Shown in pieces: positions 1 through 64,000 of a stretch of 64,000 nt of DNA. The stretch comes from Isosphaera pallida ATCC 43644 (lineage in GTDB: Bacteria; Planctomycetota; Planctomycetia; Isosphaerales; Isosphaeraceae). The notes below the pieces were generated by a model. That model did not search any database. It was not told the origin of the DNA and worked only from the letters and a program-made list of their open reading frames with translations. The position numbers and the translations under genes were made by a program. How positions within the stretch are numbered: position 1 is the first letter of the stretch; the number at the start of each line of letters is the position of its first letter. The stretch lies in contig NC_014962.1 of the NCBI RefSeq assembly GCF_000186345.1, forward strand, positions 1,922,001 to 1,986,000, written 5' to 3'.

Positions 1-636
1 TTCTTCCAATCGACGGTTGTGGACCACCACCTGCTTGCCGTCGAAATGGGTGTGGCGGAACACCGGCGCTGTGTAAACAACCGCACCAAAGCGGTAGTCC
101 TCCCCTTGGCATTGGAGGTGCGACAGCGGTTTGATCCCCTGCAGCATCGCCAGCCCCAGGGCAAAAAAGCCTGCGTTGGCCGGACAAATCGCAAGCGCGT
201 TGAGGGTGTGCCCGGGCAGCCCGCTTTCAAAGAAAAAGCAGGCCAGCGGCTGGGTCTTGAGCCATTCCAAGGTCTCCAGCCTCAGCGGGGCAAAGTCGGT
301 TCCAAACCGTCCTCGAAACGTTGGCTTGTCGGTGGCCTTGTCGTCGGCGATCACCATGCAATCAGGGTCGCGGCGGCGCATGTAAGGCTCGAGGTAGTTG
401 GCCGCGATCCCGTTGCGGACCCGACAGACCTTCGCCTCGGGCACGAAACCACGCCCAGGCACGTCATATCCAACAGTGAAATAGCCCCGAGGGTCGCAAC
501 GATCGGCCGGGGCCGCGAGTTCCACCAACTCTTCAACCGACTCCACAAAAGTCAGACGATTGGCATCCTCGGCGGCTTGCAACACATCAAGCGCCGAGCG
601 GGAAATGTAGCACTGCCGCAGCTGGTTCACCAACAT
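1..636 (-). CDS. DUF4914-like protein, N-terminal part (3' end outside window)
   Basis: This reading frame stays open from 636 down to the window edge, giving the first 212 residues of a longer protein. The ATG at 636 follows AGGAGG by 12 bases, which supports this start. The protein begins MLVNQLRQCYISRSALD and contains DPDCMVIADDKATDKP and a Phe-rich CFFFESG stretch. From memory this resembles the DUF4914 family, which is large and related to PEP carboxykinase-like proteins. No function is established for that family and I could not check the match. No signal peptide or membrane segment is visible. It lies head-away from the genes to its right and convergent with nothing in the window. The opposite strand is also open across this stretch, but with an implausible Arg/Gln/His-rich composition. 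Confidence 0.6.
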   Translation of the reverse strand, partial: MLVNQLRQCYISRSALDVLQAAEDANRLTFVESVEELVELAAPADRCDPRGYFTVGYDVPGRGFVPEAKVCRVRNGIAANYLEPYMRRRDPDCMVIADDKATDKPTFRGRFGTDFAPLRLETLEWLKTQPLACFFFESGLPGHTLNALAICPANAGFFALGLAMLQGIKPLSHLQCQGEDYRFGAVVYTAPVFRHTHFDGKQVVVHNRRLEE

Positions 637-1330
637 CGAGCGGATCTCCCTCCTGTTAGGCGCGGTCTCCCTCAGCGACGCCCCAATGAGGACGCCCCCA
701 AGGCCGGAAGAGCGGGAACCGGTTGATCCTTCCCGGTCCGGTCTGAATGTAGCATCCCAGTAGGCCACCCGCAACCATCATTCCGAAGCGTCTCCGCGTG
801 TTCCGCGAAGTCGGAAATGACTAAACTGAATAAGTGGATGGGAATTGCTGGAAGATCAATCAGCTTTAATGCATCATTTTTTATGTTTCTTCAATATGCA
901 ACAAATGGTGGTGGAACCCTTGCCCATGACTCCTTTGGACGTGACCTCGACCAGCGCAAGCCTGAACCATCCCCGCCAAGACCAACCCATAATCATGATG
1001 CTCAGACGTCATACCCAAGTCGTTCAGGTTGGTCGGCCTCGCCTTGAGGCCACGCTTTGACCTGCAGCTGGCCAACGCCATCGACTCGGCGACTGACGGC
1101 TGCACCAGCGCAAAGCGACGCACGCCAGAGGCATGCGGCGCTCCAGCTGCGGCTCGATGTGCCGGACCGCTCACACGACACGATCGCCCCATTGACGTGA
1201 ACGTGTTTGAGGTTTCACAACCTGTTTAGCAGCCGTGGGTTACCGCCGACGGCGACATCAAACTGGGACTTCTTGAACTATCCGCATCAGTGGTTGTCTT
1301 GACAGTGGACTTCTTGTCCACAACATGCGA
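637..1330. other. Long non-coding stretch between the DUF4914-like gene and the tRNA
   Basis: About 700 bases hold no convincing gene. Short open frames between about 817 and 1230 on both strands lack ribosome sites and have frame-shadow composition. A local AT-rich patch at about 865-905 (runs of T and A) stands out from the surrounding high-GC sequence and may belong to the promoter region of the leftward gene. Confidence 0.5.
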
Positions 1331-1357
1331 AAACCCTTCGACGCACTCGCCGAAGGG
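1331..1357 (-). terminator. Terminator hairpin of tRNA-Pro
   Basis: CCCTTCG (1334-1340) and CGAAGGG (1351-1357) form a 7-bp stem with a 10-base loop. Read on the minus strand it is followed directly by TTTT. It sits 24 bases past the 3' end of the tRNA. Confidence 0.65.
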
Positions 1358-1378
1358 CTAGTATCTGAAAGGAAAAGC

Positions 1379-1455
<77 letters not shown>

Positions 1456-1521
1456 TCCACGTTGGTTGGAGAGTCAACCTCCCCCAAAGGTTCGGTCGGT
1501 TGACTACGATCAACCGCGATC

Positions 1522-1549
1522 ATCTTATCGGTTCCTTCGGTCTTGTCAA
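1522..1549 (-). promoter_or_regulatory. Sigma70-type promoter of tRNA-Pro
   Basis: On the minus strand a perfect TTGACA (1549-1544) is followed after 16 bases by TAAGAT (1527-1522), four of six matches to the -10 consensus. Transcription from here would start about 60 bases upstream of the tRNA. Confidence 0.6.
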
Positions 1550-1707
1550 TTGAGATCAACCCGGCGGCGAGGGCGTTTTTCACGCGGGGGGATCAGTTCG
1601 GATTGACCAACAGGGCGAGTTCGCCACAATCGCAGGCCCTGGCGCGCAATGATAATGGGTCGGGTGCGTCAGGACGTTGACGGAACGCGCAAGGGAGGCC
1701 GACGACG

Positions 1708-2820
1708 ATGACGACCGCGCACCCCCTGTCGGCCTGGAGGCGACGCCTCGGGACGTCGTTGAAGTCCAAACGGAACGCCAGAGGAATAAGCCGCAGGCTC
1801 GCCGACCGCTTGGTGTATGTGGCGGTACGTTGCCTGGTTATGGTGGTGCAGGCGTTGCCTATCGAGGCCGCCTACCAACTCGCCGACGCGCTAGCTTGGC
1901 TGGCGTATCGGGTCGATCGTCGTCACCGTGTGGTGGGTCTGGAGAATCTGGAAAAGGCATTTGGCGATCAGTATGAGGTCGAACAACGAGAGGCGATCAT
2001 TCGGGCGACCTACCGGCATTTTTGCCGGATGGTGGTTGAACTGATGTTGATCCCACGCAAGCTGCGGTTGGAGTCCTGGCGCGACTTTATTGTGCCGAAG
2101 GGGCACGCGGCGGCGATTGAGGAACTGCTGGACAGCGACCGACCGGTGATCGTCTTGACCGGACATTACGGCAACTGGGAAATGGCGGGCTATTTGTTTG
2201 GCGTGTACGGCTTTCCCTGCCACGCCGTGGCCCGACCGCTGGACAATCCCGACCTTGACCGCTTCCTGCGCCGCTTTCGGGAGCGAACCGGCGGCAAGCT
2301 GATCCCGAAAAAGGGGGGGTATGAGCAGATGGTCGAGGTCCTCCAGAACCGGGGCTGTCTTGCGATCCTGGCCGATCAGGACGCGGGCCAGAATGGCCTA
2401 TTTGTGGAGTTCTTCGGCCGCCCGGCTTCGACCCACAAGGCAATCGCGTTGTTAGCGATCGAACATCGCGCGAGCGTGGTGGTGGGCTATGCCCGCCGGA
2501 TTGGCCCAGGGTTCCGTTACGAGGTCGGCGTCGAGGAGATTCTCAAGCCTGAGGATTGGGACAACTGGGATGATCCCGTCACGGCATTGACCCAACGCTA
2601 TACCCACGCGCTGGAGCGAATCATCCGCCGCGACCCCACCCAATATTTGTGGCTTCATCGCCGCTGGAAGCACGCGCCCCAGCCCAGAGGCCGCAGGGTG
2701 CGACCAAGGGAACGCCCCTCCACGCATCGCGCCGACGAGGCCGCGACCAGCACCACGCCGACGCTCCACACCGACGTGGGAGCCAACCTCGCTGTGAACT
2801 TCCCTCACCAACCATCCTGA
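1708..2820 (+). CDS. Lipid A biosynthesis (LpxL/HtrB-family) acyltransferase
   Basis: This 370-residue protein belongs to the lysophospholipid/lauroyl acyltransferase family, which transfers acyl chains from acyl-ACP to lipid A precursors at the inner membrane. It has the catalytic motif HYGNWE (near residue 152), the substrate loop ILADQDAGQNG (about 210-220), and a C-terminal WLHRRWKH motif (about 315), as in LpxL. A hydrophobic N-terminal helix near residues 35-60 would anchor it. The ATG follows GGGAGG at nine bases. The last 50 residues are Arg/Pro/Thr-rich and probably disordered. A methyltransferase gene follows after 62 bases on the same strand. Whether it acts on true Kdo2-lipid A is not shown here. 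Confidence 0.88.
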   Translation: MTTAHPLSAWRRRLGTSLKSKRNARGISRRLADRLVYVAVRCLVMVVQALPIEAAYQLADALAWLAYRVDRRHRVVGLENLEKAFGDQYEVEQREAIIRATYRHFCRMVVELMLIPRKLRLESWRDFIVPKGHAAAIEELLDSDRPVIVLTGHYGNWEMAGYLFGVYGFPCHAVARPLDNPDLDRFLRRFRERTGGKLIPKKGGYEQMVEVLQNRGCLAILADQDAGQNGLFVEFFGRPASTHKAIALLAIEHRASVVVGYARRIGPGFRYEVGVEEILKPEDWDNWDDPVTALTQRYTHALERIIRRDPTQYLWLHRRWKHAPQPRGRRVRPRERPSTHRADEAATSTTPTLHTDVGANLAVNFPHQPS

Positions 2821-2882
2821 GCCAACTTTCCCCGTCACCTATCGGTTTGTCCAGAAACGAGCTCCCATCAGCGAGACCACCC

Positions 2883-3893
2883 ATGACCCTGCTCGTTGAG
2901 TCGCAACGGTTCGCGGGTTCCACCGATCGCACCGATCTGCTCCGGGCGTTCCTCAACCGTCATCCCATCGAGATGTTCGGAGGCGTCATCGCCGATTGCC
3001 GACGCGCGGAGGAATCCTATCTGGGCGACGCGGAGGACCGGGCGCGGGCGAGGGCTTTGATGGAGTTGGTTCAGTCGGAGCATTTCGACTTCGAAGAGTT
3101 GATCGAGCGGCTGTACGACTTGAGTCCGGAGGTGGGACCCGAAGCGCGTCGTCGTCAGACGAGTCACCTGCGAACCGCTGAGGCGCGGGCGGAGATCTGG
3201 CTGGAGGCGTTGGGACGAGACACCGCGGGTTTGGGACCGCGGTTGGACCTGGGGTGCGGATCGGGCGGATTTTTGGTGGCCTCGGCTCGAAGGGAACCGG
3301 AGTTAATCCATGTGGGAATCGACCCCGCGCTGCGTTGGCTGACCGTGGCGGCGGGACGCCTCAAGGCCGCGGGGCTGGACGGGGGGCGTGTCTGCCTGGT
3401 GGCGGCCCACGCCGAGGAGTTGCCATTTGACGCCGAGACATTCGGCTCGGTGGCGGCCGGGGACGTGATCGAACATGTGAACGACCAAGCCCGGACATTG
3501 GCCGAGGTTTGGCGGGTCCTCAAGCCGGGTGGTCGTTTGTTCCTCGCCTCTCCCAACCGTCTGAGTCTCACTCCCGAGCCCCACGTCCTGGTCTGGGGAG
3601 TCGGCTGGCTTCCCGAAACCTGGAGGGCGGCTTATGTTCGGTGCGTCAATGGAGCCGAGTATCGACAGATTCGCAACCTGAGTTGGAACGAATGGCAACG
3701 GTTGTTGAACCACTCCCCTTTTGGCGGGGGTCGGGTTGAATCGCCCCGGCTTGCCACGGCGGAGTTGCGTGAGTTTGGCGGACTTAAGCGTGGTCTCGGC
3801 ACGCTCTACAACCTGTTGGTCACTCACGGCTTTGGACAATTCCTAGCACGACGGGTTGGACCTTGCTTTCATGTGGTGTGCCAAAAACGCTGA
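2883..3893 (+). CDS. Class I SAM-dependent methyltransferase
   Basis: This 336-residue protein has a Rossmann methyltransferase core of the Methyltransf_11 type: motif I LDLGCGSGGFLV (about residue 117), an acidic GIDPALRWL strand end (about 145), a GDVIEHVND motif (about 190) and VLKPGGRLFLASPN (about 212). An N-terminal region of about 100 residues is helical and unassigned. The frame is open upstream to 2649, but ATG 2883 is preferred because the extension overlaps the acyltransferase and has shadow-like composition. It probably shares a transcript with that acyltransferase. The substrate is unknown; glycan or lipid methylation is possible from context only. Confidence 0.8.
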   Translation: MTLLVESQRFAGSTDRTDLLRAFLNRHPIEMFGGVIADCRRAEESYLGDAEDRARARALMELVQSEHFDFEELIERLYDLSPEVGPEARRRQTSHLRTAEARAEIWLEALGRDTAGLGPRLDLGCGSGGFLVASARREPELIHVGIDPALRWLTVAAGRLKAAGLDGGRVCLVAAHAEELPFDAETFGSVAAGDVIEHVNDQARTLAEVWRVLKPGGRLFLASPNRLSLTPEPHVLVWGVGWLPETWRAAYVRCVNGAEYRQIRNLSWNEWQRLLNHSPFGGGRVESPRLATAELREFGGLKRGLGTLYNLLVTHGFGQFLARRVGPCFHVVCQKR

Positions 3894-4001
3894 GATCGGC
3901 ATGACAAAGTGCGTTCAAGCCGCCCGCCATGTCGATCCCGGCGTGGGATGAGGATGATGTGACCGAACTCGCCGTCAACATGGATGATGGAGTCGGTTGA
4001 C

Positions 4002-4559
4002 TCAATGGCCATCCTTCTTTTCAGGTTCGGGATTGGGTTCGGGTTCGGGGGGAGGTTCGGGAGGGAGCCGGTCAATTTTGAGGTTGGGCCGAGCGGTCTT
4101 GAGGGCGCGGAGGGCTTCGTCACTGATGGGGGTTCCGGCCACGAACAGTTCTTTGAGGGCGGGCATCGCCTGAAGGGAAGGCACGGCGGCGTCGGTTACG
4201 TTGGTGCCCACAAGGCTCAGGATCTCCAGGCTTGGGTGATCTTTGAGCTTGGCGAGACCGGTGTCGGTGATGCCAGTCTCGACCAGATAGAGTTTCCTCA
4301 GGCTGGACATGGAGGGAATGGGGTCGAGGGCCGCGTCGGTGAGGCTCTTGTTGTTGTTCAAAACAAGCTTAGTGAGGGTCGGGATGGCTTGCACCAACGC
4401 GACGTCGGCGTCGGCAATTTTGGCGGTCGCAAAGCTGACGGCCACCACCGGCTTGCCTTCGGCGGCCTCGTCCCGGCTGATCCGGCCCCCCTTGGCCTCG
4501 ATCGCGGCCAAGATTTCGGCGTCTTGCGGCGAACGTGAACCAATCATGGTGGTCCGCAT
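4002..4559 (-). CDS. Small leucine-rich-repeat protein
   Basis: This 185-residue protein carries about four LRR units (TLTKLVLNNN, SLRKLYLVET, SLEILSLVGT, ALKELFVAGT, each about 24 residues), of the type abundant in planctomycetes. The ATG at 4559 follows AAGGAG at eight bases, so the 28-residue upstream extension in the same frame is rejected. It ends in an acidic, proline-rich tail (PPEPPPEPEPNPEPEKK). There is no signal peptide, so it is probably cytoplasmic. It is convergent with the methyltransferase and divergent from the ubiquitin-like operon that begins 249 bases away, so the intervening region should hold both promoters. The function is unknown, presumably protein binding. Confidence 0.75.
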   Translation of the reverse strand: MRTTMIGSRSPQDAEILAAIEAKGGRISRDEAAEGKPVVAVSFATAKIADADVALVQAIPTLTKLVLNNNKSLTDAALDPIPSMSSLRKLYLVETGITDTGLAKLKDHPSLEILSLVGTNVTDAAVPSLQAMPALKELFVAGTPISDEALRALKTARPNLKIDRLPPEPPPEPEPNPEPEKKDGH

Positions 4560-4808
4560 GAGCTGGGCTCCTTTACCAAAAGGTGAGGAAAGGGTCGGGG
4601 ATGACGAAGGGAAGGGGGGGCGTTGATGAGGACCGATGTTCAAACCCGAACTCGCGGGTTACAATCCCTGGTTTGGGTCCATCGGTCGCGTCGCGTGGTC
4701 AAACCGCGTCGGACAACTCAGGCGACGGTTGACTAGGAGGGTTTTGGTCTCATTCTCGTTGCAATAACCGGCGCGGGGCGGCGAACAACTTAGCGGGAGG
4801 ATTTCACC

Positions 4809-5105
4809 ATGTCCTACGATCCGTCGGAACCGTCCGGGTTGCAGGTCACGTTCCTGGACCAGTCGGGCGCTAAATCGGTACGGGCGGTGATCGCTTACAC
4901 CGTGCCGGTCAGTCGAATTTTACCCAACATCATCGCCAAACTGAATCTGCCCACCATGAGTCCCGATGGTCTACCGGTCAGCTACCGGCTGCACCATAAG
5001 GAGGGCGGTCGTCAACTTGACGATGCGATGACCTTGGTGGAGGCCGGAGTCCGTCAAGGCGATCACCTGATTGTCTCGCCCGAAGCCACCGCCGGCGGGC
5101 TCTGA
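4809..5105 (+). CDS. Ubiquitin-like (beta-grasp) protein with C-terminal Gly-Gly-Leu
   Basis: This 98-residue protein is the likely modifier of an adjacent conjugation system. The pattern (a hairpin, a VSRILPNIIAKLNLP helix, a YRLHHKEGGRQL strand and LDDAMTLVEAGVRQGDHL) matches the YukD/EsaB-like branch of the ubiquitin fold, including the 'tolerant loop then Leu-x-x-x-x-Val' layout. It ends AGGL, so a diglycine is capped by one extra residue, as expected for a precursor trimmed by the JAB protease encoded downstream. ATG follows GGGAGG at seven bases. The E2, E1 and JAB genes lie downstream on the same strand. Alternatively it could be an unconjugated YukD-like protein, but the neighbours and the GG argue against that. 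Confidence 0.82.
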   Translation: MSYDPSEPSGLQVTFLDQSGAKSVRAVIAYTVPVSRILPNIIAKLNLPTMSPDGLPVSYRLHHKEGGRQLDDAMTLVEAGVRQGDHLIVSPEATAGGL

Positions 5106-5553
5106 GGCGCTCGGAATCGACCAGGAAGAGTTCGATCCGAAGGTGCGCGGCACTCGAATTGGTATTCTATCCACCTCCTCGTTTGCTTGCGATGTGGTTT
5201 GGCACCGGCGGCGCGGCCACCTCCGGTCTGGTCTTGCAAACCGAACCGACACGCTTGTTGCGGTCCGCGTCGTCGTCACGGCGCGGATCGCGCTCCCATC
5301 CCTGGCCGAATGTGGCGTTACCTTGTGTTGGACGGTCCCTTGGCCGTCAGTCGCGCCGACCCGTTGCTGATCCAAAGCTCGCGGCGTCCCTGGTCTTTCC
5401 TTGACGGATCGGGAGCGTCACAATGGCGTCGAGGGAGTCGGTAAGTGGGGTTCCTTCCTTCACCGTCACCCAAGGCGGCGGAACCTCGCTCTCACACGAC
5501 GACGCTATGACGAAGAGCTGCGTGACGACGCGGTTTTGGGAGACTTCCCCGCG
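5106..5553 (+). other. Gap between Ubl and E2 genes; uncertain E2 start, possible tiny ORF
   Basis: This is an unusually long spacer for an operon whose other genes overlap. The E2 frame is open back to a TTG at 5401, without an obvious ribosome site. A separate frame at 5310-5444 (44 codons, beginning MWRYLVLDGPLAVSRADPLL) looks somewhat protein-like but has no ribosome site and overlaps the E2 extension. I see no clear terminator. Confidence 0.35.
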
Positions 5554-6195
5554 ATGTGGCTGACCACGCCTCCGCCTGACACACCTCGGATCCGCCGTCT
5601 GAGAAACGACCACCGGACTCTGGAGCGCCTGCGCGACGAAAGCACGGTTTTTGACTTCGAGGCGTCCGGCGGCAATCCGCCCACCTGCTATCTCGTGACC
5701 TTTCGAGGCGTCGGATTGGCTCGTCGCCATGACAAAATCGGCTTGGTCCACGAGCATCGTGTCGAGGTCAAGCTGATTGGATCCTATCCCCGGACCATGC
5801 CCGAACTGCGCTGGCTGACGCCGATTTTTCATCCCAACATCGCGGAGTCGGGGATGGTTTGCATCGGCGAGTTCGGTACCCATTGGGCCCCGAGCGTGGG
5901 ACTGGACACGCTTTTGAGCATGTTGTGGGATATGGCCCGTTACCTCAATCACGATCCCCGTAGCCCCTTCAACCGCGACGCGGCCGCCTGGCTGGTGAGC
6001 CAAAGCGTTTACACCTTTCCTCTGGATCGACGTCCTTTGCGGGATCGGCCCCAGGTTGTTCCGCCGTCGGACCCGGCGACACGCTCGGAGAACCCCGGGT
6101 CCGCACCACGTCGATCTGAAGCCACGCGGCCCCAGCCAACCATGTCGGCTTCCCAAGCCCTGCGGGACGACTCTGAGATCCTCTTTTTGGATTGA
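5554..6195 (+). CDS. E2-like ubiquitin-conjugating enzyme (UBC fold)
   Basis: This is a bacterial E2 that would accept the Ubl as a thioester from the E1 and pass it to a target. The UBC core is clear: the VEVKLIGSYPRTMPEL strand region, the HPN triad (residues 93-95), then the catalytic cysteine in GMVCIGEFG (Cys103), followed by W-x-PSVGLDTLLSML and a helix ending PFNRDAAAWL. This is the same order as eukaryotic E2s. A tail of about 60 residues, rich in Pro/Arg/Ser, ends DDSEILFLD and might recruit a partner. ATG 5554 has GGGAG 11 bases upstream; an in-frame TTG at 5401 would add 51 basic residues, so the start is uncertain. The stop overlaps a possible start of the E1 frame, suggesting coupling. 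Confidence 0.85.
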   Translation: MWLTTPPPDTPRIRRLRNDHRTLERLRDESTVFDFEASGGNPPTCYLVTFRGVGLARRHDKIGLVHEHRVEVKLIGSYPRTMPELRWLTPIFHPNIAESGMVCIGEFGTHWAPSVGLDTLLSMLWDMARYLNHDPRSPFNRDAAAWLVSQSVYTFPLDRRPLRDRPQVVPPSDPATRSENPGSAPRRSEATRPQPTMSASQALRDDSEILFLD

Positions 6196-6230
6196 TCGGT
6201 TCCTTCTCCCGCCCCCTGGAACCAGGTCCG

Positions 6231-7574
6231 ATGAAGATTCCCGGCGACTTTCCTTCCGACTCGTCCCCCCGCAATGCGGAGGACCTCCAATTTTTGGAGG
6301 AGCCGACTGATCCTGACCGGCCCGTGCTTGACGGCTTGGCGACCCCGGTTGGCGACGATGAACCGTTGCGGATTGACGACGAGGATCGTTACGGACGGTT
6401 GAGATTGATCCCTTGGTGGCGTCAGGAGCGTCTGGCGGCCTCTAAGGTGATGGTCGTGGGAGCCGGGGCTCTAGGCAACGAGGTGGTCAAAAATCTCGGC
6501 CTGGTCGGGGTCGGTACCATCGTGGTGATCGACTTCGACCGGGTTGAACCCACTAACCTGTCGCGGTCACTCATGTTCCGCCGCGAGGACGCAGGCCGTC
6601 CCAAGGCCGAGGTGCTCGTGGAACGCCTGGCTCAACTCAACCCGGAGGTCCGGGGCCACGCGATCGCGGGCGACGTGATCCACGATGTTGGTCTGGGGCT
6701 GTTCGCCGAGATGGACGTCATCCTCGGTTGTCTGGACAACCGTGAAGCGCGGCTTTGGGTCAACCGTCAAGCCCGACGCGCGGGAGTCCCCTGGATCGAC
6801 GCGGGCATCCAGGAAATGCATGGAGCGATCAAACTTTTCACGGACCCGAACGCGGCCTGTTACGAATGCGGTTTGACCGACGCCGATTACCGCGCCCTCA
6901 ACACCCGCTACTCCTGTCCCCTGCTGTCGCGTGACGATTTGCAGCGTGGCAAGGTGCCGACCTCACCCACCATCGCTGCGATCATCGCCGCGCTGCAGGC
7001 TCAAGAAACGCTCAAACTGCTCCACGGTCTGCCGGTGGCTCATGGATGCGTGCTGGTCTTCAACGGCGTGGGCAACCTGATGTTCCAATCCCGGTTGCCC
7101 GTCAATCCCCATTGTTTGGGCCACGAGGACCGTTTGAGCTGGATCCCCCTGGCATTGAGCCACAACGCGGCGGTGAGCGACCTGTTCGCGCACCTCAGAA
7201 GGTTAGAAGGGTCACGGTTCGACCCTGGGTCGGACGATCCTACGTCCCAGGCCCTAACTCTGGTGTTGGAGCGGGAATTGGTCACCACGATTGATTTTGG
7301 AACCAACCGACCGCCTCGAAGAGTGATGAAGCCGAGGGATCGGGTGGGTTTGTCGGAAGCGATTGACCCCCGCGACGGTTCGACCGGACGACCAATCACC
7401 CTGGATCGGGTCCGCGAAGGCTCGCTTGAGGCCAACTGGGCGCTGGCCGAGTTGGGCATTCCCGCCCGCGACGTAGTTTGGGTCGAACGCTCCGACGGCG
7501 CGGGAGCCTGGTTCCTGCTTAGTGACGACCAACCCGTTTTGGAGACGCATCGGGCAGGAGACCCTCGCCGATGA
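6231..7574 (+). CDS. E1-like ubiquitin-activating enzyme (ThiF/MoeB/UBA fold)
   Basis: This 447-residue protein would adenylate the Ubl C-terminus. The nucleotide-binding core has GAGALGNE (residues 77-84), IDFDRVEPTNLSRS with the acidic ribose ligand and Arg finger, then FRREDAGRPKAE with the conserved Lys. A CxxC (Cys210, Cys213) looks like half of a zinc site, with a further Cys in NPHC later. Cys229 in RYSCPLL is the candidate thioester cysteine. The last 150 residues form an extra domain I cannot name. ATG 6231 is chosen; the frame also opens at TTG 6192, overlapping the E2 stop (TTGA). Its end overlaps the JAB start (ATGA). The E1 is separate from the E2, unlike the E1-E2 fusion Cap2 of CBASS. 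Confidence 0.88.
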   Translation: MKIPGDFPSDSSPRNAEDLQFLEEPTDPDRPVLDGLATPVGDDEPLRIDDEDRYGRLRLIPWWRQERLAASKVMVVGAGALGNEVVKNLGLVGVGTIVVIDFDRVEPTNLSRSLMFRREDAGRPKAEVLVERLAQLNPEVRGHAIAGDVIHDVGLGLFAEMDVILGCLDNREARLWVNRQARRAGVPWIDAGIQEMHGAIKLFTDPNAACYECGLTDADYRALNTRYSCPLLSRDDLQRGKVPTSPTIAAIIAALQAQETLKLLHGLPVAHGCVLVFNGVGNLMFQSRLPVNPHCLGHEDRLSWIPLALSHNAAVSDLFAHLRRLEGSRFDPGSDDPTSQALTLVLERELVTTIDFGTNRPPRRVMKPRDRVGLSEAIDPRDGSTGRPITLDRVREGSLEANWALAELGIPARDVVWVERSDGAGAWFLLSDDQPVLETHRAGDPRR

Positions 7575-9019
7575 GCGCCACGCCTCCGCCCAACGACGAG
7601 ATTGCCTTTGGCGAAGTGACCCGGCGTCAGCCGCGGGTGCTCACCCGGCCCGACCGCGATCCCTCGTGGGCCTGTTTGACCTACGGCACGGTCGATTCGC
7701 GGAACCCGCCGATCTTCCTCGATCTCGAGGCCGCCGACGCGATCGAACGGCACGCCCTGTCCGACCGCGACGTGGAACTCGGCGGCGTTCTGCTAGGACG
7801 CGAGGGAATCGACCCCGACGACCACACGGTCTTTGTCAGGATCGACGCCTATTTGCCAGCTACTGACTACCGAAACACCCAAGCGAGTTTCACCTACACC
7901 CACGAAACCTGGAGCGAGATTCATCGTCTCAAGGATGAACGTTATCCCGACCTCGACATCGTGGGTTGGTTCCATACCCACCCCGACTTCGGCGTGTTTC
8001 TTTCAGGACATGACCGCTTCCTGCATCAAAGCTTCTTCCCGGAGCCACTTCAAGTCGCCTACGTGGTCGATCCCATCCGCCGCACCCGTGGCTTCTTCCA
8101 GTGGCGCGACGGCAAGCTCGTCGCGGCGAGTGGGTTTTGGCTGTTCGCCCCCGCGTATCGCCGGGTCGCTCTCGCTCAGTTTCTGGATGACCTCGACATC
8201 CCGTTGGCCGACTCTCTCGACCCCAACGCCTTGCCCGACCTCAAGGCGCTCGGGTTGTCCCCTCGCTTGGAGGCGGAACTGCTCGCCATGATTGAAACCA
8301 CCCGTCGCCTCGCCGCTGGCTCACTCCCAACATCCTCCTCGCCGGCCACCCCATCCACTCTGCTCGCCATAACGACCGGCGTGACCGGACTCCTTCTAGG
8401 GGTGGTTTTGACCTTGCTGTTGGTGGCAATTGGTCTGACCCGCGACAGCCTGGAGCGCCAAGCCAACGAATTGCAAGCGCTGCGAACTCAACTCGACCAA
8501 CGCGAAGCCCAAACCACCCTGCTTTTGGACACGCTGAGCCAAGCGGTCGATCCTACCAAGCTCGATCAGGCGTTGACCTCCACCAACGCCCGCCTCCTCC
8601 AACAAAAGCAGCAACTCGCTCAGGAAGCCGAAATCTTGCGCCAGGCTCGTCTGGATCTGGATCAACGGATCCTCAACCTGGAGCGCGATTTGTCCGTGGT
8701 GGTGACCGAACGCGACAACCTGGCGACACAACTGCAAACCGCTCGGGATACCCAAAACCGTTTGGAACTCACGGTGAAGCAACTCGACCCCGAGAACCTC
8801 CGCCTCGTCAACGAACAGCTTGGTCTGGTCAACGCCCGACTCTGGTGGGCGGTCGCCGGTTTGTCCAGCCTGACCCTCGGCTTGACGGCGACGACGGTGA
8901 TCCTTTATCTTCGCCGTCATGATCCACCCACTCGCTCGCGTGTGGGCGTTTTGCATCCCGGAGAGGAGCACCGGAGCGACGACGGCAAAAGTTCCTTCCC
9001 CCCATTCCAAACTCAGTAA
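7571..9019 (+). CDS. JAB/JAMM metalloprotease with two membrane helices and a coiled coil
   Basis: This 482-residue protein has an N-terminal Mov34/MPN-type JAB domain (residues about 45-205) with a full JAMM set: Glu69 in ELGGVLLG, then His135, His137, Ser145 and Asp148 in HTHPDFGVFLSGHD. JAB enzymes of this sort trim ubiquitin-like precursors or remove them from targets. A helix at 264-289 (rich in Leu/Val) is a predicted membrane segment. Residues about 290-415 form a heptad-rich coiled coil (many Gln/Leu/Glu), and 424-447 is a second membrane segment, followed by a basic tail. The topology therefore puts the JAB domain and the tail on one side and the coiled coil on the other. It starts inside the E1 stop (ATGA overlap), so it is translated with E1. 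Confidence 0.9.
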   Translation: MSATPPPNDEIAFGEVTRRQPRVLTRPDRDPSWACLTYGTVDSRNPPIFLDLEAADAIERHALSDRDVELGGVLLGREGIDPDDHTVFVRIDAYLPATDYRNTQASFTYTHETWSEIHRLKDERYPDLDIVGWFHTHPDFGVFLSGHDRFLHQSFFPEPLQVAYVVDPIRRTRGFFQWRDGKLVAASGFWLFAPAYRRVALAQFLDDLDIPLADSLDPNALPDLKALGLSPRLEAELLAMIETTRRLAAGSLPTSSSPATPSTLLAITTGVTGLLLGVVLTLLLVAIGLTRDSLERQANELQALRTQLDQREAQTTLLLDTLSQAVDPTKLDQALTSTNARLLQQKQQLAQEAEILRQARLDLDQRILNLERDLSVVVTERDNLATQLQTARDTQNRLELTVKQLDPENLRLVNEQLGLVNARLWWAVAGLSSLTLGLTATTVILYLRRHDPPTRSRVGVLHPGEEHRSDDGKSSFPPFQTQ

Positions 9020-9419
9020 ATTGATTGTCCAACCTAGGCGTTCGCCATTCGGAAATCACCCCTCCTTCTCCAGAAGTGAACAAGCGGTCGCCGTTGAACC
9101 GCAACAAAGCGTTCCCTCTGGATCGATTTAACCACCCGGGTTGACTCCCATTCGCGGGGTTGGTTTGGGTTGAGGTTTCCCGGCATGTGGTTTTTTTTCG
9201 GATCCAGCCCCAAGCGTCGAGGGTTGTTAGAACGTAGGGACTGAGGAGGCGCGTTGGTGAAGAACCGATGTTGGACCCGGATTCCACCCATGTTCGCCCG
9301 ACGCATATGATACCGGCACCGATCCCACGAAACCACGTCACCCATTGGGAATGGCGGCCCAAATCGCGGCCGTTCGTGGTCGATCCGGTTCCCCTCCATC
9401 CTTCTTTGAGGCGCGCAGG
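9020..9419 (+). other. Non-coding stretch between JAB and MMPL genes
   Basis: Four hundred bases without a credible gene. A run of eight T at about 9192-9199 follows GC-rich sequence, but I could not assign a clean hairpin to it. The stretch probably ends the ubiquitin-like transcript and holds the promoter of the following operon. Confidence 0.4.
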
Positions 9420-12400
9420 ATGACCCTGCTGCATACGCTCCACGCCAACGTCCTCTGGAAAGCCGTCACGCGCCGCCCTTGGTTCACGATCGCCCTTTGG
9501 ATCACCTTGAGCGTGGTCCTGACCCTTACTGCGCCTGACTTGACCAAAGTGGCTTCGGAGAACGAAGGCGATTTGGTCCCCAACTCGCTGGAAAGCGTCC
9601 AAGCGATGCAGAAAGCCCAGGAGGCGTTCCCCGACCTGGTTCCAATCTCGCGGGTGATCCTGGGGCTCCGACGCGAAGAGGGCTTGACCCGGGCCGATCG
9701 GGAGTTCGCCGCCACAATTCAGCGGACCCTCTCCAACGAGTCCCCACCGGTCACTCCTTCGCCGATCATTAAGGTCAACGGTCCGGACTCCAAGCCGGAA
9801 ATCGCTCAGTTCCTGGCCAGCGCTGACGCCCGCATCCAGCTGGTGGACATTCCGCTCAACGCCTCTTGGGCCTTGCCCAAAACCCGCGAAACCTTGGATT
9901 GGATTCGCCGGAGAGTCGAGGAGCTGCCGGCCCCCGACGGTCTGGAGATGATCTGGACCGGCGACGCGGTCCTCGGCGTGGAGTACATGCAGGCGGTACA
10001 AACGACGCTGGACCGGGCGGCCGTGGCCACCGTGATCCTTTTGACCCTGGTGTTGATGTTCGTTTACCGCTCGATCTGGTTGACGATCGTGCCGATGCTC
10101 ACCATCGGGATCAGCTTCCTCATCTCCCGAGGCATTTTGGGCTTCCTGTCGCTGGTGGGCTGGGAAGTCACCATGCTGGTGGAACTGTTCCTGATCGTGG
10201 TCTTATTCGGCTCAGGAACCGATCTCTGTCTGTTCCTCACCTGGCGCTTCGGCGAACGTTGGACCGGCGAGGACGCGCCCCGCGAACTGCGCTCGACACT
10301 GCGTCGCGCCGCCTGGGCGGTCATCTCTAGCGCGGGGACCGCAATCATCGCCTTGCTGCTGATGAGCTTCAACAACTTCAAACTCTTCAGCCGCACCGGA
10401 CCCAGCGTGGCCCTCGGGCTCACAGTCGGGCTGGCCGCCTCACTGACGCTTTGCCCTGCGCTCCTGACTCTGATGGCGCGATACCACCCTAAGGCATTCC
10501 GCGACTTCAAAGACCACCGACCACGGTTTTGGCATTGGGTCGGCGACGCAGTCCTCCGTCGTCCTCTGGTCTGTTGGCTGGTCTGCCTGGCAGTGATGAT
10601 CCCGCCGGCCTTGTTCTTCTTCCGTGTGCAAACCACCAACAACATGTTGGCGGAACTGCCCCGCGACACCCCCTCCCAACGCGGCGTCGACCTCATCGAC
10701 GAAGTCATGGGCAAGGGAACCACCAGCCCTTGGACCGTCATCCTCAAAACCCGGCGCGACACGCAGCGGCTCGACAACTCGCTGGGTCTGGCCACCATCG
10801 ACGACTTCAGCCAACTCATCGCACGTAAAACGGATTGGGCCGCCCGAGTGCGCTCCGCCACCCAACCGCTGGGCGACCAGACCCAACTCGAACCAGCCCG
10901 CCTTTTCAACCGTTTGACCAAAATCCATCAAGGCGTTGGTGAACTGGAAAACGGCACGGAGAAAATCGGCCGAGGTCTCCGATCCGAAGTTTTCAAGCGG
11001 TTCACCAACACGACGGTCTTGACACCCGCCAACTCCAAGCGAACCTCGGATCCCGCTCCGCGTGACCCGTCGTGGGCATCCACCGCGTCCCTCCCAAGCG
11101 ATCGAGCTGCCTCCGATGATCCAGATCAAAAGGAGGCCAAGGCCGCGCGGCCATCGCCCGAGCAGAACCGGGATTCCAGTTCCGTCGGGGCCAGTCTGGC
11201 TCGCTTTTTCACCCAACGCCGTCCCCTAGCCGCCTCTCCCCCCAGCCACAAAACGCCAGCCGACGACCCCGCCCCGGATTTCCCCCCGGCAATTCTGCCC
11301 CATCCCGACGCCGAGACCATCCCCGAATCGGTTGATGTCACCACGACCACAAACCTGAACCGTGACCAAAACTCCCTCGCCCCCAACCACGAGCAACCGC
11401 GGACCCTGGATGATCACGTGCGGTTCGCTGCCGGAAGTGAGGATGAACCTTCCTTGGGGCGTCGCTTGGCTCAGATGATGCTTCGAGTTGCTCCGCTCAC
11501 GAGTGACCCATCCAGCGCCTCGGCGTCAACACCTCCGATTGCCCCAACCACTCCCACCCCGTCTCAACCACAAGCCGCAACTGCGTCCGAAAAGGGTTCT
11601 CAAAGTCAAAAGTTAGAGGAGTTGATCGATGGAATCACCAAAATTTCCAACGGCATCAAGGAAGTCAACAGCCAAATCGGCGTGATTCTGCGCGATCCCT
11701 CGGCACCCAAGTTTCTCAAGCGGTTGTTGATCTCGGAACAGGATCTGTCGGAATTTCCCCAGATTCGAGCTAGCCTCGATGCGTTTATCTCGCCCACCGG
11801 TCACCTCGCTCGCATCGAGGTCGCCCCGCTCACGGAGCCTTATTCCGCTGAGGCGCGTCAAGCCGTTGAGGAACTGCGACGGGAACTCAAAGCATTGGGC
11901 AACGACCACGATTTGGTCCGGGTTGATGTTGAAGTCACCGGTCCCGATGCCCTCTCGCTTGACTTGCAGGGGCTGACCCGCACAGATCAACGGCTTGCCT
12001 ATGTGATCATCCCTTTGGGAATTTTCGCCGTCCTCTGGTTGGCAATGCGCGACATTGGAGTGTGCGTCAATCTTGTGGGCACAATGGCGTTGACCTACAT
12101 GGTCTCGATGGGTCTCACCTATCTGGTGTTTGTCGGCTGGCTGGGTTCCAGTGGCGTGGATTGGAAGGTGCCCTACTTCCTGTTCGTCCTGCTGTTGGCC
12201 ATTGGGGTCGATTACAACATTTTCCTGATGACCCGCATCCGCGAAGAGACCAAACTGCATGGCTTTGAGCGTGGCATTGCGCTTGGGATTGGCACGACTG
12301 GAGCCCTCATCACCTCCGCGGCGCTGATCACGGTGGTCTCATTCGCCTGCTTCATGCTCAGCCCTCTGTCCTCGATTCGTCAACTCGGCTTTGCCCTGGT

Positions 12401-12815
12401 GGTGGGGATCACCATCGACGCCTTGGTGGTCCGCCCGGTGTTGATGCCGTGCGGCCACTGGTTGCTGGAGCGTTACCGCGCCATCCGAGACGAGGACGAC
12501 AGCAGTGACGAAGTGCCTCCCGTGCCCGAACCCACGCCCGCACACCACGACGACGACACCGACGCGACTTTTCCACGTCCGCGTGCCATCGGAAACCCGG
12601 ACGCCTCCTCCTCCTCCGCTTCAACCTTGGCCAACGGCCACGCTGCGTCTCAACCAGGCAAAGATCACGTTCACGAGTCCGTGCCCGGCGACAATCCGTC
12701 GGCCCTGATCGCTGCGTTGCTGAGAAATCGAGGCGAGGGGCGCGAACACGACAACGCCAAAGTGTCCTCTCCCGCGCGACCCCAAGCTGAACCCGACGGA
12801 GGGTCATCCCGGTGA
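9420..12815 (+). CDS. MMPL/RND-superfamily transporter with long disordered insertion
   Basis: This 1131-residue inner-membrane protein has the duplicated RND layout: TM1 near residues 20-37, an extracytoplasmic domain, TM2-6 (about 205-345), TM7 (about 375-395), a second extracytoplasmic domain, and TM8-12 (about 855-1020). It carries the MMPL/RND signature GVDYNIFLMTRIREE (about 930) and GSGTDLCLFLTWRFGE in the first half. Such proteins export lipids or hopanoids by proton motive force. About 200 residues (roughly 525-725) of Pro/Ser/Thr-rich sequence interrupt the second extracytoplasmic domain, and the C-terminal 120 residues are also low-complexity. ATG 9420 follows GAGG at eight bases. 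It overlaps the next gene by four bases, so this transporter, the lipoprotein, the ABC ATPase and the permease look like one operon. Confidence 0.85.
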   Translation: MTLLHTLHANVLWKAVTRRPWFTIALWITLSVVLTLTAPDLTKVASENEGDLVPNSLESVQAMQKAQEAFPDLVPISRVILGLRREEGLTRADREFAATIQRTLSNESPPVTPSPIIKVNGPDSKPEIAQFLASADARIQLVDIPLNASWALPKTRETLDWIRRRVEELPAPDGLEMIWTGDAVLGVEYMQAVQTTLDRAAVATVILLTLVLMFVYRSIWLTIVPMLTIGISFLISRGILGFLSLVGWEVTMLVELFLIVVLFGSGTDLCLFLTWRFGERWTGEDAPRELRSTLRRAAWAVISSAGTAIIALLLMSFNNFKLFSRTGPSVALGLTVGLAASLTLCPALLTLMARYHPKAFRDFKDHRPRFWHWVGDAVLRRPLVCWLVCLAVMIPPALFFFRVQTTNNMLAELPRDTPSQRGVDLIDEVMGKGTTSPWTVILKTRRDTQRLDNSLGLATIDDFSQLIARKTDWAARVRSATQPLGDQTQLEPARLFNRLTKIHQGVGELENGTEKIGRGLRSEVFKRFTNTTVLTPANSKRTSDPAPRDPSWASTASLPSDRAASDDPDQKEAKAARPSPEQNRDSSSVGASLARFFTQRRPLAASPPSHKTPADDPAPDFPPAILPHPDAETIPESVDVTTTTNLNRDQNSLAPNHEQPRTLDDHVRFAAGSEDEPSLGRRLAQMMLRVAPLTSDPSSASASTPPIAPTTPTPSQPQAATASEKGSQSQKLEELIDGITKISNGIKEVNSQIGVILRDPSAPKFLKRLLISEQDLSEFPQIRASLDAFISPTGHLARIEVAPLTEPYSAEARQAVEELRRELKALGNDHDLVRVDVEVTGPDALSLDLQGLTRTDQRLAYVIIPLGIFAVLWLAMRDIGVCVNLVGTMALTYMVSMGLTYLVFVGWLGSSGVDWKVPYFLFVLLLAIGVDYNIFLMTRIREETKLHGFERGIALGIGTTGALITSAALITVVSFACFMLSPLSSIRQLGFALVVGITIDALVVRPVLMPCGHWLLERYRAIRDEDDSSDEVPPVPEPTPAHHDDDTDATFPRPRAIGNPDASSSSASTLANGHAASQPGKDHVHESVPGDNPSALIAALLRNRGEGREHDNAKVSSPARPQAEPDGGSSR

Positions 12816-14275
12816 GTCGTTGGCGTCGCGTCGGGCCGATCCACATCACACTCTCCTGGCTGTGGCTGGTCGCGTTGCTCGGTGGATGTGGTCTCGATTC
12901 CGAGACCAACCTTGCGATTTTCGATCCATCCCGTACCACCTCAAACCCGTTTGGCCGTCTTGTCGCCGCCTGGGATGATGGGACCAGCGATGCCTCCCAG
13001 ATGGGCGAGGAGGCGGTCGAACTCCACGTCGCCACCCCCTGGGGTCCAGACGAACGGGATCGTTTGGCCCTGGCGGTTTCTCAACAGCTCGACCAGCTTC
13101 GTCGAACCAGCACGCCCCCGCCGATCCGCGCCATCCGCTGGCGCTGGATCACGATCGCTCAACCCAGTGCATCCACCTGGACCCGTCTGGCCCGTCTTGG
13201 TCCTGGACGGCGTCCGGACCTTGTTCTTGGTCTCGACCCAGACTCGGCCCGTCTTCTTGGCGATCGCGGTCTGATCCACGCCGCCTCACCCATCGGAAAG
13301 GCCTTCCGATCGCCTCCGTGGCAATGGCCGCGCCTCGACTTGCAAGCCAACACCGCCATACGGATTCCAGTTCCCGATCCCCGCCTGGATCCGCGTCGCG
13401 TCCCCGCGGTTCGCCAATGGATGCTCGATCATTTGGCAGTCGAAGGCTGGGATCAAGGCCGTCGCACGCTTTTCGATCGCCTGATTGATTCGACCGTTAA
13501 AGCTCCGTCAGACCAGATGCCCGAGCTTCCCCGCGACCCGCCAAGTCAGACCTGGATTCAACCTCAAAACTCCCCGATTTCCCACGATCTCCTCGCCGCG
13601 TCGTCACCGTTTGGTCTCGCCCAATGGGTCGGGGTGGTCAAGAGGACGAGGCCGGACGAACCGGTTTCGGATCGTGGCCAACCTGACTCGCTCAAGGACC
13701 AGGCGCTGGCGTTGGTTCTCCAAACACTGGAGACCGAAGAACACCCAACCCTCCAAGCCATCAGATTATCAAAGCGTTCGACCGACCAAAGGGAACCGGT
13801 CGCCGAGCGGGTTCGTCGTCAGACCGACGACTTGACGATTGACCTGTTGGTCGCCACCCTATTCGACCCAGCGCCGCTTTGGTTGGTCGCTCTCGAAAAG
13901 AAGGCGGGCTCAGCGTCGTCCGCAACGGACTCATCATCGTCTCCAACCAACGGCCGATCGACCGGACGCGCGGAACAAGTCGGTTGGATGTCGGGTCCAC
14001 CCTGGCCGCCCGAGACGATCGCCCGTATGCTGGCCAACCCGGCGTCCCGTCCGGCGTTGGAGGTCTGGTTGCGACGGATCACGCCCGACGACCGAGCCGG
14101 AGCTTGGTTATTGGCCTCCTGGCAACGTCCGGCCCGTCCGGTCGATCGGGACTTGCTCGCGGAGATCGCCGCGGCGAGAGATGGCGCGTTGGTCGAGGAC
14201 TCCCGTTTTCGGGCCTGGCTCCGCGCCGAGTGGTCGGCCTGGGCGGTTCGGCGAGCGCGGGAGGGGTCGCGATGA
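12812..14275 (+). CDS. Predicted lipoprotein, probable solute-binding component of the ABC importer
   Basis: This 487-residue protein has an N-terminal lipoprotein signal: basic start, WLWLVALLGGC with the lipobox cysteine at about residue 29. It starts at GTG 12812, overlapping the MMPL stop (GTGA), and overlaps the ABC ATPase gene by four bases (ATGA). No family is recognisable with certainty. The length, the lipid anchor and the position directly before an FbpC/FbpB-like ATPase and permease suggest a diverged extracytoplasmic solute-binding protein (iron/thiamine/sulfate group). The segment GRRPDLVLGLDPDSARLLG fits a binding-protein strand-helix. Assignment as binding protein is inference from context. 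Confidence 0.55.
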   Translation: MSRWRRVGPIHITLSWLWLVALLGGCGLDSETNLAIFDPSRTTSNPFGRLVAAWDDGTSDASQMGEEAVELHVATPWGPDERDRLALAVSQQLDQLRRTSTPPPIRAIRWRWITIAQPSASTWTRLARLGPGRRPDLVLGLDPDSARLLGDRGLIHAASPIGKAFRSPPWQWPRLDLQANTAIRIPVPDPRLDPRRVPAVRQWMLDHLAVEGWDQGRRTLFDRLIDSTVKAPSDQMPELPRDPPSQTWIQPQNSPISHDLLAASSPFGLAQWVGVVKRTRPDEPVSDRGQPDSLKDQALALVLQTLETEEHPTLQAIRLSKRSTDQREPVAERVRRQTDDLTIDLLVATLFDPAPLWLVALEKKAGSASSATDSSSSPTNGRSTGRAEQVGWMSGPPWPPETIARMLANPASRPALEVWLRRITPDDRAGAWLLASWQRPARPVDRDLLAEIAAARDGALVEDSRFRAWLRAEWSAWAVRRAREGSR

Positions 14276-15666
14276 TTCGCGTGGTGATCGACCAATTGGT
14301 AAAACACGTAGGCGACTTGACCCTTCTCGACGGCTTCACCCTGGAGTGCGCGCCCGGCGAATTTTGCGCCCTCCTCGCGCCGTCTGGCAGCGGCAAGACG
14401 TTGTTGGCCCGGATCATCGCGGGACTGGAGAAGCCCGATGAAGGGGCAATCTATCTCGACGGCCAGGCGGCTCATCGTCTGCCGGCCGGTCGCCGGGGAG
14501 TGGGCTTCCTGATGGAGCGCGACGCCCTCTGGCCTCATCTGAGCGTGGTGGAGAATCTCGCGCTGCCGCTCAAGTTCCAAACGCCCGCGCTCGCTCGCCG
14601 CGCCCGACGCGAACGGGTCGCCGAAACCCTCAACCTGACCGGGATCGACTCGCTGGCCTCAGCGCGTCCCGACAGCTTGACCGCACTCCAACGACGCCGC
14701 GTCGCGCTGGCTCGGGCGATTGTCACCCGCCCCGGCCTGCTGCTTCTCGATGACCCCAGCCGAGGAATCCCGCCCGAGCGGCAGGGGGAATGGCTCGACG
14801 ACCTGAAGCGAATCCATCAAGAGATTGAAACCACCACACTTCTTTTCACCACCCGTGCTGGCGACGCCCTGACCATCGCCGACAGGCTCGCCGTAGCGCA
14901 TCTAGGACGAGTGGTCCAGCACGACGTTCCGCGGACGGTCTCCCAGCATCCGGCCAACGCTTACGTCGCACGTCTTTTGGGCGAAACGAACTTGATTCAG
15001 GGGCAGGTGGAGGAAGTTGAACGGACGGGTTACGTGGTGGCGCGAACACCATTGGGGCGGTTCGTGGGCGTGTTGCCGGTCGGGGCTGTGCCACCTGCCA
15101 CGGGGTCGGCGGTGTCGCTGGCGTTCCGCCCCGAAACGATCCGTTCCGGCGAGAGCGACCCGGCCGCTTTCAACCGGTTCTCCGCTCATGTGGAGCGAAT
15201 CGAAGCCCGCGATGGTCTGATCCGAACCCATCTGCGCGGTCCGGGGGGATGGCCTCTGGTGGCTCATGGGCTGCCGGGGTTCAACGAGTTCCCGATGGGT
15301 CATCTGGTGGAGGTGGTCGTGCCTCCCCACTCGGTTGCGGTGCTGGTCCCAAGTCAAACCACCACAAACACGGTGCCACTGACGGTGTCGTCACCGCTTC
15401 CTAAAGGGAACCCTGGTCCACAACCGCCGGTTGTCACCGAGGCCCCACCCGAGCCGGTGGTCATCCCAACGGCTGATGCCCCACGTTCTCTTCCCACCTC
15501 TGCCTGGAATAACGAATCCCAACCCTCAGGGTTCGAGATCGAGCCGTACGACGCGATCTCCTCGCTGGGCGGCTTATCTCCCTCTCCCTCCGATGGTTCT
15601 GCGCCCACCCCGCGCGGGTCCAACCGACCAAACGGGACTTTGAGCAATCCGGGAGAACCGTCATGA
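14272..15666 (+). CDS. ABC importer ATPase-like protein with degenerate catalytic motifs
   Basis: This 464-residue protein has the fold of an iron/sulfate-type importer ATPase (FbpC/PotA group) with a C-terminal TOBE-like region (about 245-360) and a Pro/Ser-rich tail. Walker A is intact (APSGSGKT, 37-44). Other sites are altered: the Q-loop Gln is Glu82 (FLMERD), the signature LSGGQ reads LTALQ (136-140), the Walker B Glu is Asp161 (LLLLDD), the D-loop is SRGIP, and the switch His is Thr194 (FTTRAGDA). ATG 14272 overlaps the lipoprotein stop and the gene overlaps the permease start (ATGA), so the cassette is translationally coupled. It may bind ATP but hydrolyse slowly, or work with another ATPase. 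Confidence 0.8.
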   Translation: MIRVVIDQLVKHVGDLTLLDGFTLECAPGEFCALLAPSGSGKTLLARIIAGLEKPDEGAIYLDGQAAHRLPAGRRGVGFLMERDALWPHLSVVENLALPLKFQTPALARRARRERVAETLNLTGIDSLASARPDSLTALQRRRVALARAIVTRPGLLLLDDPSRGIPPERQGEWLDDLKRIHQEIETTTLLFTTRAGDALTIADRLAVAHLGRVVQHDVPRTVSQHPANAYVARLLGETNLIQGQVEEVERTGYVVARTPLGRFVGVLPVGAVPPATGSAVSLAFRPETIRSGESDPAAFNRFSAHVERIEARDGLIRTHLRGPGGWPLVAHGLPGFNEFPMGHLVEVVVPPHSVAVLVPSQTTTNTVPLTVSSPLPKGNPGPQPPVVTEAPPEPVVIPTADAPRSLPTSAWNNESQPSGFEIEPYDAISSLGGLSPSPSDGSAPTPRGSNRPNGTLSNPGEPS

Positions 15667-15710
15667 ATTCCGGGCGGTTGGGGGGGATGAATCTCGGGCG
15701 GTTGGGGGGT
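15663..15710 (+). repeat. 24-base tandem duplication containing two start codons
   Basis: Two adjacent 24-base units, each starting ATGAAT and ending CGGGCGGTTGGGGGG (last base T in the second), differ at three positions. They encode MNSGRLGG and MNLGRLGG at the start of the permease. Confidence 0.85.
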
Positions 15711-17597
15711 CGGGTCGGGTTCGTCGCAATCGCCTCGGCCCCCGTGGCGGCCACGTTGGGTTTGTTGGCCGGGACGTTAGGACTGGGTCTTGGTTCTCGT
15801 GGACTCACCGCGGTCCCCCTCATCCTAGCGCTGGCCGACCCGATCCTCTGGACATCGGCATTCGAGACCTTCCTGGCCGCCGCGGCCGCCTCGGCGCTGG
15901 CCTATCTCGTGGGGGTTCCGGTCGGAGCGTTTTTGGGGGGGCGTCGCTTTCCGGGTCGCGCATTTCTAGGCATCGTAATGTGGACGCCTCTTGCGATGCC
16001 GCCGGCAGCGGCGGTCGCGGGTTGGAATGCGTTTCACGATACGCTAAGACAAACCCGACCAGGATGGACCACGCTGGGCGAATCGATCCTCACGGCCGGG
16101 TTCGGTCCCGAAGTGATCCGGGTCGGCCCTTGGGTCGCGTTGGTGTTTCTAGCCACCACCTTCGGCATCCCCTGGGTTGCGCTCAGCGTCCGCGAGATTT
16201 GGAGGCGGGTTGATCCCGACTGGCTCGACGCCGCCCTCGCTGCTGGCGCGGAGCAGGGGGGGCAACTCGATCGTCTAATCATGCGTCCTTTGATCCGTCG
16301 TCAGGCGGCGCGGGCGGCGGGAGGCGTGTTCGCCTTCACAGTTCTTGAACCAACGATGCCCACGTTACTAGGTGTCTGGCCCCATCCCGCGGCGCTAGCG
16401 GTTTCGGAATGGTCAGCCTGGCTCGGGGTGGACCCTCCCCCGCCTCGTCTGGCGATTCTGGGACTTCTGGCCTCCACCATCGCCTGGGGTGGATGGAGTC
16501 TCTGGCGACGCCTGGGTGGACGAATTGAAAGCCTTCCCGAAACCAATCACCCCGGCCAAGCCGCCCGCGGCATCTCGTGGGGCGGGGCTTTGATGGGACT
16601 GCTCCTGCTCACTCTGATCATGGTCGCCGTTGAGATCCCCCTCATCGGACTGATTCGAGTCGGGTTCCGTGTCGATTGGACCTCCCTCAAACCAGTTGGT
16701 CAACTCGTCAGCGACCCGGGGTTGGCGTTGACGACAGCTCGCGGATTCTTCGACCCGCTCTGGGCCGACGGCCAGCGCATCCTTGAAGATCCTCAACTGA
16801 TTGCGGCTTCGCTCCGCGGCTTCGGCTTGGGTTTGACCGCGGCGCTGTTGGGATGGCTGACCACCCTGGGCCGCCGTTGGGACGAGAAGGGGACAGTCGT
16901 CCCCGGCGCATCGTTGTGGGACCGTCTCGGGTTGGGAGGCTGGACGCGACGCGACCGGATTCGAGCCGGGGGAGGTTGGCCGTTCCTGGTGCCGCCTTTG
17001 GGTGTCACTCTGGGGCTGGCGGTCACGCCTTGGCTACTGGATCACATATGGGGCCGCCCCGTCGTCACTGGCTGGTTGGTTGACACTCTGGGTTGGGATG
17101 GCTTGGGAATGGTGATCGCCGCAGTCGTGCTGGCCTGGTTAACCCTGCCGGTTTGGAATCAGGTGCCAGGTCGCCAATCCGATGGTCCCTGGTTTGAGGC
17201 GGGTCTGGTTCTTGGTCTTCCCGCCCGTCTAGCCCGCCGCCTAGAACGTCGCGCGATTCCCAACCAGACCGGCATCGCTCGGCGAGCCGCCGCTTTCTTG
17301 ACCCTCACCCTAGCCCTCACCACGACCCTACCCGCCTGGATCCTCCTTCCCACGCCACCCGAGCGAACTCTGATGGTCGAATGGGTTGATCGAACCTGGT
17401 CCCACGGTGATCCCACGGGCCGGGAACCACCACCCCCGCTTGTCTTACTCGGCCTCACCTTGCTCCAAGGCGTCGCTCTGATCTCTCTTGCGCGGCGTCG
17501 TCTCCTCCCTTGGCCAGAATCGCCTCCAACCGCGCCCAACCTGCTGGCTCGGGAATCGGCTTTGCTTGAGCGCGTCTACGACTACGACGAGGGATGA
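15663..17597 (+). CDS. FbpB-like ABC importer permease, fused two-domain form
   Basis: This 644-residue integral membrane protein has about 12 hydrophobic segments in two halves, as in FbpB/ThiP permeases that serve iron or thiamine uptake. The first half carries a good EAA-loop: DAALAAGAEQGGQLDRLIMRPLIR (about 180-203, given here in two parts of the same run: DAALAAGAEQGG and QLDRLIMRPLIR). The matching loop in the second half (FEAGLVLGLPARLARR) is weaker. The N-terminus is a duplicated octapeptide, MNSGRLGG then MNLGRLGG, from a 24-base tandem repeat, so the real start might be the second ATG at 15687. It follows the ATPase with a four-base overlap. Confidence 0.8.
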   Translation: MNSGRLGGMNLGRLGGRVGFVAIASAPVAATLGLLAGTLGLGLGSRGLTAVPLILALADPILWTSAFETFLAAAAASALAYLVGVPVGAFLGGRRFPGRAFLGIVMWTPLAMPPAAAVAGWNAFHDTLRQTRPGWTTLGESILTAGFGPEVIRVGPWVALVFLATTFGIPWVALSVREIWRRVDPDWLDAALAAGAEQGGQLDRLIMRPLIRRQAARAAGGVFAFTVLEPTMPTLLGVWPHPAALAVSEWSAWLGVDPPPPRLAILGLLASTIAWGGWSLWRRLGGRIESLPETNHPGQAARGISWGGALMGLLLLTLIMVAVEIPLIGLIRVGFRVDWTSLKPVGQLVSDPGLALTTARGFFDPLWADGQRILEDPQLIAASLRGFGLGLTAALLGWLTTLGRRWDEKGTVVPGASLWDRLGLGGWTRRDRIRAGGGWPFLVPPLGVTLGLAVTPWLLDHIWGRPVVTGWLVDTLGWDGLGMVIAAVVLAWLTLPVWNQVPGRQSDGPWFEAGLVLGLPARLARRLERRAIPNQTGIARRAAAFLTLTLALTTTLPAWILLPTPPERTLMVEWVDRTWSHGDPTGREPPPPLVLLGLTLLQGVALISLARRRLLPWPESPPTAPNLLARESALLERVYDYDEG

Positions 17598-18027
17598 CAT
17601 CTATGTTGAGGTGGGCAAGACGGTTGAGGATCGGCTCCAACGCCAAGCCCGCTTGATGAATTGATCCAACGCCGGCTTGGAGGAATCGAACGATTTGACG
17701 CTCTTGTTGGGTTTCGCAGGTTTCGGGCGACCCGCCAGGGATTCCCAGCCCACTTCACGGCTCGCTCGAAACGCATTGAAGGGATACAATCACGAGTGTG
17801 AAGGAACGACCGGAACCCCATCCCACCTGGGCGAGGGTGAGATCGCCGGGATGGGTAAACCGGTTGGGCAAGATCATGATCGGCGATCGACGACCTGCTC
17901 CCAACACGCTCGTCCCCGATCAATCGGACTGATGGGGGGTTGTCGTCGAGACACGACGATTCGGGTTGGCGTTCCACTCCGGTAACCCAACTCGCAAGGT
18001 CCGCCTCAGGGCGTGGGAGATGAACTG
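17598..18027. other. Non-coding stretch before the PVC haem-binding gene
   Basis: About 430 bases. Short minus-strand frames at 17582-17789 exist, but two overlapping frames are open at once and neither has a ribosome site, so I do not call a gene. It should contain the promoter of the next gene. Confidence 0.4.
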
Positions 18028-21000
18028 ATGAAAACCGCAATCCCTCGGTGTGGCCAACGTCTTTCGCTCGCCCTCGCCGCGTTGCTCGGACTGACGCTGG
18101 CCAAGACCACGCCCATGGCACGGGCCGATCTGCCCAAGGTGTCCGACGATTGGGACATCCGCTTGGTCGCGGCCGTGCCCGCTGTCACCTATCCCTGCCA
18201 GATCGCGTGCGGGCCCGACGGCGCGCTTTACATCGCCGAAAACCCGATGGACCAGACCGGCCCCCCCAACCAGCCGATCGACCGCATCCTCGTGTTCCGT
18301 GAAGGCGAGGAGCCGATCGTCTTCGCCGAAAACCTGGCTGCTGTCTTTGGCATGGCCTGGCGTGACGACGCGCTTTATGTCATGCACATGCCGTTCCTCA
18401 GCGTACTGCGCGACACCAACGGCGACGGCAAGGCCGACGAGCGCCATGATCTCTTCACTGATCTGGGTCTCCAACCCGGACAGCCCAACAACCTTAACGA
18501 CCATATCGTGTCCGGCATCCAGTTTGGCATGGATGGCAAGCTCTATATCTCCGTGGGCGACAAAGGAGTGCCCCACGCCACCGGCCCTGAGGGACGGGTA
18601 GTCCAACTGGTAGGCGGCGGCATCCTGCGCTGTAACCCCGACGGAACCGATTTAGAAGTCTTCAGCACTGGAACCCGCAACCACCTGGAACCCAACCTCG
18701 ACCACCTCGACCGGCTCTTCACCTATGATAACACCGACGATGGCGACGGTTGGTGGACCCGAGTGACGTACCATATCGACGGCGCGCATTACGGCTATCC
18801 CTACGACTACCACAATCATCGCCATCGGATGCTGGACCGAATCGCCGAATACGGCGGGGGATCGCCCTGCGGCGGGGTGGTGGTCCGCGACACCCGTTGG
18901 CCTGCACGTTACCAGGGCTCGGTGATCTGGGCCGAGTGGGGCAAGGCCAAGGTACAGGCGTTCCTCTTCGAGCCCGACGGAGCTGGCTTCAAAGTCAAGG
19001 AGGTCGTTGACCTGGTTCAAGCTGGTCCTCTGAGCGACTTCCGCCCCATCGACCTGGCCCTCTCGCCCGACGGCGCGACCCTCTACATCGCCGACTGGGG
19101 CATGGGCGGCTGGGGCAACAAGACCGAGAAGGTGGGCCGAGTCTTCGCTCTGACTCCCCGAACCCTCAACCCCCCGTTGCCGCGCGGCTCCGACACCGAC
19201 CCTCTTCCCACTCTCATCGCCGCGCTCGATCATGCCGATTACTCCGAACGTCTGCGTGCCCAACAAGCGTTGATCCGTCGTGGTGGCGAGGCTTTGACCG
19301 CCGCCGCCCGCGCGCTCAACGACCCCGCGACCACCGAGCGGGCCGGGGTCCATTTAGTTTGGGTGGTTGATGGCGTCGCCGGCGGCTCGCCGGAGGCGCT
19401 GATGCCCCTACTGGCCGCGTTCGGCTCGCCTCACGCCGAAGTCCGCGCCCAGGCGGCTCGCGCCGTCGGCTTACGCAACGTGCCGATCGCGGGTACCGAA
19501 CTGGTCGGCCTTCTCAGTGACTCGGCTCCTCAGGTGCGTTTGCAAGCCCTCATCGCGTTGGGACGCGCGGCTGATCCAAAGACTGTCGCCGCGATCGTGC
19601 CGTTCGTGGGCGACCGTGACCCCTACCTCAAGCACGCCGCGCAAGTGGCGCTGCGGCGCGTTGCCGCCTGGTCCGCGACGGTGGAGGGTCTGAACCATCC
19701 CGACCCGGCGGTGCGCAAGGGTCTGATCGAGACCCTAGAACGGGTCGCCGACCTCGTCGCGGCTCGGGCGTTGGCCGACTTCGCGGCCGACGTTCCACAT
19801 CATCCCGCCGACGAACGGGCTTATGCGTTGAGCATGCTGGCCGCCGGTTATCGTCTCAGCCCGCCCTGGGACGGCAAATGGTGGGGAACCCGGCCCACTC
19901 AGGGCCGTCCCTTCCCTCGGACGATCGACTGGGCCGGAACGAGTTTGATCCATGAGGCGATTCTCGCGCGTTTGAGCGACCCCGCTCCGGAAGTGCGCCG
20001 CGCCGCGATCGCCGCTGCTCGTTTGGCACAGCTCGCCAGTGCCGCCCCCACGATCCGTCAACGCCTGGCGAACGAGCCTGAAACCGCGATCCGTCTCGAA
20101 CTGGCCACCGCGCTGGGCGAACTGCCCGACCCCGAAGGCCAAAGCCAAGTCACCCTCATCGCGCTAGCGACCAACGCCGCATGCCCCGCTGAACTGAGGA
20201 GCGCGGCCGTTGAGTCAGTCGGCAAACTAGCGACCACCACGCCGAACGGTTGGCGGGCGGTTCTCGACCTACTCGACGCCCCCACCACCGAAGCCGACGC
20301 CCTCAAAGCGTTGATTGAGCTGACCGCTGAACGCCGGGTGGCCGACGCGCTAGAACCAATCGCTCGCAAACTCACTCATCCCCATCCCACGGTGCGGGCG
20401 GCCGCGGCGCGGGGCTGCGGACGACTCAAACTGGAGGAGATGCGTCGTCAACCCCTACGCGACCTGCTGAACGACCCTGAAGCCAGCGTGAGGGTCGCTG
20501 CCGCCGAAGCGTTGGGACAATTGACCGACCGCGTGGCGCTACCCGCCTTGATCAAACGAGCGAGCGACGGCAACGAAGCGGGCGAAGTCCGTTTCGCCGC
20601 CACTGGCGCAATTTGCCTCATCCCTGACCTTGCGGCATTGCCGATCTATCTCGACGCGCTAGGCGGCAAGAACGCCGACCTCCGCCGCGCCGCCGCTCAA
20701 GCTCTGGGCATGATCCGCGACCAGGCCGCGCCAGTGCTGGACCAATTAGCGTCGCGTCGAGAGTTACCCGCCCGTTTACTGCCTGAGTTGCGGGATATTT
20801 ATCGGACCCGCAAGCCGTTGCGGTCCTGGAAGGTGATCGGACCATTCCGCGAGGAGGTCGCGCCTCCCTTCCCAATCGCCGATGGTCGGACGATCGACTT
20901 CGAGATGAAGGTTCCCGGTCGTTCCGGTCGGGAGGTAAGTTTCCTCACAGTCGCCGCGGTGGACGACCAAGGGGAAATCAACCTGGGACGGTTGTATGGC

Positions 21001-21789
21001 GAGGAAGCTGACCACTCTGCCTTCGCGGTGTCCGAAATCGTCTCCGACCGCGATCGTCCAACCGAGCTCGCCGTGGGGTCGGATGACACCCTCACCATTT
21101 GGCTCAATGGTCAAAAGGTGTTCGAGTTCAGCGGCAACCGCAGCTTCGCCCACGCTCAAAACACCTTCACGGCTCCCCTGCGCGCCGGAACCAATCAGGT
21201 GGTGGTTCATTGCGGCAACCGGGGCGGCGGCTGGCAGTTCTCGGTGCAATACGCCGACGATCCCCAATACGCCTTCCTGAACGAGTCCAGCGACCTCGCC
21301 GCCTTCGACCCCGACCGTTACCGCGATGTCGCGCTCAAGACCCCGGGCGACCCGGCCAAGGGACGGGCGCTGTTCTTCGACCTTCAGGGCCTCGCCTGCG
21401 TTAAATGCCACGCCGTCGGCGCGGAAGGAGGCAAGGTAGGACCAGACTTGACCGATGTGGGGGCCAAATATCCCAAGGAGGAACTGATCACGGCGATCTT
21501 GCAGCCATCCGCCAAAATCTCGTCAGGGTATGAGTCGGTGGTGGTGTTGACCCTAGACGGCGCGGTGATCAACGGCATCCTCAAGGCCGAAACCGACGCG
21601 CTCGTGGAATTGGAGGATGGCGAAGGCCGTCGTTTGACGATCAAGAAAGAGGAGATCGAACTGGTTCAGCGTAGTGAGGTCTCGCTCATGCCCAGTGGTT
21701 TGGCCGACGGCCTGACGCCCCGCGACTTCGCCGACCTGATTGAATACCTTTCCGGTCTGCGTGGTCATCAAAACGGTTCCCGGCCCTGA
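18028..21789 (+). CDS. PVC-type membrane-bound dehydrogenase-like protein with HEAT repeats and haem-binding CxxCH
   Basis: This exported 1253-residue protein has a signal peptide (MKTAIPRCGQRLSLALAALL, cleavage near ARA). An N-terminal beta-propeller of the sugar/sorbosone-dehydrogenase type follows (about 40-375; GPDGALYIAE, DTNGDGKAD, LSPDGATLYIADWG). Then come many HEAT repeats (about 390-915), a jelly-roll-like domain (about 925-1080) and a C-terminal cytochrome c domain with CVKCH (about 1125) and an axial Met supplied downstream. This architecture is a hallmark of planctomycetes and verrucomicrobia, and is thought to oxidise sugars or polysaccharide fragments in the periplasm. ATG 18028 with GGAG upstream is preferred over GTG 18013. 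It stands alone in its orientation block, followed by a regulator-like gene after about 200 bases. Confidence 0.9.
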   Translation: MKTAIPRCGQRLSLALAALLGLTLAKTTPMARADLPKVSDDWDIRLVAAVPAVTYPCQIACGPDGALYIAENPMDQTGPPNQPIDRILVFREGEEPIVFAENLAAVFGMAWRDDALYVMHMPFLSVLRDTNGDGKADERHDLFTDLGLQPGQPNNLNDHIVSGIQFGMDGKLYISVGDKGVPHATGPEGRVVQLVGGGILRCNPDGTDLEVFSTGTRNHLEPNLDHLDRLFTYDNTDDGDGWWTRVTYHIDGAHYGYPYDYHNHRHRMLDRIAEYGGGSPCGGVVVRDTRWPARYQGSVIWAEWGKAKVQAFLFEPDGAGFKVKEVVDLVQAGPLSDFRPIDLALSPDGATLYIADWGMGGWGNKTEKVGRVFALTPRTLNPPLPRGSDTDPLPTLIAALDHADYSERLRAQQALIRRGGEALTAAARALNDPATTERAGVHLVWVVDGVAGGSPEALMPLLAAFGSPHAEVRAQAARAVGLRNVPIAGTELVGLLSDSAPQVRLQALIALGRAADPKTVAAIVPFVGDRDPYLKHAAQVALRRVAAWSATVEGLNHPDPAVRKGLIETLERVADLVAARALADFAADVPHHPADERAYALSMLAAGYRLSPPWDGKWWGTRPTQGRPFPRTIDWAGTSLIHEAILARLSDPAPEVRRAAIAAARLAQLASAAPTIRQRLANEPETAIRLELATALGELPDPEGQSQVTLIALATNAACPAELRSAAVESVGKLATTTPNGWRAVLDLLDAPTTEADALKALIELTAERRVADALEPIARKLTHPHPTVRAAAARGCGRLKLEEMRRQPLRDLLNDPEASVRVAAAEALGQLTDRVALPALIKRASDGNEAGEVRFAATGAICLIPDLAALPIYLDALGGKNADLRRAAAQALGMIRDQAAPVLDQLASRRELPARLLPELRDIYRTRKPLRSWKVIGPFREEVAPPFPIADGRTIDFEMKVPGRSGREVSFLTVAAVDDQGEINLGRLYGEEADHSAFAVSEIVSDRDRPTELAVGSDDTLTIWLNGQKVFEFSGNRSFAHAQNTFTAPLRAGTNQVVVHCGNRGGGWQFSVQYADDPQYAFLNESSDLAAFDPDRYRDVALKTPGDPAKGRALFFDLQGLACVKCHAVGAEGGKVGPDLTDVGAKYPKEELITAILQPSAKISSGYESVVVLTLDGAVINGILKAETDALVELEDGEGRRLTIKKEEIELVQRSEVSLMPSGLADGLTPRDFADLIEYLSGLRGHQNGSRP

Positions 21790-21995
21790 CAATTCCAACT
21801 GGCAACCAGGATGGCTCCGGTTTCGTTACCACCCGTCGCCGCACGACCGACCAGCCGCCTCTTCGCCGATCTCGCTCCAAGGGTCGAATGGGTTGCAAAG
21901 AAGACGGACGCCGTCGGTCGGTCGCCGACCTCTCACGTCCCACGTTCCACGGGATGATTGATCGATCTCGTTTTCCTCGATCGCACGACTCCGCC

Positions 21996-22979
21996 ATGCT
22001 CGCTTTCGACAACCCTCCACCCTCGCCCCCTAGCGCCTCCCCTCCGCGTCCCCGTCGGGAGCGGAGCGCCCGATATCCCGGCGTGCCGCTCTCCGACAGT
22101 TTGGAACTGTGCCAGTTCCTCAACACCCGGGGACTGGATGGTCTTTCCTCCCAGGACATCGCCACGGCGCTGGGTTATAAGAACATCAAGACCAACACCT
22201 TTTCCTCCCGCCTGAGTTCCGCGCGGCAATTCGGCCTGCTCGACCTGAAGGGAGATGGGTATCATCTGACCCCCTTGGCCCACGCGCTGCTGCATCCAGT
22301 TGACCCAGAGGAAACGCCGCGCCTCCTGCGTCAGGCGTTCCGTGAGCCGCCGCTCTACGCCGACCTTCTGGAGCGGTTCGCTCAAAAGCGGCTGCCCGAC
22401 CCGACGATTCTGGGCAATGTGCTGTATCACGATTACAACATCATCGTGTCGGCTAAGCAGGTCGCAGCCGACGCCTTCATTGCCTCAGCCCGTTTCGCGG
22501 GTCTGCTAGGACCCGACCAAATTCTTCGCCCCGATGGAATCGAAGGGGCGGCGAGTTCGACAATCCCCTCGGCGGCTCTGCCGGCCCCTCCCGAAATTCC
22601 CCACCTTTCCCGCGGAGGCCCCTCGCCGGCATCATCCCCTCTAGCCTCGGCACCGTTGACTCGTCCCCACACCACCGGTCTGGTCCCGTCGCCCTCCGCG
22701 TCGTCAACCATCGCTTCAACAGCCGCGACCCCGCGAAGCCCCATCGACGAAGCCGGCAAAGCGGCCATGCTCGATCGGTTGGACCGCAGCGATGAGTTCG
22801 ACCCCTCCGCCGCGCGGTTCGAGTTACGGCTCTGGGGAAACGATCAAGGCAAAGTCGTCAAAGTCCGCGCGCCGGAATCCATGAGTCGATCGAGTTTTGA
22901 GCGATTGATCCGTGCCTTGGAGCTGCATATTCGTATCGTCGAGGATTCGGAGTCCTGCTCAACCCACCACTCGGAATGA
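21996..22979 (+). CDS. Winged-helix protein, uncharacterised
   Basis: This is a protein of about 327 residues. Residues about 30-115 look like a winged helix: LELCQFLNTRGLDGLSSQDI, ALGYKN, then FSSRLSSARQFGLLDL and a GDGYHLTPLAHALL wing. A helical segment follows (LRQAFREPPLYADLLERFAQ), then ILGNVLYHDYNI and VAADAFIASARFAGLLG. This resembles the DUF5343-type arrangement seen in predicted DNA-binding proteins, but I could not verify it. After a Pro/Ser-rich linker (about 195-265) the C-terminal 60 residues form a separate small domain. The frame is open further upstream (ATG 21954, 21888); 21996 is a guess. It ends four bases before the PrpB-like gene, so the two are probably cotranscribed. 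Confidence 0.6.
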   Translation: MLAFDNPPPSPPSASPPRPRRERSARYPGVPLSDSLELCQFLNTRGLDGLSSQDIATALGYKNIKTNTFSSRLSSARQFGLLDLKGDGYHLTPLAHALLHPVDPEETPRLLRQAFREPPLYADLLERFAQKRLPDPTILGNVLYHDYNIIVSAKQVAADAFIASARFAGLLGPDQILRPDGIEGAASSTIPSAALPAPPEIPHLSRGGPSPASSPLASAPLTRPHTTGLVPSPSASSTIASTAATPRSPIDEAGKAAMLDRLDRSDEFDPSAARFELRLWGNDQGKVVKVRAPESMSRSSFERLIRALELHIRIVEDSESCSTHHSE

Positions 22980-22983
22980 CCCC

Positions 22984-23934
22984 ATGAGCCTTTCCCCTCC
23001 CGGTTGCCACGACCAACCCGATCGCCGCGTTTTCTCGCCGCCCGTGGGAGTCAGCGCCGGAGCGTGTCTACGCACGGCCTGGTCGGAAGGAACGGTGATG
23101 CTGCCGGGGGTTTTCAACGCCCTGACGGCCCGTTTGGCCGAACGTCTGGGCTACCGGGGTGTCTACTTTTCGGGGGGTGCGTTATCGGCGGGTTGGGCGG
23201 GATTACCCGACATTGGGTTGCTGACGCAGACTGAATTCGTCGAGCAGTTGGCAGTGATCGTGCGGGCCACCAGCCTACCTGTGCTGGCCGACGCCGACAC
23301 CGGTTTTGGCGAGGCGGTCAATGTCGGACGAACCGTGCAACTTTACGAGCAGGCCGGAGCGGCTGGACTGCATCTGGAGGATCAAGAGCTTCCCAAGCGT
23401 TGTGGACACCTCTCGGGCAAACGTCTGATCGACCCCGCTACGATGGTCGCCAAAATTCGAGCCGCCGTCCAGGCGCGCCGCGATCCCGCGTTTTTGATCG
23501 TAGCGCGGACCGACGCGCGCTCGGTCGAGGGATTGGACGCGGCCTGCGACCGGGCGCGGCGCTATGTCGAGGCCGGTGCCGACGCCGTGTTCCCCGAGGC
23601 GCTGGAATCGCTTGAGGAGTTCGCCCGATTCGCGCGTGAGATTCCCGTACCGCTGGTCGCCAACATGACCGAGTTCGGCAAAAGCCCGTTGTTGGAGTTC
23701 CGCGACCTTGCCGCCCTCGGCTACAAGGCGGTGCTTTATCCCCTGACCGCCTTTCGCGCTGCCATGCACGCCGCCGAAGCCATCCTGACCGAATTGCGTC
23801 AAGTGGGACATCAACGGGACTGGCTGTCCCGAATGCAAAGCCGCGCTCGGCTCTACGACCTGCTCGACTACCGCGATTGGGAAGAGCGCGACCGTGCCTT
23901 GTGGAGCGCGTCTGGGTCGGAGAGGCCCAGTTGA
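22984..23934 (+). CDS. Isocitrate lyase/PEP mutase family, methylisocitrate lyase-like
   Basis: This 316-residue TIM-barrel enzyme belongs to the group that cleaves 2-methylisocitrate (PrpB) or related C-C or C-P bonds. It has LPVLADADTGFGEAVN (about 95-110), the Mg-binding acidic residues, HLEDQELPKRCGHLSGK (about 130-146) with the KRCGH catalytic loop shared by isocitrate and methylisocitrate lyases, and ARTDARSVEGLDAA. No prpC or prpD gene is nearby, so a role in the methylcitrate cycle is not proven by context; oxaloacetate or carboxyphosphonoenolpyruvate-type activities remain possible. ATG 22984 sits directly after the preceding stop. Confidence 0.82.
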   Translation: MSLSPPGCHDQPDRRVFSPPVGVSAGACLRTAWSEGTVMLPGVFNALTARLAERLGYRGVYFSGGALSAGWAGLPDIGLLTQTEFVEQLAVIVRATSLPVLADADTGFGEAVNVGRTVQLYEQAGAAGLHLEDQELPKRCGHLSGKRLIDPATMVAKIRAAVQARRDPAFLIVARTDARSVEGLDAACDRARRYVEAGADAVFPEALESLEEFARFAREIPVPLVANMTEFGKSPLLEFRDLAALGYKAVLYPLTAFRAAMHAAEAILTELRQVGHQRDWLSRMQSRARLYDLLDYRDWEERDRALWSASGSERPS

Positions 23935-23970
23935 ATACGTCGTTCGATGTTAATGCATATCCTTGAGTGA

Positions 23971-23991
23971 GAATAAGTTTTGACCTTATTC
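23971..23991 (+). terminator. Small hairpin after the lyase gene
   Basis: GAATAAG and CTTATTC form a 7-bp stem with loop TTTTGAC in an AT-rich spot 37 bases past the stop. There is no T tract, so terminator function is uncertain. Confidence 0.35.
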
Positions 23992-24038
23992 AGCCCGCGA
24001 GTCCACTGATGGAGGTCAGGTGTTGACGGGGGTTGCCT

Positions 24039-25037
24039 ATGACAATCGACACGACGGACCAACATCCCCCGCGTCCACGGATTTTGGGCATGGGTGCGGT
24101 TGCGGTCGATGAGGTATGGTGGGTTGAAAAGGAGGAAGCGCTGGGTTGGGAGATTAAGACGTCGGCTCGTTGGTTGGGTCGTCGTCTGGGAGGCCAGACC
24201 GCCAACGCGTTGACGTTCGCCGCCTCGTTGGGAGAACGGGTCGGCTTCGCGGGCATTCTGGGCGACGACTGCGACTCGCAGTTTGCCCGCCAGCGGCTAA
24301 ACGCTTTGGGAGTGGCCACCTCATGGCTTCGGCTCGATCCCCAGGCGCGACCGATTCGGAGCTTGGTGTTGATCGGCCCGAACGGGGTTCGGACGGTTCT
24401 CTACGATCTCCAAGGCGCGAAGGGGGCAGGGGATTCCGAAGACGTGACCCTCCCCGAGGAGGGTTGGGCCGCGCTTGGAGTGGCGTTAGTCGATTCCCTT
24501 GGGGTCGAGGGACAAATCGGGTTTGCCCGCCAAGCCCGACGTCGCGGGGTCGCGGTGGTTTGCGACTTCGAGTCGTCCGCGCATCCGCGATTTTCCACCC
24601 TTTACGACCTCCCCGACCACCTCATCCTCTCACGGGACTTCGCCGCCAAGGTTCTGACTGAGTCGGGCATGGTTGCGTCCTCCGACGATCCCGTTGGGTT
24701 GCTTTACGGACTCCACCGACGGGATCAGTCGCGCGGGGTGCGACGCCGCTTGATCGCCGTGACCAACGGTCCCCAAGGCGTCTGGTCGGGCCGCTTCGAC
24801 CGAGATTTGCATGAGACGCTTGTGGTCGAACATCACCGGCCGCCTCGAATCGGCATGGGTGATTCGACCGGTTGCGGCGACGCGCTGCGCGGGGCTTACG
24901 CCGTGGCCCTGTTGCGAGGGAATTGCCCGGTGGAAGCCCTGAATTTTGCCGTTGCTCAAGCTTCGCAAATCGCGCTGCGCCCACCTGGACATCATCGGGA
25001 GGTGGTCGCAGACACGGCTTCAACCTACCTGGAATAA
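24039..25037 (+). CDS. PfkB-family carbohydrate kinase
   Basis: This 332-residue ribokinase-fold enzyme would phosphorylate a sugar or nucleoside with ATP. The N-terminal GMGAVAVDEVWW and GRRLGGQTANALTFAASLG match PfkB signature 1. The C-terminal DSTGCGDALRGAYAVALL (about 284-301) matches signature 2, with the catalytic Asp and the anion-hole glycines. The substrate cannot be read from the sequence. ATG 24039 follows GGGGG at six bases; an in-frame TTG is two codons upstream. It is convergent with fpg and about 100 bases from the lyase gene, so it may belong to the same transcript. Confidence 0.82.
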   Translation: MTIDTTDQHPPRPRILGMGAVAVDEVWWVEKEEALGWEIKTSARWLGRRLGGQTANALTFAASLGERVGFAGILGDDCDSQFARQRLNALGVATSWLRLDPQARPIRSLVLIGPNGVRTVLYDLQGAKGAGDSEDVTLPEEGWAALGVALVDSLGVEGQIGFARQARRRGVAVVCDFESSAHPRFSTLYDLPDHLILSRDFAAKVLTESGMVASSDDPVGLLYGLHRRDQSRGVRRRLIAVTNGPQGVWSGRFDRDLHETLVVEHHRPPRIGMGDSTGCGDALRGAYAVALLRGNCPVEALNFAVAQASQIALRPPGHHREVVADTASTYLE

Positions 25038-25119
25038 GCAGAATGACAAACGATGGATTCTAGGACAAGACCACGGACATGACCTGATCGATTTGCGAAC
25101 GGATTGAAGGTTGATTATT

Positions 25120-25986
25120 TCACCGTTGGCGCATAGTTTGAGGGACGGGGGGCGGTTGGCAGATGGGGCAGAAATAGGTGGGCCGACCGATCAAACCAGC
25201 GATCCGGGTCTTGAGAATTGGCTCACCACAACCAGGACAAGGTTGACCGCCTCGGCCGTACATGGCATTTTCGGCGAGGAATCCCCCCTCCAAACCCAGC
25301 ACAGTTCGATAACCGGCGTCGAAACTGGACCCCTCGGCCTGAATCGCGCGCAGCAGAATGGCGGAAATCGCCGCGTGCAACCGATCGACTTGACGAGCAC
25401 TGAGTGTGTTGGCGGGGATCTCGGGGTGAATCCGGGCGGCGAAACAGATTTCATCGGCGTAGATGTTGCCGATGCCGGCCAAGACTTTCTGGTCCATCAA
25501 GGTGGGTTTAAGGCCTCTGGCAGTCCGTGCTAGACGAGCGGCCAGGTCATCGCGTTCAATCTCCAAGGCGTCGGGTCCGTGGGAGCGGGCGAAGGCAGCG
25601 CTCGCCTGGGTCTGATCGGCGAACCACAAGACCCGGCCCAATCGTCGGGCGTCGGTCAGCCACACCGTCTTGCCGAGTTCGGGCAAGGGGAAGAGGATTC
25701 GGACATGGTGGGGACGATCCGGTTCAATCAACCAGAAGCCCCCCGTCATCCGGGGCTGGATCACCACCAAACCACGTTGCCCAGCGAGCGTCCAGACCAG
25801 CCATTTGCCGCGACGACCCACGTGGGACACCACCGACTCTGAGACACGCTCGACGAACCGATCGGCCGACATCCCCGACCCCTCCAACAGTTTGGGGTCG
25901 ATCACTTCGACCTGCCCCAGCTTCGCCCCGGTCAGGGTCGGGCGAAGCCCTCGCGCCATCGTTTCGACTTCGGGCAATTCGGGCAT
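25120..25986 (-). CDS. mutM: Formamidopyrimidine-DNA glycosylase
   Basis: This 288-residue DNA repair enzyme removes oxidised purines such as 8-oxoguanine and cleaves the abasic site. It begins MPELPEVET, giving the catalytic Pro2 and Glu3 after Met removal. It has GRRGKWLVW with the conserved Lys near residue 59, the H2TH region LMDQKVLAGIGNIYADE (about 170), and a C-terminal zinc finger CPGCGEPI...FCPIC. The length is normal for the family. The start is fixed by the family N-terminus; the frame upstream to 26271 is not coding. It is convergent with the kinase gene. Confidence 0.96.
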   Translation of the reverse strand: MPELPEVETMARGLRPTLTGAKLGQVEVIDPKLLEGSGMSADRFVERVSESVVSHVGRRGKWLVWTLAGQRGLVVIQPRMTGGFWLIEPDRPHHVRILFPLPELGKTVWLTDARRLGRVLWFADQTQASAAFARSHGPDALEIERDDLAARLARTARGLKPTLMDQKVLAGIGNIYADEICFAARIHPEIPANTLSARQVDRLHAAISAILLRAIQAEGSSFDAGYRTVLGLEGGFLAENAMYGRGGQPCPGCGEPILKTRIAGLIGRPTYFCPICQPPPVPQTMRQR

Positions 25987-26438
25987 GATCGTTCCACCCT
26001 CCCAGGAATGTCTGCCTCTCGTATCGAAACCAATCCAGGTTGAGGTTCCGCCGATCCGCGCGAACTTCGTTGTTTTAAGGGTATGGTCGAACGCTGGTTG
26101 GAAATTCCGCTGTGAAAGAGGGGATAGGATTGCCCACGCAGGACTGTCTACAAACAATTGGTAAAAAACGGTGAGAAACAGGGACTTGACCTGGCTGGAA
26201 TCTCGCTCAATCCTATCAGGGATGCACCGTGTTTGTGAGACACGGTTACCTGTCTGCCTCACCATGCTCACTACGAGACTCCCTTCAACGGGAACTCACT
26301 CATCGGATCGTGCGGATACGCGATCGCGCGTTTCAGCAGTCTTGATCAGGCTTCAATCACTTCCATTCGTGCCGCCTCGCACGCTTGAATTCGCTTTTCG
26401 TTCCGACGCTCTGTCGCCAACTCGCTAGGGGGTTATTT
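25987..26438. other. Non-coding region between fpg and the prepilin gene
   Basis: About 450 bases shared by two divergent genes, so both promoters should lie here. I see no clear hairpin or consensus promoter with normal spacing. Confidence 0.4.
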
Positions 26439-27548
26439 ATGCGTTCGTCATCTCCACGCGCCCATCTCGCGCGTCACGGTTTCACCCTCATCGAACTTCT
26501 CGTCGTGATCGCCATCATCGCGGTGTTGATCGCGCTGCTGCTGCCCGCGGTGCAGTCGGCCCGGGAAGCGGCTCGACGTGCCCAGTGCGTCAACAACCTC
26601 AAGCAGATCGGTTTGGCCTTGCACAACTACGAGTCCGCGAACTCGGTGTTTCCTTGGACCCAAGGGAAGACTGGCGGTTTGTTCCCTCAGTGGACCAATG
26701 GCCTGTTCCCGTGGGAACCAGGCTACGATGGGTTCGGCCATGAATGGGCAACTTGGAGCGCTCATACGCTGATGTTGCCGTTCATGGAGCAAACGGCTGC
26801 TTACAACGCGATCAACTTCAGCTTCGGGGCTAACTGGTACACCCCCAAACCCAATACCCACGATCCTTGCCAATTGACGGCGATCAACTTCACGATTGCC
26901 TCGTTCCTCTGCCCCAGCGACGGGCGTGGCGTGGGCCGCAACAACTACATGGCGTCGAACGGAACCAACTTCGACTGGCACTCACGCGCCGGCGGGGCCG
27001 GGTTGCTGACCCGCGCTTCCAGCTTCCCTTCGACAATCGCGGCAGTGACCGACGGTTTGTCCAACACAATCGCGTTTTCGGAACGTCCCCGCGGCGACGG
27101 CAACAACACTCAGTATTCGCCAGGCGACGTGTACAACGCCGTGCCCATCCACGTCCGCTTCCTTAATAGTCCCACCGCTTATATCATGCAGACGCCCGAC
27201 ATGCAGGCAGCGCTACCCGGCGCGATCGCGGAGTGTGACCAATTTGCTCGTTCTAATCCCTTCTCGACCTGGGACTGGTCCGGCTTTTACTGGGCGTCAG
27301 GCAACTACAACCAAACCATCTTCAACTTCGTACTCACCCCCAACCACCGCAGCCGTGACTGCTCGCCCTGGGGCGGCGTGGCGACCGGCTTCGGCTTCTT
27401 CACCCCCCGCAGCTATCACCCAGGCGGGGTCAACTGCCTGTTTGGCGACGGCTCGGTGAAGTTCATCAAGGATTCGATCAACCCGATGGCCTGGTACGCT
27501 CTCGGCACCCGTCAGGGTGGCGAGGTTGTCTCCGCCGACATGTTCTGA
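26439..27548 (+). CDS. DUF1559 prepilin-type N-terminal cleavage/methylation protein
   Basis: This 369-residue protein carries a type IV pilin-like leader: the basic MRSSSPRAHLARHG, then the FTLIELLVVIAIIAVLIALL helix with cleavage after the Gly and Glu at +5. It continues with the DUF1559 core REAARRAQCVNNLKQIGLALHNYES and the closing C-terminal signature VNCLFGDGSVKFIKDS. The family is massively expanded in planctomycetes; members are thought to be pseudopilins or surface proteins. ATG 26439 follows GGGGG. It stands alone and ends in a strong terminator. Confidence 0.95.
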   Translation: MRSSSPRAHLARHGFTLIELLVVIAIIAVLIALLLPAVQSAREAARRAQCVNNLKQIGLALHNYESANSVFPWTQGKTGGLFPQWTNGLFPWEPGYDGFGHEWATWSAHTLMLPFMEQTAAYNAINFSFGANWYTPKPNTHDPCQLTAINFTIASFLCPSDGRGVGRNNYMASNGTNFDWHSRAGGAGLLTRASSFPSTIAAVTDGLSNTIAFSERPRGDGNNTQYSPGDVYNAVPIHVRFLNSPTAYIMQTPDMQAALPGAIAECDQFARSNPFSTWDWSGFYWASGNYNQTIFNFVLTPNHRSRDCSPWGGVATGFGFFTPRSYHPGGVNCLFGDGSVKFIKDSINPMAWYALGTRQGGEVVSADMF

Positions 27549-27616
27549 CCAGTTCAAGGTGGGAGCAACAACGGTCTACGTTTGCTCTGGTTTAGGACAT
27601 GGTTCATCACGACCCG

Positions 27617-27664
27617 ACCCGATTCGGCCCTTTCCTCTTCCAAGGAGCCGAATCGGGTTTCGTG
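27617..27664 (+). terminator. Terminator of the DUF1559 gene
   Basis: A perfect 12-bp stem (ACCCGATTCGGC at 27617-27628 with GCCGAATCGGGT at 27647-27658) and an 18-base loop are followed by TTTCG, 69 bases past the stop. Confidence 0.7.
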
Positions 27665-28030
27665 TTGGATTGAGTCACAAATCATTTTCCCCTGGTCACC
27701 CGCCAACCCACCGACGCCAATCGGCGGAATCGCCTGATCTCCCTGAGAAGCGAGCTTGTGAAGAACAGGCTCGATGAGTACAATCGCGTAATTCAGCCAT
27801 CATCCATGAGGCGAACGACTTGAGTTCCGTAAGAGGGGTCGAGCCTCTTGCGCGCGACTTAGTTCGATGGTTTGATGACCGTTGGAGCTTCGCCGGATTA
27901 GCGGCGATCTCGGCGGATTCGTTTGCCCCCTCTTGGTTTCCTCTGTGACTGGTCCCCTTTCATCCCACCCCGCCGGACGTGTTGGTTGGTCCGAGCGGGT
28001 TCAGCTCGGTCAACCATATAAGGAGTCGGC

Positions 28031-28120
28031 ATGGCTAGTCGTCGTCGTGGCAAAGGTCGTCGGAAAGTGGGTCGGAAGAAGCGGAAGATGCGCAGCAAGA
28101 TCCGTCACCGTAAGAAATAA
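28031..28120 (+). CDS. 29-residue, extremely basic small protein
   Basis: This open frame has a textbook ribosome site (AAGGAG, five-base spacing, ATG). It encodes 29 residues, of which 20 are Lys, Arg or His: MASRRRGKGRRKV, GRKKRKMRSK and IRHRKK. Its own strong hairpin follows about 120 bases later. The composition resembles very small ribosomal or rRNA-binding proteins (bTHX, bL36-neighbour types) or the COX24/AURKAIP1-type bacterial peptides, but no family can be asserted. A cytoplasmic, RNA-binding role is an inference from charge alone. Confidence 0.75.
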   Translation: MASRRRGKGRRKVGRKKRKMRSKIRHRKK

Positions 28121-28238
28121 CGCATGATACGAACTCACCAATCGCCCGCCCCAACCGTGGCCAGGGGATCGGTCGAGGTTGGTCCATCGGGCCGGGGACT
28201 GGACGGGGCGACCAACCGTCGTATGATTGGACTGGTGC

Positions 28239-28282
28239 GGGTCGAGTTCGAGTGGCTCGGACTCGGCCCGATTGTTTGGTTT
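28239..28282 (+). terminator. Strong hairpin with T-rich tail after the small basic protein
   Basis: Two 14-base arms (28239-28252 and 28256-28269) pair fully, with two G-T wobbles and a 3-base loop. They are followed by GATTGTTTGGTTT. It would end the small-protein transcript before the lipB-like gene. Confidence 0.6.
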
Positions 28283-28376
28283 GATTAACGAGAGGTCGTC
28301 CGGCGCGTGTTGGGGTACCGCTTCAAAGGGACTCCGCCAGTGATTCGCGTTGGGGGTTATTCCGTGAGGACGCGCG

Positions 28377-29126
28377 ATGGCGAGGGGGACTTTCCGTCCA
28401 ACCGGGTCGTTGCGGGTCTATTTGCTGGGAACTCTCCCGCAGGAGGCTGCCAGCCGTCTCCAAAGGCGTCTGATCTACGACATGGGTGAGTCGGACGGAG
28501 TGGCGTTGGTGGTGTGCGAACATCCCACCGTGGCCACCGTGGGTCGTTTGGGCAGCCGCCGTCATCTGGTGCCCGACGATGTGGAGCTGAGCCGTTTGGG
28601 CATCCGGGTCGTCTGGGTCAATCGGGGTGGTGGTGTCATCCTTCATGGACCCGGTCAGCTTGTCGGCTATGTGATCGGCCGATTGGACGCTGTGGGTTTG
28701 AATCTTCAGGGTTGGCTCGATGCGTTGCACGACGCGGTGGTGGCGACCCTGAGCGAGTTCGATCTGCCGGCTCGTTTACGCGACGACGCGCCTGGAATTT
28801 TCCTGGATCACGCCCGCGTGGCGACCGTCGCGGTGGGCGTGTCTCGCGGAGTGGCTCACCACGGTCTGACCATCAATTTGGGCAACGACCTAGGATTGAT
28901 CCACGCGGTTCTCAATGAACCTGGTCCCCGCAACCGTCCCTTGCGACAAACCAGCATGGAGTCCCGTCGCGGACGACCTACGCCGTCTCCCGCGGTTCGA
29001 GAAGCGCTCGCTCGTCATCTCGAATCCCGTTTGGGCCTGACCCGACGTCAGGTCTTTACCACCCACTCCTTTCTTGGTCGTGAGGTGCGCCTCTATGAAT
29101 CGCGGGGCTTCTCTCAGCCAGTCTAA
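28377..29126 (+). CDS. LipB-family octanoyltransferase homologue lacking the catalytic Lys and Cys
   Basis: This 249-residue protein has the LipB fold: CEHPTVATVG (about 47-56), RGGGVILHGPGQLVGY (about 83-98), and DHARVATVAVGVSRGVAHHG followed by LTINLGNDL (about 144-172). Active LipB uses a Lys in the G-x-K-I segment and a Cys in a PCG motif. Here the first position is Arg147 and the second region reads NEPG (180-183); the only Cys is Cys47. The catalytic dyad is therefore absent. ATG 28377 follows GAGGA. It overlaps lipA by 32 bases, so they are cotranscribed. It could bind octanoyl-ACP or a lipoyl domain without transfer, or use a different chemistry. Confidence 0.8.
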   Translation: MARGTFRPTGSLRVYLLGTLPQEAASRLQRRLIYDMGESDGVALVVCEHPTVATVGRLGSRRHLVPDDVELSRLGIRVVWVNRGGGVILHGPGQLVGYVIGRLDAVGLNLQGWLDALHDAVVATLSEFDLPARLRDDAPGIFLDHARVATVAVGVSRGVAHHGLTINLGNDLGLIHAVLNEPGPRNRPLRQTSMESRRGRPTPSPAVREALARHLESRLGLTRRQVFTTHSFLGREVRLYESRGFSQPV

Positions 29127-30189
29127 GGACGCTGCCCGGCTCCTCCCGGCGCTGCCGATCCTCAGCACAGTGGATTCCACTCCTCTTCCTTCGGCGTCCG
29201 CCGCCACCGTATCCTTCTCCGCCCCGACGGTAGGGCTGATCGAGGCCGTGCCCGAGCCGATTGCCGTGCGAAGCCGTCGCTTACCTCCCTGGTTGAAACG
29301 GCCGATTCCACGTTCCGGCGGCATGGGGTTCACCAACGAACTCATCAAGGAGTTGGGGCTGGAAACCATTTGCGCCAGTGGAAAATGCCCAAACCGCTCG
29401 GAATGCTGGACCCGGCGCACCGCCTCGTTCATGATCCTGGGTGATACCTGCACCCGCCCCTGTGGCTTTTGCGCCGTGAAACGCGGGCGTCCCGACGCGG
29501 TCGCGCAGGACGAACCCCAACGGCTCGCAGAGGCCTGCGCTCGATTGGGACTCCAATATGTGGTCATCACCTCCGTCACCCGCGACGACCTGCCTGACGG
29601 AGGCGCTTCCCACTTCAAGCGCTGCGTCGAAGCGGTGCGGGAACGTACCGGCGCGACCGTCGAAGTCCTCACTCCAGACTTCAACGGCGATCTGACCGCC
29701 GTGGATGTGGTGTTGGAGGCTTCGCCGGAGGTGTTCAACCACAACCTGGAAACCGTGGCCCGACTGCAGCGCTGGGTTCGCCGCAAAAGCCAGTACACCA
29801 TCAGCCTGAAGGTTCTCGCCCACGCCAAACGCGCTCGCCCCGACCTTCTCACCAAAAGCGGCTTGATGCTAGGCTTGGGGGAGACGACCGAAGAGATTCT
29901 GGAAACCCTGGCCGACCTCCGCTCGATTGGTTGTGACTTGTTAACTCTGGGACAGTATCTCCAACCCTCGCCTAAGCACCTGCCGGTGCAGCGTTATCTT
30001 CCCCCCGAGGAATTCGACGAATTGGGTGAGTTGGCACGACAGCTGGGATTCCGTGACGTGGCCAGTGGTCCGTTCGTTCGCTCCAGCTACCATGCCGACG
30101 AAATGGCCAAACACGCTGCCCACGCGCAGCAACAAGGTGAAGCGACCGAGGTGGTTCTCCCCTCCACCGGTGGTCGGAAATCGGGATGA
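29095..30189 (+). CDS. lipA: Lipoyl synthase
   Basis: This 364-residue radical-SAM enzyme inserts two sulfurs into octanoyl groups on lipoyl domains. It has the auxiliary-cluster motif CASGKCPNRSEC (about 103-114), the radical SAM CTRPCGFC (about 129-136) and the C-terminal RSSYHADE that supplies the serine ligand of the auxiliary cluster. The first 60 residues are an unusual Ala/Ser/Pro-rich extension. ATG 29095 follows GAGGTG at seven bases and lies within the lipB-like gene; an in-frame TTG is at 29074. Intact LipA beside a LipB lacking catalytic residues suggests octanoylation is done by another enzyme or by this unusual LipB. Confidence 0.95.
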   Translation: MNRGASLSQSKDAARLLPALPILSTVDSTPLPSASAATVSFSAPTVGLIEAVPEPIAVRSRRLPPWLKRPIPRSGGMGFTNELIKELGLETICASGKCPNRSECWTRRTASFMILGDTCTRPCGFCAVKRGRPDAVAQDEPQRLAEACARLGLQYVVITSVTRDDLPDGGASHFKRCVEAVRERTGATVEVLTPDFNGDLTAVDVVLEASPEVFNHNLETVARLQRWVRRKSQYTISLKVLAHAKRARPDLLTKSGLMLGLGETTEEILETLADLRSIGCDLLTLGQYLQPSPKHLPVQRYLPPEEFDELGELARQLGFRDVASGPFVRSSYHADEMAKHAAHAQQQGEATEVVLPSTGGRKSG

Positions 30190-30394
30190 GTCTTGTTTTT
30201 GAGGATGCGTTGCTTCAAGATCGGATCGCCCGACGCTTTCAGGAGTTTCGCGTCAACGCTCCCTCTTCGAGCTAGTCGAGTCCCAGCGCAGCGGCTTCTC
30301 GAGGTTGAGACGGATTGCCGCCCATGTTGGCGACGTGACCTTCTCCACGCTTCTTATCCAAACTTCATTGGGTGAGACTTCCGCCGTGTCCTCC

Positions 30395-32047
30395 ATGTCG
30401 CCCGACCCCTCCCATCCCGAGGGAGCCACTTCCCCACCTGAGTTCCCTCCACCGCCGTTTGAACCAACTCCACCCGGGTCTCCCGACACGGAGCGAAGCA
30501 CCGCATTCTCAACCAGTCCCCGTCACGCCCTTGAAGGTGAGCGGCGGGTCAAAGTCAAAAAGCGGATTCGAGTGCGTCGTCGCCACGATGACGGCGATCT
30601 CCAAAACCAAGAGGGCAATGCCACGTTTCGGGAACATTCCTCCTCGTATGGTCGCCCATCCCGATCCTTAACGCATCCCGAGCCATTCCCGCCGCCTGGC
30701 TGGTCGGGAATGACGGTGGATGAATTCCTGGTTGACGAACCTCGGCCTTCCACCTCGTTGCGGCAACTTTGGCACCGGCTGCGGATCCCCCTGGCCCTCG
30801 GGTTGGCGACTACGGTCGTCGCTTGGTTTGCCTGGAGTCTCATCGCTGCTCAACGAACCAAAGCGTTGGTCGCCGCGCTCTTCGCGGCCGCTGGAGAAAA
30901 CGACTGGGCACAGGTTCAAGATTTGGTGGATCGTCGAGGGGACGAATTACCGAAGACCATCGAAGTCCTCCGGGTTCGGATCGAAGCGGCCCGACGTTTG
31001 AACAACGACGCCGAAGCCGCCCGATTGCTGGAAACCATTCCCCGCGAAGAGCCGGACGCCGCCGACCGCTACTTCGAAGCCGCCCGCCTCCACTGCCGAG
31101 CCGCTCGGTTCGGCAAGGCAGCCGTTCAACTCGAACGGGTTCTTCGCTTGCGACCTCAAGACCGCGACGCGCTGATTCGTCTGGTGCCGATTCTGGCAAT
31201 CCAACAGCGCGACGCCGATTATGTTGAGAAACTTTGGGCGTTGCATGACCTGCCTGGCGTCGAAAACGCCTTGACGGCGCTCCGCATGCTGGCCGAAGGC
31301 GTGCCGATGGTTCAAGTCGGTCCCCTCATCGCGGATTGGCCCGACGCGCGCGAACTGATTGCCGCATTGGGACCCGATCCCGTTCCCACCGACGACCCGG
31401 GACTGGAACCCATCCTCGAACGCGCTGCCAAGGCCGATCCCGACTCCTACGGCATGATCTCGGCCCGAGCCGATCGGTTTCGCCGGGCCGGTCAGTTGCC
31501 GGCCGCCTTGCGACTTCTCGAAGAGGGGATCGCTCGTACCCCCGGTGACCCCAGCCTTCACGCTGTCAAGCTCCTCGTCCTCGCCCAGGCCGGCGATGCG
31601 ATCGAGTCCGACGCCGAACTCAAACAAACCCCCCAAATCGCCAACAAAGATGTTCGTTACTGGATTGCCCGCAGCCTCATCGACGAACAGATGGAGCGAC
31701 TTTATCAGTCGTTCGAGGCGGTGCGCCGCGGTTTGGAGTTGCGGCCCCACGATCCAGTTCTCAAACAGCGTTCGCAACGATTGGCCGGACGGCTCAAGGA
31801 ATACACCGTCGAGGAGAACGATCGCGCGTTTCTTGCGGCCGCGGAGGAACTCGTAACGCTGGTGCGTCGTCCTGACGCCGAGTTGCTCACCCGTCCAGCG
31901 CTGATCCGAGCCGCCGAGTTGTGCCGAGCGATGAACCGCAACAAGGAGGCCAACGCGTGGTCGGCGATGCTGCTCCAAATTCCTGACGCGGAACCCACCG
32001 AGGACCTGGAGTCGCGGTTAGGACTCGCACCCGACTCAGATAAGTGA
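30395..32047 (+). CDS. Membrane-anchored TPR-type repeat protein
   Basis: This 550-residue protein has a Pro/Ser-rich, basic N-terminal cytoplasmic region (KVKKRIRVRRRH near residue 55), a single membrane helix (about 132-155, IPLALGLATTVVAWFAWSLI) and a C-terminal solenoid of TPR-like units: DAADRYFEAARLHCRAARFGKA, AVQLERVLRLRPQDRDAL, and ALRLLEEGIARTPGDPSLHA. Such proteins scaffold complexes on the outer face of the membrane. The start is uncertain: ATG 30395 is chosen, with GTG 30386 and TTG 30305 also in frame. No partner is evident from the neighbours. Confidence 0.7.
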   Translation: MSPDPSHPEGATSPPEFPPPPFEPTPPGSPDTERSTAFSTSPRHALEGERRVKVKKRIRVRRRHDDGDLQNQEGNATFREHSSSYGRPSRSLTHPEPFPPPGWSGMTVDEFLVDEPRPSTSLRQLWHRLRIPLALGLATTVVAWFAWSLIAAQRTKALVAALFAAAGENDWAQVQDLVDRRGDELPKTIEVLRVRIEAARRLNNDAEAARLLETIPREEPDAADRYFEAARLHCRAARFGKAAVQLERVLRLRPQDRDALIRLVPILAIQQRDADYVEKLWALHDLPGVENALTALRMLAEGVPMVQVGPLIADWPDARELIAALGPDPVPTDDPGLEPILERAAKADPDSYGMISARADRFRRAGQLPAALRLLEEGIARTPGDPSLHAVKLLVLAQAGDAIESDAELKQTPQIANKDVRYWIARSLIDEQMERLYQSFEAVRRGLELRPHDPVLKQRSQRLAGRLKEYTVEENDRAFLAAAEELVTLVRRPDAELLTRPALIRAAELCRAMNRNKEANAWSAMLLQIPDAEPTEDLESRLGLAPDSDK

Positions 32048-32355
32048 CCAGCGCAGCCGATCGCTCCTCTTCCATGAGCGAGCAGAATCGTTCATCCAAG
32101 ATTCAGGAAGAGTTGGTGGAATCCGTTCGCTTGCTGGAACTCGCTTGCTCCAAGACACCCACGGCGTTCCTCCACGGGCTGCATCGGGAGCGATCTTTGG
32201 AATGCGAGTGTTGACCATGTTTTGGTTCAAGCACAAGAAGAAAACGGTGAACCGACCAAATTGGCCGCGTTCACCGTTCTGAACAAGAAACACAAGCAAG
32301 CGTCAATGTTGGAGTTGGATGAGCTGTCCCTGCCTTTTGAAGTCAGGATGATCAC
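32048..32355. other. Convergent intergenic region
   Basis: About 300 bases between the TPR gene and the leftward ABC gene. Apart from the terminator at 32237-32278, nothing is recognised. Confidence 0.5.
32237..32278 (-). terminator. Terminator of the leftward ABC/P-type ATPase block
   Basis: AACGGTGAAC (32243-32252) and GTTCACCGTT (32269-32278) form a perfect 10-bp stem with a 16-base loop. On the minus strand the stem runs into TTTTCTTCTT, typical of intrinsic termination. Confidence 0.75.
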
Positions 32356-34302
32356 TCAAACCGTCGCCAAACCACGAGAGGATTGGGACCACGCCTCGTA
32401 GGAGGGGTATTCCTCCACCCGGCCATGTCGAAACGCCATCACACGATCACAACGGCTAAGGAACGAGCTGCGACGACCAATCCAAATCAAGGTGCGTCCT
32501 TCAGCCAATCGTTCCAATGCGTCGTCGATGAGCAGTTGGGCCTCTTCATCGAAGGGAGCGTCGGGTTCGGCCACGACCAGAATCGACGGATCGTGCAAAA
32601 CCAGCCGCGCCAGGGCGATCCGATATTCGACATCGACCGGCAGACTTTGCCCTTCGGGTCCAATCACCGTGTCGTATCCCTGGGGCATTCGACGGATCGT
32701 GTTATGGGCATGAACCATTTTGGCCGCCTCAGTGATCCGGGGCAAGGGATGACGTTCCTGACCCAACCCGATGTTGACCGCGATGGTATCGCTGAAGACC
32801 AGTTCGTCGCCTAAAACGATACCCACTTGAGCGCGAAGCGAATCCAACGTGAGGTCGGTGAGATCGTGGTCGTCGATCTTAATCTGACCGTGAATCGGCA
32901 CTGCCAAACGGGGCAGCAATCGGGTGAAACCGCGACGTGAGGCGGCGTCCATCCCCACAATCGCCACCCGCGAGCGGGCGGGGATCGTCATCGACAAACC
33001 GTCCAACAGCTTGCGACCGGTCCCTTCCTCCCCCTCGGTGAGCGTGACCCGCTCGAATCGAATCTCCCGATCCAGGCCATGCAGGAACTTCGCACCCATA
33101 TCGAATGTATATTCAGATTTGCGGGCGAGATAGTCGAGAATCCGTTCCGCCGACTCCTCCAAAGCCGGTTGGTCGCGACGTACCCGCAAGCCTCGCTGTG
33201 CCGCGGCGACGGCGATTCCCATCGAGACGGCGACCATGAGCGCTGAGGTGGCCGGTACGGTTTTGACCCCCACCACCGCGATCAAGGTCACCGCCAGCCC
33301 AATGGTGCCCAACACGACCGCCGGCCACACCGCTTCGGGCATCCCCAATGAGGAACGAGCCGAGTCAGCTTCGGCCCTCGCCAGGTCCTCCAGATGCAAC
33401 TCGAAGCGGCGGCGATCGAATTCCCCGGCGTTGAAGGACCGCAGCAAGCCTAATTGGTCGAAATCCTCACGCATCAAACGGCTTTGGTATTCGGTCTCAG
33501 TAGTCCAGAACCGGCGACGCGCCTCGTCGCGTCGAGCAAAGCGATCCACCAGGGCCAGGGTGGCCAAACCGAGTCCTCCCAGGGTCAGCCCCAGTCCCGG
33601 TTCGATGAAGATGGCCAGCAACGACGCGCCCACGGCAGTGAGGCTCAAACCTTGAGCGTACAACCAACGGGCCACGCCCCGGCGGATCGTCGGCACGTCG
33701 CGGTTGAGCAAGCCGGCGATTCGCAAATCCCGACGCTCACCCGGGGCGAGGCTGAGTCGTTGGGACTGACGATACAATTGACTTCGCAGCCCCGAGGCGA
33801 CCTCGGCGGCGATTTTGAGGATGCGTTTGGTGCGGATCGACCGGAAAACCATCGCCGCGAGGGCCAGCAGCGTCCCCAACAGCACCCCCCAAATGGCCGA
33901 ACTCAAGTCGGAGGTCGCTCCGGGAACCAATCGCGCGACTCGAAGCGCCAGGGAGGATTTGAACTGGGCCAGGGGATCGTCGCGGTAAGTGTTGAGAAAG
34001 GCGGCGAGGGCCTCCAGCCCTTCAAGCTGGCGAGGACGGCTGGGGATGGCGTTGGGGTTGGTGGGTGTGGGCGTTTGTGTTGGATCGGATGGAGAGGTGA
34101 TCGTCCCGGCGGGGGGCGTGACACCCTCGGCAGGCCAAGGGCCGCGAGCCTCCGCCTCAGCCTCGGCGAACATTAACGCCAAAACCACCAGGGCCAGCAC
34201 CACGCAGACCCCTTCCAAATACCCCATCAAGATGACCCGACGGATGGCTCCCGGCTCCGTCTTGACTAGGCTGACGACTCGCTCGAACCCCTCGTGGGAC
34301 AT
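32356..34302 (-). CDS. ABC exporter-like protein with inactive-looking nucleotide-binding domain
   Basis: This protein of about 648 residues has the half-transporter layout (membrane domain about 1-380, nucleotide-binding domain about 410-640), but every ATP site is altered. Walker A reads AIVGMDAASRRGFT, with no GK[ST]. The signature region reads SLPVDVEYRIALARL in place of LSGGQ. Walker B ends VVAEPD, keeping Glu but losing the Mg-binding Asp. The switch His is Arg in WIGRRSS. The Q-loop side (VGIVLGDELVFSDTIAVNIGLG) and the MPQGYDTVIGPEG loop are recognisable. It follows the ABC-2 permease on the same strand by about 200 bases. ATG 34302 is a judgement; the frame is open to 34413. Confidence 0.78.
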   Translation of the reverse strand: MSHEGFERVVSLVKTEPGAIRRVILMGYLEGVCVVLALVVLALMFAEAEAEARGPWPAEGVTPPAGTITSPSDPTQTPTPTNPNAIPSRPRQLEGLEALAAFLNTYRDDPLAQFKSSLALRVARLVPGATSDLSSAIWGVLLGTLLALAAMVFRSIRTKRILKIAAEVASGLRSQLYRQSQRLSLAPGERRDLRIAGLLNRDVPTIRRGVARWLYAQGLSLTAVGASLLAIFIEPGLGLTLGGLGLATLALVDRFARRDEARRRFWTTETEYQSRLMREDFDQLGLLRSFNAGEFDRRRFELHLEDLARAEADSARSSLGMPEAVWPAVVLGTIGLAVTLIAVVGVKTVPATSALMVAVSMGIAVAAAQRGLRVRRDQPALEESAERILDYLARKSEYTFDMGAKFLHGLDREIRFERVTLTEGEEGTGRKLLDGLSMTIPARSRVAIVGMDAASRRGFTRLLPRLAVPIHGQIKIDDHDLTDLTLDSLRAQVGIVLGDELVFSDTIAVNIGLGQERHPLPRITEAAKMVHAHNTIRRMPQGYDTVIGPEGQSLPVDVEYRIALARLVLHDPSILVVAEPDAPFDEEAQLLIDDALERLAEGRTLIWIGRRSSFLSRCDRVMAFRHGRVEEYPSYEAWSQSSRGLATV

Positions 34303-34519
34303 GATCCTAACCCATCCCCTCTCGACCGACCGGGCGTCGGACATGCGCGACCGGGTCGTCCACCCAATCCAACCCCGCCGCTCGAGTTCAACTCGTGCCG
34401 GTTCGGGTCCCATCTACACTGCGCCCCTCTCCCCCCTACCGGCACGTGCGGGATCGGTTCTACGGTACCCGGGGGAGGATTCACGCAGTTTGAATTGGTC
34501 GGGTGAGCGAGGGTTCGCC

Positions 34520-35344
34520 TCACGCCAAATCGCGGTCATCGAACAACAAGAAGGCCAACAACAACGCCGCTCCACTATACATGACGCAATAGACCAACGC
34601 CGGCAGCACATAACCAGCCCAAGGAATCACCGCCCCGGTGGAAATCGCCGGCGACGCATTGAAAAACTCCAACGACGGTAAAATCCAGGCAAACAGCTGC
34701 GCCATGAACTTGATCAACTCGTTGGCCCCCGCCCCCGAGGTCACCTGCACCAAAACCGGAGCCAAGTGGCCCAAGAAGAAGATCGAAAAGCAAATCACCA
34801 AATTGACGAGCATTGGCAGCCGGGTCGAGATCGCCAACGAAATCGCCGCCAGGGTGGTCACTTCCAGAAACCCCAGCACCAACCCCGGCAGCACCTGGCG
34901 CACCTGAGCCAAACGCTCACTCGTCTCAACCATCCGACCTGCCTGACTCTCGAACATGTCGTAGCCGATCTTGAACCAGACCCCCGCCGCGAACGCCAAA
35001 CCCAGAATCACATACAACGCACCCACACCCATCAAAATCCCCAGAAACTTGCCCACGATGAACTCCCGGCGGTCGATCGGCTTGGACAGCACCGTCACTG
35101 CCGTCTTGCCCTCGATCTCGTCGGCCACCGTCGAACTCGAAGTCAGAAGCGCTAACAGCAGACAAACGAACGAAATGGTCGTCAAACCCGTGTCTTTGTA
35201 CATCTTGATTTCCTCGCCGAACGTGAAGTAAGGCAGGAAGATCGAGATGCTCAGCCAGAGCAGGGCGATCACCATCAAAATCAGGAAGGAGGGCTGGCGA
35301 ACGGCCTCTTTGGCCGTTGAAAAGGCGATCGTCAGCGACTTCAT
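34520..35344 (-). CDS. ABC-2 type permease, NosY-like
   Basis: This 274-residue membrane protein has about six hydrophobic segments. It starts MKSLTIAFSTAKEAVRQPSF, a typical cytoplasmic N-terminus of the ABC-2/NosY group, followed by helices near 20-40, 58-75 and 105-125, and three more toward the C-terminus. The segment SSTVADEIEGKTAVTVLSKP, then RREFIVGKFLG, is the family's conserved cytoplasmic loop. It needs an ATPase; none with intact motifs is adjacent, because the next gene on the strand encodes the degenerate exporter. ATG 35344 is chosen over an upstream in-frame start because homology begins there. Confidence 0.8.
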   Translation of the reverse strand: MKSLTIAFSTAKEAVRQPSFLILMVIALLWLSISIFLPYFTFGEEIKMYKDTGLTTISFVCLLLALLTSSSTVADEIEGKTAVTVLSKPIDRREFIVGKFLGILMGVGALYVILGLAFAAGVWFKIGYDMFESQAGRMVETSERLAQVRQVLPGLVLGFLEVTTLAAISLAISTRLPMLVNLVICFSIFFLGHLAPVLVQVTSGAGANELIKFMAQLFAWILPSLEFFNASPAISTGAVIPWAGYVLPALVYCVMYSGAALLLAFLLFDDRDLA

Positions 35345-35622
35345 CGCAATCGGCTCGGCGGGTAAGAAAGGGAGGGGTTGGAATGTGGAAGAGCAGGCCT
35401 TCGCCCTCGGCAAGTGCGGATTGGCTTGGCGTCGTGGCCACGCCTAAGCCTTCGCCTGAAGCGCTTGATGGTACGAGGGGGCCCGTGTCCGACTTCCTTA
35501 CGGGTTGGGGCGGGTTAAGGTTCGGAACATCAACCTGGTGGCCAAGTTGATCCCAAGAATTGGCCCGCTGATTATCCCATGCCTCACATCCCGGCCAATT
35601 AGCCCGACGCGGGGTTGGGGTT

Positions 35623-37647
35623 TTAGTAGTCCGAGAGGGAGCGCGGCTTCCAGGCGGCGCGGAGGGCGTTTAAAACGGCCGCCACGTCGATGATCTCCTG
35701 CAACACCGCGCCGGCGACTGGACTGAGTGCCCCGAAGGCGGCGAAGCCCATCCCGATCATGCTCAACGCCATGCCGCCCAGGGCGCTTTGTAGGGCGATG
35801 ATCCTCATGCGTCGCGCGATGTGAAGGAATTCATCGACCTTACGTAAAGAGCTTTCCAGGATGACCGCGCCGGCGGCCTCAGTGGTGACATCGGAGTTTT
35901 GACCCATCGCCAGGCCCACGGTCGCGGCGTTCATTGCTGGAGCGTCGTTGACCCCGTCTCCCAGAAAGAGCGTGGGGGCCTTGGCAGTTTCAGTCCGCAC
36001 GAACTCCAGTTTGGATTCGGGCGTCTGACCGGCGAAGACCTCCACAATGCCCACCCGTTCGGCGACGTGACGCACCTCCGCCTCGCGGTCTCCCGACAAT
36101 AGAACGACCCGTCTCAACCCGTGACTGGGACCAAGGTGGCCCACAAACGGCGCGCCGTCGGCGCGGGGTTCGTCGCGGAACCGAAACAAGCACACCGGCT
36201 CGCCATCGATGAGCACCAGGCATTCCATGCCGGGGCCCTGGGGAGGCAGCAACGCTAACCAGTTGGGGTGGTCCCTGGCAACGGCGCGACGGTGGGTGAC
36301 GCTCACCACGACGCCATCGACCACCCCAGTCAGACCGTGTCCCGGCGGTTCATGGATTTCCTCGACGACCAGGGGCTTGAGACCGCGTTGGTCGGCGGCC
36401 TCGACGATCGCCCCGGCCAAAGGATGCCGCGAATAGCGCTCGAGGGAGGCGACCCGCGCGAGAATCCACGACTCGTCCCAGTCCCGGTGGGATTGCGACT
36501 TGGTTGCCGAACTGGGTTGGGCGGGGATCGGGACCATGTCCGTGAGAACCGGCTTGCCGTAGGTGAGGGTACCGGTCTTGTCGAAGATCGCCACTTGGCA
36601 ACGGTCGGCCCGTTCCAAAACGGCGGGGTCTTTGATGATGATGCCGCGGCGGGCCGCCAGTGAGATCGAGCCAATGATTGCGGTCGGAATGGCGATCAGC
36701 AGCGGGCAGGGGGTCGCCACCACCAGTACCGCCAAAAACCGGATCGGGTCGCCTGAGGCCGCCCAGGCCGTCGCGGCAATCGCCAAGGCCAACGGCGTGT
36801 ACCACGCCCCCAGACGATCGCCCAACCGTCGAATTCGGGGACGACGCTGCTCTCCCTCCCGCATCACCCGCATGATTTGCGCGTAACGCGAATCGCCCGG
36901 ACGACGGGTCGCCCGGATCGTCAACGCCGTGGCTCCGTTCACCGCGCCGGAAAGGACCAGCGAACCAGGGGTCTTGGGCACCAAATAAGGTTCGCCGGTC
37001 AAGTAGGCTTCATCCATGCCACCCCGACCTTCGATCACCTCGCCATCCACCGGGCATATTTCGTGGGGAAACACCACCACCACGTCGCCGGCTTCGATCG
37101 AATCGGCCGGAACATCCAGCATAGTCGATACGATGATGGTTTCTGGAGCCTCCTCCCCAGTCGCCTCCGGCGGCGTGGCCGCAACTTTCTTGTGCGCTTG
37201 TGTCGGCATCCGCTTGGCCAATGCCTCCAGCACCGAGGAGGCGCTGCGGACCGCGTAGGCTTCCAACGCCTCGCCTCCCGAGAGCATTAGCACAACCAAA
37301 GCGCCCGCAAGCCATTCGCCCAGCAGCAGGCTCACCACAATCGAGATCCCCGCCAGCAGGTCGGAACCAAACTCGCCCCGCGCCGCCTTGCGGATCAAAT
37401 CAATCACCAGCGGCACACCTCCTATAACCAGGACGGCCAAAACGGGTCCGTCACACCAAAGCGGTGCCGTGGTGTGATTCATCACGCCGACCCATTCCCA
37501 GCCCCTCGGCAACGGTAGAGGATCAAGCCACCTCCCCCCGATGCCGAAACGTACCGCTAAATGAACCGCGATCCCTGTCAAAGCCAAAACGGCGATGATT
37601 GCCTCGTACGTCCAGAAAGTGGATGATTTATGAAATTTGGGCAACAT
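35623..37647 (-). CDS. Heavy-metal P1B-type ATPase with TPC transport motif
   Basis: This 674-residue metal-pumping ATPase has the phosphorylation site DKTGTLT (about 362), the TGE actuator motif in AYLTGEP (about 220), the SRHPLAGAIVEAA nucleotide-domain HP motif (about 415) and the hinge GDGVNDAPAMN (about 580). The membrane metal site reads ATPCPLLIAIP, a TPC motif rather than the CPC of Cu or Zn pumps. Published grouping links TPC with P1B-5-like transporters, but specificity is not certain. There is no N-terminal metal-binding domain; the protein starts almost directly with a membrane helix. The frame extends to TTG 37710, abutting the nitrilase stop, so the two genes are likely one transcript. 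Confidence 0.88.
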   Translation of the reverse strand: MLPKFHKSSTFWTYEAIIAVLALTGIAVHLAVRFGIGGRWLDPLPLPRGWEWVGVMNHTTAPLWCDGPVLAVLVIGGVPLVIDLIRKAARGEFGSDLLAGISIVVSLLLGEWLAGALVVLMLSGGEALEAYAVRSASSVLEALAKRMPTQAHKKVAATPPEATGEEAPETIIVSTMLDVPADSIEAGDVVVVFPHEICPVDGEVIEGRGGMDEAYLTGEPYLVPKTPGSLVLSGAVNGATALTIRATRRPGDSRYAQIMRVMREGEQRRPRIRRLGDRLGAWYTPLALAIAATAWAASGDPIRFLAVLVVATPCPLLIAIPTAIIGSISLAARRGIIIKDPAVLERADRCQVAIFDKTGTLTYGKPVLTDMVPIPAQPSSATKSQSHRDWDESWILARVASLERYSRHPLAGAIVEAADQRGLKPLVVEEIHEPPGHGLTGVVDGVVVSVTHRRAVARDHPNWLALLPPQGPGMECLVLIDGEPVCLFRFRDEPRADGAPFVGHLGPSHGLRRVVLLSGDREAEVRHVAERVGIVEVFAGQTPESKLEFVRTETAKAPTLFLGDGVNDAPAMNAATVGLAMGQNSDVTTEAAGAVILESSLRKVDEFLHIARRMRIIALQSALGGMALSMIGMGFAAFGALSPVAGAVLQEIIDVAAVLNALRAAWKPRSLSDY

Positions 37648-37710
37648 GGACAAAGTGGGCGAACTGAAGGAATTGACAATTAGAAACGCGGGGAGATTGG
37701 CCGTTCGCAA

Positions 37711-38607
37711 TCAAGGACGCGGTTGGCTGGATGGGCCATCGCCTACGGCGACGGGAGAGTGGCACAACGCGGTGTAGAACTCGGGACGACGATCCGCGAT
37801 ACGGTCGATGATGTGACGATCCGGCACCCGAACCAGCCGCTTGACTCGGGCGTGCGCTGGGTTGATCGTCGCCGTCAAAATCGCCGGGGAGTCGGGTGGG
37901 GCCATCGCCAGCCGACGACCCGTTGGATCGACGATCGAACTGCGACCCACAAAATGAAAGCCCCGTTCATCGCCGACCCGGTTGACCGCCATGACATAAA
38001 TCACATTTTCATGCGCGCGGGTGGGAATGACATGCTCGGCCGCGCATTCGGAGTGGGTCGGCCAGTTCGTCGGCACCACCAGCAATTCGGCTCCCTTCAA
38101 GGTCAAGACCCGCGCGGCCTCGGGGAATGAAACGTCATAGCAGATAAGCATTCCGATTTTGATCCCCGCGGCTTCGACGACTGCGAAGGGTCGGTCGCCA
38201 GGATCAACGAAGCGGTCGATGCCCAAAAAAGGCAGATGGACCTTCCGGTAGGAATCCACCACACCCTGCGGACCCACTAGGACGGCAGCATTGTACAGCC
38301 GCGGGGTTGGACCGGTCTCGTCACGCTCCAAGGTACCGACCACGGCGAACGCATCGCGGCGGCGGCAGACCTCCACGAAGCGGGACACACTGGGACCATC
38401 CCGTGGTTCGGATACCTCCCAACCTTCGGCTCGGGATTCGAAGCCATAGCCGGTCACCGCGCACTCGGGAAAGGCCACGAGCTTTGCGCCTTGATCGACC
38501 GCCTCCTCGAACAGCCTGAGCATCTCGCTGACGTTGGCTTCCACGCGACCCAACGACGGCTCCATCTGAACCGCTGCGATCGTCACCTCGGCCGTGGTTA
38601 GAGACAT
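37711..38607 (-). CDS. Carbon-nitrogen hydrolase (nitrilase superfamily amidase)
   Basis: This 298-residue cytoplasmic enzyme would cleave an amide or carbamoyl C-N bond. The Glu-Lys-Cys triad is visible: Glu in VAFPECAVTGYG (about 50), Lys in YRKVHLPF (about 122) and Cys in MLICYDVSFPEAAR (about 156). The length is typical of the carbamoylputrescine/N-carbamoyl amidase branches, but the substrate cannot be read. ATG 38607 follows GAAGG at seven bases. The P-type ATPase gene follows with no gap. It is divergent from the large ATPase at 39015. Confidence 0.86.
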   Translation of the reverse strand: MSLTTAEVTIAAVQMEPSLGRVEANVSEMLRLFEEAVDQGAKLVAFPECAVTGYGFESRAEGWEVSEPRDGPSVSRFVEVCRRRDAFAVVGTLERDETGPTPRLYNAAVLVGPQGVVDSYRKVHLPFLGIDRFVDPGDRPFAVVEAAGIKIGMLICYDVSFPEAARVLTLKGAELLVVPTNWPTHSECAAEHVIPTRAHENVIYVMAVNRVGDERGFHFVGRSSIVDPTGRRLAMAPPDSPAILTATINPAHARVKRLVRVPDRHIIDRIADRRPEFYTALCHSPVAVGDGPSSQPRP

Positions 38608-39014
38608 CGTTGAGCCTTCATGCTGGCATGATCTAGATCGTTCCCATCCCATCGAGCTGGGGTAAGCGAATGCGAGGGAGCGGTCTGGAAAAGAACGGTT
38701 GGGGGCATTCGACCGACTTGGTCGATCAAACTAGTTTGATCGAGGTCGAAGTGTGTTCTCATGGTAAGGCCGGGCGTGGAGCCGTCAACACCCTCGTGGT
38801 CGTCGGAATCGGAACGCCACGCACGGCGGTGGTGGAGGACCGATCGAAACACTCAATCCGATGGGAGGGATGAGACGACAGTTTCCCCCAGTGAGGATGT
38901 CCGCGACGCCGGGAGCGTGGAACGATCGGGATGATTGGTCTCAGGCCCCCCCTCTCGTCCCATACGCCGTCGCGACCGCCGACTATCAACACGGGCTGGG
39001 AGGATCGAGCCGCG
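38608..39014. other. Divergent promoter region
   Basis: About 400 bases between the leftward nitrilase gene and the rightward large ATPase gene. It holds the palindrome at 38722-38743 and no recognised gene. Confidence 0.5.
38722..38743. promoter_or_regulatory. Perfect 22-bp palindrome, possible operator
   Basis: TCGATCAAACT is followed directly by its reverse complement, with no spacer. It lies 115 bases from the nitrilase start and 270 from the ATPase start. The symmetry suggests a dimeric regulator site. No T tract follows, so a terminator is less likely. Confidence 0.5.
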
Positions 39015-41867
39015 ATGCGCCAAGACGAGACCAACATCTACCGATCACTGCTAGAGGAACGTCCCCCCAAGTTGATCACCTACGTTAATACTCCCTGGGA
39101 GGAGGTTCCTGACCTGGCCGACTACAACGCGAAGGCCTTTCAAATTCTCCAACGCCGACTCCGGGCAATGACCCGTCGCCTTCAAGCTCAAGCCCCAAGC
39201 GCGGGGGTTGCCTCCGAGGGGGTATTGATCCTGGGCGAGGCCGGCACCGGTAAGACCCACTTACTCATGCGGGTGGCCCGCGCGATGTCGGCTACTAATC
39301 CGGTGATGTTCATTCACAAGCCCAACAACGAGGAGGCCGTCGCGCAGCACGTCTGGGCGCAGCTGATCGAAAGCCTAACCCGACACGTTCCCGGTCTCGC
39401 CCCCGGCCAAAGCCAGTTGGACCACTTGCTGGCCCATGTCTTCACCGCCGTGTTGACCCCGATCCTCGAGAAGGACATCGGCGACAATCTCAACGCCAAG
39501 CTCAAGCAGCGCTGGCTCAAGCTGCTCAAGCAAACCCCTTCCAACCTCTTCGGAATGCTGGAAGGAGGCTCGGGTCGCCAGAAACATCTCGATTACCTGC
39601 GCAACAAAACGCTCGCTTATTTGCGGATTCATCATCCCGACGTTGATCAAACGGTGGCGCGCGCGCTGATCAATTATTGCTTCCTGGCCACCGAGCGCGA
39701 CCGTCGCGCCACCCTCACCTGGTTGATCGGTCAGGAAATCGACGAGACCACTGTGAAGCGTCTGGGTCTTGGCTCATTGTGGCCCGAACCTCTGGACGAG
39801 AAGGATTCGGACATCTATTTGCGGCAGGAGCGCGAGCGGCTGGCGATCCGAGCGATTCAGACCGTTGGCGACCTGGCCCGCCACTATGGCAAACCGCTGA
39901 TCCTCGCATTCGACCAGCTAGAAGGGTTACGGGGAGAGACGCGGTTGACTCAACGCTGGGGCGATGTGATGCAGCAGCTGTTCACTGTTGTGCCCAACAT
40001 GCTGGTCTTGACCGCTGTGTTCCCGGGCCTCTGGGAGAGTTGGTTCCGTTGCGAGCTTCATCAAGCGGTGCAGGATCGGATCGCTCAGGATCGTCTGGAA
40101 CTCGACCCATTCGACGCCGAGCGCGCCGAGGCGCTTCTGGCGGTCCATCTGCGGGACACGGTGGAGGAGTTGAACCTGCCGGACCCGATTTATCCTTTCA
40201 CCCGTGAGGACGTGGCGGAGCTTTGCGGCAAAGCGCACTCCCCCCGCACCTTCCTGCAGGCCGCGCGCAACCGTTTAGACGATTGGCTCGACGATGCCCG
40301 GGCGGTCGTCTCGACTTCCGCCACGGCGGTTCCCATTCCGTGTGAGACGCCTGCTTCGGAGACGTCGCCAACCGCGTCGTCGCCCGATCCGATCCTCAAG
40401 GCGGTTATGGAATCCTATCGGCGCGCAGTGGTTCACGCCCAGGTCGAACGCCGCCAGGGATTGCCCAACGAGGAGGATCTGTTTGGACGTCTGAGCCAGT
40501 TGCTCAGGAAGTTGGCCGCGTGCGGCGTCACACCCCCGCCGGACTGCTCGGGACGGGTGACCAATCGCGGACGGGTCATGCCGTCGAATCTGTTGGTGCG
40601 TCCCGCCGAGGGGCCCGCCGTGGCTTTGGCGGTCTGCCACGCTCAGGGCAACTCGCTCAAATCACGGTTGGAGAATCTGCTGGCGATGGTCGGTCCCGAG
40701 AACGATCGGGTCGCGGCCGCGGCGGTTCTTGTCCGCGATGGACGTTGTCCTGTCCCGACCGGCCAGTCCGAGGCGTTGCTCCACGGATTAGATCCCGGCC
40801 GTGCTGTGGCCTTGATGCTAGATGAACGCCAAGGAGTGGCGATCCAGGCTCTCTCCGACCTGCTAACCGCCGTGGAGCAGGGGGAGGTCGCTGCTGGTCC
40901 CGACGCTCGGGTGATCGACGAATCAGAGTTCCTAGATGCGGTCTTGCGACTGGGACTTCCCCGCACGATCCGAGCTTTCGAGGAATTGGTCCGGTTCGCG
41001 CCTGTTCTGGCCGGCCTGCTGGGTCAACCACTCGATACCTCACTGGAGCCGGAATCCTTCACCCAGACTCCGAGTCAAACCAACTCAGCCGCGCTCGCGG
41101 CGGCTTGGGGCAACGACCGCGTTGGGACAAGTGGTCCGGCTTCGAACTCAACCGCCGTGAAGGCCGACGCCCTCCCCAACGACGTCCCCTGCCTCTGGGA
41201 CGAACCCGCTCCCGAGACCTTGCCCGCCGAATTGGCGGAATTGACCCGCTTGTTGACTCCCGAGGGGCAATCGCCCTGGAACGTGGCCACTGCTCACGAC
41301 GCGGCCCCACCCTTGCAGGGCTTGCCATCGCGCGCGGTTCTCATCCCAGTGTCCGGCGAGGTCGAACCGCCCGACGACGAACACGACGACCAGCCCCACC
41401 TCAAGCGCACCAATCCCGCTCAAGTCAGGGCGGTCACCACCCTGTTACGACGTTGGATCGACACCAAAACAGTTGAACCAGAACAGGTTTTAATCCTCGC
41501 GCCTTACGATGCGCAAGCGCGGGCGTTGCGCGAGGGACTGGGAACCTTGGCCCAACGAGTCGCAATTGCAACCCTCGAAAACTCCCGCCAGCGTCGCGCT
41601 GATGTGGTCGTCGCCGTCAGCACCGACGATCAGGTTCCTCCCTCGCCCGCGCTTCTGGGCCGAACCTGGATGCGTTCGGCGGTCGCTCGGGCGCGGCGGC
41701 AGTGGGTTTGGATCGCCAATCCCCAATATCTGATCAATTTCCGTTTCTTCCCCGTGGCGGAACTGATGCGCAACCGCGCCACCCTGTCACGCTGCCGCAC
41801 TGTGCCGCTAGCGACCCTGGAAGCCACCACCCCGGCCGCCTCTCACGGCGATGCTCGAAGCGCCTAA
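39015..41867 (+). CDS. Large ATPase: ORC/STAND-like P-loop domain plus SF1 helicase-like C-terminus
   Basis: This is a cytoplasmic protein of about 950 residues. The N-terminal domain has Walker A GEAGTGKTHLLMRVA (about 75-88) and Walker B-like LILAFDQLEGLRG (about 295), followed by VVPNMLVLTAVFPGLWESWF. That layout resembles ORC1/Cdc6-like and BrxD-type P-loop proteins. A region of low-complexity linkers and a domain around residues 500-640 follow; I cannot name it. The last 130 residues read RAVTTLLRRWIDTKTVE, VLILAPYDAQARALREGL and then a VAIATLENSRQRRADVVVAVSTDDQ stretch, resembling the UPF1/DNA2-like SF1 C-terminal half (AAA_12), including the closing AVARARRQWVWI. The Walker A of an SF1 first half is absent. 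ATG 39015 has GGAGG 11 bases upstream; 38931 is also possible. Confidence 0.68.
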   Translation: MRQDETNIYRSLLEERPPKLITYVNTPWEEVPDLADYNAKAFQILQRRLRAMTRRLQAQAPSAGVASEGVLILGEAGTGKTHLLMRVARAMSATNPVMFIHKPNNEEAVAQHVWAQLIESLTRHVPGLAPGQSQLDHLLAHVFTAVLTPILEKDIGDNLNAKLKQRWLKLLKQTPSNLFGMLEGGSGRQKHLDYLRNKTLAYLRIHHPDVDQTVARALINYCFLATERDRRATLTWLIGQEIDETTVKRLGLGSLWPEPLDEKDSDIYLRQERERLAIRAIQTVGDLARHYGKPLILAFDQLEGLRGETRLTQRWGDVMQQLFTVVPNMLVLTAVFPGLWESWFRCELHQAVQDRIAQDRLELDPFDAERAEALLAVHLRDTVEELNLPDPIYPFTREDVAELCGKAHSPRTFLQAARNRLDDWLDDARAVVSTSATAVPIPCETPASETSPTASSPDPILKAVMESYRRAVVHAQVERRQGLPNEEDLFGRLSQLLRKLAACGVTPPPDCSGRVTNRGRVMPSNLLVRPAEGPAVALAVCHAQGNSLKSRLENLLAMVGPENDRVAAAAVLVRDGRCPVPTGQSEALLHGLDPGRAVALMLDERQGVAIQALSDLLTAVEQGEVAAGPDARVIDESEFLDAVLRLGLPRTIRAFEELVRFAPVLAGLLGQPLDTSLEPESFTQTPSQTNSAALAAAWGNDRVGTSGPASNSTAVKADALPNDVPCLWDEPAPETLPAELAELTRLLTPEGQSPWNVATAHDAAPPLQGLPSRAVLIPVSGEVEPPDDEHDDQPHLKRTNPAQVRAVTTLLRRWIDTKTVEPEQVLILAPYDAQARALREGLGTLAQRVAIATLENSRQRRADVVVAVSTDDQVPPSPALLGRTWMRSAVARARRQWVWIANPQYLINFRFFPVAELMRNRATLSRCRTVPLATLEATTPAASHGDARSA

Positions 41868-41940
41868 ACCCTGCCAGCCCGCACCGGATTGGTCAAATCC
41901 CGAAGGCCAATCTGATTTCCGATCGCCTGGTTGTCCGGTC

Positions 41941-41966
41941 ATCCCCGCCCCTCAGGGGGTGGGGAT
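41941..41966. terminator. Strong hairpin between convergent genes
   Basis: Arms at 41941-41951 and 41956-41966 pair over 11 bp with one G-T wobble and the loop TCAG. It lies between the large ATPase and the symporter and could serve both strands, but no T tract follows. Confidence 0.4.
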
Positions 41967-42117
41967 CAACCGATCGGGTCGGTTGGGAGCAAGTCGCTTC
42001 TCCAAATTCAGTTCTCGATTGAATGAAGTGGACTTGACTTGGGGGGGGGCTGGTGAAGGCCAAGGCGAACTTGCAAGCAACAGGTCATCTCCAGCCTAAT
42101 CCCCGGGTGGAGAGGAT

Positions 42118-43836
42118 TCACGGGGACCTAGGCTGGGTGGGAGCGGACGTGTCTCCCGACGGGTTTTCGTGGAGAAGGGTTGCGGCCAGTTCCGGATGAA
42201 GGTCCAAACTCGCGGGGGCCGGCGCGTTGGACGGCATTCGGTCGAACAGCAACGCGACCTTAGCCGGGTCGGGTTTGGAGGTGGCCAGGCTCACGACAAT
42301 CCCCGCCAGCAATGAGGAACTCAAACCCCAAACGCACGGGTCGAATCCCAGCAGAAAGAACGGCCACGGCCAGGTGCCCGTGCCGTAGGGAGGAGGCGAA
42401 TCGGGGTCGCCAGTAATCAATCCTATGACATACAAACCAATCGTCACCCCAACCCCCGTGATCATTCCCGCCAGCGCCCCCCAGCCATTGGCCCGTCTCC
42501 AAAACGCCCCAAGAAGCAAAGGCGTGAAGAATGCTGCGCCCAAACCGGCAGCGGCGAACATCACCACCACTTGCAAATAGTGAGGTGGCCGAAGCGCGGC
42601 CAATGCGACCCCCAACCCAACCAACATTGTGGTGACGTAACTCAACCGTGCGATCAAACGCTCAGAGGCCGTGGGATGGAGAAACCGTTGGTACACATCC
42701 CGTACCAACCCCGACGACACAATCAGCAGAAACGCGCTGACGGTACTCATGACCGCCCCGTAAGGCGCGGCTAAAATCAACCCAGCCAGGTAGGGATTGA
42801 CGAGTTCCAGGACCATGCGGGGCATTACTTCGTCCGATTCCTCGATGCTGAGGCCGGGCAAAACCGCTCGGGCAGCGATGAAGGTCAAAATGATCGGCAC
42901 ATAAACGATCAGGTTATAAAAGGTCAGCCAAACGATCGAGTGACGCAACACTCGAGAATCCCGAAATGCCATTAAGCGAACCACCGTCGAGGGTTGGGCC
43001 ATGCCGGTGATCGCCCAGAGGAAAAACATCGAGATCGCCAGCGTGATGGGTAGGAAGGGCCGATTCGCGCCGGGGCCAAAGGCGAAGCCGAGATCGGTCT
43101 GAGCGATCCCAGCGAGGGTTCCGGCAGCCAGTCCGCCCGCCTTGATTAGCGCCAAGGGCAACAGGATCAGCACTCCGATTGCCATGACAACCGATTGAAA
43201 GATGTCGGTCCAGACGGCTGCCAGAAAACCGCCGTAGGTGGTATAAGCCACCACGGTCAGCGTGAAGACGACCAGGCCCACCAGATAGGCCGGATCGATC
43301 CCTGGCGGAAGCCAACCCGCCGCCCAAGACCAGGCCGCATCCGGCAGCACGAGTTTGACGATCAACGCGCCGGCCTTGAACTGGGGGATCAAGAAGCAGG
43401 TCAGGAAGCTCATCGCCACCAAGCCCGAGAGGATGCCCAACAGCGGGCTGGAGTAGCGCTCACGCAACAGATCGGGCAAGGTGATCGCCCCGGTGCGCCG
43501 TGCCAGCTGGCCGACCCGCTTGCCCAGCACGCCCAACACGGTCAAACCAAACACCATGTATGAGCAAATCCACAACGATACAACCCAGCCGAAGCTGTAG
43601 ACTAGCGAGGGAAAGCCCATGAAGGTGCCGCCGGACATCACCGCTGCGGTCAAGGCGATTGCAAGAGGACCTAACGAGCGATTACCCAGATAATAGTTGC
43701 GCAGGAACAACCCTTTGCGGCTCACGACGTTGGCCGCCGCCCCTAAACCCAGCGAAGCCACGGTAAACAGGATCAACGCCAAGAGCGCTGCGGGGTGAAA
43801 CTCCGGGCCGTTCACGGCCGCCAAGGTGATCGTCAC
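42118..43836 (-). CDS. Sodium:solute symporter, PanF-like
   Basis: This protein of about 572 residues has about 13 membrane helices of the SSS family. Features are NYYLGNRSLGPLAIALTAAV (helix 2), GGTFMGFPSLVYSFGW (helix 3), and the long helix region around YTTYGGFLAAVWTDIFQS, a family signature. The gene before it on the same strand encodes a DUF997/YhdT-type small membrane protein, which in many bacteria is paired with the pantothenate:Na+ symporter PanF. That pairing suggests PanF-like specificity, though the substrate is not proven. The start is either GTG 43836 (GGAG ten bases upstream) or TTG 43857; I chose the GTG. Confidence 0.82.
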   Translation of the reverse strand: MTITLAAVNGPEFHPAALLALILFTVASLGLGAAANVVSRKGLFLRNYYLGNRSLGPLAIALTAAVMSGGTFMGFPSLVYSFGWVVSLWICSYMVFGLTVLGVLGKRVGQLARRTGAITLPDLLRERYSSPLLGILSGLVAMSFLTCFLIPQFKAGALIVKLVLPDAAWSWAAGWLPPGIDPAYLVGLVVFTLTVVAYTTYGGFLAAVWTDIFQSVVMAIGVLILLPLALIKAGGLAAGTLAGIAQTDLGFAFGPGANRPFLPITLAISMFFLWAITGMAQPSTVVRLMAFRDSRVLRHSIVWLTFYNLIVYVPIILTFIAARAVLPGLSIEESDEVMPRMVLELVNPYLAGLILAAPYGAVMSTVSAFLLIVSSGLVRDVYQRFLHPTASERLIARLSYVTTMLVGLGVALAALRPPHYLQVVVMFAAAGLGAAFFTPLLLGAFWRRANGWGALAGMITGVGVTIGLYVIGLITGDPDSPPPYGTGTWPWPFFLLGFDPCVWGLSSSLLAGIVVSLATSKPDPAKVALLFDRMPSNAPAPASLDLHPELAATLLHENPSGDTSAPTQPRSP

Positions 43837-43953
43837 GGTCCAACGGCTCCGACGCAACGAGAAGGGGGAACGGGCGAGGAAAAAGGGTGCAAGGGGGAAC
43901 GAGGAGGGTTGGGATCTGGATGGCGCGACTTCCTTTTTGCGACGGCGCTTTCC

Positions 43954-44352
43954 TCAGCGATCCGCCCCGGTGATGTCGGCTTCAAGTTCTTCGGCGTGGT
44001 CCGTGCCCAGGTCGTCGTCGGCCATGACCCGCAGAGCGAACCAGGTGGAGATCCCAGCGCAAAGGATCCAGGGAAGCATCACTCCCCAAACCACCCAGAA
44101 AGGCATCCCGAGGATCAGGTGGAACTCCGGCGGTTGGCGCTCGATTGTCGAGCGATCGACATACCCAAACAAATAAGAGATGGTACTCGTCCAAACCAAC
44201 GCACCCAACCAAATCAAGCCGATGCCAATTGCCTCGCGGGTGGCGTGGCGAACTGTGGGGTCGGTGTGATCGTCGCTAGCATGGGGGTGGGACGGATGGA
44301 GAGGCGAGGCGTGAGGGGAGTTGAGGGTGGCGAACGGATCGGAGCAACTCAC
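43954..44352 (-). CDS. DUF997 (YhdT-like) small membrane protein
   Basis: This 132-residue protein has two predicted membrane helices (about 42-62 and 82-108), with IWLGALVWTSTISYLFGY and LGMPFWVVWGVMLPWILCAG, matching the DUF997/YhdT pattern. Its role is unknown, but the gene normally sits immediately before a PanF-type symporter gene, as here. The start is a GTG with AAGGAGG nine bases upstream, a strong ribosome site. An acidic C-terminal tail (ADDDLGTDHAEELEAD) is present. Confidence 0.78.
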   Translation of the reverse strand: MSCSDPFATLNSPHASPLHPSHPHASDDHTDPTVRHATREAIGIGLIWLGALVWTSTISYLFGYVDRSTIERQPPEFHLILGMPFWVVWGVMLPWILCAGISTWFALRVMADDDLGTDHAEELEADITGADR

Positions 44353-44788
44353 GTGGGGAAACCTCCTTCTCCGTCGAGCGGGTTTGAAGAGCGCACCGAC
44401 ATGCGAAGGATCGACTGCAGTGGAGTCGGCGAAACCGGATCAACCTGGCCTTTGGCTTGGGAGTGGGCGTGGGTCGTGCGGCCTCCACGCGGGGGTCGAG
44501 CCCAACCAAATCGGCTCCAGGGGTGGTCATCAAGCCGCGACGGCGTTCAAGAAACCATCATCGAAGGATCGCGGGGAACCACGCCGCGTCGTGGCCAAGA
44601 CCAGATCCGGCTGCCTAGGGGGCCGAACGAGTCTCAAACGAGTGCGAACCAGTCCCCAACCCTGGCGATCCCACCACGTCGCGGCTCGGGTTGCAAGAGG
44701 GAGCCGTCTTGAGGACGGTGTCGGGGCGGGGGGGGGGGGGACACCCTCGTTTCCAGGTGACGCTATCCACCACGAAGATCGTCGGGAA
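44353..44788. other. Non-coding stretch with G13 run
   Basis: About 430 bases between the DUF997 gene start and the epimerase-like gene end (both minus). A run of 13 G at 44728-44740 stands out. CCGTC/GACGG arms near 44704-44718 form a weak 5-bp hairpin. Long plus-strand frames across it are shadows. Confidence 0.45.
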
Positions 44789-45547
44789 TCAGAGCAGACT
44801 TTCCAACAACAGCTTGAGCTTGCGGACTTCGACCAACACGTCGAAGGCAGGGTTCCAATCGTCGCGAATGCAGATGGTCAATCCACGTTGATAACCATGT
44901 CGCTCCAGTTGTGTGAGGATGCGTCCGTATTCGATGCGTCCCTGGCCGATGCGCACTTGAAACTCCTCGGGCTTGCGTCCGGTATCGCGGAGGTGAACAT
45001 TCTGGACGTAGGGATAAACCTCGTCGAAGTTCGAGTAGCCTTCGACCAGATAAACGCTGGGGTCTAGAGTCAGACCCAATCCGGGAACTTCTCGGCAGAG
45101 CAAGGCGGCGGTCTTGGGGTTGCCGGCCAGCGTGCCACGTCCAGTCAGCACCGTCACCACCAAACCTTCGCGGTTGGCCCAAGAGGTCAGTTCCCCCAAT
45201 CGACCAATCTCCTCATCCAACGAGGTGGTTGACGGCGAGGAGGGAATCGTCAACACGGCGACCGTCAATGCTTTGGCCATTCGGCCCACCGCCTCAAACC
45301 GCTTGCGCTCGGTTTTGAGATCGACCCGACCAAAATCGGCTTCAATGGCCGAACAAATCAACCCTGGTCCGGTTCGAATTCGGGCCACTGCTGTTTCGAG
45401 GTCGCTGGCCACGTCACAAGGGCGCAGGTGGGAACCGTTTTGGTCTAAGGCTAGTTCGAACTTGCCGAACTCCAGATCGGCGATCCGGCGGGTTGCGGCC
45501 TCCAGCGGCCATTGCGTGAAGCATCGCGTGCTGCAAGCGACAAACAC
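44789..45547 (-). CDS. Sugar phosphate isomerase/epimerase-like TIM-barrel protein
   Basis: This 252-residue protein resembles the xylose isomerase-like TIM barrel (AP_endonuc_2) family. Landmarks are VACSTRCFTQWPLEAATRRI near the N-terminus, then VLTIPSSPSTTSLDEEI, LGLTLDPSVYLVEGYSN (metal-site Asp), NVHLRDTGRKPEEFQVRIGQG and a C-terminal GLTICIRDDWNPAFD. GTG 45547 follows GGGAGG at five bases, which fixes the start; the frame upstream to 45673 is not used. The substrate is unknown, and no kinase or dehydrogenase partner is adjacent. Confidence 0.78.
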   Translation of the reverse strand: MFVACSTRCFTQWPLEAATRRIADLEFGKFELALDQNGSHLRPCDVASDLETAVARIRTGPGLICSAIEADFGRVDLKTERKRFEAVGRMAKALTVAVLTIPSSPSTTSLDEEIGRLGELTSWANREGLVVTVLTGRGTLAGNPKTAALLCREVPGLGLTLDPSVYLVEGYSNFDEVYPYVQNVHLRDTGRKPEEFQVRIGQGRIEYGRILTQLERHGYQRGLTICIRDDWNPAFDVLVEVRKLKLLLESLL

Positions 45548-45718
45548 CGTGACCTCCCTTCCTGATCGGATCAACTCAGCACCTAACCCCTCGTCTTGCG
45601 CGGGGGTCTGGCGGTTCGATGTGTCATCCAACCAGAACCAACGGAAACGTGCTAGACCAAATCTCCTCACCACTTCACGCTTGACCTTCGCCGGCCTGAT
45701 CGTGAATCAAGGCCAGAA

Positions 45719-48700
45719 TCAACGACGAAGCGACGACCGGGAGTTCGGCGTCTCTTCGATCGCCTGCAACAACCGTGGAGGAGCCGCGACGGCCGGGCTT
45801 TCGAGCAGACGAACGAAATCGGCAAACCGACTTTCGCGATAGGCTTGAAGCGCCTTCATCGCGTCCCGCGCCGCGCCGCGTCGCTTGATCGCTGGGAGGC
45901 TGGCCGGATCGCCAGAGATCACCACACGATCGACCATCACGCCGCCGGGTTCGAGTAATTCGAGATGGACACGCAGCCATTCTCCTCCCGGTTCGGGAAA
46001 CTCTGGAGTGGTCAAACGAGCCAGGGTCCAATCCGATCCCACCATCACGTCGCGAGAAACCAAAACGGACTGTGAGCCGGTCTGTCCTTCTAACCAAATT
46101 CGAACAACAGTCGATCCGTTCTGGGACTTGAGATGGGTCGTCAAGGTGTAACGCGAACCAATCGGGGTTCGAAATGCGTCGGAGAACGCCGCGGCCGGAA
46201 CCTGGTCGGCCTCCAGCCAAAGGGTTGGTTCGATTGGTGAGGAAGGAGGTTCGCTTCTTGGACTCTCCAAGTCCTCGGGACGATTAGGTAGGCCCACGGG
46301 CCGGAGCATGTGTTCGGTCAAGGGTTTAGGATCGAACCGCAAGCGGGTCGCGGACCCACGCGCGGTCCAAACCACTCCAGCGGGACGATCTTTGGGGATC
46401 GGTCCCAACACCACCGACACCGGCTGATGAGAGTTCGGAACCCGTGCGACCGCATCGTCCCGACTCAACAGATTCACCAGGCCGGCCAAAGCTCGCGCCC
46501 GTTGTTCCAAGGCGTGAAGCGTCGAGGCGCTCAAGCGGAATCGCGCAGTTGGAATCTCGATCTCCCCAGCGGGGCGATCAATCTTGATCAGAATCGTCTC
46601 GTAGGCGGCCAACTCCAACGAAATGCATCGGCACTCCATCTCCAAACCCACTTCCCGACCGGTCATCAGATTGAGGACCTTGTCGGGTTGGCTCAAATCG
46701 CGGACCGGCGTACTTCCCGCCGCGAGGATCGGCAGATCCAGTCTCATCGGCAACGGCGAGGGGTTGGAAAGCACGAGGAGTATACCTCCCGACGATGCAG
46801 GATTAGTTTGGTTGGCCCCAGCCCGGGCCTCGTCCGGCTTGGACGAATCTCTATGGATTCGATGATCCGAGCCAACCGTCGCGGGCGCAGTTCCATCCAC
46901 CACACCCCTAGGTTGATCAGACGATTCGGCGAGCGCAGGCGTCCCGAACAGTCGGTCCTCGGGATCAACCATTTTGAGGATCGTCACGTCGTGGTCGGGT
47001 GTTGGGACGGTCGAGCCGTTGCCGCCCGCGGCCCCAACCACGCCAACCGCGGCGGCCTCCACCTTGATCCAGGTCGTTCTGTCCCGAACCGACCCGCTCC
47101 TTGGGAGACGTCGCATGACGCTGCTGAAGTGTCTTATGGTGTCCTGGCGTCCCTCAATCACGCGCCAATCCAAGATCACCCAATCCGCGTTGAGACCGTT
47201 AATGGCGTGAACTAATAAATCCCTGAGCGGGTCGATTGGCGGCAAGGCATGAGGCGACGGTCCGTGGTGGTGTGAGGTCTGGTGAATCCGGTCGCCGCGA
47301 CTCGCCGCGCGAATCGAGACGCCACGGGCCGGGAGTTGTCGTAAGGCCGCGTCCAGATCGGCACGATGCGCCAAATCCAACGCTGAGGTGTGGCAGATCC
47401 ACTCCCGAACCGCGATTGGAGCCACCTGGAGGCACGAAGGATCCGCTCCAGAGGCGGAGCCGTCAGATCGATGGCTCGCTGGTTTGGCGTCGTTGGAACC
47501 AAGTGGCTCTGGACTTGTGGAGGCATCACCCACCCAACGCGCCAGATCCAACCCCAACGATCGCCAGACTTCCGCGGCGCTTGGTTCCCGACTTGCGGCC
47601 AAGGCGTTGGCTCGGGTTGGATCGGAACCGGAACCGGGATCGAAACGGATGGGGTCGTGCGGTCCCAAGAGCCGTGGATCAGGAGGAGGCAACCGAACTG
47701 CCCAGCGGGTTTGGGGGTGGTTGCGGGCTAACCAGCTTGCCAGGGCGGCGTGAAAGCGGGCGGTTTCGGTTCCAATCCAGTCAGTCCAAGGCAGACAGGC
47801 GGTTTGTTTGAGGAACTTGACCCGAGCGACGCCGCGTTCCGAAGGAGAGGTGGCCTGGTCCCGCTCGCGGAGCCTCCGCGCGGTCTCCTGGTCGAAGGCC
47901 GCCTCCAAAAAACGGTGATACACCACGTCGTCGATGACGTGCTCGCGACCCAATCCGGCCGGATGAACCGGGTCGAGTTCCACCCAGACTCCCGCCGGGG
48001 TCCGCCCCACCCGCTCGATAAATCGGGCGATGACCCGATCAATCCGCGTGGCCCAAACCAACTGCGCGTCGGCGGCCAACACTGAGGGTGCGTTGGAGAT
48101 CTCGAGGATCTCGCCATCAAGCCGCAGCCAAATTCCGAATCCCTCGCGGGCCAACAACGCCGCGACCACCGCGCCTGGGTCAGGGGCGAGATTGGGTCCT
48201 TGACGTGGCTCAGGCGCGCTGACGGTCCATCCTGCGCCCAAACCCCACGACGCGGGGATGACCAAGGCGTCCATTCCCAAATGGCGCAATTGCGCGCTCA
48301 TGCGTTGCGCCGCGGCGACGGGATCGAATCCCCAATCGTCGGGATCGCAGCCCAGACGCCTCCAGGACTCGGGATCGTCGAGATCGAGAACCAGACCGCG
48401 GCGCGAATCGGCCGGCTCAATCGGTCCTCCCCAGCGTCGTGGCCAAGGAGTCAGTCCGACCGGCCATTCCTCCAGCGTCACCTGCTCGATCCAGACCGGG
48501 TCGGTGGGGTTCAAATTGCGGGCCGCCACCATCAGGTCATGACGGTCGGGCCACACAATCCAGGAGAGCATGCCCCGTTGCTCCGCCTTGCCGTCCGGTT
48601 CGTTTTGGGTAAGCGGACGCCATCCCACGTCGGCCCGTCCCGACGCCAAAAGTCCTGGACTTGAACGCGATGCTCCGTTGCCGTCAGCTTGACGTGACCG

Positions 48701-50269
48701 CGTCTCCGGCAGGGCGAGAACCGCTAGCTCCAGGTCTTCGGGCCGAGTCGCTCGAACAGTGATGGTCAGTCGATGGGCGAATCCCACTCGTTGGATTCGG
48801 GTGGGCAGCGCGATCCAGGAGGCCAGGAGAGGCTCGGCGGCGGGAAGTTGACCGTCGAGACGTTCAGCCATCCATCCTAGGCCGCGACTATTCTCCAGAC
48901 CGGCGGCGGCGTTGCGAAGCCAGGAGGCAATGGGAGGAGCCAATCCCAGTTCTAAACGTCCAGGATCGGCTGAAGTAAACGCTCGGGTATGATGACCCAG
49001 AGGATCGCGCCCCTTGGCAAGGTTGCGGCCAATCCGATTACGTGTCAGATCAACCGTGTCCACCAAAATACCCTGGGGTTCGCCAGGAGATCCCCCGGAA
49101 CCCGCCGCTGTGTCCGACATCACGTCGCGTCGCGCCACCACCACCAAGGAACGCTCGACCCGTTCGATACGTTCGACTTCGTCGGCGTGACCCCACCGCC
49201 GCGGAAACAACCGTCCCAAAAGGTTCCGAGTCGGCCCCGGAGACGGTCGTTCGCCACCCGGCAACCCGGCATCGCCCGCATCGTTCCATTCGGCGATCAG
49301 ATCCAGTCGATAGCTTCCTTCGACGAGCGGTAACAGGATCGGACAATCGAGAGGGATCGGCGCGAGGTTTCCCAAGGTTCCGGGAGGGGTTTGGGTGGTC
49401 CATTCATGCGACCAGATCACCGGACCTCCCCTCAAGGGACTCAAACGTCCTCGAACCAGAACCCGCCAGCCGTTGTCCGGTTCTGGACGGTCGGGGAGAG
49501 GAGCAAGAACTCGAGGATGAAGGATCACTCGCAACACCGGCGCGGTGCCCACCGGAAAGGAGCCATCCCCCCGGCGAAGCGTTTGAGCTGAATCGGCCCA
49601 ATCGAGTTCGAGGCGATCGGCCTCGTCCCGCACCAAGGTCAGAAGACCCCAGGGGGTTTCCATGTTCGAGGTCCGCCCGCGCTCGAGGTCGGCCAGTTCC
49701 GTCGAGAGGCTCATCCCACCGCAACGGATCGTAACCCGGGCCGACGCTGGAGCTTCCAACGTGAGCAGACCCCGACGAACGCGGCGTAGGTCGTAACCGG
49801 TTTGAGCAAGGTGGGTTGGGTCGAGTTCGCCGGTCTGATCCCACGGCGGGGCGACGCCAACCACACGTCCGGCGTCGAGGGAAAACCACAAACGTGACTC
49901 CAAACCCGCCGCAGTCGCAACCGCTTCGCGCGGCTGCCAGACCCAACGAATCTGAATGCGTCCCACCCGTGACGAGTTCCCCTTGACCTCTTCGTGCTGA
50001 TTCGCGTCAGAGATTGGCGATCGAACCGGAGGACCGTCGGTGGAAGGATTTTTGGTTTTGGAAGGCGATTCGGACTCGGAACTCTGGAGGGATGAGGAAA
50101 AGGGTGGGGAGGACGATCCCAACGCCGTCCCAACGGGATTGGAAGGCGCCGCAGGCGAACGAGGGACCTCGGTTTGGCGGGCCAACCATAACGCGACGGC
50201 GGATCGATCGGCGACCGGGAGGATCGCGATCAACGCAAGAGTCAACGTCATGCGAAAGCAGCCATCCAT
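45719..50269 (-). CDS. Very large secreted protein with a GHL10-like domain
   Basis: This 1516-residue protein has a signal-like N-terminus (MDGCFRMTLTLALIAILP). Its first 600 residues are beta-rich and unassigned. Residues about 640-950 carry the look of a glycoside-hydrolase-like TIM barrel (GHL10/FRIED type): LVLDLDDPESWRRLG, AQLRHLGMDALVIPASWGLG, and GVWVELDPVHPAGLG. A later part has LLVHAINGLNADWVILDWR, a further barrel strand. The region about 1330-1460 resembles a carbohydrate-binding jelly roll (LWLEADQVPAAAF, then VVRIWLEGQTGSQS). The family and substrate are not established, and catalytic acids cannot be assigned safely. A second ATG (50251) is possible. The next gene is 170 bases away. 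Confidence 0.65.
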   Translation of the reverse strand: MDGCFRMTLTLALIAILPVADRSAVALWLARQTEVPRSPAAPSNPVGTALGSSSPPFSSSLQSSESESPSKTKNPSTDGPPVRSPISDANQHEEVKGNSSRVGRIQIRWVWQPREAVATAAGLESRLWFSLDAGRVVGVAPPWDQTGELDPTHLAQTGYDLRRVRRGLLTLEAPASARVTIRCGGMSLSTELADLERGRTSNMETPWGLLTLVRDEADRLELDWADSAQTLRRGDGSFPVGTAPVLRVILHPRVLAPLPDRPEPDNGWRVLVRGRLSPLRGGPVIWSHEWTTQTPPGTLGNLAPIPLDCPILLPLVEGSYRLDLIAEWNDAGDAGLPGGERPSPGPTRNLLGRLFPRRWGHADEVERIERVERSLVVVARRDVMSDTAAGSGGSPGEPQGILVDTVDLTRNRIGRNLAKGRDPLGHHTRAFTSADPGRLELGLAPPIASWLRNAAAGLENSRGLGWMAERLDGQLPAAEPLLASWIALPTRIQRVGFAHRLTITVRATRPEDLELAVLALPETRSRQADGNGASRSSPGLLASGRADVGWRPLTQNEPDGKAEQRGMLSWIVWPDRHDLMVAARNLNPTDPVWIEQVTLEEWPVGLTPWPRRWGGPIEPADSRRGLVLDLDDPESWRRLGCDPDDWGFDPVAAAQRMSAQLRHLGMDALVIPASWGLGAGWTVSAPEPRQGPNLAPDPGAVVAALLAREGFGIWLRLDGEILEISNAPSVLAADAQLVWATRIDRVIARFIERVGRTPAGVWVELDPVHPAGLGREHVIDDVVYHRFLEAAFDQETARRLRERDQATSPSERGVARVKFLKQTACLPWTDWIGTETARFHAALASWLARNHPQTRWAVRLPPPDPRLLGPHDPIRFDPGSGSDPTRANALAASREPSAAEVWRSLGLDLARWVGDASTSPEPLGSNDAKPASHRSDGSASGADPSCLQVAPIAVREWICHTSALDLAHRADLDAALRQLPARGVSIRAASRGDRIHQTSHHHGPSPHALPPIDPLRDLLVHAINGLNADWVILDWRVIEGRQDTIRHFSSVMRRLPRSGSVRDRTTWIKVEAAAVGVVGAAGGNGSTVPTPDHDVTILKMVDPEDRLFGTPALAESSDQPRGVVDGTAPATVGSDHRIHRDSSKPDEARAGANQTNPASSGGILLVLSNPSPLPMRLDLPILAAGSTPVRDLSQPDKVLNLMTGREVGLEMECRCISLELAAYETILIKIDRPAGEIEIPTARFRLSASTLHALEQRARALAGLVNLLSRDDAVARVPNSHQPVSVVLGPIPKDRPAGVVWTARGSATRLRFDPKPLTEHMLRPVGLPNRPEDLESPRSEPPSSPIEPTLWLEADQVPAAAFSDAFRTPIGSRYTLTTHLKSQNGSTVVRIWLEGQTGSQSVLVSRDVMVGSDWTLARLTTPEFPEPGGEWLRVHLELLEPGGVMVDRVVISGDPASLPAIKRRGAARDAMKALQAYRESRFADFVRLLESPAVAAPPRLLQAIEETPNSRSSLRR

Positions 50270-50569
50270 GGCGGCGTCCGATCAACCTAGACGACCCCCA
50301 CGCCGGAACCCACCGACGCTGGGATGAGAACATACACGAGAAAAAGCAAGGATGAGACCAAGCTGATGCGGCGTGGCCCCTCATTCACCCCACCAGGGAT
50401 GGGAGCCACCCGGGCCGAACCGGATCCAACAGTTCCAACTATGCGAGGATCGTAGGGCACGAGCGGAACCTTTGCTTCACGGCGACGTCCCACGCCACGG
50501 ACTTTGATCTCGATGGGGTCTCTCTCCATAATTGGCAGCTGGACGTGGGAGGATGCGGGGAAAGGAAAC

Positions 50570-51346
50570 TCAGATGCCGAACTCCGGTCGGCGGTCGGCC
50601 AGTTGAGACTGGAGCCGTTGGATGATGGAGGAATGCATCTGGGAAACCCGCGACTCGCTAAGATCGAGCGTCGCGCCAATTTCCTTCATGGTCAACTCCT
50701 CATAGTAATAGAGGATGATGATCAACCGTTCGTTGCGGTTGAGTCCACGGGTGACCATCCGCATCAGATCTTTGCGTTGGAGGCGACGGGTGGGATCCTC
50801 GCCCTTTTTGTCCTCGAGAATGTCGATTTCCCGAACATCCTTGTAGCTGTCGGTTTCGTACCACTTCTTGTTGAGCGAGACGAGGCCCACGGCGTTGCTT
50901 TCCAGGGCCATTTTCTCGAACTCCTCGGGGGTGACACCCAAGCGTTCGGCGATTTCGGCGTCGGTGGGAGGTCGGCCGTGAATGGCTTCCAACGCTTTGC
51001 GGGCCTCCTCCATCCGGGAATGTTTCGAACGGACCAGACGGGGCACCCAGTCCATGGTGCGCAATTCGTCGAGCATGGCCCCCCGAATTCGTGGGACGCA
51101 ATAGGTCTCGAACTTCACGCCGCGGCTGAGATCGAAGGCGTCGATGGCGTCCATCAGTCCGAAGGTACCGGCACTGATGAGGTCGTCGAGATCAACACCA
51201 TCGGGCAATCGTTGCCAAATGCGTTCGGCGTTGTACTTGACCAAGGGCAAGTAGCGCTCGACCAAACGGTTGCGCAGGGAGGTGGTGGGCTGGGCTTTGA
51301 AGTCGCGCCAGAGTTCCATCACATCCACATCCGTCTTGGTTGACAT
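50570..51346 (-). CDS. fliA: RNA polymerase sigma factor, FliA/WhiG family
   Basis: This 258-residue sigma-28-type factor directs late flagellar or related genes. It shows region 2 (LPLVKYNAERIWQRLPDGVD, then DLISAGTFGLMDAIDAFD and VKFETYCVPRIRGAMLDELR), region 3 (EARKALEAIHGRPPTDAEIA) and region 4 (LNRNERLIIILYYYEELTMK and SESRVSQMHSSIIQRLQ). ATG 51346 follows GGGAGG at five bases. It lies downstream of flhF on the same strand but is separated by about 530 non-coding bases, so it may have its own promoter. No anti-sigma FlgM is in the window. Confidence 0.93.
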   Translation of the reverse strand: MSTKTDVDVMELWRDFKAQPTTSLRNRLVERYLPLVKYNAERIWQRLPDGVDLDDLISAGTFGLMDAIDAFDLSRGVKFETYCVPRIRGAMLDELRTMDWVPRLVRSKHSRMEEARKALEAIHGRPPTDAEIAERLGVTPEEFEKMALESNAVGLVSLNKKWYETDSYKDVREIDILEDKKGEDPTRRLQRKDLMRMVTRGLNRNERLIIILYYYEELTMKEIGATLDLSESRVSQMHSSIIQRLQSQLADRRPEFGI

Positions 51347-51872
51347 CCTGACCTCCCTGTCGGCCCGAGTGGGAACGGGATTGGGGATCATGGTCTCTCC
51401 GGTCCGAGTCGTTCCGGGATCGGGTCGTTGGCGGTGGCTGGGGTCCGCGGCAAAAATCGATCGGTCGATCAAGCCGGGCTTCAACGGGTCGCCGAGGAAT
51501 GGTGACGACGCGGCGTCGCGCGTGGCCGGGGGTGGTCCCCAAAACATCGACGGATCGGATCGGCGAAAGGCGGACAATGGGGTTCTTACCGTTGAATCGG
51601 ACGATCGAATTGATCGTCTTGAGTCGGACCAACCGGAAAACCTGATCGGCGTGGTCACGACGTGAACAACTTGGCTCAAGTTCGGCGAATCCGCGGCCGA
51701 GCTGTTTGCAACGCGCCGACCCCTCGGAGTCATTGTTGAGGGGGTCAGGTCGGGAATCGAGTCGAAATGAGTCCGACCGCCGATTTCCCGGCGCGATCGT
51801 ATCGGTCGAAACGAATGCTCTGGCCAAAGTGATTAGAATGGCGGATCGTTCCCGGTGGCGAGACGATGCGGC
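51347..51872. other. Gap between flhF and fliA
   Basis: About 520 bases without a ribosome site or credible frame. FlhG/YlxH is usually encoded between flhF and fliA, but no remnant is seen here. Confidence 0.5.
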
Positions 51873-53036
51873 TCACAAGTCGTCCGGCCTGATCGCTTGA
51901 GACGGTTCCCAGTCCGACTGCGATCCCGGCGGCCAACCCAAGATAAGGCGAGCCAAGGCGCGTGGACTGGGACGTCCTAATCCCCCCTTTCCAGGGGGGC
52001 CGGTTTGTACGAAGCCCAACGGCTGATCGAGGATCGCAAGAAGATTGGCCGGACGGGTCGGCTCGTCCAGTTTGCCCAGAATTACCCGCGAAGCGCCCAG
52101 CCTTTCGCGGTGCGCCCGCACCGTGTCGGCCAGAAAGGAGGGCGAGGAAGAGGCCGAAACCACCACATGAGTCTCCAAACCACTTGAGGCCCCATCGCCA
52201 AGGCACTGTCGAAGCGCCCGGCTCAAACGGCTGAGATCTTCCTCGTCAGCCGGTCCGGTGGGCGGCAAATCCAGCACGATCACCCTCAATCCCAGCAAAC
52301 GGAGTCGCTCCACGGCCGCAGCCAACTCGTCGAGGTCCCTAGCGCGAGCCAGGGGGAGGTCGAACAGGTCGGCCAGACCGCGGCGGGCGCGGTCGGAATC
52401 GTCAATCGCCGCCAACCCGACCTGGCGGCCCCGACGGAGGGCCAACTCGGTCGCCAGGCGAATCGCGGCGGTGGTTTTGCCGCCTCCCGATGGACCGGTC
52501 AAGGCCACCAATCGCGCGGGTTCCCCCTCGGGAGGCGCGTCCGGCTGGGGCGCCACCACGATCCGGCGGGTCAGTTCTTCCCACAACCAATTGCGGGCCT
52601 GCTCCAGTGACTCAGGCGGCCCCGGCGCGGTTCGGAACGTCGCAGCGACGAGTTCCCAGGCACGCTCCGGGGGAGCGTCGTCGGCCACCAATCTCTTCCA
52701 CAACGTGAGCGCCTGTGGCGGAATGGATTCCAGTCCATTCGAATCCTTGCCTCCCTCGTCGCGTGCGAACCCGCGACGCCCATCCTTCGACACGTCGCCC
52801 ACTCGTTCTTGAGCCGATGGGATTGGGGTGTGGACGCCTCCAGCATCCACCCGGACCTCGAACCAAGTACGCGGCCCCGAAGACCCAGCGACCCACGACG
52901 ATTCGACCTCCATTCCAGGAGGCGATTGGCGGGCTTCCAGCACCACCGCGCCTTCCCCTAGGGCTGCTCGGGCGCGGTCGAGGGCGTCCTGCAACGTCTC
53001 GCCCCGAAAGGTCCGTGATCCCATCGTCGTACTCAC
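51873..53036 (-). CDS. flhF: Flagellar biosynthesis SRP-type GTPase
   Basis: This 387-residue SRP-family GTPase helps place the flagellum or export apparatus. The N-terminal B domain starts with a basic FRGETLQDALDRARAALGEGAVVLEAR, as in FlhF. The G domain has G1 TGPSGGGKTTAAIRLA (about 185) and AAIDDSDRARRGLADLF. G3 is altered to LDLPPTGPADEED where DTAGR is normal. G4 reads LGKLDEP and there is a GFVQTGPP end. GTG 53036 has GGGAG five bases upstream; ATG 53024 is possible. It lies about 100 bases after flhA on the same strand, as in other flagellar operons. Confidence 0.88.
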   Translation of the reverse strand: MSTTMGSRTFRGETLQDALDRARAALGEGAVVLEARQSPPGMEVESSWVAGSSGPRTWFEVRVDAGGVHTPIPSAQERVGDVSKDGRRGFARDEGGKDSNGLESIPPQALTLWKRLVADDAPPERAWELVAATFRTAPGPPESLEQARNWLWEELTRRIVVAPQPDAPPEGEPARLVALTGPSGGGKTTAAIRLATELALRRGRQVGLAAIDDSDRARRGLADLFDLPLARARDLDELAAAVERLRLLGLRVIVLDLPPTGPADEEDLSRLSRALRQCLGDGASSGLETHVVVSASSSPSFLADTVRAHRERLGASRVILGKLDEPTRPANLLAILDQPLGFVQTGPPGKGGLGRPSPRALARLILGWPPGSQSDWEPSQAIRPDDL

Positions 53037-53140
53037 TCCCGCTCCCATCCGAACCAAATCGGCCCGACCAAGGGGTCGGATCCCAATCGAATCAAACCAT
53101 CATTGATGCTGAAACGATAAGTCCGCACCTATCGGCGGAT

Positions 53141-55543
53141 TCAGGCCGCGCCGCTGGATTCGCCACGCGCGCGTCCGGTGGAAGCGATTTCGGGCAGGGG
53201 GATGGTTTGCAGTTCCAGGTCGTGGGGCAGTTCCGCCCAGGAGATCACCGGCAGTTGAGGCAGTTCCATCCTGGTGAGCTCCTTAAGCAGCGGACGTGCT
53301 TCGATCGAACAGATCAGCACAGGCCACAAACCCTCATCCCAACGTGGTTCGGCGGCGAGACGAATCGCCTTCAAGATGGCCCGGATCGACTCGGTTCGTC
53401 GTCGCTTTTCCTCCGCCTCCAGCCCGCCGGACAGGGAGCCACCGTTCCACCAAGGTCCCTGGCCTAACTCCAACGCGCGGAGTTCCAATGCGCGAGGGGC
53501 GATGATCGCCCGCAGCTTGCCGTCGGTTCCGAGGTAGGGTTGGACCAGGGAGCGTCCCAAACCGACGCGAACCCGTTCGATCAATTCGGCGACATCGGTG
53601 GTGCGGGAGGCATGTTCGGCCAGACGTTCTAGAATGGTCTCCAAGTCGCGTATGCTCACCCGCTCGCGGACCAGGCCCTGCAACACCCGTTGCAACTCGC
53701 CGGGACGCAACAAGCCCGGCGAGACCTCCAAGACCAACTGCGGCGAAACCGCTCGGACTCGATCCAGCAACCGCTCCATTTGCCCACGAGTGAGCAACTG
53801 ATCGGCGTGACGCAGCAGTGCCTCGCGGAAGTGCCCCACCACGACCGCGGCCGCGTCGCGGACCCGGCAACCGGCCAACTCGGCGACCTCGCGGCCCTCG
53901 GCGTGGATCCAGACCGCCGGGTGCCCACTGATTGGGTCGATCGCGTCTCGCCCCGGCGAGGCGGCGTTTGGACGTTCCCGATTCCCGGTTTCGCCCCGGC
54001 TCGCGCGTCGCTCGCGGACTTGCACCGCCAGTAGGCGACCGGGATAGGCAACACCACCGCCGATCGTCACGTCGCGCAGCTTAAAGCGGTATTCAAATGG
54101 CGGCAACGAGAGGTCGTCCCGAATCCGCACTTGAGGCAAAATCAAACCCAACTCCCGGGCGAACACCACCCGTAACCGTCGGACTCCTTCCAAAAGCTCC
54201 GACCCCTTGGTCGCGTCAGCCAGGGGAATCAAGCGGTAACCGATTGCCAGTTCCAGCGGATCGACCGCCAGACCTTCTTCGACACGATCGACTCCGCCCG
54301 ACTCGAGCGGAGCGCCAGCCCCTTCGTGGGTCGTCGCCGCCACTGAATCAGGACCAACCAACCGCGTGGCGAGCGAGTGCGTGGGCGAGGGCGTGGAGAT
54401 GGACGCAGCCCCAGAGCCAGTCGCCAGATTCGCGGCCGGCTTATGGGACGAACTCGTCTCGCCGAGGTTGAAGGATGTGAGGTTGGACTGGGCGGCGTCA
54501 GGTTGCCCACGGTGACGCCGCGCCAGGGAGTAAGCCGCCCCGGCCAGTCCCAAGGCCAACGTTCCCAAAGGCAACGCGGGCAGGGGGGTCACCATCAAGA
54601 TCGCCAAGAGGCCCGCGGCCGCCCCCAGCACTTCGGGACGCGCCAGCAACTGCCGCCCCACCTCGCGCCCCAGGTGGCTTTCTGAGGTCGAGCGGGTCAC
54701 AATCAAGCCTGTGGCCAATGCGATGAGGAACGCGGGCAACTGACTGACCAATCCATCGCCGATGGTCAGCTTGGTGAAAACCTCAGCCGCCTCCAGCAAC
54801 CCCATACCGTGAACCGCGACTCCCAAAACCAAACCTGCCACGATGTTGATGGCCGAGATGAACAGACCGGCCACGGCGTCGCCCCGGACAAACTTGCCGG
54901 CTCCGTCCATAGCGGCGAAGAAATCGGCCTGACGACTCACCTCGGCTCGTCGGCGTTGGGCTTCGTGTTGGTCGATGAGTCCCGAGGCGAGATCAGCGTC
55001 AATCGCCATTTGACGACCGGGCAGGCCGTCCAGCATGAATCGGGCGGCCACCTCGCTAATCCGAGTTGATCCTTTGGTGATAACCACGAATTGAATCACG
55101 AACAGAATCAAGAACAGGATGGCTCCTACCACAATCTGATCCTGCCCGCCGGCGACAAACTCGCCAAAAGCGCGAATGACTCCGCCGGCGGCATCCAGTC
55201 CCTTCTCGCCACCCTTGGCGAGAATCAGCCGGGTCGAAGCGAAGTTGAGGACGAGACGAAACAAGGCAGTGGTCAAAAGGATCGTAGGAAACGCGCTGAA
55301 TTGCAACGGATTGGTCACGCTCATGGTGGTCAGCACCACCAAGACCGCCAGGGTGAGATTGGCGGCGATGAGCAGGTCGAGGATGAAGGTCGGCAAGGGC
55401 ACGATCAAGACGACAATCGCGGCCACGATCGCCAAAGGCAGGGCGACATCCGCCAAACGCAAGCTCCATCCTTGAAACGACGGCAAGCCGCCATCGGGTT
55501 GGAAGCTGGTTTGGGATCGGAGGTTGGACGGTTCGGCCGCCAT
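53141..55543 (-). CDS. flhA: Flagellar type III export gate protein
   Basis: This 800-residue protein has an N-terminal membrane domain with about eight helices (from about 30 to 330). It contains the FHIPEP signature region RLVLNFASTRLIL (about 95) and the conserved FVVITKGSTRISEVAARFMLDGLPGRQMAID loop (cited here by its start FVVITKGSTRIS, about 155). The C-terminal cytoplasmic domain (about 420-790) has the EFRFK-like FEYRFKLRDV and WIHAEGREVAEL landmarks. ATG 55543 is chosen, with GGGAG ten bases upstream. It is the core of the export gate that recruits flagellar substrates. FlhB, FliP, FliQ and FliR are not in the window. Confidence 0.93.
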   Translation of the reverse strand: MAAEPSNLRSQTSFQPDGGLPSFQGWSLRLADVALPLAIVAAIVVLIVPLPTFILDLLIAANLTLAVLVVLTTMSVTNPLQFSAFPTILLTTALFRLVLNFASTRLILAKGGEKGLDAAGGVIRAFGEFVAGGQDQIVVGAILFLILFVIQFVVITKGSTRISEVAARFMLDGLPGRQMAIDADLASGLIDQHEAQRRRAEVSRQADFFAAMDGAGKFVRGDAVAGLFISAINIVAGLVLGVAVHGMGLLEAAEVFTKLTIGDGLVSQLPAFLIALATGLIVTRSTSESHLGREVGRQLLARPEVLGAAAGLLAILMVTPLPALPLGTLALGLAGAAYSLARRHRGQPDAAQSNLTSFNLGETSSSHKPAANLATGSGAASISTPSPTHSLATRLVGPDSVAATTHEGAGAPLESGGVDRVEEGLAVDPLELAIGYRLIPLADATKGSELLEGVRRLRVVFARELGLILPQVRIRDDLSLPPFEYRFKLRDVTIGGGVAYPGRLLAVQVRERRASRGETGNRERPNAASPGRDAIDPISGHPAVWIHAEGREVAELAGCRVRDAAAVVVGHFREALLRHADQLLTRGQMERLLDRVRAVSPQLVLEVSPGLLRPGELQRVLQGLVRERVSIRDLETILERLAEHASRTTDVAELIERVRVGLGRSLVQPYLGTDGKLRAIIAPRALELRALELGQGPWWNGGSLSGGLEAEEKRRRTESIRAILKAIRLAAEPRWDEGLWPVLICSIEARPLLKELTRMELPQLPVISWAELPHDLELQTIPLPEIASTGRARGESSGAA

Positions 55544-56096
55544 GCCTGGGAAACTCCCACCCGCCAAGAACGAAACACCGCGATCCGGTGCAAGGGAGGA
55601 ACCAACCGCGATGGTTCAGGACGGACGGGGATCGTCGCGTCGGGGTTGGTCCTCCACCTCGAGTCCCTTCGACGCCGGAGCCTTCCTTGGCTCGCGTGGT
55701 CGTCGAAGAGGCTCGGCGAATCCGGTGGGGTGTCGTGGGGATGTCGAATCGGGAGGATCGCGCCGAGGCAGGGGTGACTCTAGCCCTAGTTGAACCGGCT
55801 GTCCATCCCGGTTGACGGATCCGAATCATGACCTACTCAGCCGTCGCCGCTGGGTGGTGGTTGCTCCAATCCAGGGGGAAGCCGCCCGCGAATCGACACC
55901 TCGACCGAGCGGGGACGTTTTCAAACCAGACGAGGTCAGGTAGGATGATTCCAGTTGCCCGAGGGTGCGGGGGATGGATTCCACCGTCGTGGTTCGATTC
56001 ATCCCCCTCCCACGGACCTTCCCACCGGATTGATCGGCCCGATCCCCAGCCATCTCGGAGGGGACGCGGACCGCGTGCGAGGCGAGGCTCCGGGCC
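55544..56096. other. Divergent region between flhA and the DtxR-like regulator
   Basis: About 550 bases without a credible gene, presumably holding the promoters of both flanking genes. Overlapping frames on both strands look like shadows. Confidence 0.45.
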
Positions 56097-56771
56097 GTGG
56101 CCAGTCAGACGATCGAAAATTACGTGAAGACGATCTACCTCATCGCTTCGCAAACCGGACGGGTTCACGGCGAACCAGTCTCCACCGGCGAGTTGGCCGT
56201 CGCGCTCAACGTCTCACCCGGCACGGTCACCGGAATGCTCAAATCGCTGTCCGAAGCCAAGTTGGCCACCTATGCCCCTTACGAAGGGGTGAAGCTCAGC
56301 GAGCAGGGACGTAGCCTGGCTCTCAAGGTTTTGCGCCGTCACCGCCTGATCGAACTCTTCCTCACCCAGACCCTCGAACTCTCCTGGGATGAGGTCCACG
56401 AGGAGGCCGAACACTTGGAACATGCCGTCTCCGATCGGCTTATCGAGCGGATCGACGACTATCTGGGGCGGCCCGGCTTCGACCCCCACGGCGATCCGAT
56501 CCCCTCAGCCGACGGTGTGGTGACCGAACCCCAAGGCCAGCCGCTCTCTGACCTGGGGCGCGACGATCACTTCAAAATCATCCGTGTTGTCGAGCAGGAT
56601 TCGGCCTTTTTGCGCTATTTGACCGATTGTGGTCTCGACCTGGGAACCGTGGGACGCCTGGCGGAAAAACGTCCTGAATCCGGCGCGGTGGTCCTCCAGG
56701 TAGCCAACCGCGCCGTAGCTTTGGGCTGGGACGCCGCGGGCAAGGTGCTGGTCGAACGGGTCCCCGGTTGA
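56097..56771 (+). CDS. DtxR/MntR-family metal-dependent regulator
   Basis: This 224-residue regulator of the iron- or manganese-responsive family has an N-terminal winged helix, IENYVKTIYLIASQTGRVHG and then VSTGELAVALNVSPGTVTGMLK (about 6-52). A dimerisation domain follows with HRLIELFLTQTLELSWDEVHEEAEHLEHAVS (given by its landmarks HRLIELFL and EEAEHLEHAVS) containing the metal ligands His/Glu. The C-terminus (about 145-224) is SH3/FeoA-like. The GTG start at 56097 follows GAGG at nine bases. No transporter gene is adjacent, so its regulon cannot be inferred here. Confidence 0.87.
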   Translation: MASQTIENYVKTIYLIASQTGRVHGEPVSTGELAVALNVSPGTVTGMLKSLSEAKLATYAPYEGVKLSEQGRSLALKVLRRHRLIELFLTQTLELSWDEVHEEAEHLEHAVSDRLIERIDDYLGRPGFDPHGDPIPSADGVVTEPQGQPLSDLGRDDHFKIIRVVEQDSAFLRYLTDCGLDLGTVGRLAEKRPESGAVVLQVANRAVALGWDAAGKVLVERVPG

Positions 56772-56831
56772 GGCCGTCGCCGTCGCCACTCACTCCCCCT
56801 CAACCCGATGCACCCACGAAATGAGGTTCCA

Positions 56832-57113
56832 CTAACTCACCTTGACGCCCTTCCAAAAGGCGATCCGACCTTTGATCTGAGAGGCCGCGGGTTTGGGATC
56901 GGGATAAGACCAAGCGCAATCAGGGTTGGTCTGACCGTTGACGGTCACCGAATAGTACCGAGCGGTTCCCTTCCAGCCGCACACACTGGTTGTCGCGCTG
57001 TCACTAAAGAACTCGCGGCGAATCGAGTCGGCGGGGAAGTAGTGATTGCCCTCGACCACCACGGTGTCGTCGCTTTGGGCGATGACTTCGCCATTCCACA
57101 CAGCTTGAGGCAT
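56832..57113 (-). CDS. DUF427 protein
   Basis: This 93-residue protein matches DUF427: MPQAVWNGEVIAQSDDTVVV, EGNHYFPADSIRREFF, TSVCGWKGTARYYSVTVNG and CAWSYPDPKPAASQIKGRIAFW (the last given by its landmarks CAWSYPDP and GRIAFW). Several of these motifs are family-wide. Function is unknown. ATG 57113 follows GGAG at six bases. It is convergent with the DtxR gene and divergent from the S46 peptidase. Confidence 0.88.
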   Translation of the reverse strand: MPQAVWNGEVIAQSDDTVVVEGNHYFPADSIRREFFSDSATTSVCGWKGTARYYSVTVNGQTNPDCAWSYPDPKPAASQIKGRIAFWKGVKVS

Positions 57114-57505
57114 GACGGACTCCTTGCACCTTCAAAGAAGGAAGTTTGCCAACGGTCAAGACTAGGCAAGACAAGACGGTGGGGCGTGTCTGACGTCAAA
57201 CGACCTCGCCGGGAGATCGTCGCCACCCCAACCACCCGGCCTTGACCCCACCGTTTGATTGTGGGCGTCGCGGCCCATTCGGAAAGGCGCGCGGTGTTCC
57301 GGCGAGATTCAACCCAAGCGACCACGTCGGGACAACTCACCGGGCAATCCGCCCAAGTCGCCTCCGCGATGGTCTCCACAAGTCCGCCTCATGGACGTCA
57401 TCCCAACGATTCGATACTTTGAAGCCCATCGACTCCGCGGTGGAGCGAGGATTCACGACCGGAAGTCGAGGATCACCCTTTTGCCACCCCACGAGATCAA
57501 CCATC
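57114..57505. other. Divergent region before the S46 peptidase
   Basis: About 390 bases. The peptidase frame is open upstream to 57242, but the family signal peptide begins at 57506. No other gene is seen. Confidence 0.45.
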
Positions 57506-59611
57506 ATGCGCAAGTCCCGGTTCGCAACGGTGTGGGCCAGTTTGAGTCTAGGAATGGCCGCCTGGCTGGCGGGAGGATTCGCCGTGCCGTCCTTGGCCGA
57601 TGAGGGAATGTGGACCTTTGATAATCTCCCCCTCCAAACGCTGAAGGAGCGTTACGGCTTCGAACCTCCGGCCGGATGGGCCGACCACCTGCGACTCTCA
57701 GCGGTTCGATTCAACAATGGCGGCTCCGGCTCCTTCGTTTCGGCCAACGGTTTGATTATGACCAATCACCACGTTGGGGCCGACGTGTTGCAGAAAATCT
57801 CGACCCCCGAGCGAAATATCTACGAGTCCGGGTTCCTCGCCGAGACCCCCGAGCAGGAGATCGCCGCGCCCGACCTGGAAATCAACGTGCTTGTGGGTAT
57901 CAAAGATGTCACCAACGAGGTCAACGCCGCAGTTCAACCCGACATGGACGACGCGCGGGCGGCTCAGGCGCGACGCGCCGCCATGGCGACCTTGGAAAAG
58001 AAGTCGCTGGAGGAGACCGGACTACGTTCCGACGTGGTGACCCTCTATCAAGGCGGACGCTACGCGCTGTACACCTATAAGAAATACACCGATGTTCGTC
58101 TTGTATTCGCCCCCGAGTTCAACATCGCCTTCTTCGGCGGCGATCCGGACAACTTCGAATATCCCCGTTACTGTTTGGACGTCTGTTTCTTCCGCGCCTA
58201 CGAGAATGGCCAGCCCGCCAAGGTGGAGCATCACCTGGCCTGGTCTCGCAACGGCTCGCAGGACGGTGAACTGGTCTTCGTCGCCGGTCACCCCGGCCGA
58301 ACGAGCCGTCAGTTCACCGTGGCCCATTTGGAATACCTGCGCGATCACGCTTTTCCGTTGCTGCTCAGCGTGCTGGCTCAACGCGAAGCCGACCTCAAGG
58401 AATACTCCCAGCGGGGCGAGGAGCAAGCCCGTCAAGCCAAGGAGGATCTCTTTGGCATCCAGAACAGCATCAAGGCCCGCACCGGCGGCCTCAAGGGACT
58501 CCAAGATCAGGCATTGATGGCTCGCAAGGCTCAGGAAGAAAAGGCGTTACGTGACGCCGTGGCCAACGACCCCAACCTCAAGGACTATGCCACCGCCTGG
58601 GACAAGATCGCCGAGGCTCAGAAGGTCGCGCGGCGAGTGCAAATCGATTACAGTTTGCTGGAACGCGGTTTCGCCTTTGACTCGCAGCTATTCAACATCG
58701 CCCGCGGCCTAGTCCGCCTGGCCGAGGAAACCGCCAAACCTAACGAGGACCGGCTCCGCGAATACCGCGACTCCAACCTCGACTCGCTCAAGCTCGGCCT
58801 GTTCTCCCCCGCGCCGATCTACCCCGAGTTCGAGGAGTTCAAGCTCGCCAGGTCGCTGCGTTATTGGTACGACCAGGTCGGCCCCAACAACGACCTCATC
58901 CAGCAAGCTCTGCGAGGCGAGCGCCCGGAGGCTGCCGCCAAGCGTCTCGTCGGCGGAACCAAGTTGGCTGACGTCGCCTACCGCAAGGAATTGGCTGAAG
59001 GCGGCCGCGCGGCCATCGAATCGTGCGTTGATCCGATGATCGTGCTGGCCCGTCTGGTCGATCCAGCCGCCCGCGAGGTCCGCAAGATCCGAGAGGATCA
59101 GGTCGAGGGCGTCGAGACCGCCAACTATGCCTTGATCGCCAAAGCGCGGTTCGCTCAACTCGGCGACTCGGTTTATCCCGACGCCACGTTCACTCTGCGT
59201 CTGGCGATCGGCACCGTCGCGGGTTACGAGGTCGATGGGCAAACGATTCCCCCCTACACCACCTACGAAGGTCTGTTCCAACGCGCCGACCTCAAAGGCA
59301 ACCAGCCGCCCTACGTCGTGCCCTCCAGCTGGATCAAAGCCCGTGACGAAAAACGGATCGACCTGAACACCCCGTTTAACTTCGTTTCGACCAACGACAT
59401 CATCGGCGGTAACTCCGGGAGCCCGGTGGTCAACTGCAATAATGAGGTCGTCGGCCTGATCTTCGACGGCAATATTCAGTCCCTGGTCCTCGACTTTGTC
59501 TACGACGACAAGGTGGCCCGCGCGGTCTCAGTCGATTCCCGAGGAATCCTCCAAGCTCTCAAGCACGTCTACCACGCCGCCAACCTGGTGAGGGAACTCA
59601 CGGGCGAATGA
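57506..59611 (+). CDS. S46-family dipeptidyl-peptidase (DPP7/DPP11-like)
   Basis: This exported 701-residue serine peptidase removes dipeptides from oligopeptide N-termini outside the cytoplasm. A signal peptide (MRKSRFATVWASLSLGMAAW, cleavage near LADEG) is followed by the S46 start EGMWTFDNLPLQTLKERYGF. The triad residues are visible: His in LIMTNHHVGAD (about 87), Asp in the FGGDPDNFEYPR region (about 215) and Ser in IIGGNSGSPVVN (about 640). The length is normal for the family. The residue at the P1-selectivity position cannot be assigned confidently. It is not in an operon with recognisable partners. Confidence 0.92.
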   Translation: MRKSRFATVWASLSLGMAAWLAGGFAVPSLADEGMWTFDNLPLQTLKERYGFEPPAGWADHLRLSAVRFNNGGSGSFVSANGLIMTNHHVGADVLQKISTPERNIYESGFLAETPEQEIAAPDLEINVLVGIKDVTNEVNAAVQPDMDDARAAQARRAAMATLEKKSLEETGLRSDVVTLYQGGRYALYTYKKYTDVRLVFAPEFNIAFFGGDPDNFEYPRYCLDVCFFRAYENGQPAKVEHHLAWSRNGSQDGELVFVAGHPGRTSRQFTVAHLEYLRDHAFPLLLSVLAQREADLKEYSQRGEEQARQAKEDLFGIQNSIKARTGGLKGLQDQALMARKAQEEKALRDAVANDPNLKDYATAWDKIAEAQKVARRVQIDYSLLERGFAFDSQLFNIARGLVRLAEETAKPNEDRLREYRDSNLDSLKLGLFSPAPIYPEFEEFKLARSLRYWYDQVGPNNDLIQQALRGERPEAAAKRLVGGTKLADVAYRKELAEGGRAAIESCVDPMIVLARLVDPAAREVRKIREDQVEGVETANYALIAKARFAQLGDSVYPDATFTLRLAIGTVAGYEVDGQTIPPYTTYEGLFQRADLKGNQPPYVVPSSWIKARDEKRIDLNTPFNFVSTNDIIGGNSGSPVVNCNNEVVGLIFDGNIQSLVLDFVYDDKVARAVSVDSRGILQALKHVYHAANLVRELTGE

Positions 59612-60072
59612 CACGTCACGCCCTTGCACCCTTCACTCTCCCCCTCTCTCGTCGTTCCACCCCACCCCTCCCCGGCGTTGCTGTCCTGCCACGCGACGCC
59701 GGGGCCGGTCTTGATCTCCCTCTAGCCCAGCAACCAAGCGTCTAGAACCGCCGCAACCGTTTCTTGGCAGGGTACGGCGAGATCCTCATGTCACGTCGTA
59801 GCAAACCAAAGTCGAACCGCACGAGTCGATTTCACGTGGCGATCAGCAAAACTTCGCGCGAATCGACTCGCCAGATTCGATCTTATCTCTTAGAATGAAA
59901 TACGAGTGGTTCGTCGCCCTTGAAACAGCGCGGCGTTCCCACTCGGCGGGGATTGCATCGAGTTCCACTCCTCACGGAGTGACCGCGGACCCAGCTTCCC
60001 CCCCACGGACATTTGAAGTCCGGGGATTTTATAATCTGCGTATCGAGTCGTGGTCCGCGGCGCTCGATACGC
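59612..60072 (+). other. Region before the EamA transporter gene
   Basis: About 460 bases, including the promoter-like element at 60006-60035. An overlapping plus-strand frame at 59895-60296 is not credible as a gene. Confidence 0.4.
60006..60035 (+). promoter_or_regulatory. Candidate sigma70-type promoter of the EamA gene
   Basis: CGGACA (60006-60011, four of six matches) is followed after 18 bases by a perfect TATAAT (60030-60035). It lies about 40 bases upstream of the chosen ATG, which argues against a start at 60013. Confidence 0.45.
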
Positions 60073-61512
60073 ATGAAGACGAGGCGGTTTGTGGACGGAG
60101 CTTTGGTTTCCCGGGGCACGAATCCCGGCGGTTTCCGATCGACCTGGATGGGTCGGTTTTCTCCCCTCTCTCCTTTACAAACCCAAACCGCGCGACGCAA
60201 GAGGCGGCGTTTCAGCGCTCATCGCGCCTTAGGCGGTCCTTTGGGTTCCCTCCCCCTCAACACCCGCTCCCCTCTTCGTGGAGCCGGTGGCCATAACGCC
60301 GAGACTCCCGAGCCAGCAACCATCGCGCGGGAAAACGATGACTCGTCCCACCCCGATGAAGAAGGCGGCGACTCGGACGATGAGGAGGGTGACTGGCCCG
60401 GCCAAAGTCGCAACTGCGAGGCGACGGAGCCTCCCAACCCGGTCTCAACCCGTACCGAACCTTTGTTCAACCTCCCAGCAACAGGTCCACCTCGGGAAAA
60501 CCGAAGAACGCCCGGGACCTCGTTATCGTTGGGATCCGCAGGTTGGTTGCTGGCCAGCGCATTCGGTTTCGCCCTTATGGGTGTTCTGACCCACGAACTC
60601 GGCCACCAAGCCGACTGGTCCGTGATCGCCCTGGCGAGAGCCATCTTCATGCTTGGCGCAGCGTTGGCCCTGGCCCGGCACGCCGGGATTCGCCTTCCAA
60701 TCTGGCGACCGACCACCCTTTGGATCCGAAGCATCGCCGGAGCATTCGGGATGATGTGCAATTTCTACGCACTGACCGTGCTGCCGGTCGCCGACGTTCT
60801 GACCCTCACCAACACCTTCCCGCTCTGGATCGGTCTGCTCTCCTGGCTGACGCTGGGCCAATCGTTGGGTCGATTCGAGTGGGCGGCGATTGGTCTGGGA
60901 GTGGTTGGGGTGGCGGTCCTTCAACAACCCCACTTTGATCAAGGCGGCCTGGCGATCCTCCTGGCGTTAGCCAGCGCGGTTTCCACCGCCATCGCCATGT
61001 TGGGTCTGCATCGGCTCAAAGGGGTTGACGCCCGCGCGGTCGTTGCTCACCTGGCGGCCGTCGGCGGTTTGACGGCGCTAGGCGCGGTCTTATGGCGTTG
61101 GGACAGCGCGTCGTTGGCTTTCGATGGATGGACCGCCCGCGATGGGACCTTGCTGGTTGGGGTGGGCGTGTGCGGCACCGCCTCGCAACTGTTCCTCACC
61201 CGGGCTTACGCGGCCAGTCCTCCCGGACGCTTGGCCCCTTTGTCGCTGAGTCAAGTGCTGTTCGCCGTAATCCTAGAGGCGATCCTGTTCGGTCGGTTGC
61301 CCACCGCCTGGGCGTGGGTCGGTTTCGCTCTGGTTCTGATCCCCACCGCCGCGATCATGACCCAGGCCGCCCGCCCCCCCAGCACGCATCGACTTGCCGC
61401 TCCATCGCCCAACTCCCGAGACTCCCGACCACGTTGGCCCCGCCTCCACGTTGCATGCCGTCTCCCACTTCAAGACCACCGGGCGCTTGACGGCGTGAGA
61501 CGGTCAAGCTAG
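60073..61512 (+). CDS. EamA/DMT-family transporter with long N-terminal extension
   Basis: This is a 479-residue protein by this start. About ten membrane helices of the drug/metabolite transporter superfamily run from about residue 160 to 440, with two EamA halves: LGSAGWLLASAFGFALMGVLTHEL and RSIAGAFGMMCNFYALTVLPVADVLTLTNTFP in the first (quoted by SAGWLLASAFGFALMG and TLTNTFP), and VLFAVILEAILFGRLP in the second. The first 155 residues are Arg/Glu/Pro-rich and acidic (GGDSDDEEGD), and may not be translated; no ribosome site supports ATG 60073, so the real start may be further in. The substrate is unknown. Confidence 0.65.
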   Translation: MKTRRFVDGALVSRGTNPGGFRSTWMGRFSPLSPLQTQTARRKRRRFSAHRALGGPLGSLPLNTRSPLRGAGGHNAETPEPATIARENDDSSHPDEEGGDSDDEEGDWPGQSRNCEATEPPNPVSTRTEPLFNLPATGPPRENRRTPGTSLSLGSAGWLLASAFGFALMGVLTHELGHQADWSVIALARAIFMLGAALALARHAGIRLPIWRPTTLWIRSIAGAFGMMCNFYALTVLPVADVLTLTNTFPLWIGLLSWLTLGQSLGRFEWAAIGLGVVGVAVLQQPHFDQGGLAILLALASAVSTAIAMLGLHRLKGVDARAVVAHLAAVGGLTALGAVLWRWDSASLAFDGWTARDGTLLVGVGVCGTASQLFLTRAYAASPPGRLAPLSLSQVLFAVILEAILFGRLPTAWAWVGFALVLIPTAAIMTQAARPPSTHRLAAPSPNSRDSRPRWPRLHVACRLPLQDHRALDGVRRSS

Positions 61513-61648
61513 ATTGGAATGCAACCCGTTCCTCCTTTCTTTCGTTTCGATTCCCACTTGGGTGTCGCTACGATAACGAGGTTGGAGGTGCGAGGTCGCT
61601 TGTACGAGTCAAGAGATTCAACTCAGTTTCGTTGAGACGTTCGGTTTC

Positions 61649-61862
61649 GGCTTCTTATCCAGAGTGGCTGAGGGACTGGCCCTGCGACGCCACAGCATCC
61701 GATCCGGCGTGGTTGATCAAGAGGGATGATGGATCGTCATTACGGTTCGCCCTTGCGATTGGTGGTTCTTAGTGCCCACCAACCCGCCTTGATGCCGGTG
61801 CTAACTCCTGCCCCTCCTCAATGGCTTCGTGCTGGTTTGGGGAGAAGGGAGAGATAAGAGCC
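61649..61862 (+). promoter_or_regulatory. SAM-I (S-box) riboswitch
   Basis: The conserved S-box blocks occur in order. P1 5' arm CTTATC (61654-61659) is followed by CAGAG, then the kink-turn region GAGGGACTGGCCC (61670-61682), P2 closed by TGGC/GCCA, CAGCATCC (canonical CAGCAACC), a long P3 insertion, GGTGCTAACTCCTGC (canonical GGTGCTAAATCC-type block) and P1 3' arm GATAAG (61853-61858). Flanking GGC and GCC extend P1. The element is longer than usual because P3 carries about 85 bases of extra sequence. It would bind S-adenosylmethionine and regulate the downstream gene. Confidence 0.85.
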
Positions 61863-62178
61863 CGCCGTGGAACCCCCTCGGTCGCTTGGATCTGCCGGTC
61901 AATCGCGTGATGAGGTTCGGAAGGTTTGGTCTGGCCTGTTGATTTGCGTCCAGGCTCCCCAATGCCCGCGTCCACTCCAATCCGATTGCCGTCCCCTTGG
62001 CCCGATCCCGTTCCCGCCGGTCTCGCGCCCCGCATCGCCTCGGATGGCTCGGTCGGACGTTGAACGTGTTCGGGTCCATTGATCGGCCTTGATCGACGCG
62101 ATGGACAATCCGAAGGCGTCCGCGTCCCAATCTCGGGCGGCGCATGTGTGTCTGGTCCGGTCCCTCGGGTCGTGTCCC

Positions 62179-62207
62179 GTCGCTCGACGGACGCACCGTC
62201 GCGCGAC
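62179..62207 (+). promoter_or_regulatory. Hairpin next to the ribosome site, possible riboswitch expression platform
   Basis: Two 12-base arms (62179-62190 and 62196-62207) pair with one T-C mismatch and the loop ACGCA. It ends just before the purine-rich ribosome site. No T tract follows, so it could act by sequestering translation signals instead of by termination. This is inference. Confidence 0.4.
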
Positions 62208-62232
62208 GTTCCCCGGGAGAGGATGGAAAGAC

Positions 62233-63528
62233 ATGAATGCGTCGTCGGATTCGGGAGATTCGGGTTCGTTGGTGGCAGGACTGAGGTGCCGCTTGTGCGG
62301 CACTCTGTATCCAGCCCGCCCCATCAACTTCTGCCCCGAGGACTTCGGCCCGCTGGAGGTCGATTACCATCACGACGCGGTGGCTCGCACCTTCAACCGC
62401 GCGGCGATTGCTTCCCGTCCCCGCACCATGTGGCGCTATCGGGAACTCCTCCCGTTGGACGGCCCGCCGACCGTGGGCACCCAGGTTGGTTGCACCCCTC
62501 TGGTTCGAGCCGACCGTCTGGCCAAGGTCCTGGGGGTCTCTGAGCTTTACATCAAAAACGACGCGGTCAACCATCCCACCCTCTCTTTCAAAGATCGAGT
62601 GGTCGCCGTGGCGCTCTCCAAGGCGGTCGAGTTCGGCTTCAAGACCGTCGGCTGCGCCTCGACCGGCAACCTCGCCGGCTCAGTGGCGGCCAACGCCGCG
62701 GCTGCTGGGTTGGAAGCATATGTGTTGATCCCCGACAACCTGGAAGCCGGAAAAATCCTCGGGGCCACCGTCTACGGTGCCAAGGTGATCGCCGTTTCGG
62801 GGAACTATGACCAGGTCAACCGTCTTTGTTCCCAGATCGCCTTCAAATACGGCTGGGGCCTGGTGAATGTCAACCTGCGTCCCTTCTACGCCGAAGGCTC
62901 CAAGACGATGGGCTTCGAGATCGCCGAAGACCTGGGTTGGTGTGCGCCGGATCATGTGGTCGCGCCCATGGCCGGTGGCAGCCTCATCGGCAAGATTTAC
63001 AAGGCGTTCAAGGAACTGGAAAAGCATGGGCTAATTGGACCGGTCAGCACGCGGATGTATGGCGCTCAGGCGTCGGGCTGCAACCCAATCGCCGCGTTGG
63101 TGAAGTCGGGCGGCAAGCGGATTAAACCGGTTCGCCACCCCAACACCATCGCCAAGAGCCTTGCGATTGGCGACCCCGCCGACGGCGACTTCGCCGCGTC
63201 GCTGATTCACGCCACTGGGGGCTGGAGCGAGGATGTCAGCGACGAGGAAATTGTCGCCGGGATGCGGCTGCTGGCCCAAACCGAAGGGATCTTCGCCGAA
63301 ACCGCCGGCGGCGTTACCGTCGCGGCCGCACGGCGTCTGATCCAAGACGGCAAGATCGACCGCGACGGCTCGACCGTGCTTTGCATCACCGGCAACGGTC
63401 TCAAAACCCAAGAAGCGCTGATCGATCACGTGGCCCGTCCCCAGGTCATCCCGCCCAACCTCGCCGCCTTCGAGGAACTGGTTGGTCTGGCACCCGTTGA
63501 TTCGGCCGGCTTGGTCGCTGCCTCTTAA
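62233..63528 (+). CDS. Threonine synthase-like PLP enzyme
   Basis: This 431-residue PLP-dependent enzyme of the threonine synthase/cysteine synthase fold has an N-terminal zinc-ribbon-like stretch CRLCGTLYPARPINFC (about 18-33). The PLP lysine lies in LSFKDR (about 120), the phosphate loop is STGNLAGSVA (about 145) and the C-terminal domain has ETAGGVTVAAA and CITGNGLK. In E. coli ThrC the substrate is phosphohomoserine, but related enzymes make cysteine from O-phosphoserine. The SAM riboswitch upstream and a MoaD/ThiS gene downstream fit a sulfur role. ATG 62233 lies in a purine-rich context; the frame is open upstream but overlaps the riboswitch leader. Confidence 0.82.
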   Translation: MNASSDSGDSGSLVAGLRCRLCGTLYPARPINFCPEDFGPLEVDYHHDAVARTFNRAAIASRPRTMWRYRELLPLDGPPTVGTQVGCTPLVRADRLAKVLGVSELYIKNDAVNHPTLSFKDRVVAVALSKAVEFGFKTVGCASTGNLAGSVAANAAAAGLEAYVLIPDNLEAGKILGATVYGAKVIAVSGNYDQVNRLCSQIAFKYGWGLVNVNLRPFYAEGSKTMGFEIAEDLGWCAPDHVVAPMAGGSLIGKIYKAFKELEKHGLIGPVSTRMYGAQASGCNPIAALVKSGGKRIKPVRHPNTIAKSLAIGDPADGDFAASLIHATGGWSEDVSDEEIVAGMRLLAQTEGIFAETAGGVTVAAARRLIQDGKIDRDGSTVLCITGNGLKTQEALIDHVARPQVIPPNLAAFEELVGLAPVDSAGLVAAS

Positions 63529-63699
63529 CTCCTGAGTTCCTTTCCCAGTCGGCCCCCGATTTGACACCCTGAGCTCGATCCCAACCTCCCTCAACCGCCG
63601 CGCTGGGTCGCCCCATTCGATTTCTGATTTGGACGGCAGCGCGGCATCGAGCGCCCCATTTCTGGCTTTTCCCCCATCAAAACCTTGAGAGTTCCCAAT

Positions 63700-63972
63700 A
63701 TGGCAACTGTTCGGATTCCCCCAATGCTGCGAGCCCAGACCGGCGGCAAGGATACCCTGGAGGTCCCTGGCGGCACCGTCGCCGAGGTCCTCGCACGGGT
63801 CGCGGCCGATCATCCCGACTTGGGCGAACGAATGTACAAAAATGGAGAACTTCAACGTTTTTTGAACATTTACCTCAACGACGAGGATGTTCGTTACCTC
63901 GACCATGAGCTCAACGAGCCGGTCAAGGAGACCGACGAAATCGCCATCATTCCCAACGTGGCTGGCGGTTGA
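63700..63972 (+). CDS. MoaD/ThiS-family sulfur-carrier protein ending in Gly-Gly
   Basis: This 90-residue beta-grasp protein carries the MoaD/ThiS pattern VRIPPMLRAQTGGKDTLEV (strand pair), VAEVLARVAADHP (helix), and DVRYLDHELNEPVKETDEIAIIPNVAGG (quoted by VRYLDHELNEP and IAIIPNVAGG). It ends exactly at GG, the form that can be adenylated and thiocarboxylated without processing. Pairing with a PLP synthase resembles the CysO/CysM system. ATG 63700 is used because homology starts there. The gene lies 171 bases downstream of the synthase gene, and further partners may follow outside the window. Confidence 0.88.
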   Translation: MATVRIPPMLRAQTGGKDTLEVPGGTVAEVLARVAADHPDLGERMYKNGELQRFLNIYLNDEDVRYLDHELNEPVKETDEIAIIPNVAGG

Positions 63973-64000
63973 TTTCAACCGCGTCCGCTCGTCGCCTTCG

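Follow-up and report, generated by a model that had tools for sequence, protein, structure and literature searches.

A predicted ubiquitin-like modification operon with YukD-type Ubl, E2, E1 and JAB genes in Isosphaera pallida and a probable RING partner elsewhere in the genome

The window analysed here is a stretch of 64,000 nucleotides from the genome of Isosphaera pallida ATCC 43644, in which four genes of a ubiquitin-like conjugation operon (4809-9019) are followed on the same strand by a transporter gene, giving the order Ubl-E2-E1-JAB-MMPL. The features are listed below in window coordinates, except for the last one, which lies elsewhere in the genome.

4809..5105, plus strand: Ubl, YukD-type beta-grasp protein, 98 aa (Pfam YukD, 55.3 bits)
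5106..5553, no strand: spacer between Ubl and E2, 448 bp, no recognisable gene
5554..6195, plus strand: E2, 213 aa (UQ_con, 47.1 bits; HPN, catalytic Cys103)
6231..7574, plus strand: E1, 447 aa from ATG 6231 (ThiF, 175.6 bits)
7571..9019, plus strand: JAB/JAMM protease, 482 aa (Prok-JAB, 29.7 bits)
9345..12815, plus strand: MMPL-family RND transporter, starting 325 bp after JAB (MMPL, 310 bits)
G000:C2:4808142-4809080, minus strand: RING protein (PF14446, Prok-RING_1), candidate E3 (31.6 bits in the genome search)

The original prediction had placed four adjacent genes here, with an HPN motif and a catalytic Cys103 in E2, an adenylation motif and a candidate thioester Cys in E1, a full metal site in the JAMM protease and an ATGA overlap between E1 and JAB, and all of this was borne out. 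The Pfam E-values are 1.1e-14 for Ubl (YukD), 2.4e-12 for E2 (UQ_con), 1.2e-51 for E1 (ThiF), and 6.3e-7 (Prok-JAB) and 2.7e-6 (JAB) for the protease; all Pfam scores of the four genes exceed the curated cut-offs, so the family assignments are not due to chance. All four frames are open, the catalytic residues of E1, E2 and JAB are intact, and the E1 stop and the JAB start share positions 7571-7574. Genome-wide, YukD, UQ_con and PF14446 each have a single match over the cut-off.

The operon is not unique to Isosphaera pallida. E1 was found in 38 of the 45 genomes of its family and in 23 of the 26 near-complete family genomes, as well as in 30 of 392 genomes of the phylum at 124 bits or more; a larger phylum tally (107/392) was set aside because many of its matches near 75 bits look like ordinary MoeB/ThiF. 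No match was obtained when genome contigs were scanned with the single E1 sequence. A search with a 17-row E1 alignment retrieved at least 548 relatives, the best 80 of which form the named loci, and counts out of 80 consequently describe the closest relatives only. Among these best 80 of at least 548, E2 is encoded in 77 loci, JAB in 76, Ubl in 74 and a RING protein in 51; the four-gene order of the window recurs in 47, and the order including RING is Ubl-E2-E1-JAB-RING in 23 and RING-Ubl-E2-E1-JAB in nine.

The Ubl had been credited with a C-terminal GGL, and the letters are indeed there (...TAGGL), but GG is not what the homologues keep. Their conserved end corresponds to ...PEATAG (Gly96), after which the Isosphaera protein has a two-residue tail, GL. 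The -AG end occurs in 57/57 Ubls of the first homologue set, a tally that, like the one of 56 JABs below, omits L063-L068 for their weak E1 and L072-L090 as shorter versions of genomes present from L091 onward, though a few of these have no second copy. In the overlapping set from the named loci (best 80 of at least 548 relatives; several are the same genomes as those with G handles) -AG was recognised by pattern in 73 of 74 Ubls and by eye in the remaining one; 40 of the 73 terminate at -AG, and Gly follows directly in only five. The Ubl homologues thus lack the conserved C-terminal Gly-Gly of ubiquitin-type modifiers, and, judged by these comparisons, it is -AG that is conserved and GG that is incidental. 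Residues after -AG are variable and missing in more than half of the named homologues (the 40 of 73), as expected of a trimmed precursor, and the corrected end is relevant to whoever makes the mature protein for assays. The spacer behind Ubl was considered as a gene remnant and rejected, since neither blastx (best E 0.05) nor blastn (best E 0.27) with 5106-5572 showed similarity to the loci of relatives.

The most likely start of E2 is ATG 5554, which puts the catalytic Cys at residue 103; with the possible alternative TTG 5401 it would be residue 154. The best solved-structure match is Ubc13 (E 9e-10), with which E2 shares the HPN-to-Cys spacing, and the Cys lies at HPN+8 in all 59 named loci with one E2 (best 80 of at least 548 relatives). 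E1 could alternatively start at TTG 6192, overlapping the E2 stop, giving 460 aa with one ThiF stretch. The candidate thioester residue, Cys229, is invariant in 17/17 aligned homologues, and a CxxC pair (210/213) is found together with C295 and H298. In the structure model of E1 (pLDDT 82.4) residues 54-433 align to the SUMO E1 subunit SAE2 through the C-terminus (Z 26.9, 302 residues, 4.2 A), and the C-terminal domain follows the region that carries the UFD in SAE2, UBA7 and UBA1 at an rmsd of 4 to 8 A, so that it may be described as UFD-like on the strength of the model. Two C-terminal CxxC pairs kept by 14 of the 17 aligned E1s are missing here, as in the E1s of L092 and L100. In the E1 tree the window E1 sits on a long branch (1.11) within a 15-row group containing named Isosphaeraceae (support 100/99). 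A second ThiF-family gene, probably MoeB-like, is located 0.2 kb past the window end.

The JAB domain spans approximately residues 48-190, with the metal site formed by E69, H135, H137 and D148, and matches Rpn11/PSMD14 (E 8e-8). A proteasome link was rejected, the sole PF00227 match in the genome being HslV. By hydropathy a membrane helix (271-289) and a coiled-coil-like stretch follow the domain, and another hydrophobic segment, close to the C-terminus, stays below the helix threshold; among relatives 45 of 56 JABs have a membrane helix and 11 are without. Downstream neighbours were counted in 27 family loci, L119 being left out because JAB was not found there. Twelve of these have an MMPL relative no more than 1.75 kb downstream of JAB and in the same orientation, with the sequence after JAB (1.4 to 3.0 kb) too short to judge MMPL in L113, L115 and L122, and 15 have a gene for a membrane M48 protease behind JAB; both linkages are in part shared ancestry. 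At the Isosphaera pallida locus an M48 gene was not found in a search run without a positive control. The MMPL transporter, whose TIGR00833 match (402 bits) is under the cut-off of 875, is, we infer, a candidate functional partner of the operon. The other neighbours examined are a lipid A acyltransferase, a methyltransferase and an LRR protein.

The RING gene lies 2.9 Mb from the operon. Its product scored 28.0 bits in the PF14446 protein scan, against a cut-off of 29.1 that was passed in the genome search. In this protein an N-terminal membrane helix precedes a TtfA-like middle domain (Foldseek E 4e-6), and the zinc domain, of C4HC3 type, has all eight zinc ligands. Among the named loci (best 80 of at least 548 relatives), 55 of the 62 frames for RING proteins include a hydrophobic helix. 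Translocon chains, which we take to be CCDC47, also matched the middle domain (7tm3_4, Z 13.0, rmsd 12.7; 9i78_4, Z 11.1, rmsd 10.1; 6w6l_7, Z 10.6, rmsd 3.4) and were set aside because in Foldseek TtfA alone falls below E 0.001. Since the zinc domain is structurally slightly nearer to ZZ (best Z 6.1) than to RING/U-box (best Z 5.5), with all values below Z 8, the E3 call draws on the Pfam family and the context. Of the 45 family genomes, 36 encode both RING and E1, four encode neither and five just one of them (p = 0.003 with kinship ignored, the four double absences belonging to one genus; RING genomes were counted as 39, G407 having a weak match only, 7.7e-7). Of the 36 genomes holding both, 17 have RING within 6 kb of E1, upstream of Ubl and on the same strand in 14 examined stretches; in the other 19 it is not that near, 13 of these having the two genes on different draft contigs, where they may yet be linked. 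The RING protein is the probable E3 of the operon. The operon had been called complete: its four genes are present, but completeness is doubtful, as the RING gene stands near the operon in many relatives and elsewhere in the Isosphaera pallida genome.

We consider it likely that these proteins form a membrane-associated system for the reversible modification of proteins with a ubiquitin-like protein. JAB would trim the two residues after Gly96 of Ubl, whereupon E1 would adenylate Ubl and load it onto Cys229; the UFD-like domain may aid transfer to E2, which would accept Ubl on Cys103. The RING protein would act as E3, fixed in the membrane via its N-terminal helix and choosing targets by its TtfA-like domain, and the membrane-anchored JAB would take Ubl off again. 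The proposed cycle of processing, conjugation and deconjugation is thus kept, as a prediction, being the best reading of the motifs, the conserved order and the co-occurrence; its attributes of a GG end and Bil likeness are not, and that of completeness is doubtful. The membrane is named as the site because of the helices in most RING proteins and JABs and the membrane M48 gene after JAB. The relocated RING partner likewise suggests tagging at the cell membrane, where membrane proteins or complexes bound to the membrane would be the probable substrates.

Other explanations account for parts of these observations. A general parts list like this one would also serve anti-phage defence as in Bil, Bub or CBASS, with Ubl attached to proteins of the phage or the host upon infection; 33 PADLOC families match E1 (best 77 bits), 24 of the 25 listed being E1-E2 proteins, and the PADLOC models for JAB give weak matches of at most 19.9 bits. 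PADLOC, however, gives no match to Ubl or E2, BilD scores 25 bits against E1, and neither PADLOC nor NCBIfam names a specific system over a curated cut-off. The spread of E1 through near-complete family genomes, its placement with named Isosphaeraceae and the tested neighbours named above, MMPL included, make the locus more like a core gene than a sporadic defence island, so that a defence role appears improbable. A different doubt is that the locus is a decaying relic being lost in Isosphaera pallida: the E1 branch is long, RING is unlinked, M48 was not found, the C-terminal CxxC pairs are gone and a 448-bp spacer has no recognisable gene. Yet the frames and catalytic residues are intact, RING keeps its zinc ligands and is not within 6 kb of E1 in the 19 relatives mentioned (13 of them split by draft contigs), and the CxxC pairs are missing in L092 and L100 as well, which makes decay very unlikely.

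The structural neighbours of the E1 ThiF domain, ThiF (Z 29.8) and MoeB (Z 29.6), would suit a Ubl acting as a ThiS/MoaD/Urm1-like sulphur carrier with E2 and JAB as accessories; the best NCBIfam models for E1 are also ThiF/MoeB, below their cut-offs, and a JAB is able to trim sulphur-carrier precursors. Such a role is made still less credible by the catalytic E2, whose HPN and Cys recur in every single-E2 locus (59/59, best 80 of at least 548), the UFD-like domain predicted on E1, the co-occurring RING protein and the separate, probably MoeB-like gene past the window. The poorest prospects are those of a structural part in type VII (ESX/Yuk) secretion, as for YukD/EsaB. YukD is the best Pfam family of Ubl, there is a weak EccD match, and one WXG100 match in the genome passes its cut-off (29.9 bits), but it is approximately 250 kb distant and the neighbours scanned include no type VII secretion gene such as FtsK/EccC or WXG100. 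In the relevant passages of PMC1779556, type VII neighbourhoods comprise an FtsK-like ATPase, a kinase and membrane proteins without E1, E2 or JAB, and Bacillus YukD is reported as not conjugated.

Returning to the membrane-associated modification system, the neighbours allow a more specific and speculative reading, to which we give a small chance, that of a membrane Ubl ligase controlling the MMPL lipid transporter. Its E3 would be a TtfA-like MMPL-binding protein with an added RING, and the set RING-Ubl-E2-E1-JAB-(M48)-MMPL, an order that is a composite of several loci, would modify the transporter or its complex, release it and, with M48, remove it. If true, this would be a bacterial counterpart to the ubiquitin control of membrane transporters. 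More generally, five genes of one bacterium (Ubl, E2, E1, JAB and RING) may form a whole cascade kept across the family, with a testable site of action, the membrane, and a candidate partner, the MMPL transporter. Our literature search brought up no paper that seemed to test a YukD-Ubl system with a RING E3 by experiment, which is weak evidence of absence, subscription literature being mostly outside that search.

Among known systems, CBASS Cap2/Cap3 has E1, E2 and JAB activities like those predicted here, but Cap2 is an E1-E2 fusion, whereas the Isosphaera E1 and E2 are separate genes accompanied by a Ubl gene. BilABCD likewise has Ubl, E2, E1 and JAB as four genes, and the locus had been compared to it and to anti-phage function, a comparison that was not supported. 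According to the sections of PMC11354881 used here, BilA carries a pair of Ubl domains, the site of BilB is CEHH and BilD combines two adenylation domains, one inactive and one active; the Isosphaera Ubl is a single YukD stretch of 98 aa, its E2 has an HPN site and its E1 one ThiF domain. Bub operons are also bacterial Ubl conjugation operons, 219 of 544 having CapW or CapH+CapP and 59 having CapK/CapS according to PMC13373217; none of these appeared among the operon neighbours scanned. The Caldiarchaeum subterraneum ubiquitin operon is similar in clustering Ub, E1, E2, a RING E3 and an Rpn11-like JAB, as outlined in part of PMC4197634, and differs in that the Isosphaera locus has no E3, a YukD-type Ubl without conserved GG and a JAB predicted to be membrane-anchored. 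Mycobacterial TtfA, of which residues 1-205 bind the MMPL transporter MmpL3, resembles the RING protein in its membrane helix and, by the model, in the middle-domain fold at 9 to 11 percent identity; a RING on TtfA is not described in the sections of PMC6593404 used here, and MMPL binding by the RING protein is an analogy.

The operon agrees with the YukD-Ubl/E2/E1/JAB/RING type of system put forward by Burroughs, Iyer and Aravind and already predicted in the phylum, rather than with Bil or CBASS. Their 2011 work in Mol Biosyst 7:2261 is said to have described bacterial YukD-like Ubl/E2/E1/JAB/RING systems and to have predicted E1-E2-RING-Ubl cascades near the eukaryotic design. Shared with that kind are the YukD-type Ubl, the HPN/Cys E2 and JAB, and probably the UFD-like E1 C-terminus and the PF14446 protein; as a difference, RING is unlinked in Isosphaera pallida, and the -AG end, the TtfA-like domain and the MMPL/M48 neighbours may be further ones. 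Operon types 6a-6e of Iyer 2006 contain no YukD Ubl in the portion of PMC1779556 covering them. The YukD-like systems are cited second-hand in parts of PMC4197634 and PMC7159879, the former of which, citing Burroughs 2011, lists Planctomycetes among the carriers of related operons.

The four adjacent, same-strand genes of the original prediction are present at positions 4809-9019 of the window (G000:C2:1922001-1986000), on a 5.47-Mb contig of the source genome G000, and their products all match Pfam families over the cut-offs.

Genes of the locus (window coordinates)
4809-5105, plus strand, ubiquitin-like protein (Ubl); YukD
5554-6195, plus strand, conjugating enzyme (E2); UQ_con, HPN and Cys103 intact
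6231-7574, plus strand, activating enzyme (E1); ThiF, Cys229 intact
7571-9019, plus strand, JAMM protease (JAB); Prok-JAB, E69, H135, H137 and D148 intact

The catalytic motifs expected of E2 and JAB were thus borne out, and the candidate thioester cysteine of E1, Cys229, is invariant in the alignment of homologues (17/17). Pfam family searches of G000 gave one match each for UQ_con and YukD, both in this locus, and two each for ThiF and Prok-JAB. The other, stronger Prok-JAB match (78.7 bits) lies at G000:C2:3350575-3350940. The E1 model (pLDDT 82.4) consists of a MoeB/ThiF-like adenylation domain and a C-terminal domain. Its best structural matches are ThiF (Z 29.8) and MoeB (Z 29.6), and those spanning both domains come from eukaryotic E1s with a UFD, for example SAE2 (9dqb_B, Z 26.9, 302 residues, 4.2 A); a sequence comparison with solved structures ranked human UBA7 first (E 1.5e-29). 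Two C-terminal CxxC pairs are kept in 14/17 aligned E1s and absent from the C-terminal domain of the window E1 (about 7150-7574) and from the E1s of the related loci L092 and L100.

Judged by sequence searches, the system is widely kept, mostly planctomycete and near-universal in the Isosphaeraceae. Protein searches with the window E1 detected relatives in 30/392 phylum genomes at 124 bits or above, and E1 was found in 38/45 family genomes at E 1e-30 (23/26 in the near-complete subset). The best 80 of 548 loci retrieved with an alignment of 17 E1s, hereafter the named loci, are nearly all titled Planctomycetota or families inside it, and include Singulisphaera acidiphila, Aquisphaera insulae and Tautonia sociabilis. 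The non-planctomycete titles among these 80 are one merely 'bacterium' and single MAGs of Abditibacteriales, Candidatus Riflebacteria and Deltaproteobacteria, whose contigs (L167, L180 and L205, respectively) hold the same cluster. HMMs built here detected E2 at 77, JAB at 76, Ubl at 74 and RING at 51 of the 80 named loci. The order Ubl-E2-E1-JAB is uninterrupted in 47/80; other loci interpose a JAB gene in the E2-E1 pair or begin with E1. In a 69-row tree the window E1, on a long branch (1.11), falls inside a 15-row group with the named Isosphaeraceae (support 100/99).

In a first set of Ubls, 57/57 carry P-E-x-x-A-G or S-T-F-V-A-G close to the end, and 18 of the 57 terminate exactly at the Gly of that motif. 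Among the Ubls of the named loci, the AG-end motif was found by pattern in 73/74 and by eye in the 74th; 40/73 stop exactly at AG, and the others continue for 1 to 21 residues with no common sequence, apart from Arg (12) or Ser (7) being frequent in the first tail position. Directly after AG, Gly is present in 5/73. Because the homologues share AG and then stop or diverge, the conserved end, by sequence comparison, is -AG; the predicted C-terminal GGL is present in the window Ubl, but represents AG followed by a tail, GL. JAB would therefore be expected to trim two residues in the window Ubl and none in many relatives, and where Ubl ends at AG its expected role is deconjugation alone. The Ubl frame L117:8493-9176 of one relative has a 146-aa C-terminal extension past ...PEITAG, with a zinc ribbon and hydrophobic stretches, which a JAB cut would have to remove.

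The candidate E3 is a 313-aa RING protein (G000:C2:4808142-4809080, minus strand). The only over-cut-off PF14446 match found in the G000 genome search, C2:4808220-4808348, scored 31.6 bits, and 28.0 bits when rescored on the protein (cut-off 29.1). The complete C4HC3 set of eight zinc ligands is conserved without exception in 15/15 aligned RING proteins, all of which match the Prok-RING_1 profile with E values no higher than 1 (lowest 1.2e-11). Relatives occur in 40/45 family genomes at E 1e-5, G407 being weak. The 45 comprise 36 genomes with both E1 and RING, 2 with only E1, 3 fragmented drafts with only RING, and 4 with neither (Fisher p 0.003, kinship not corrected). The four lacking both, G423-G426, constitute one genus, perhaps reflecting natural loss. 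Of the 36 genomes holding both, 17 have RING within 6 kb of E1, upstream of Ubl and on the same strand in 14/14 retrieved; in 6 it is far away on the same contig, as in G000 (2.88 Mb along), and in 13 on a different contig. At more distant loci, ordered Ubl-E1-JAB-FHA protein-RING proteins-E2, PF14446 Prok-RING_1 proteins are encoded between JAB and E2. A fusion of RING and trypsin-like protease (PF14446 and PF13365) was scanned at L042:14395-15744 and found by similarity at L049:3923-5230, both ordered Ubl-E1-JAB-FHA-RING-RING/trypsin-E2-DUF2752.

Parts of the RING protein model (pLDDT 84.6, pTM 0.65)
2-32, N-terminal helix
38-223, middle domain
about 240-297, zinc domain

The middle domain resembles TtfA (6t84; Z 15.2, 159 residues, 3.3 A), the sole Foldseek match below 0.001 (E 4.3e-6). 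The zinc domain scores (ZZ domains, best Z 6.1; RING/U-box, best Z 5.5) are too low to choose between. According to PMC6593404, a mycobacterial TtfA segment that comprises the helix (residues 1-205) binds the MMPL transporter MmpL3. The window carries an MMPL transporter gene that begins 325 bp past JAB and contains the top-scoring one of 13 MMPL stretches detected in G000. Within this one family, where linkages are partly co-inherited, an MMPL relative follows JAB within 1.75 kb on the same strand in 12/27 loci, and an M48 membrane protease (PF01435, PF16491) follows it in 15/27, with one more upstream; a search of G000 run without a positive control found no M48 relative. A membrane helix is predicted in 45/56 JABs.

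The predicted cycle of processing, conjugation and deconjugation is, with catalytic residues intact, the most likely reading. As proposed from sequences and models, it would run JAB-E1-E2-RING-JAB at the membrane: JAB would trim Ubl to Gly96, E1 would activate it and, with help from the UFD-like domain, transfer it to E2, the RING protein at the membrane would steer it onto membrane targets, and anchored JAB would undo the modification. Feeding of a 20S proteasome is unlikely, because the only PF00227 match of the genome is HslV. The boldest reading is that the TtfA-like domain may link the system to the MMPL transporter, either as its partner or as its target.

The window system is predicted to work like the eukaryotic and Caldiarchaeum ubiquitin cascades. 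By the features tested it is unlike CBASS and also unlike Bil, with which it had originally been compared. A second E2 is encoded at L152, L154, L155, L157, L158, L160, L167, L168, L170, L172, L173, L178, L179, L181, L183, L185, L200 and L209, mostly in the order Ubl-E2-JAB-E1-JAB-E2'-RING; in 18/18 of these loci it lacks the catalytic-site Cys and so looks like a bacterial version of the UEV/Mms2 E2 variants. Burroughs 2011 reportedly describes a YukD-Ubl/E2/E1/JAB/RING kind of system. By its YukD-type Ubl encoded beside E1, E2 and JAB, and by the HPN and catalytic Cys of E2, the window locus fits with this kind, and its UFD-like domain and RING protein are candidate features of it; it differs in that the probable RING gene is split off from the operon. 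Our search of the accessible literature found no experiments on such a system. PMC4197634 attributes related operons to Planctomycetes and PMC7159879 refers to a complete tri-ligase Ubl system, both citing Burroughs 2011.
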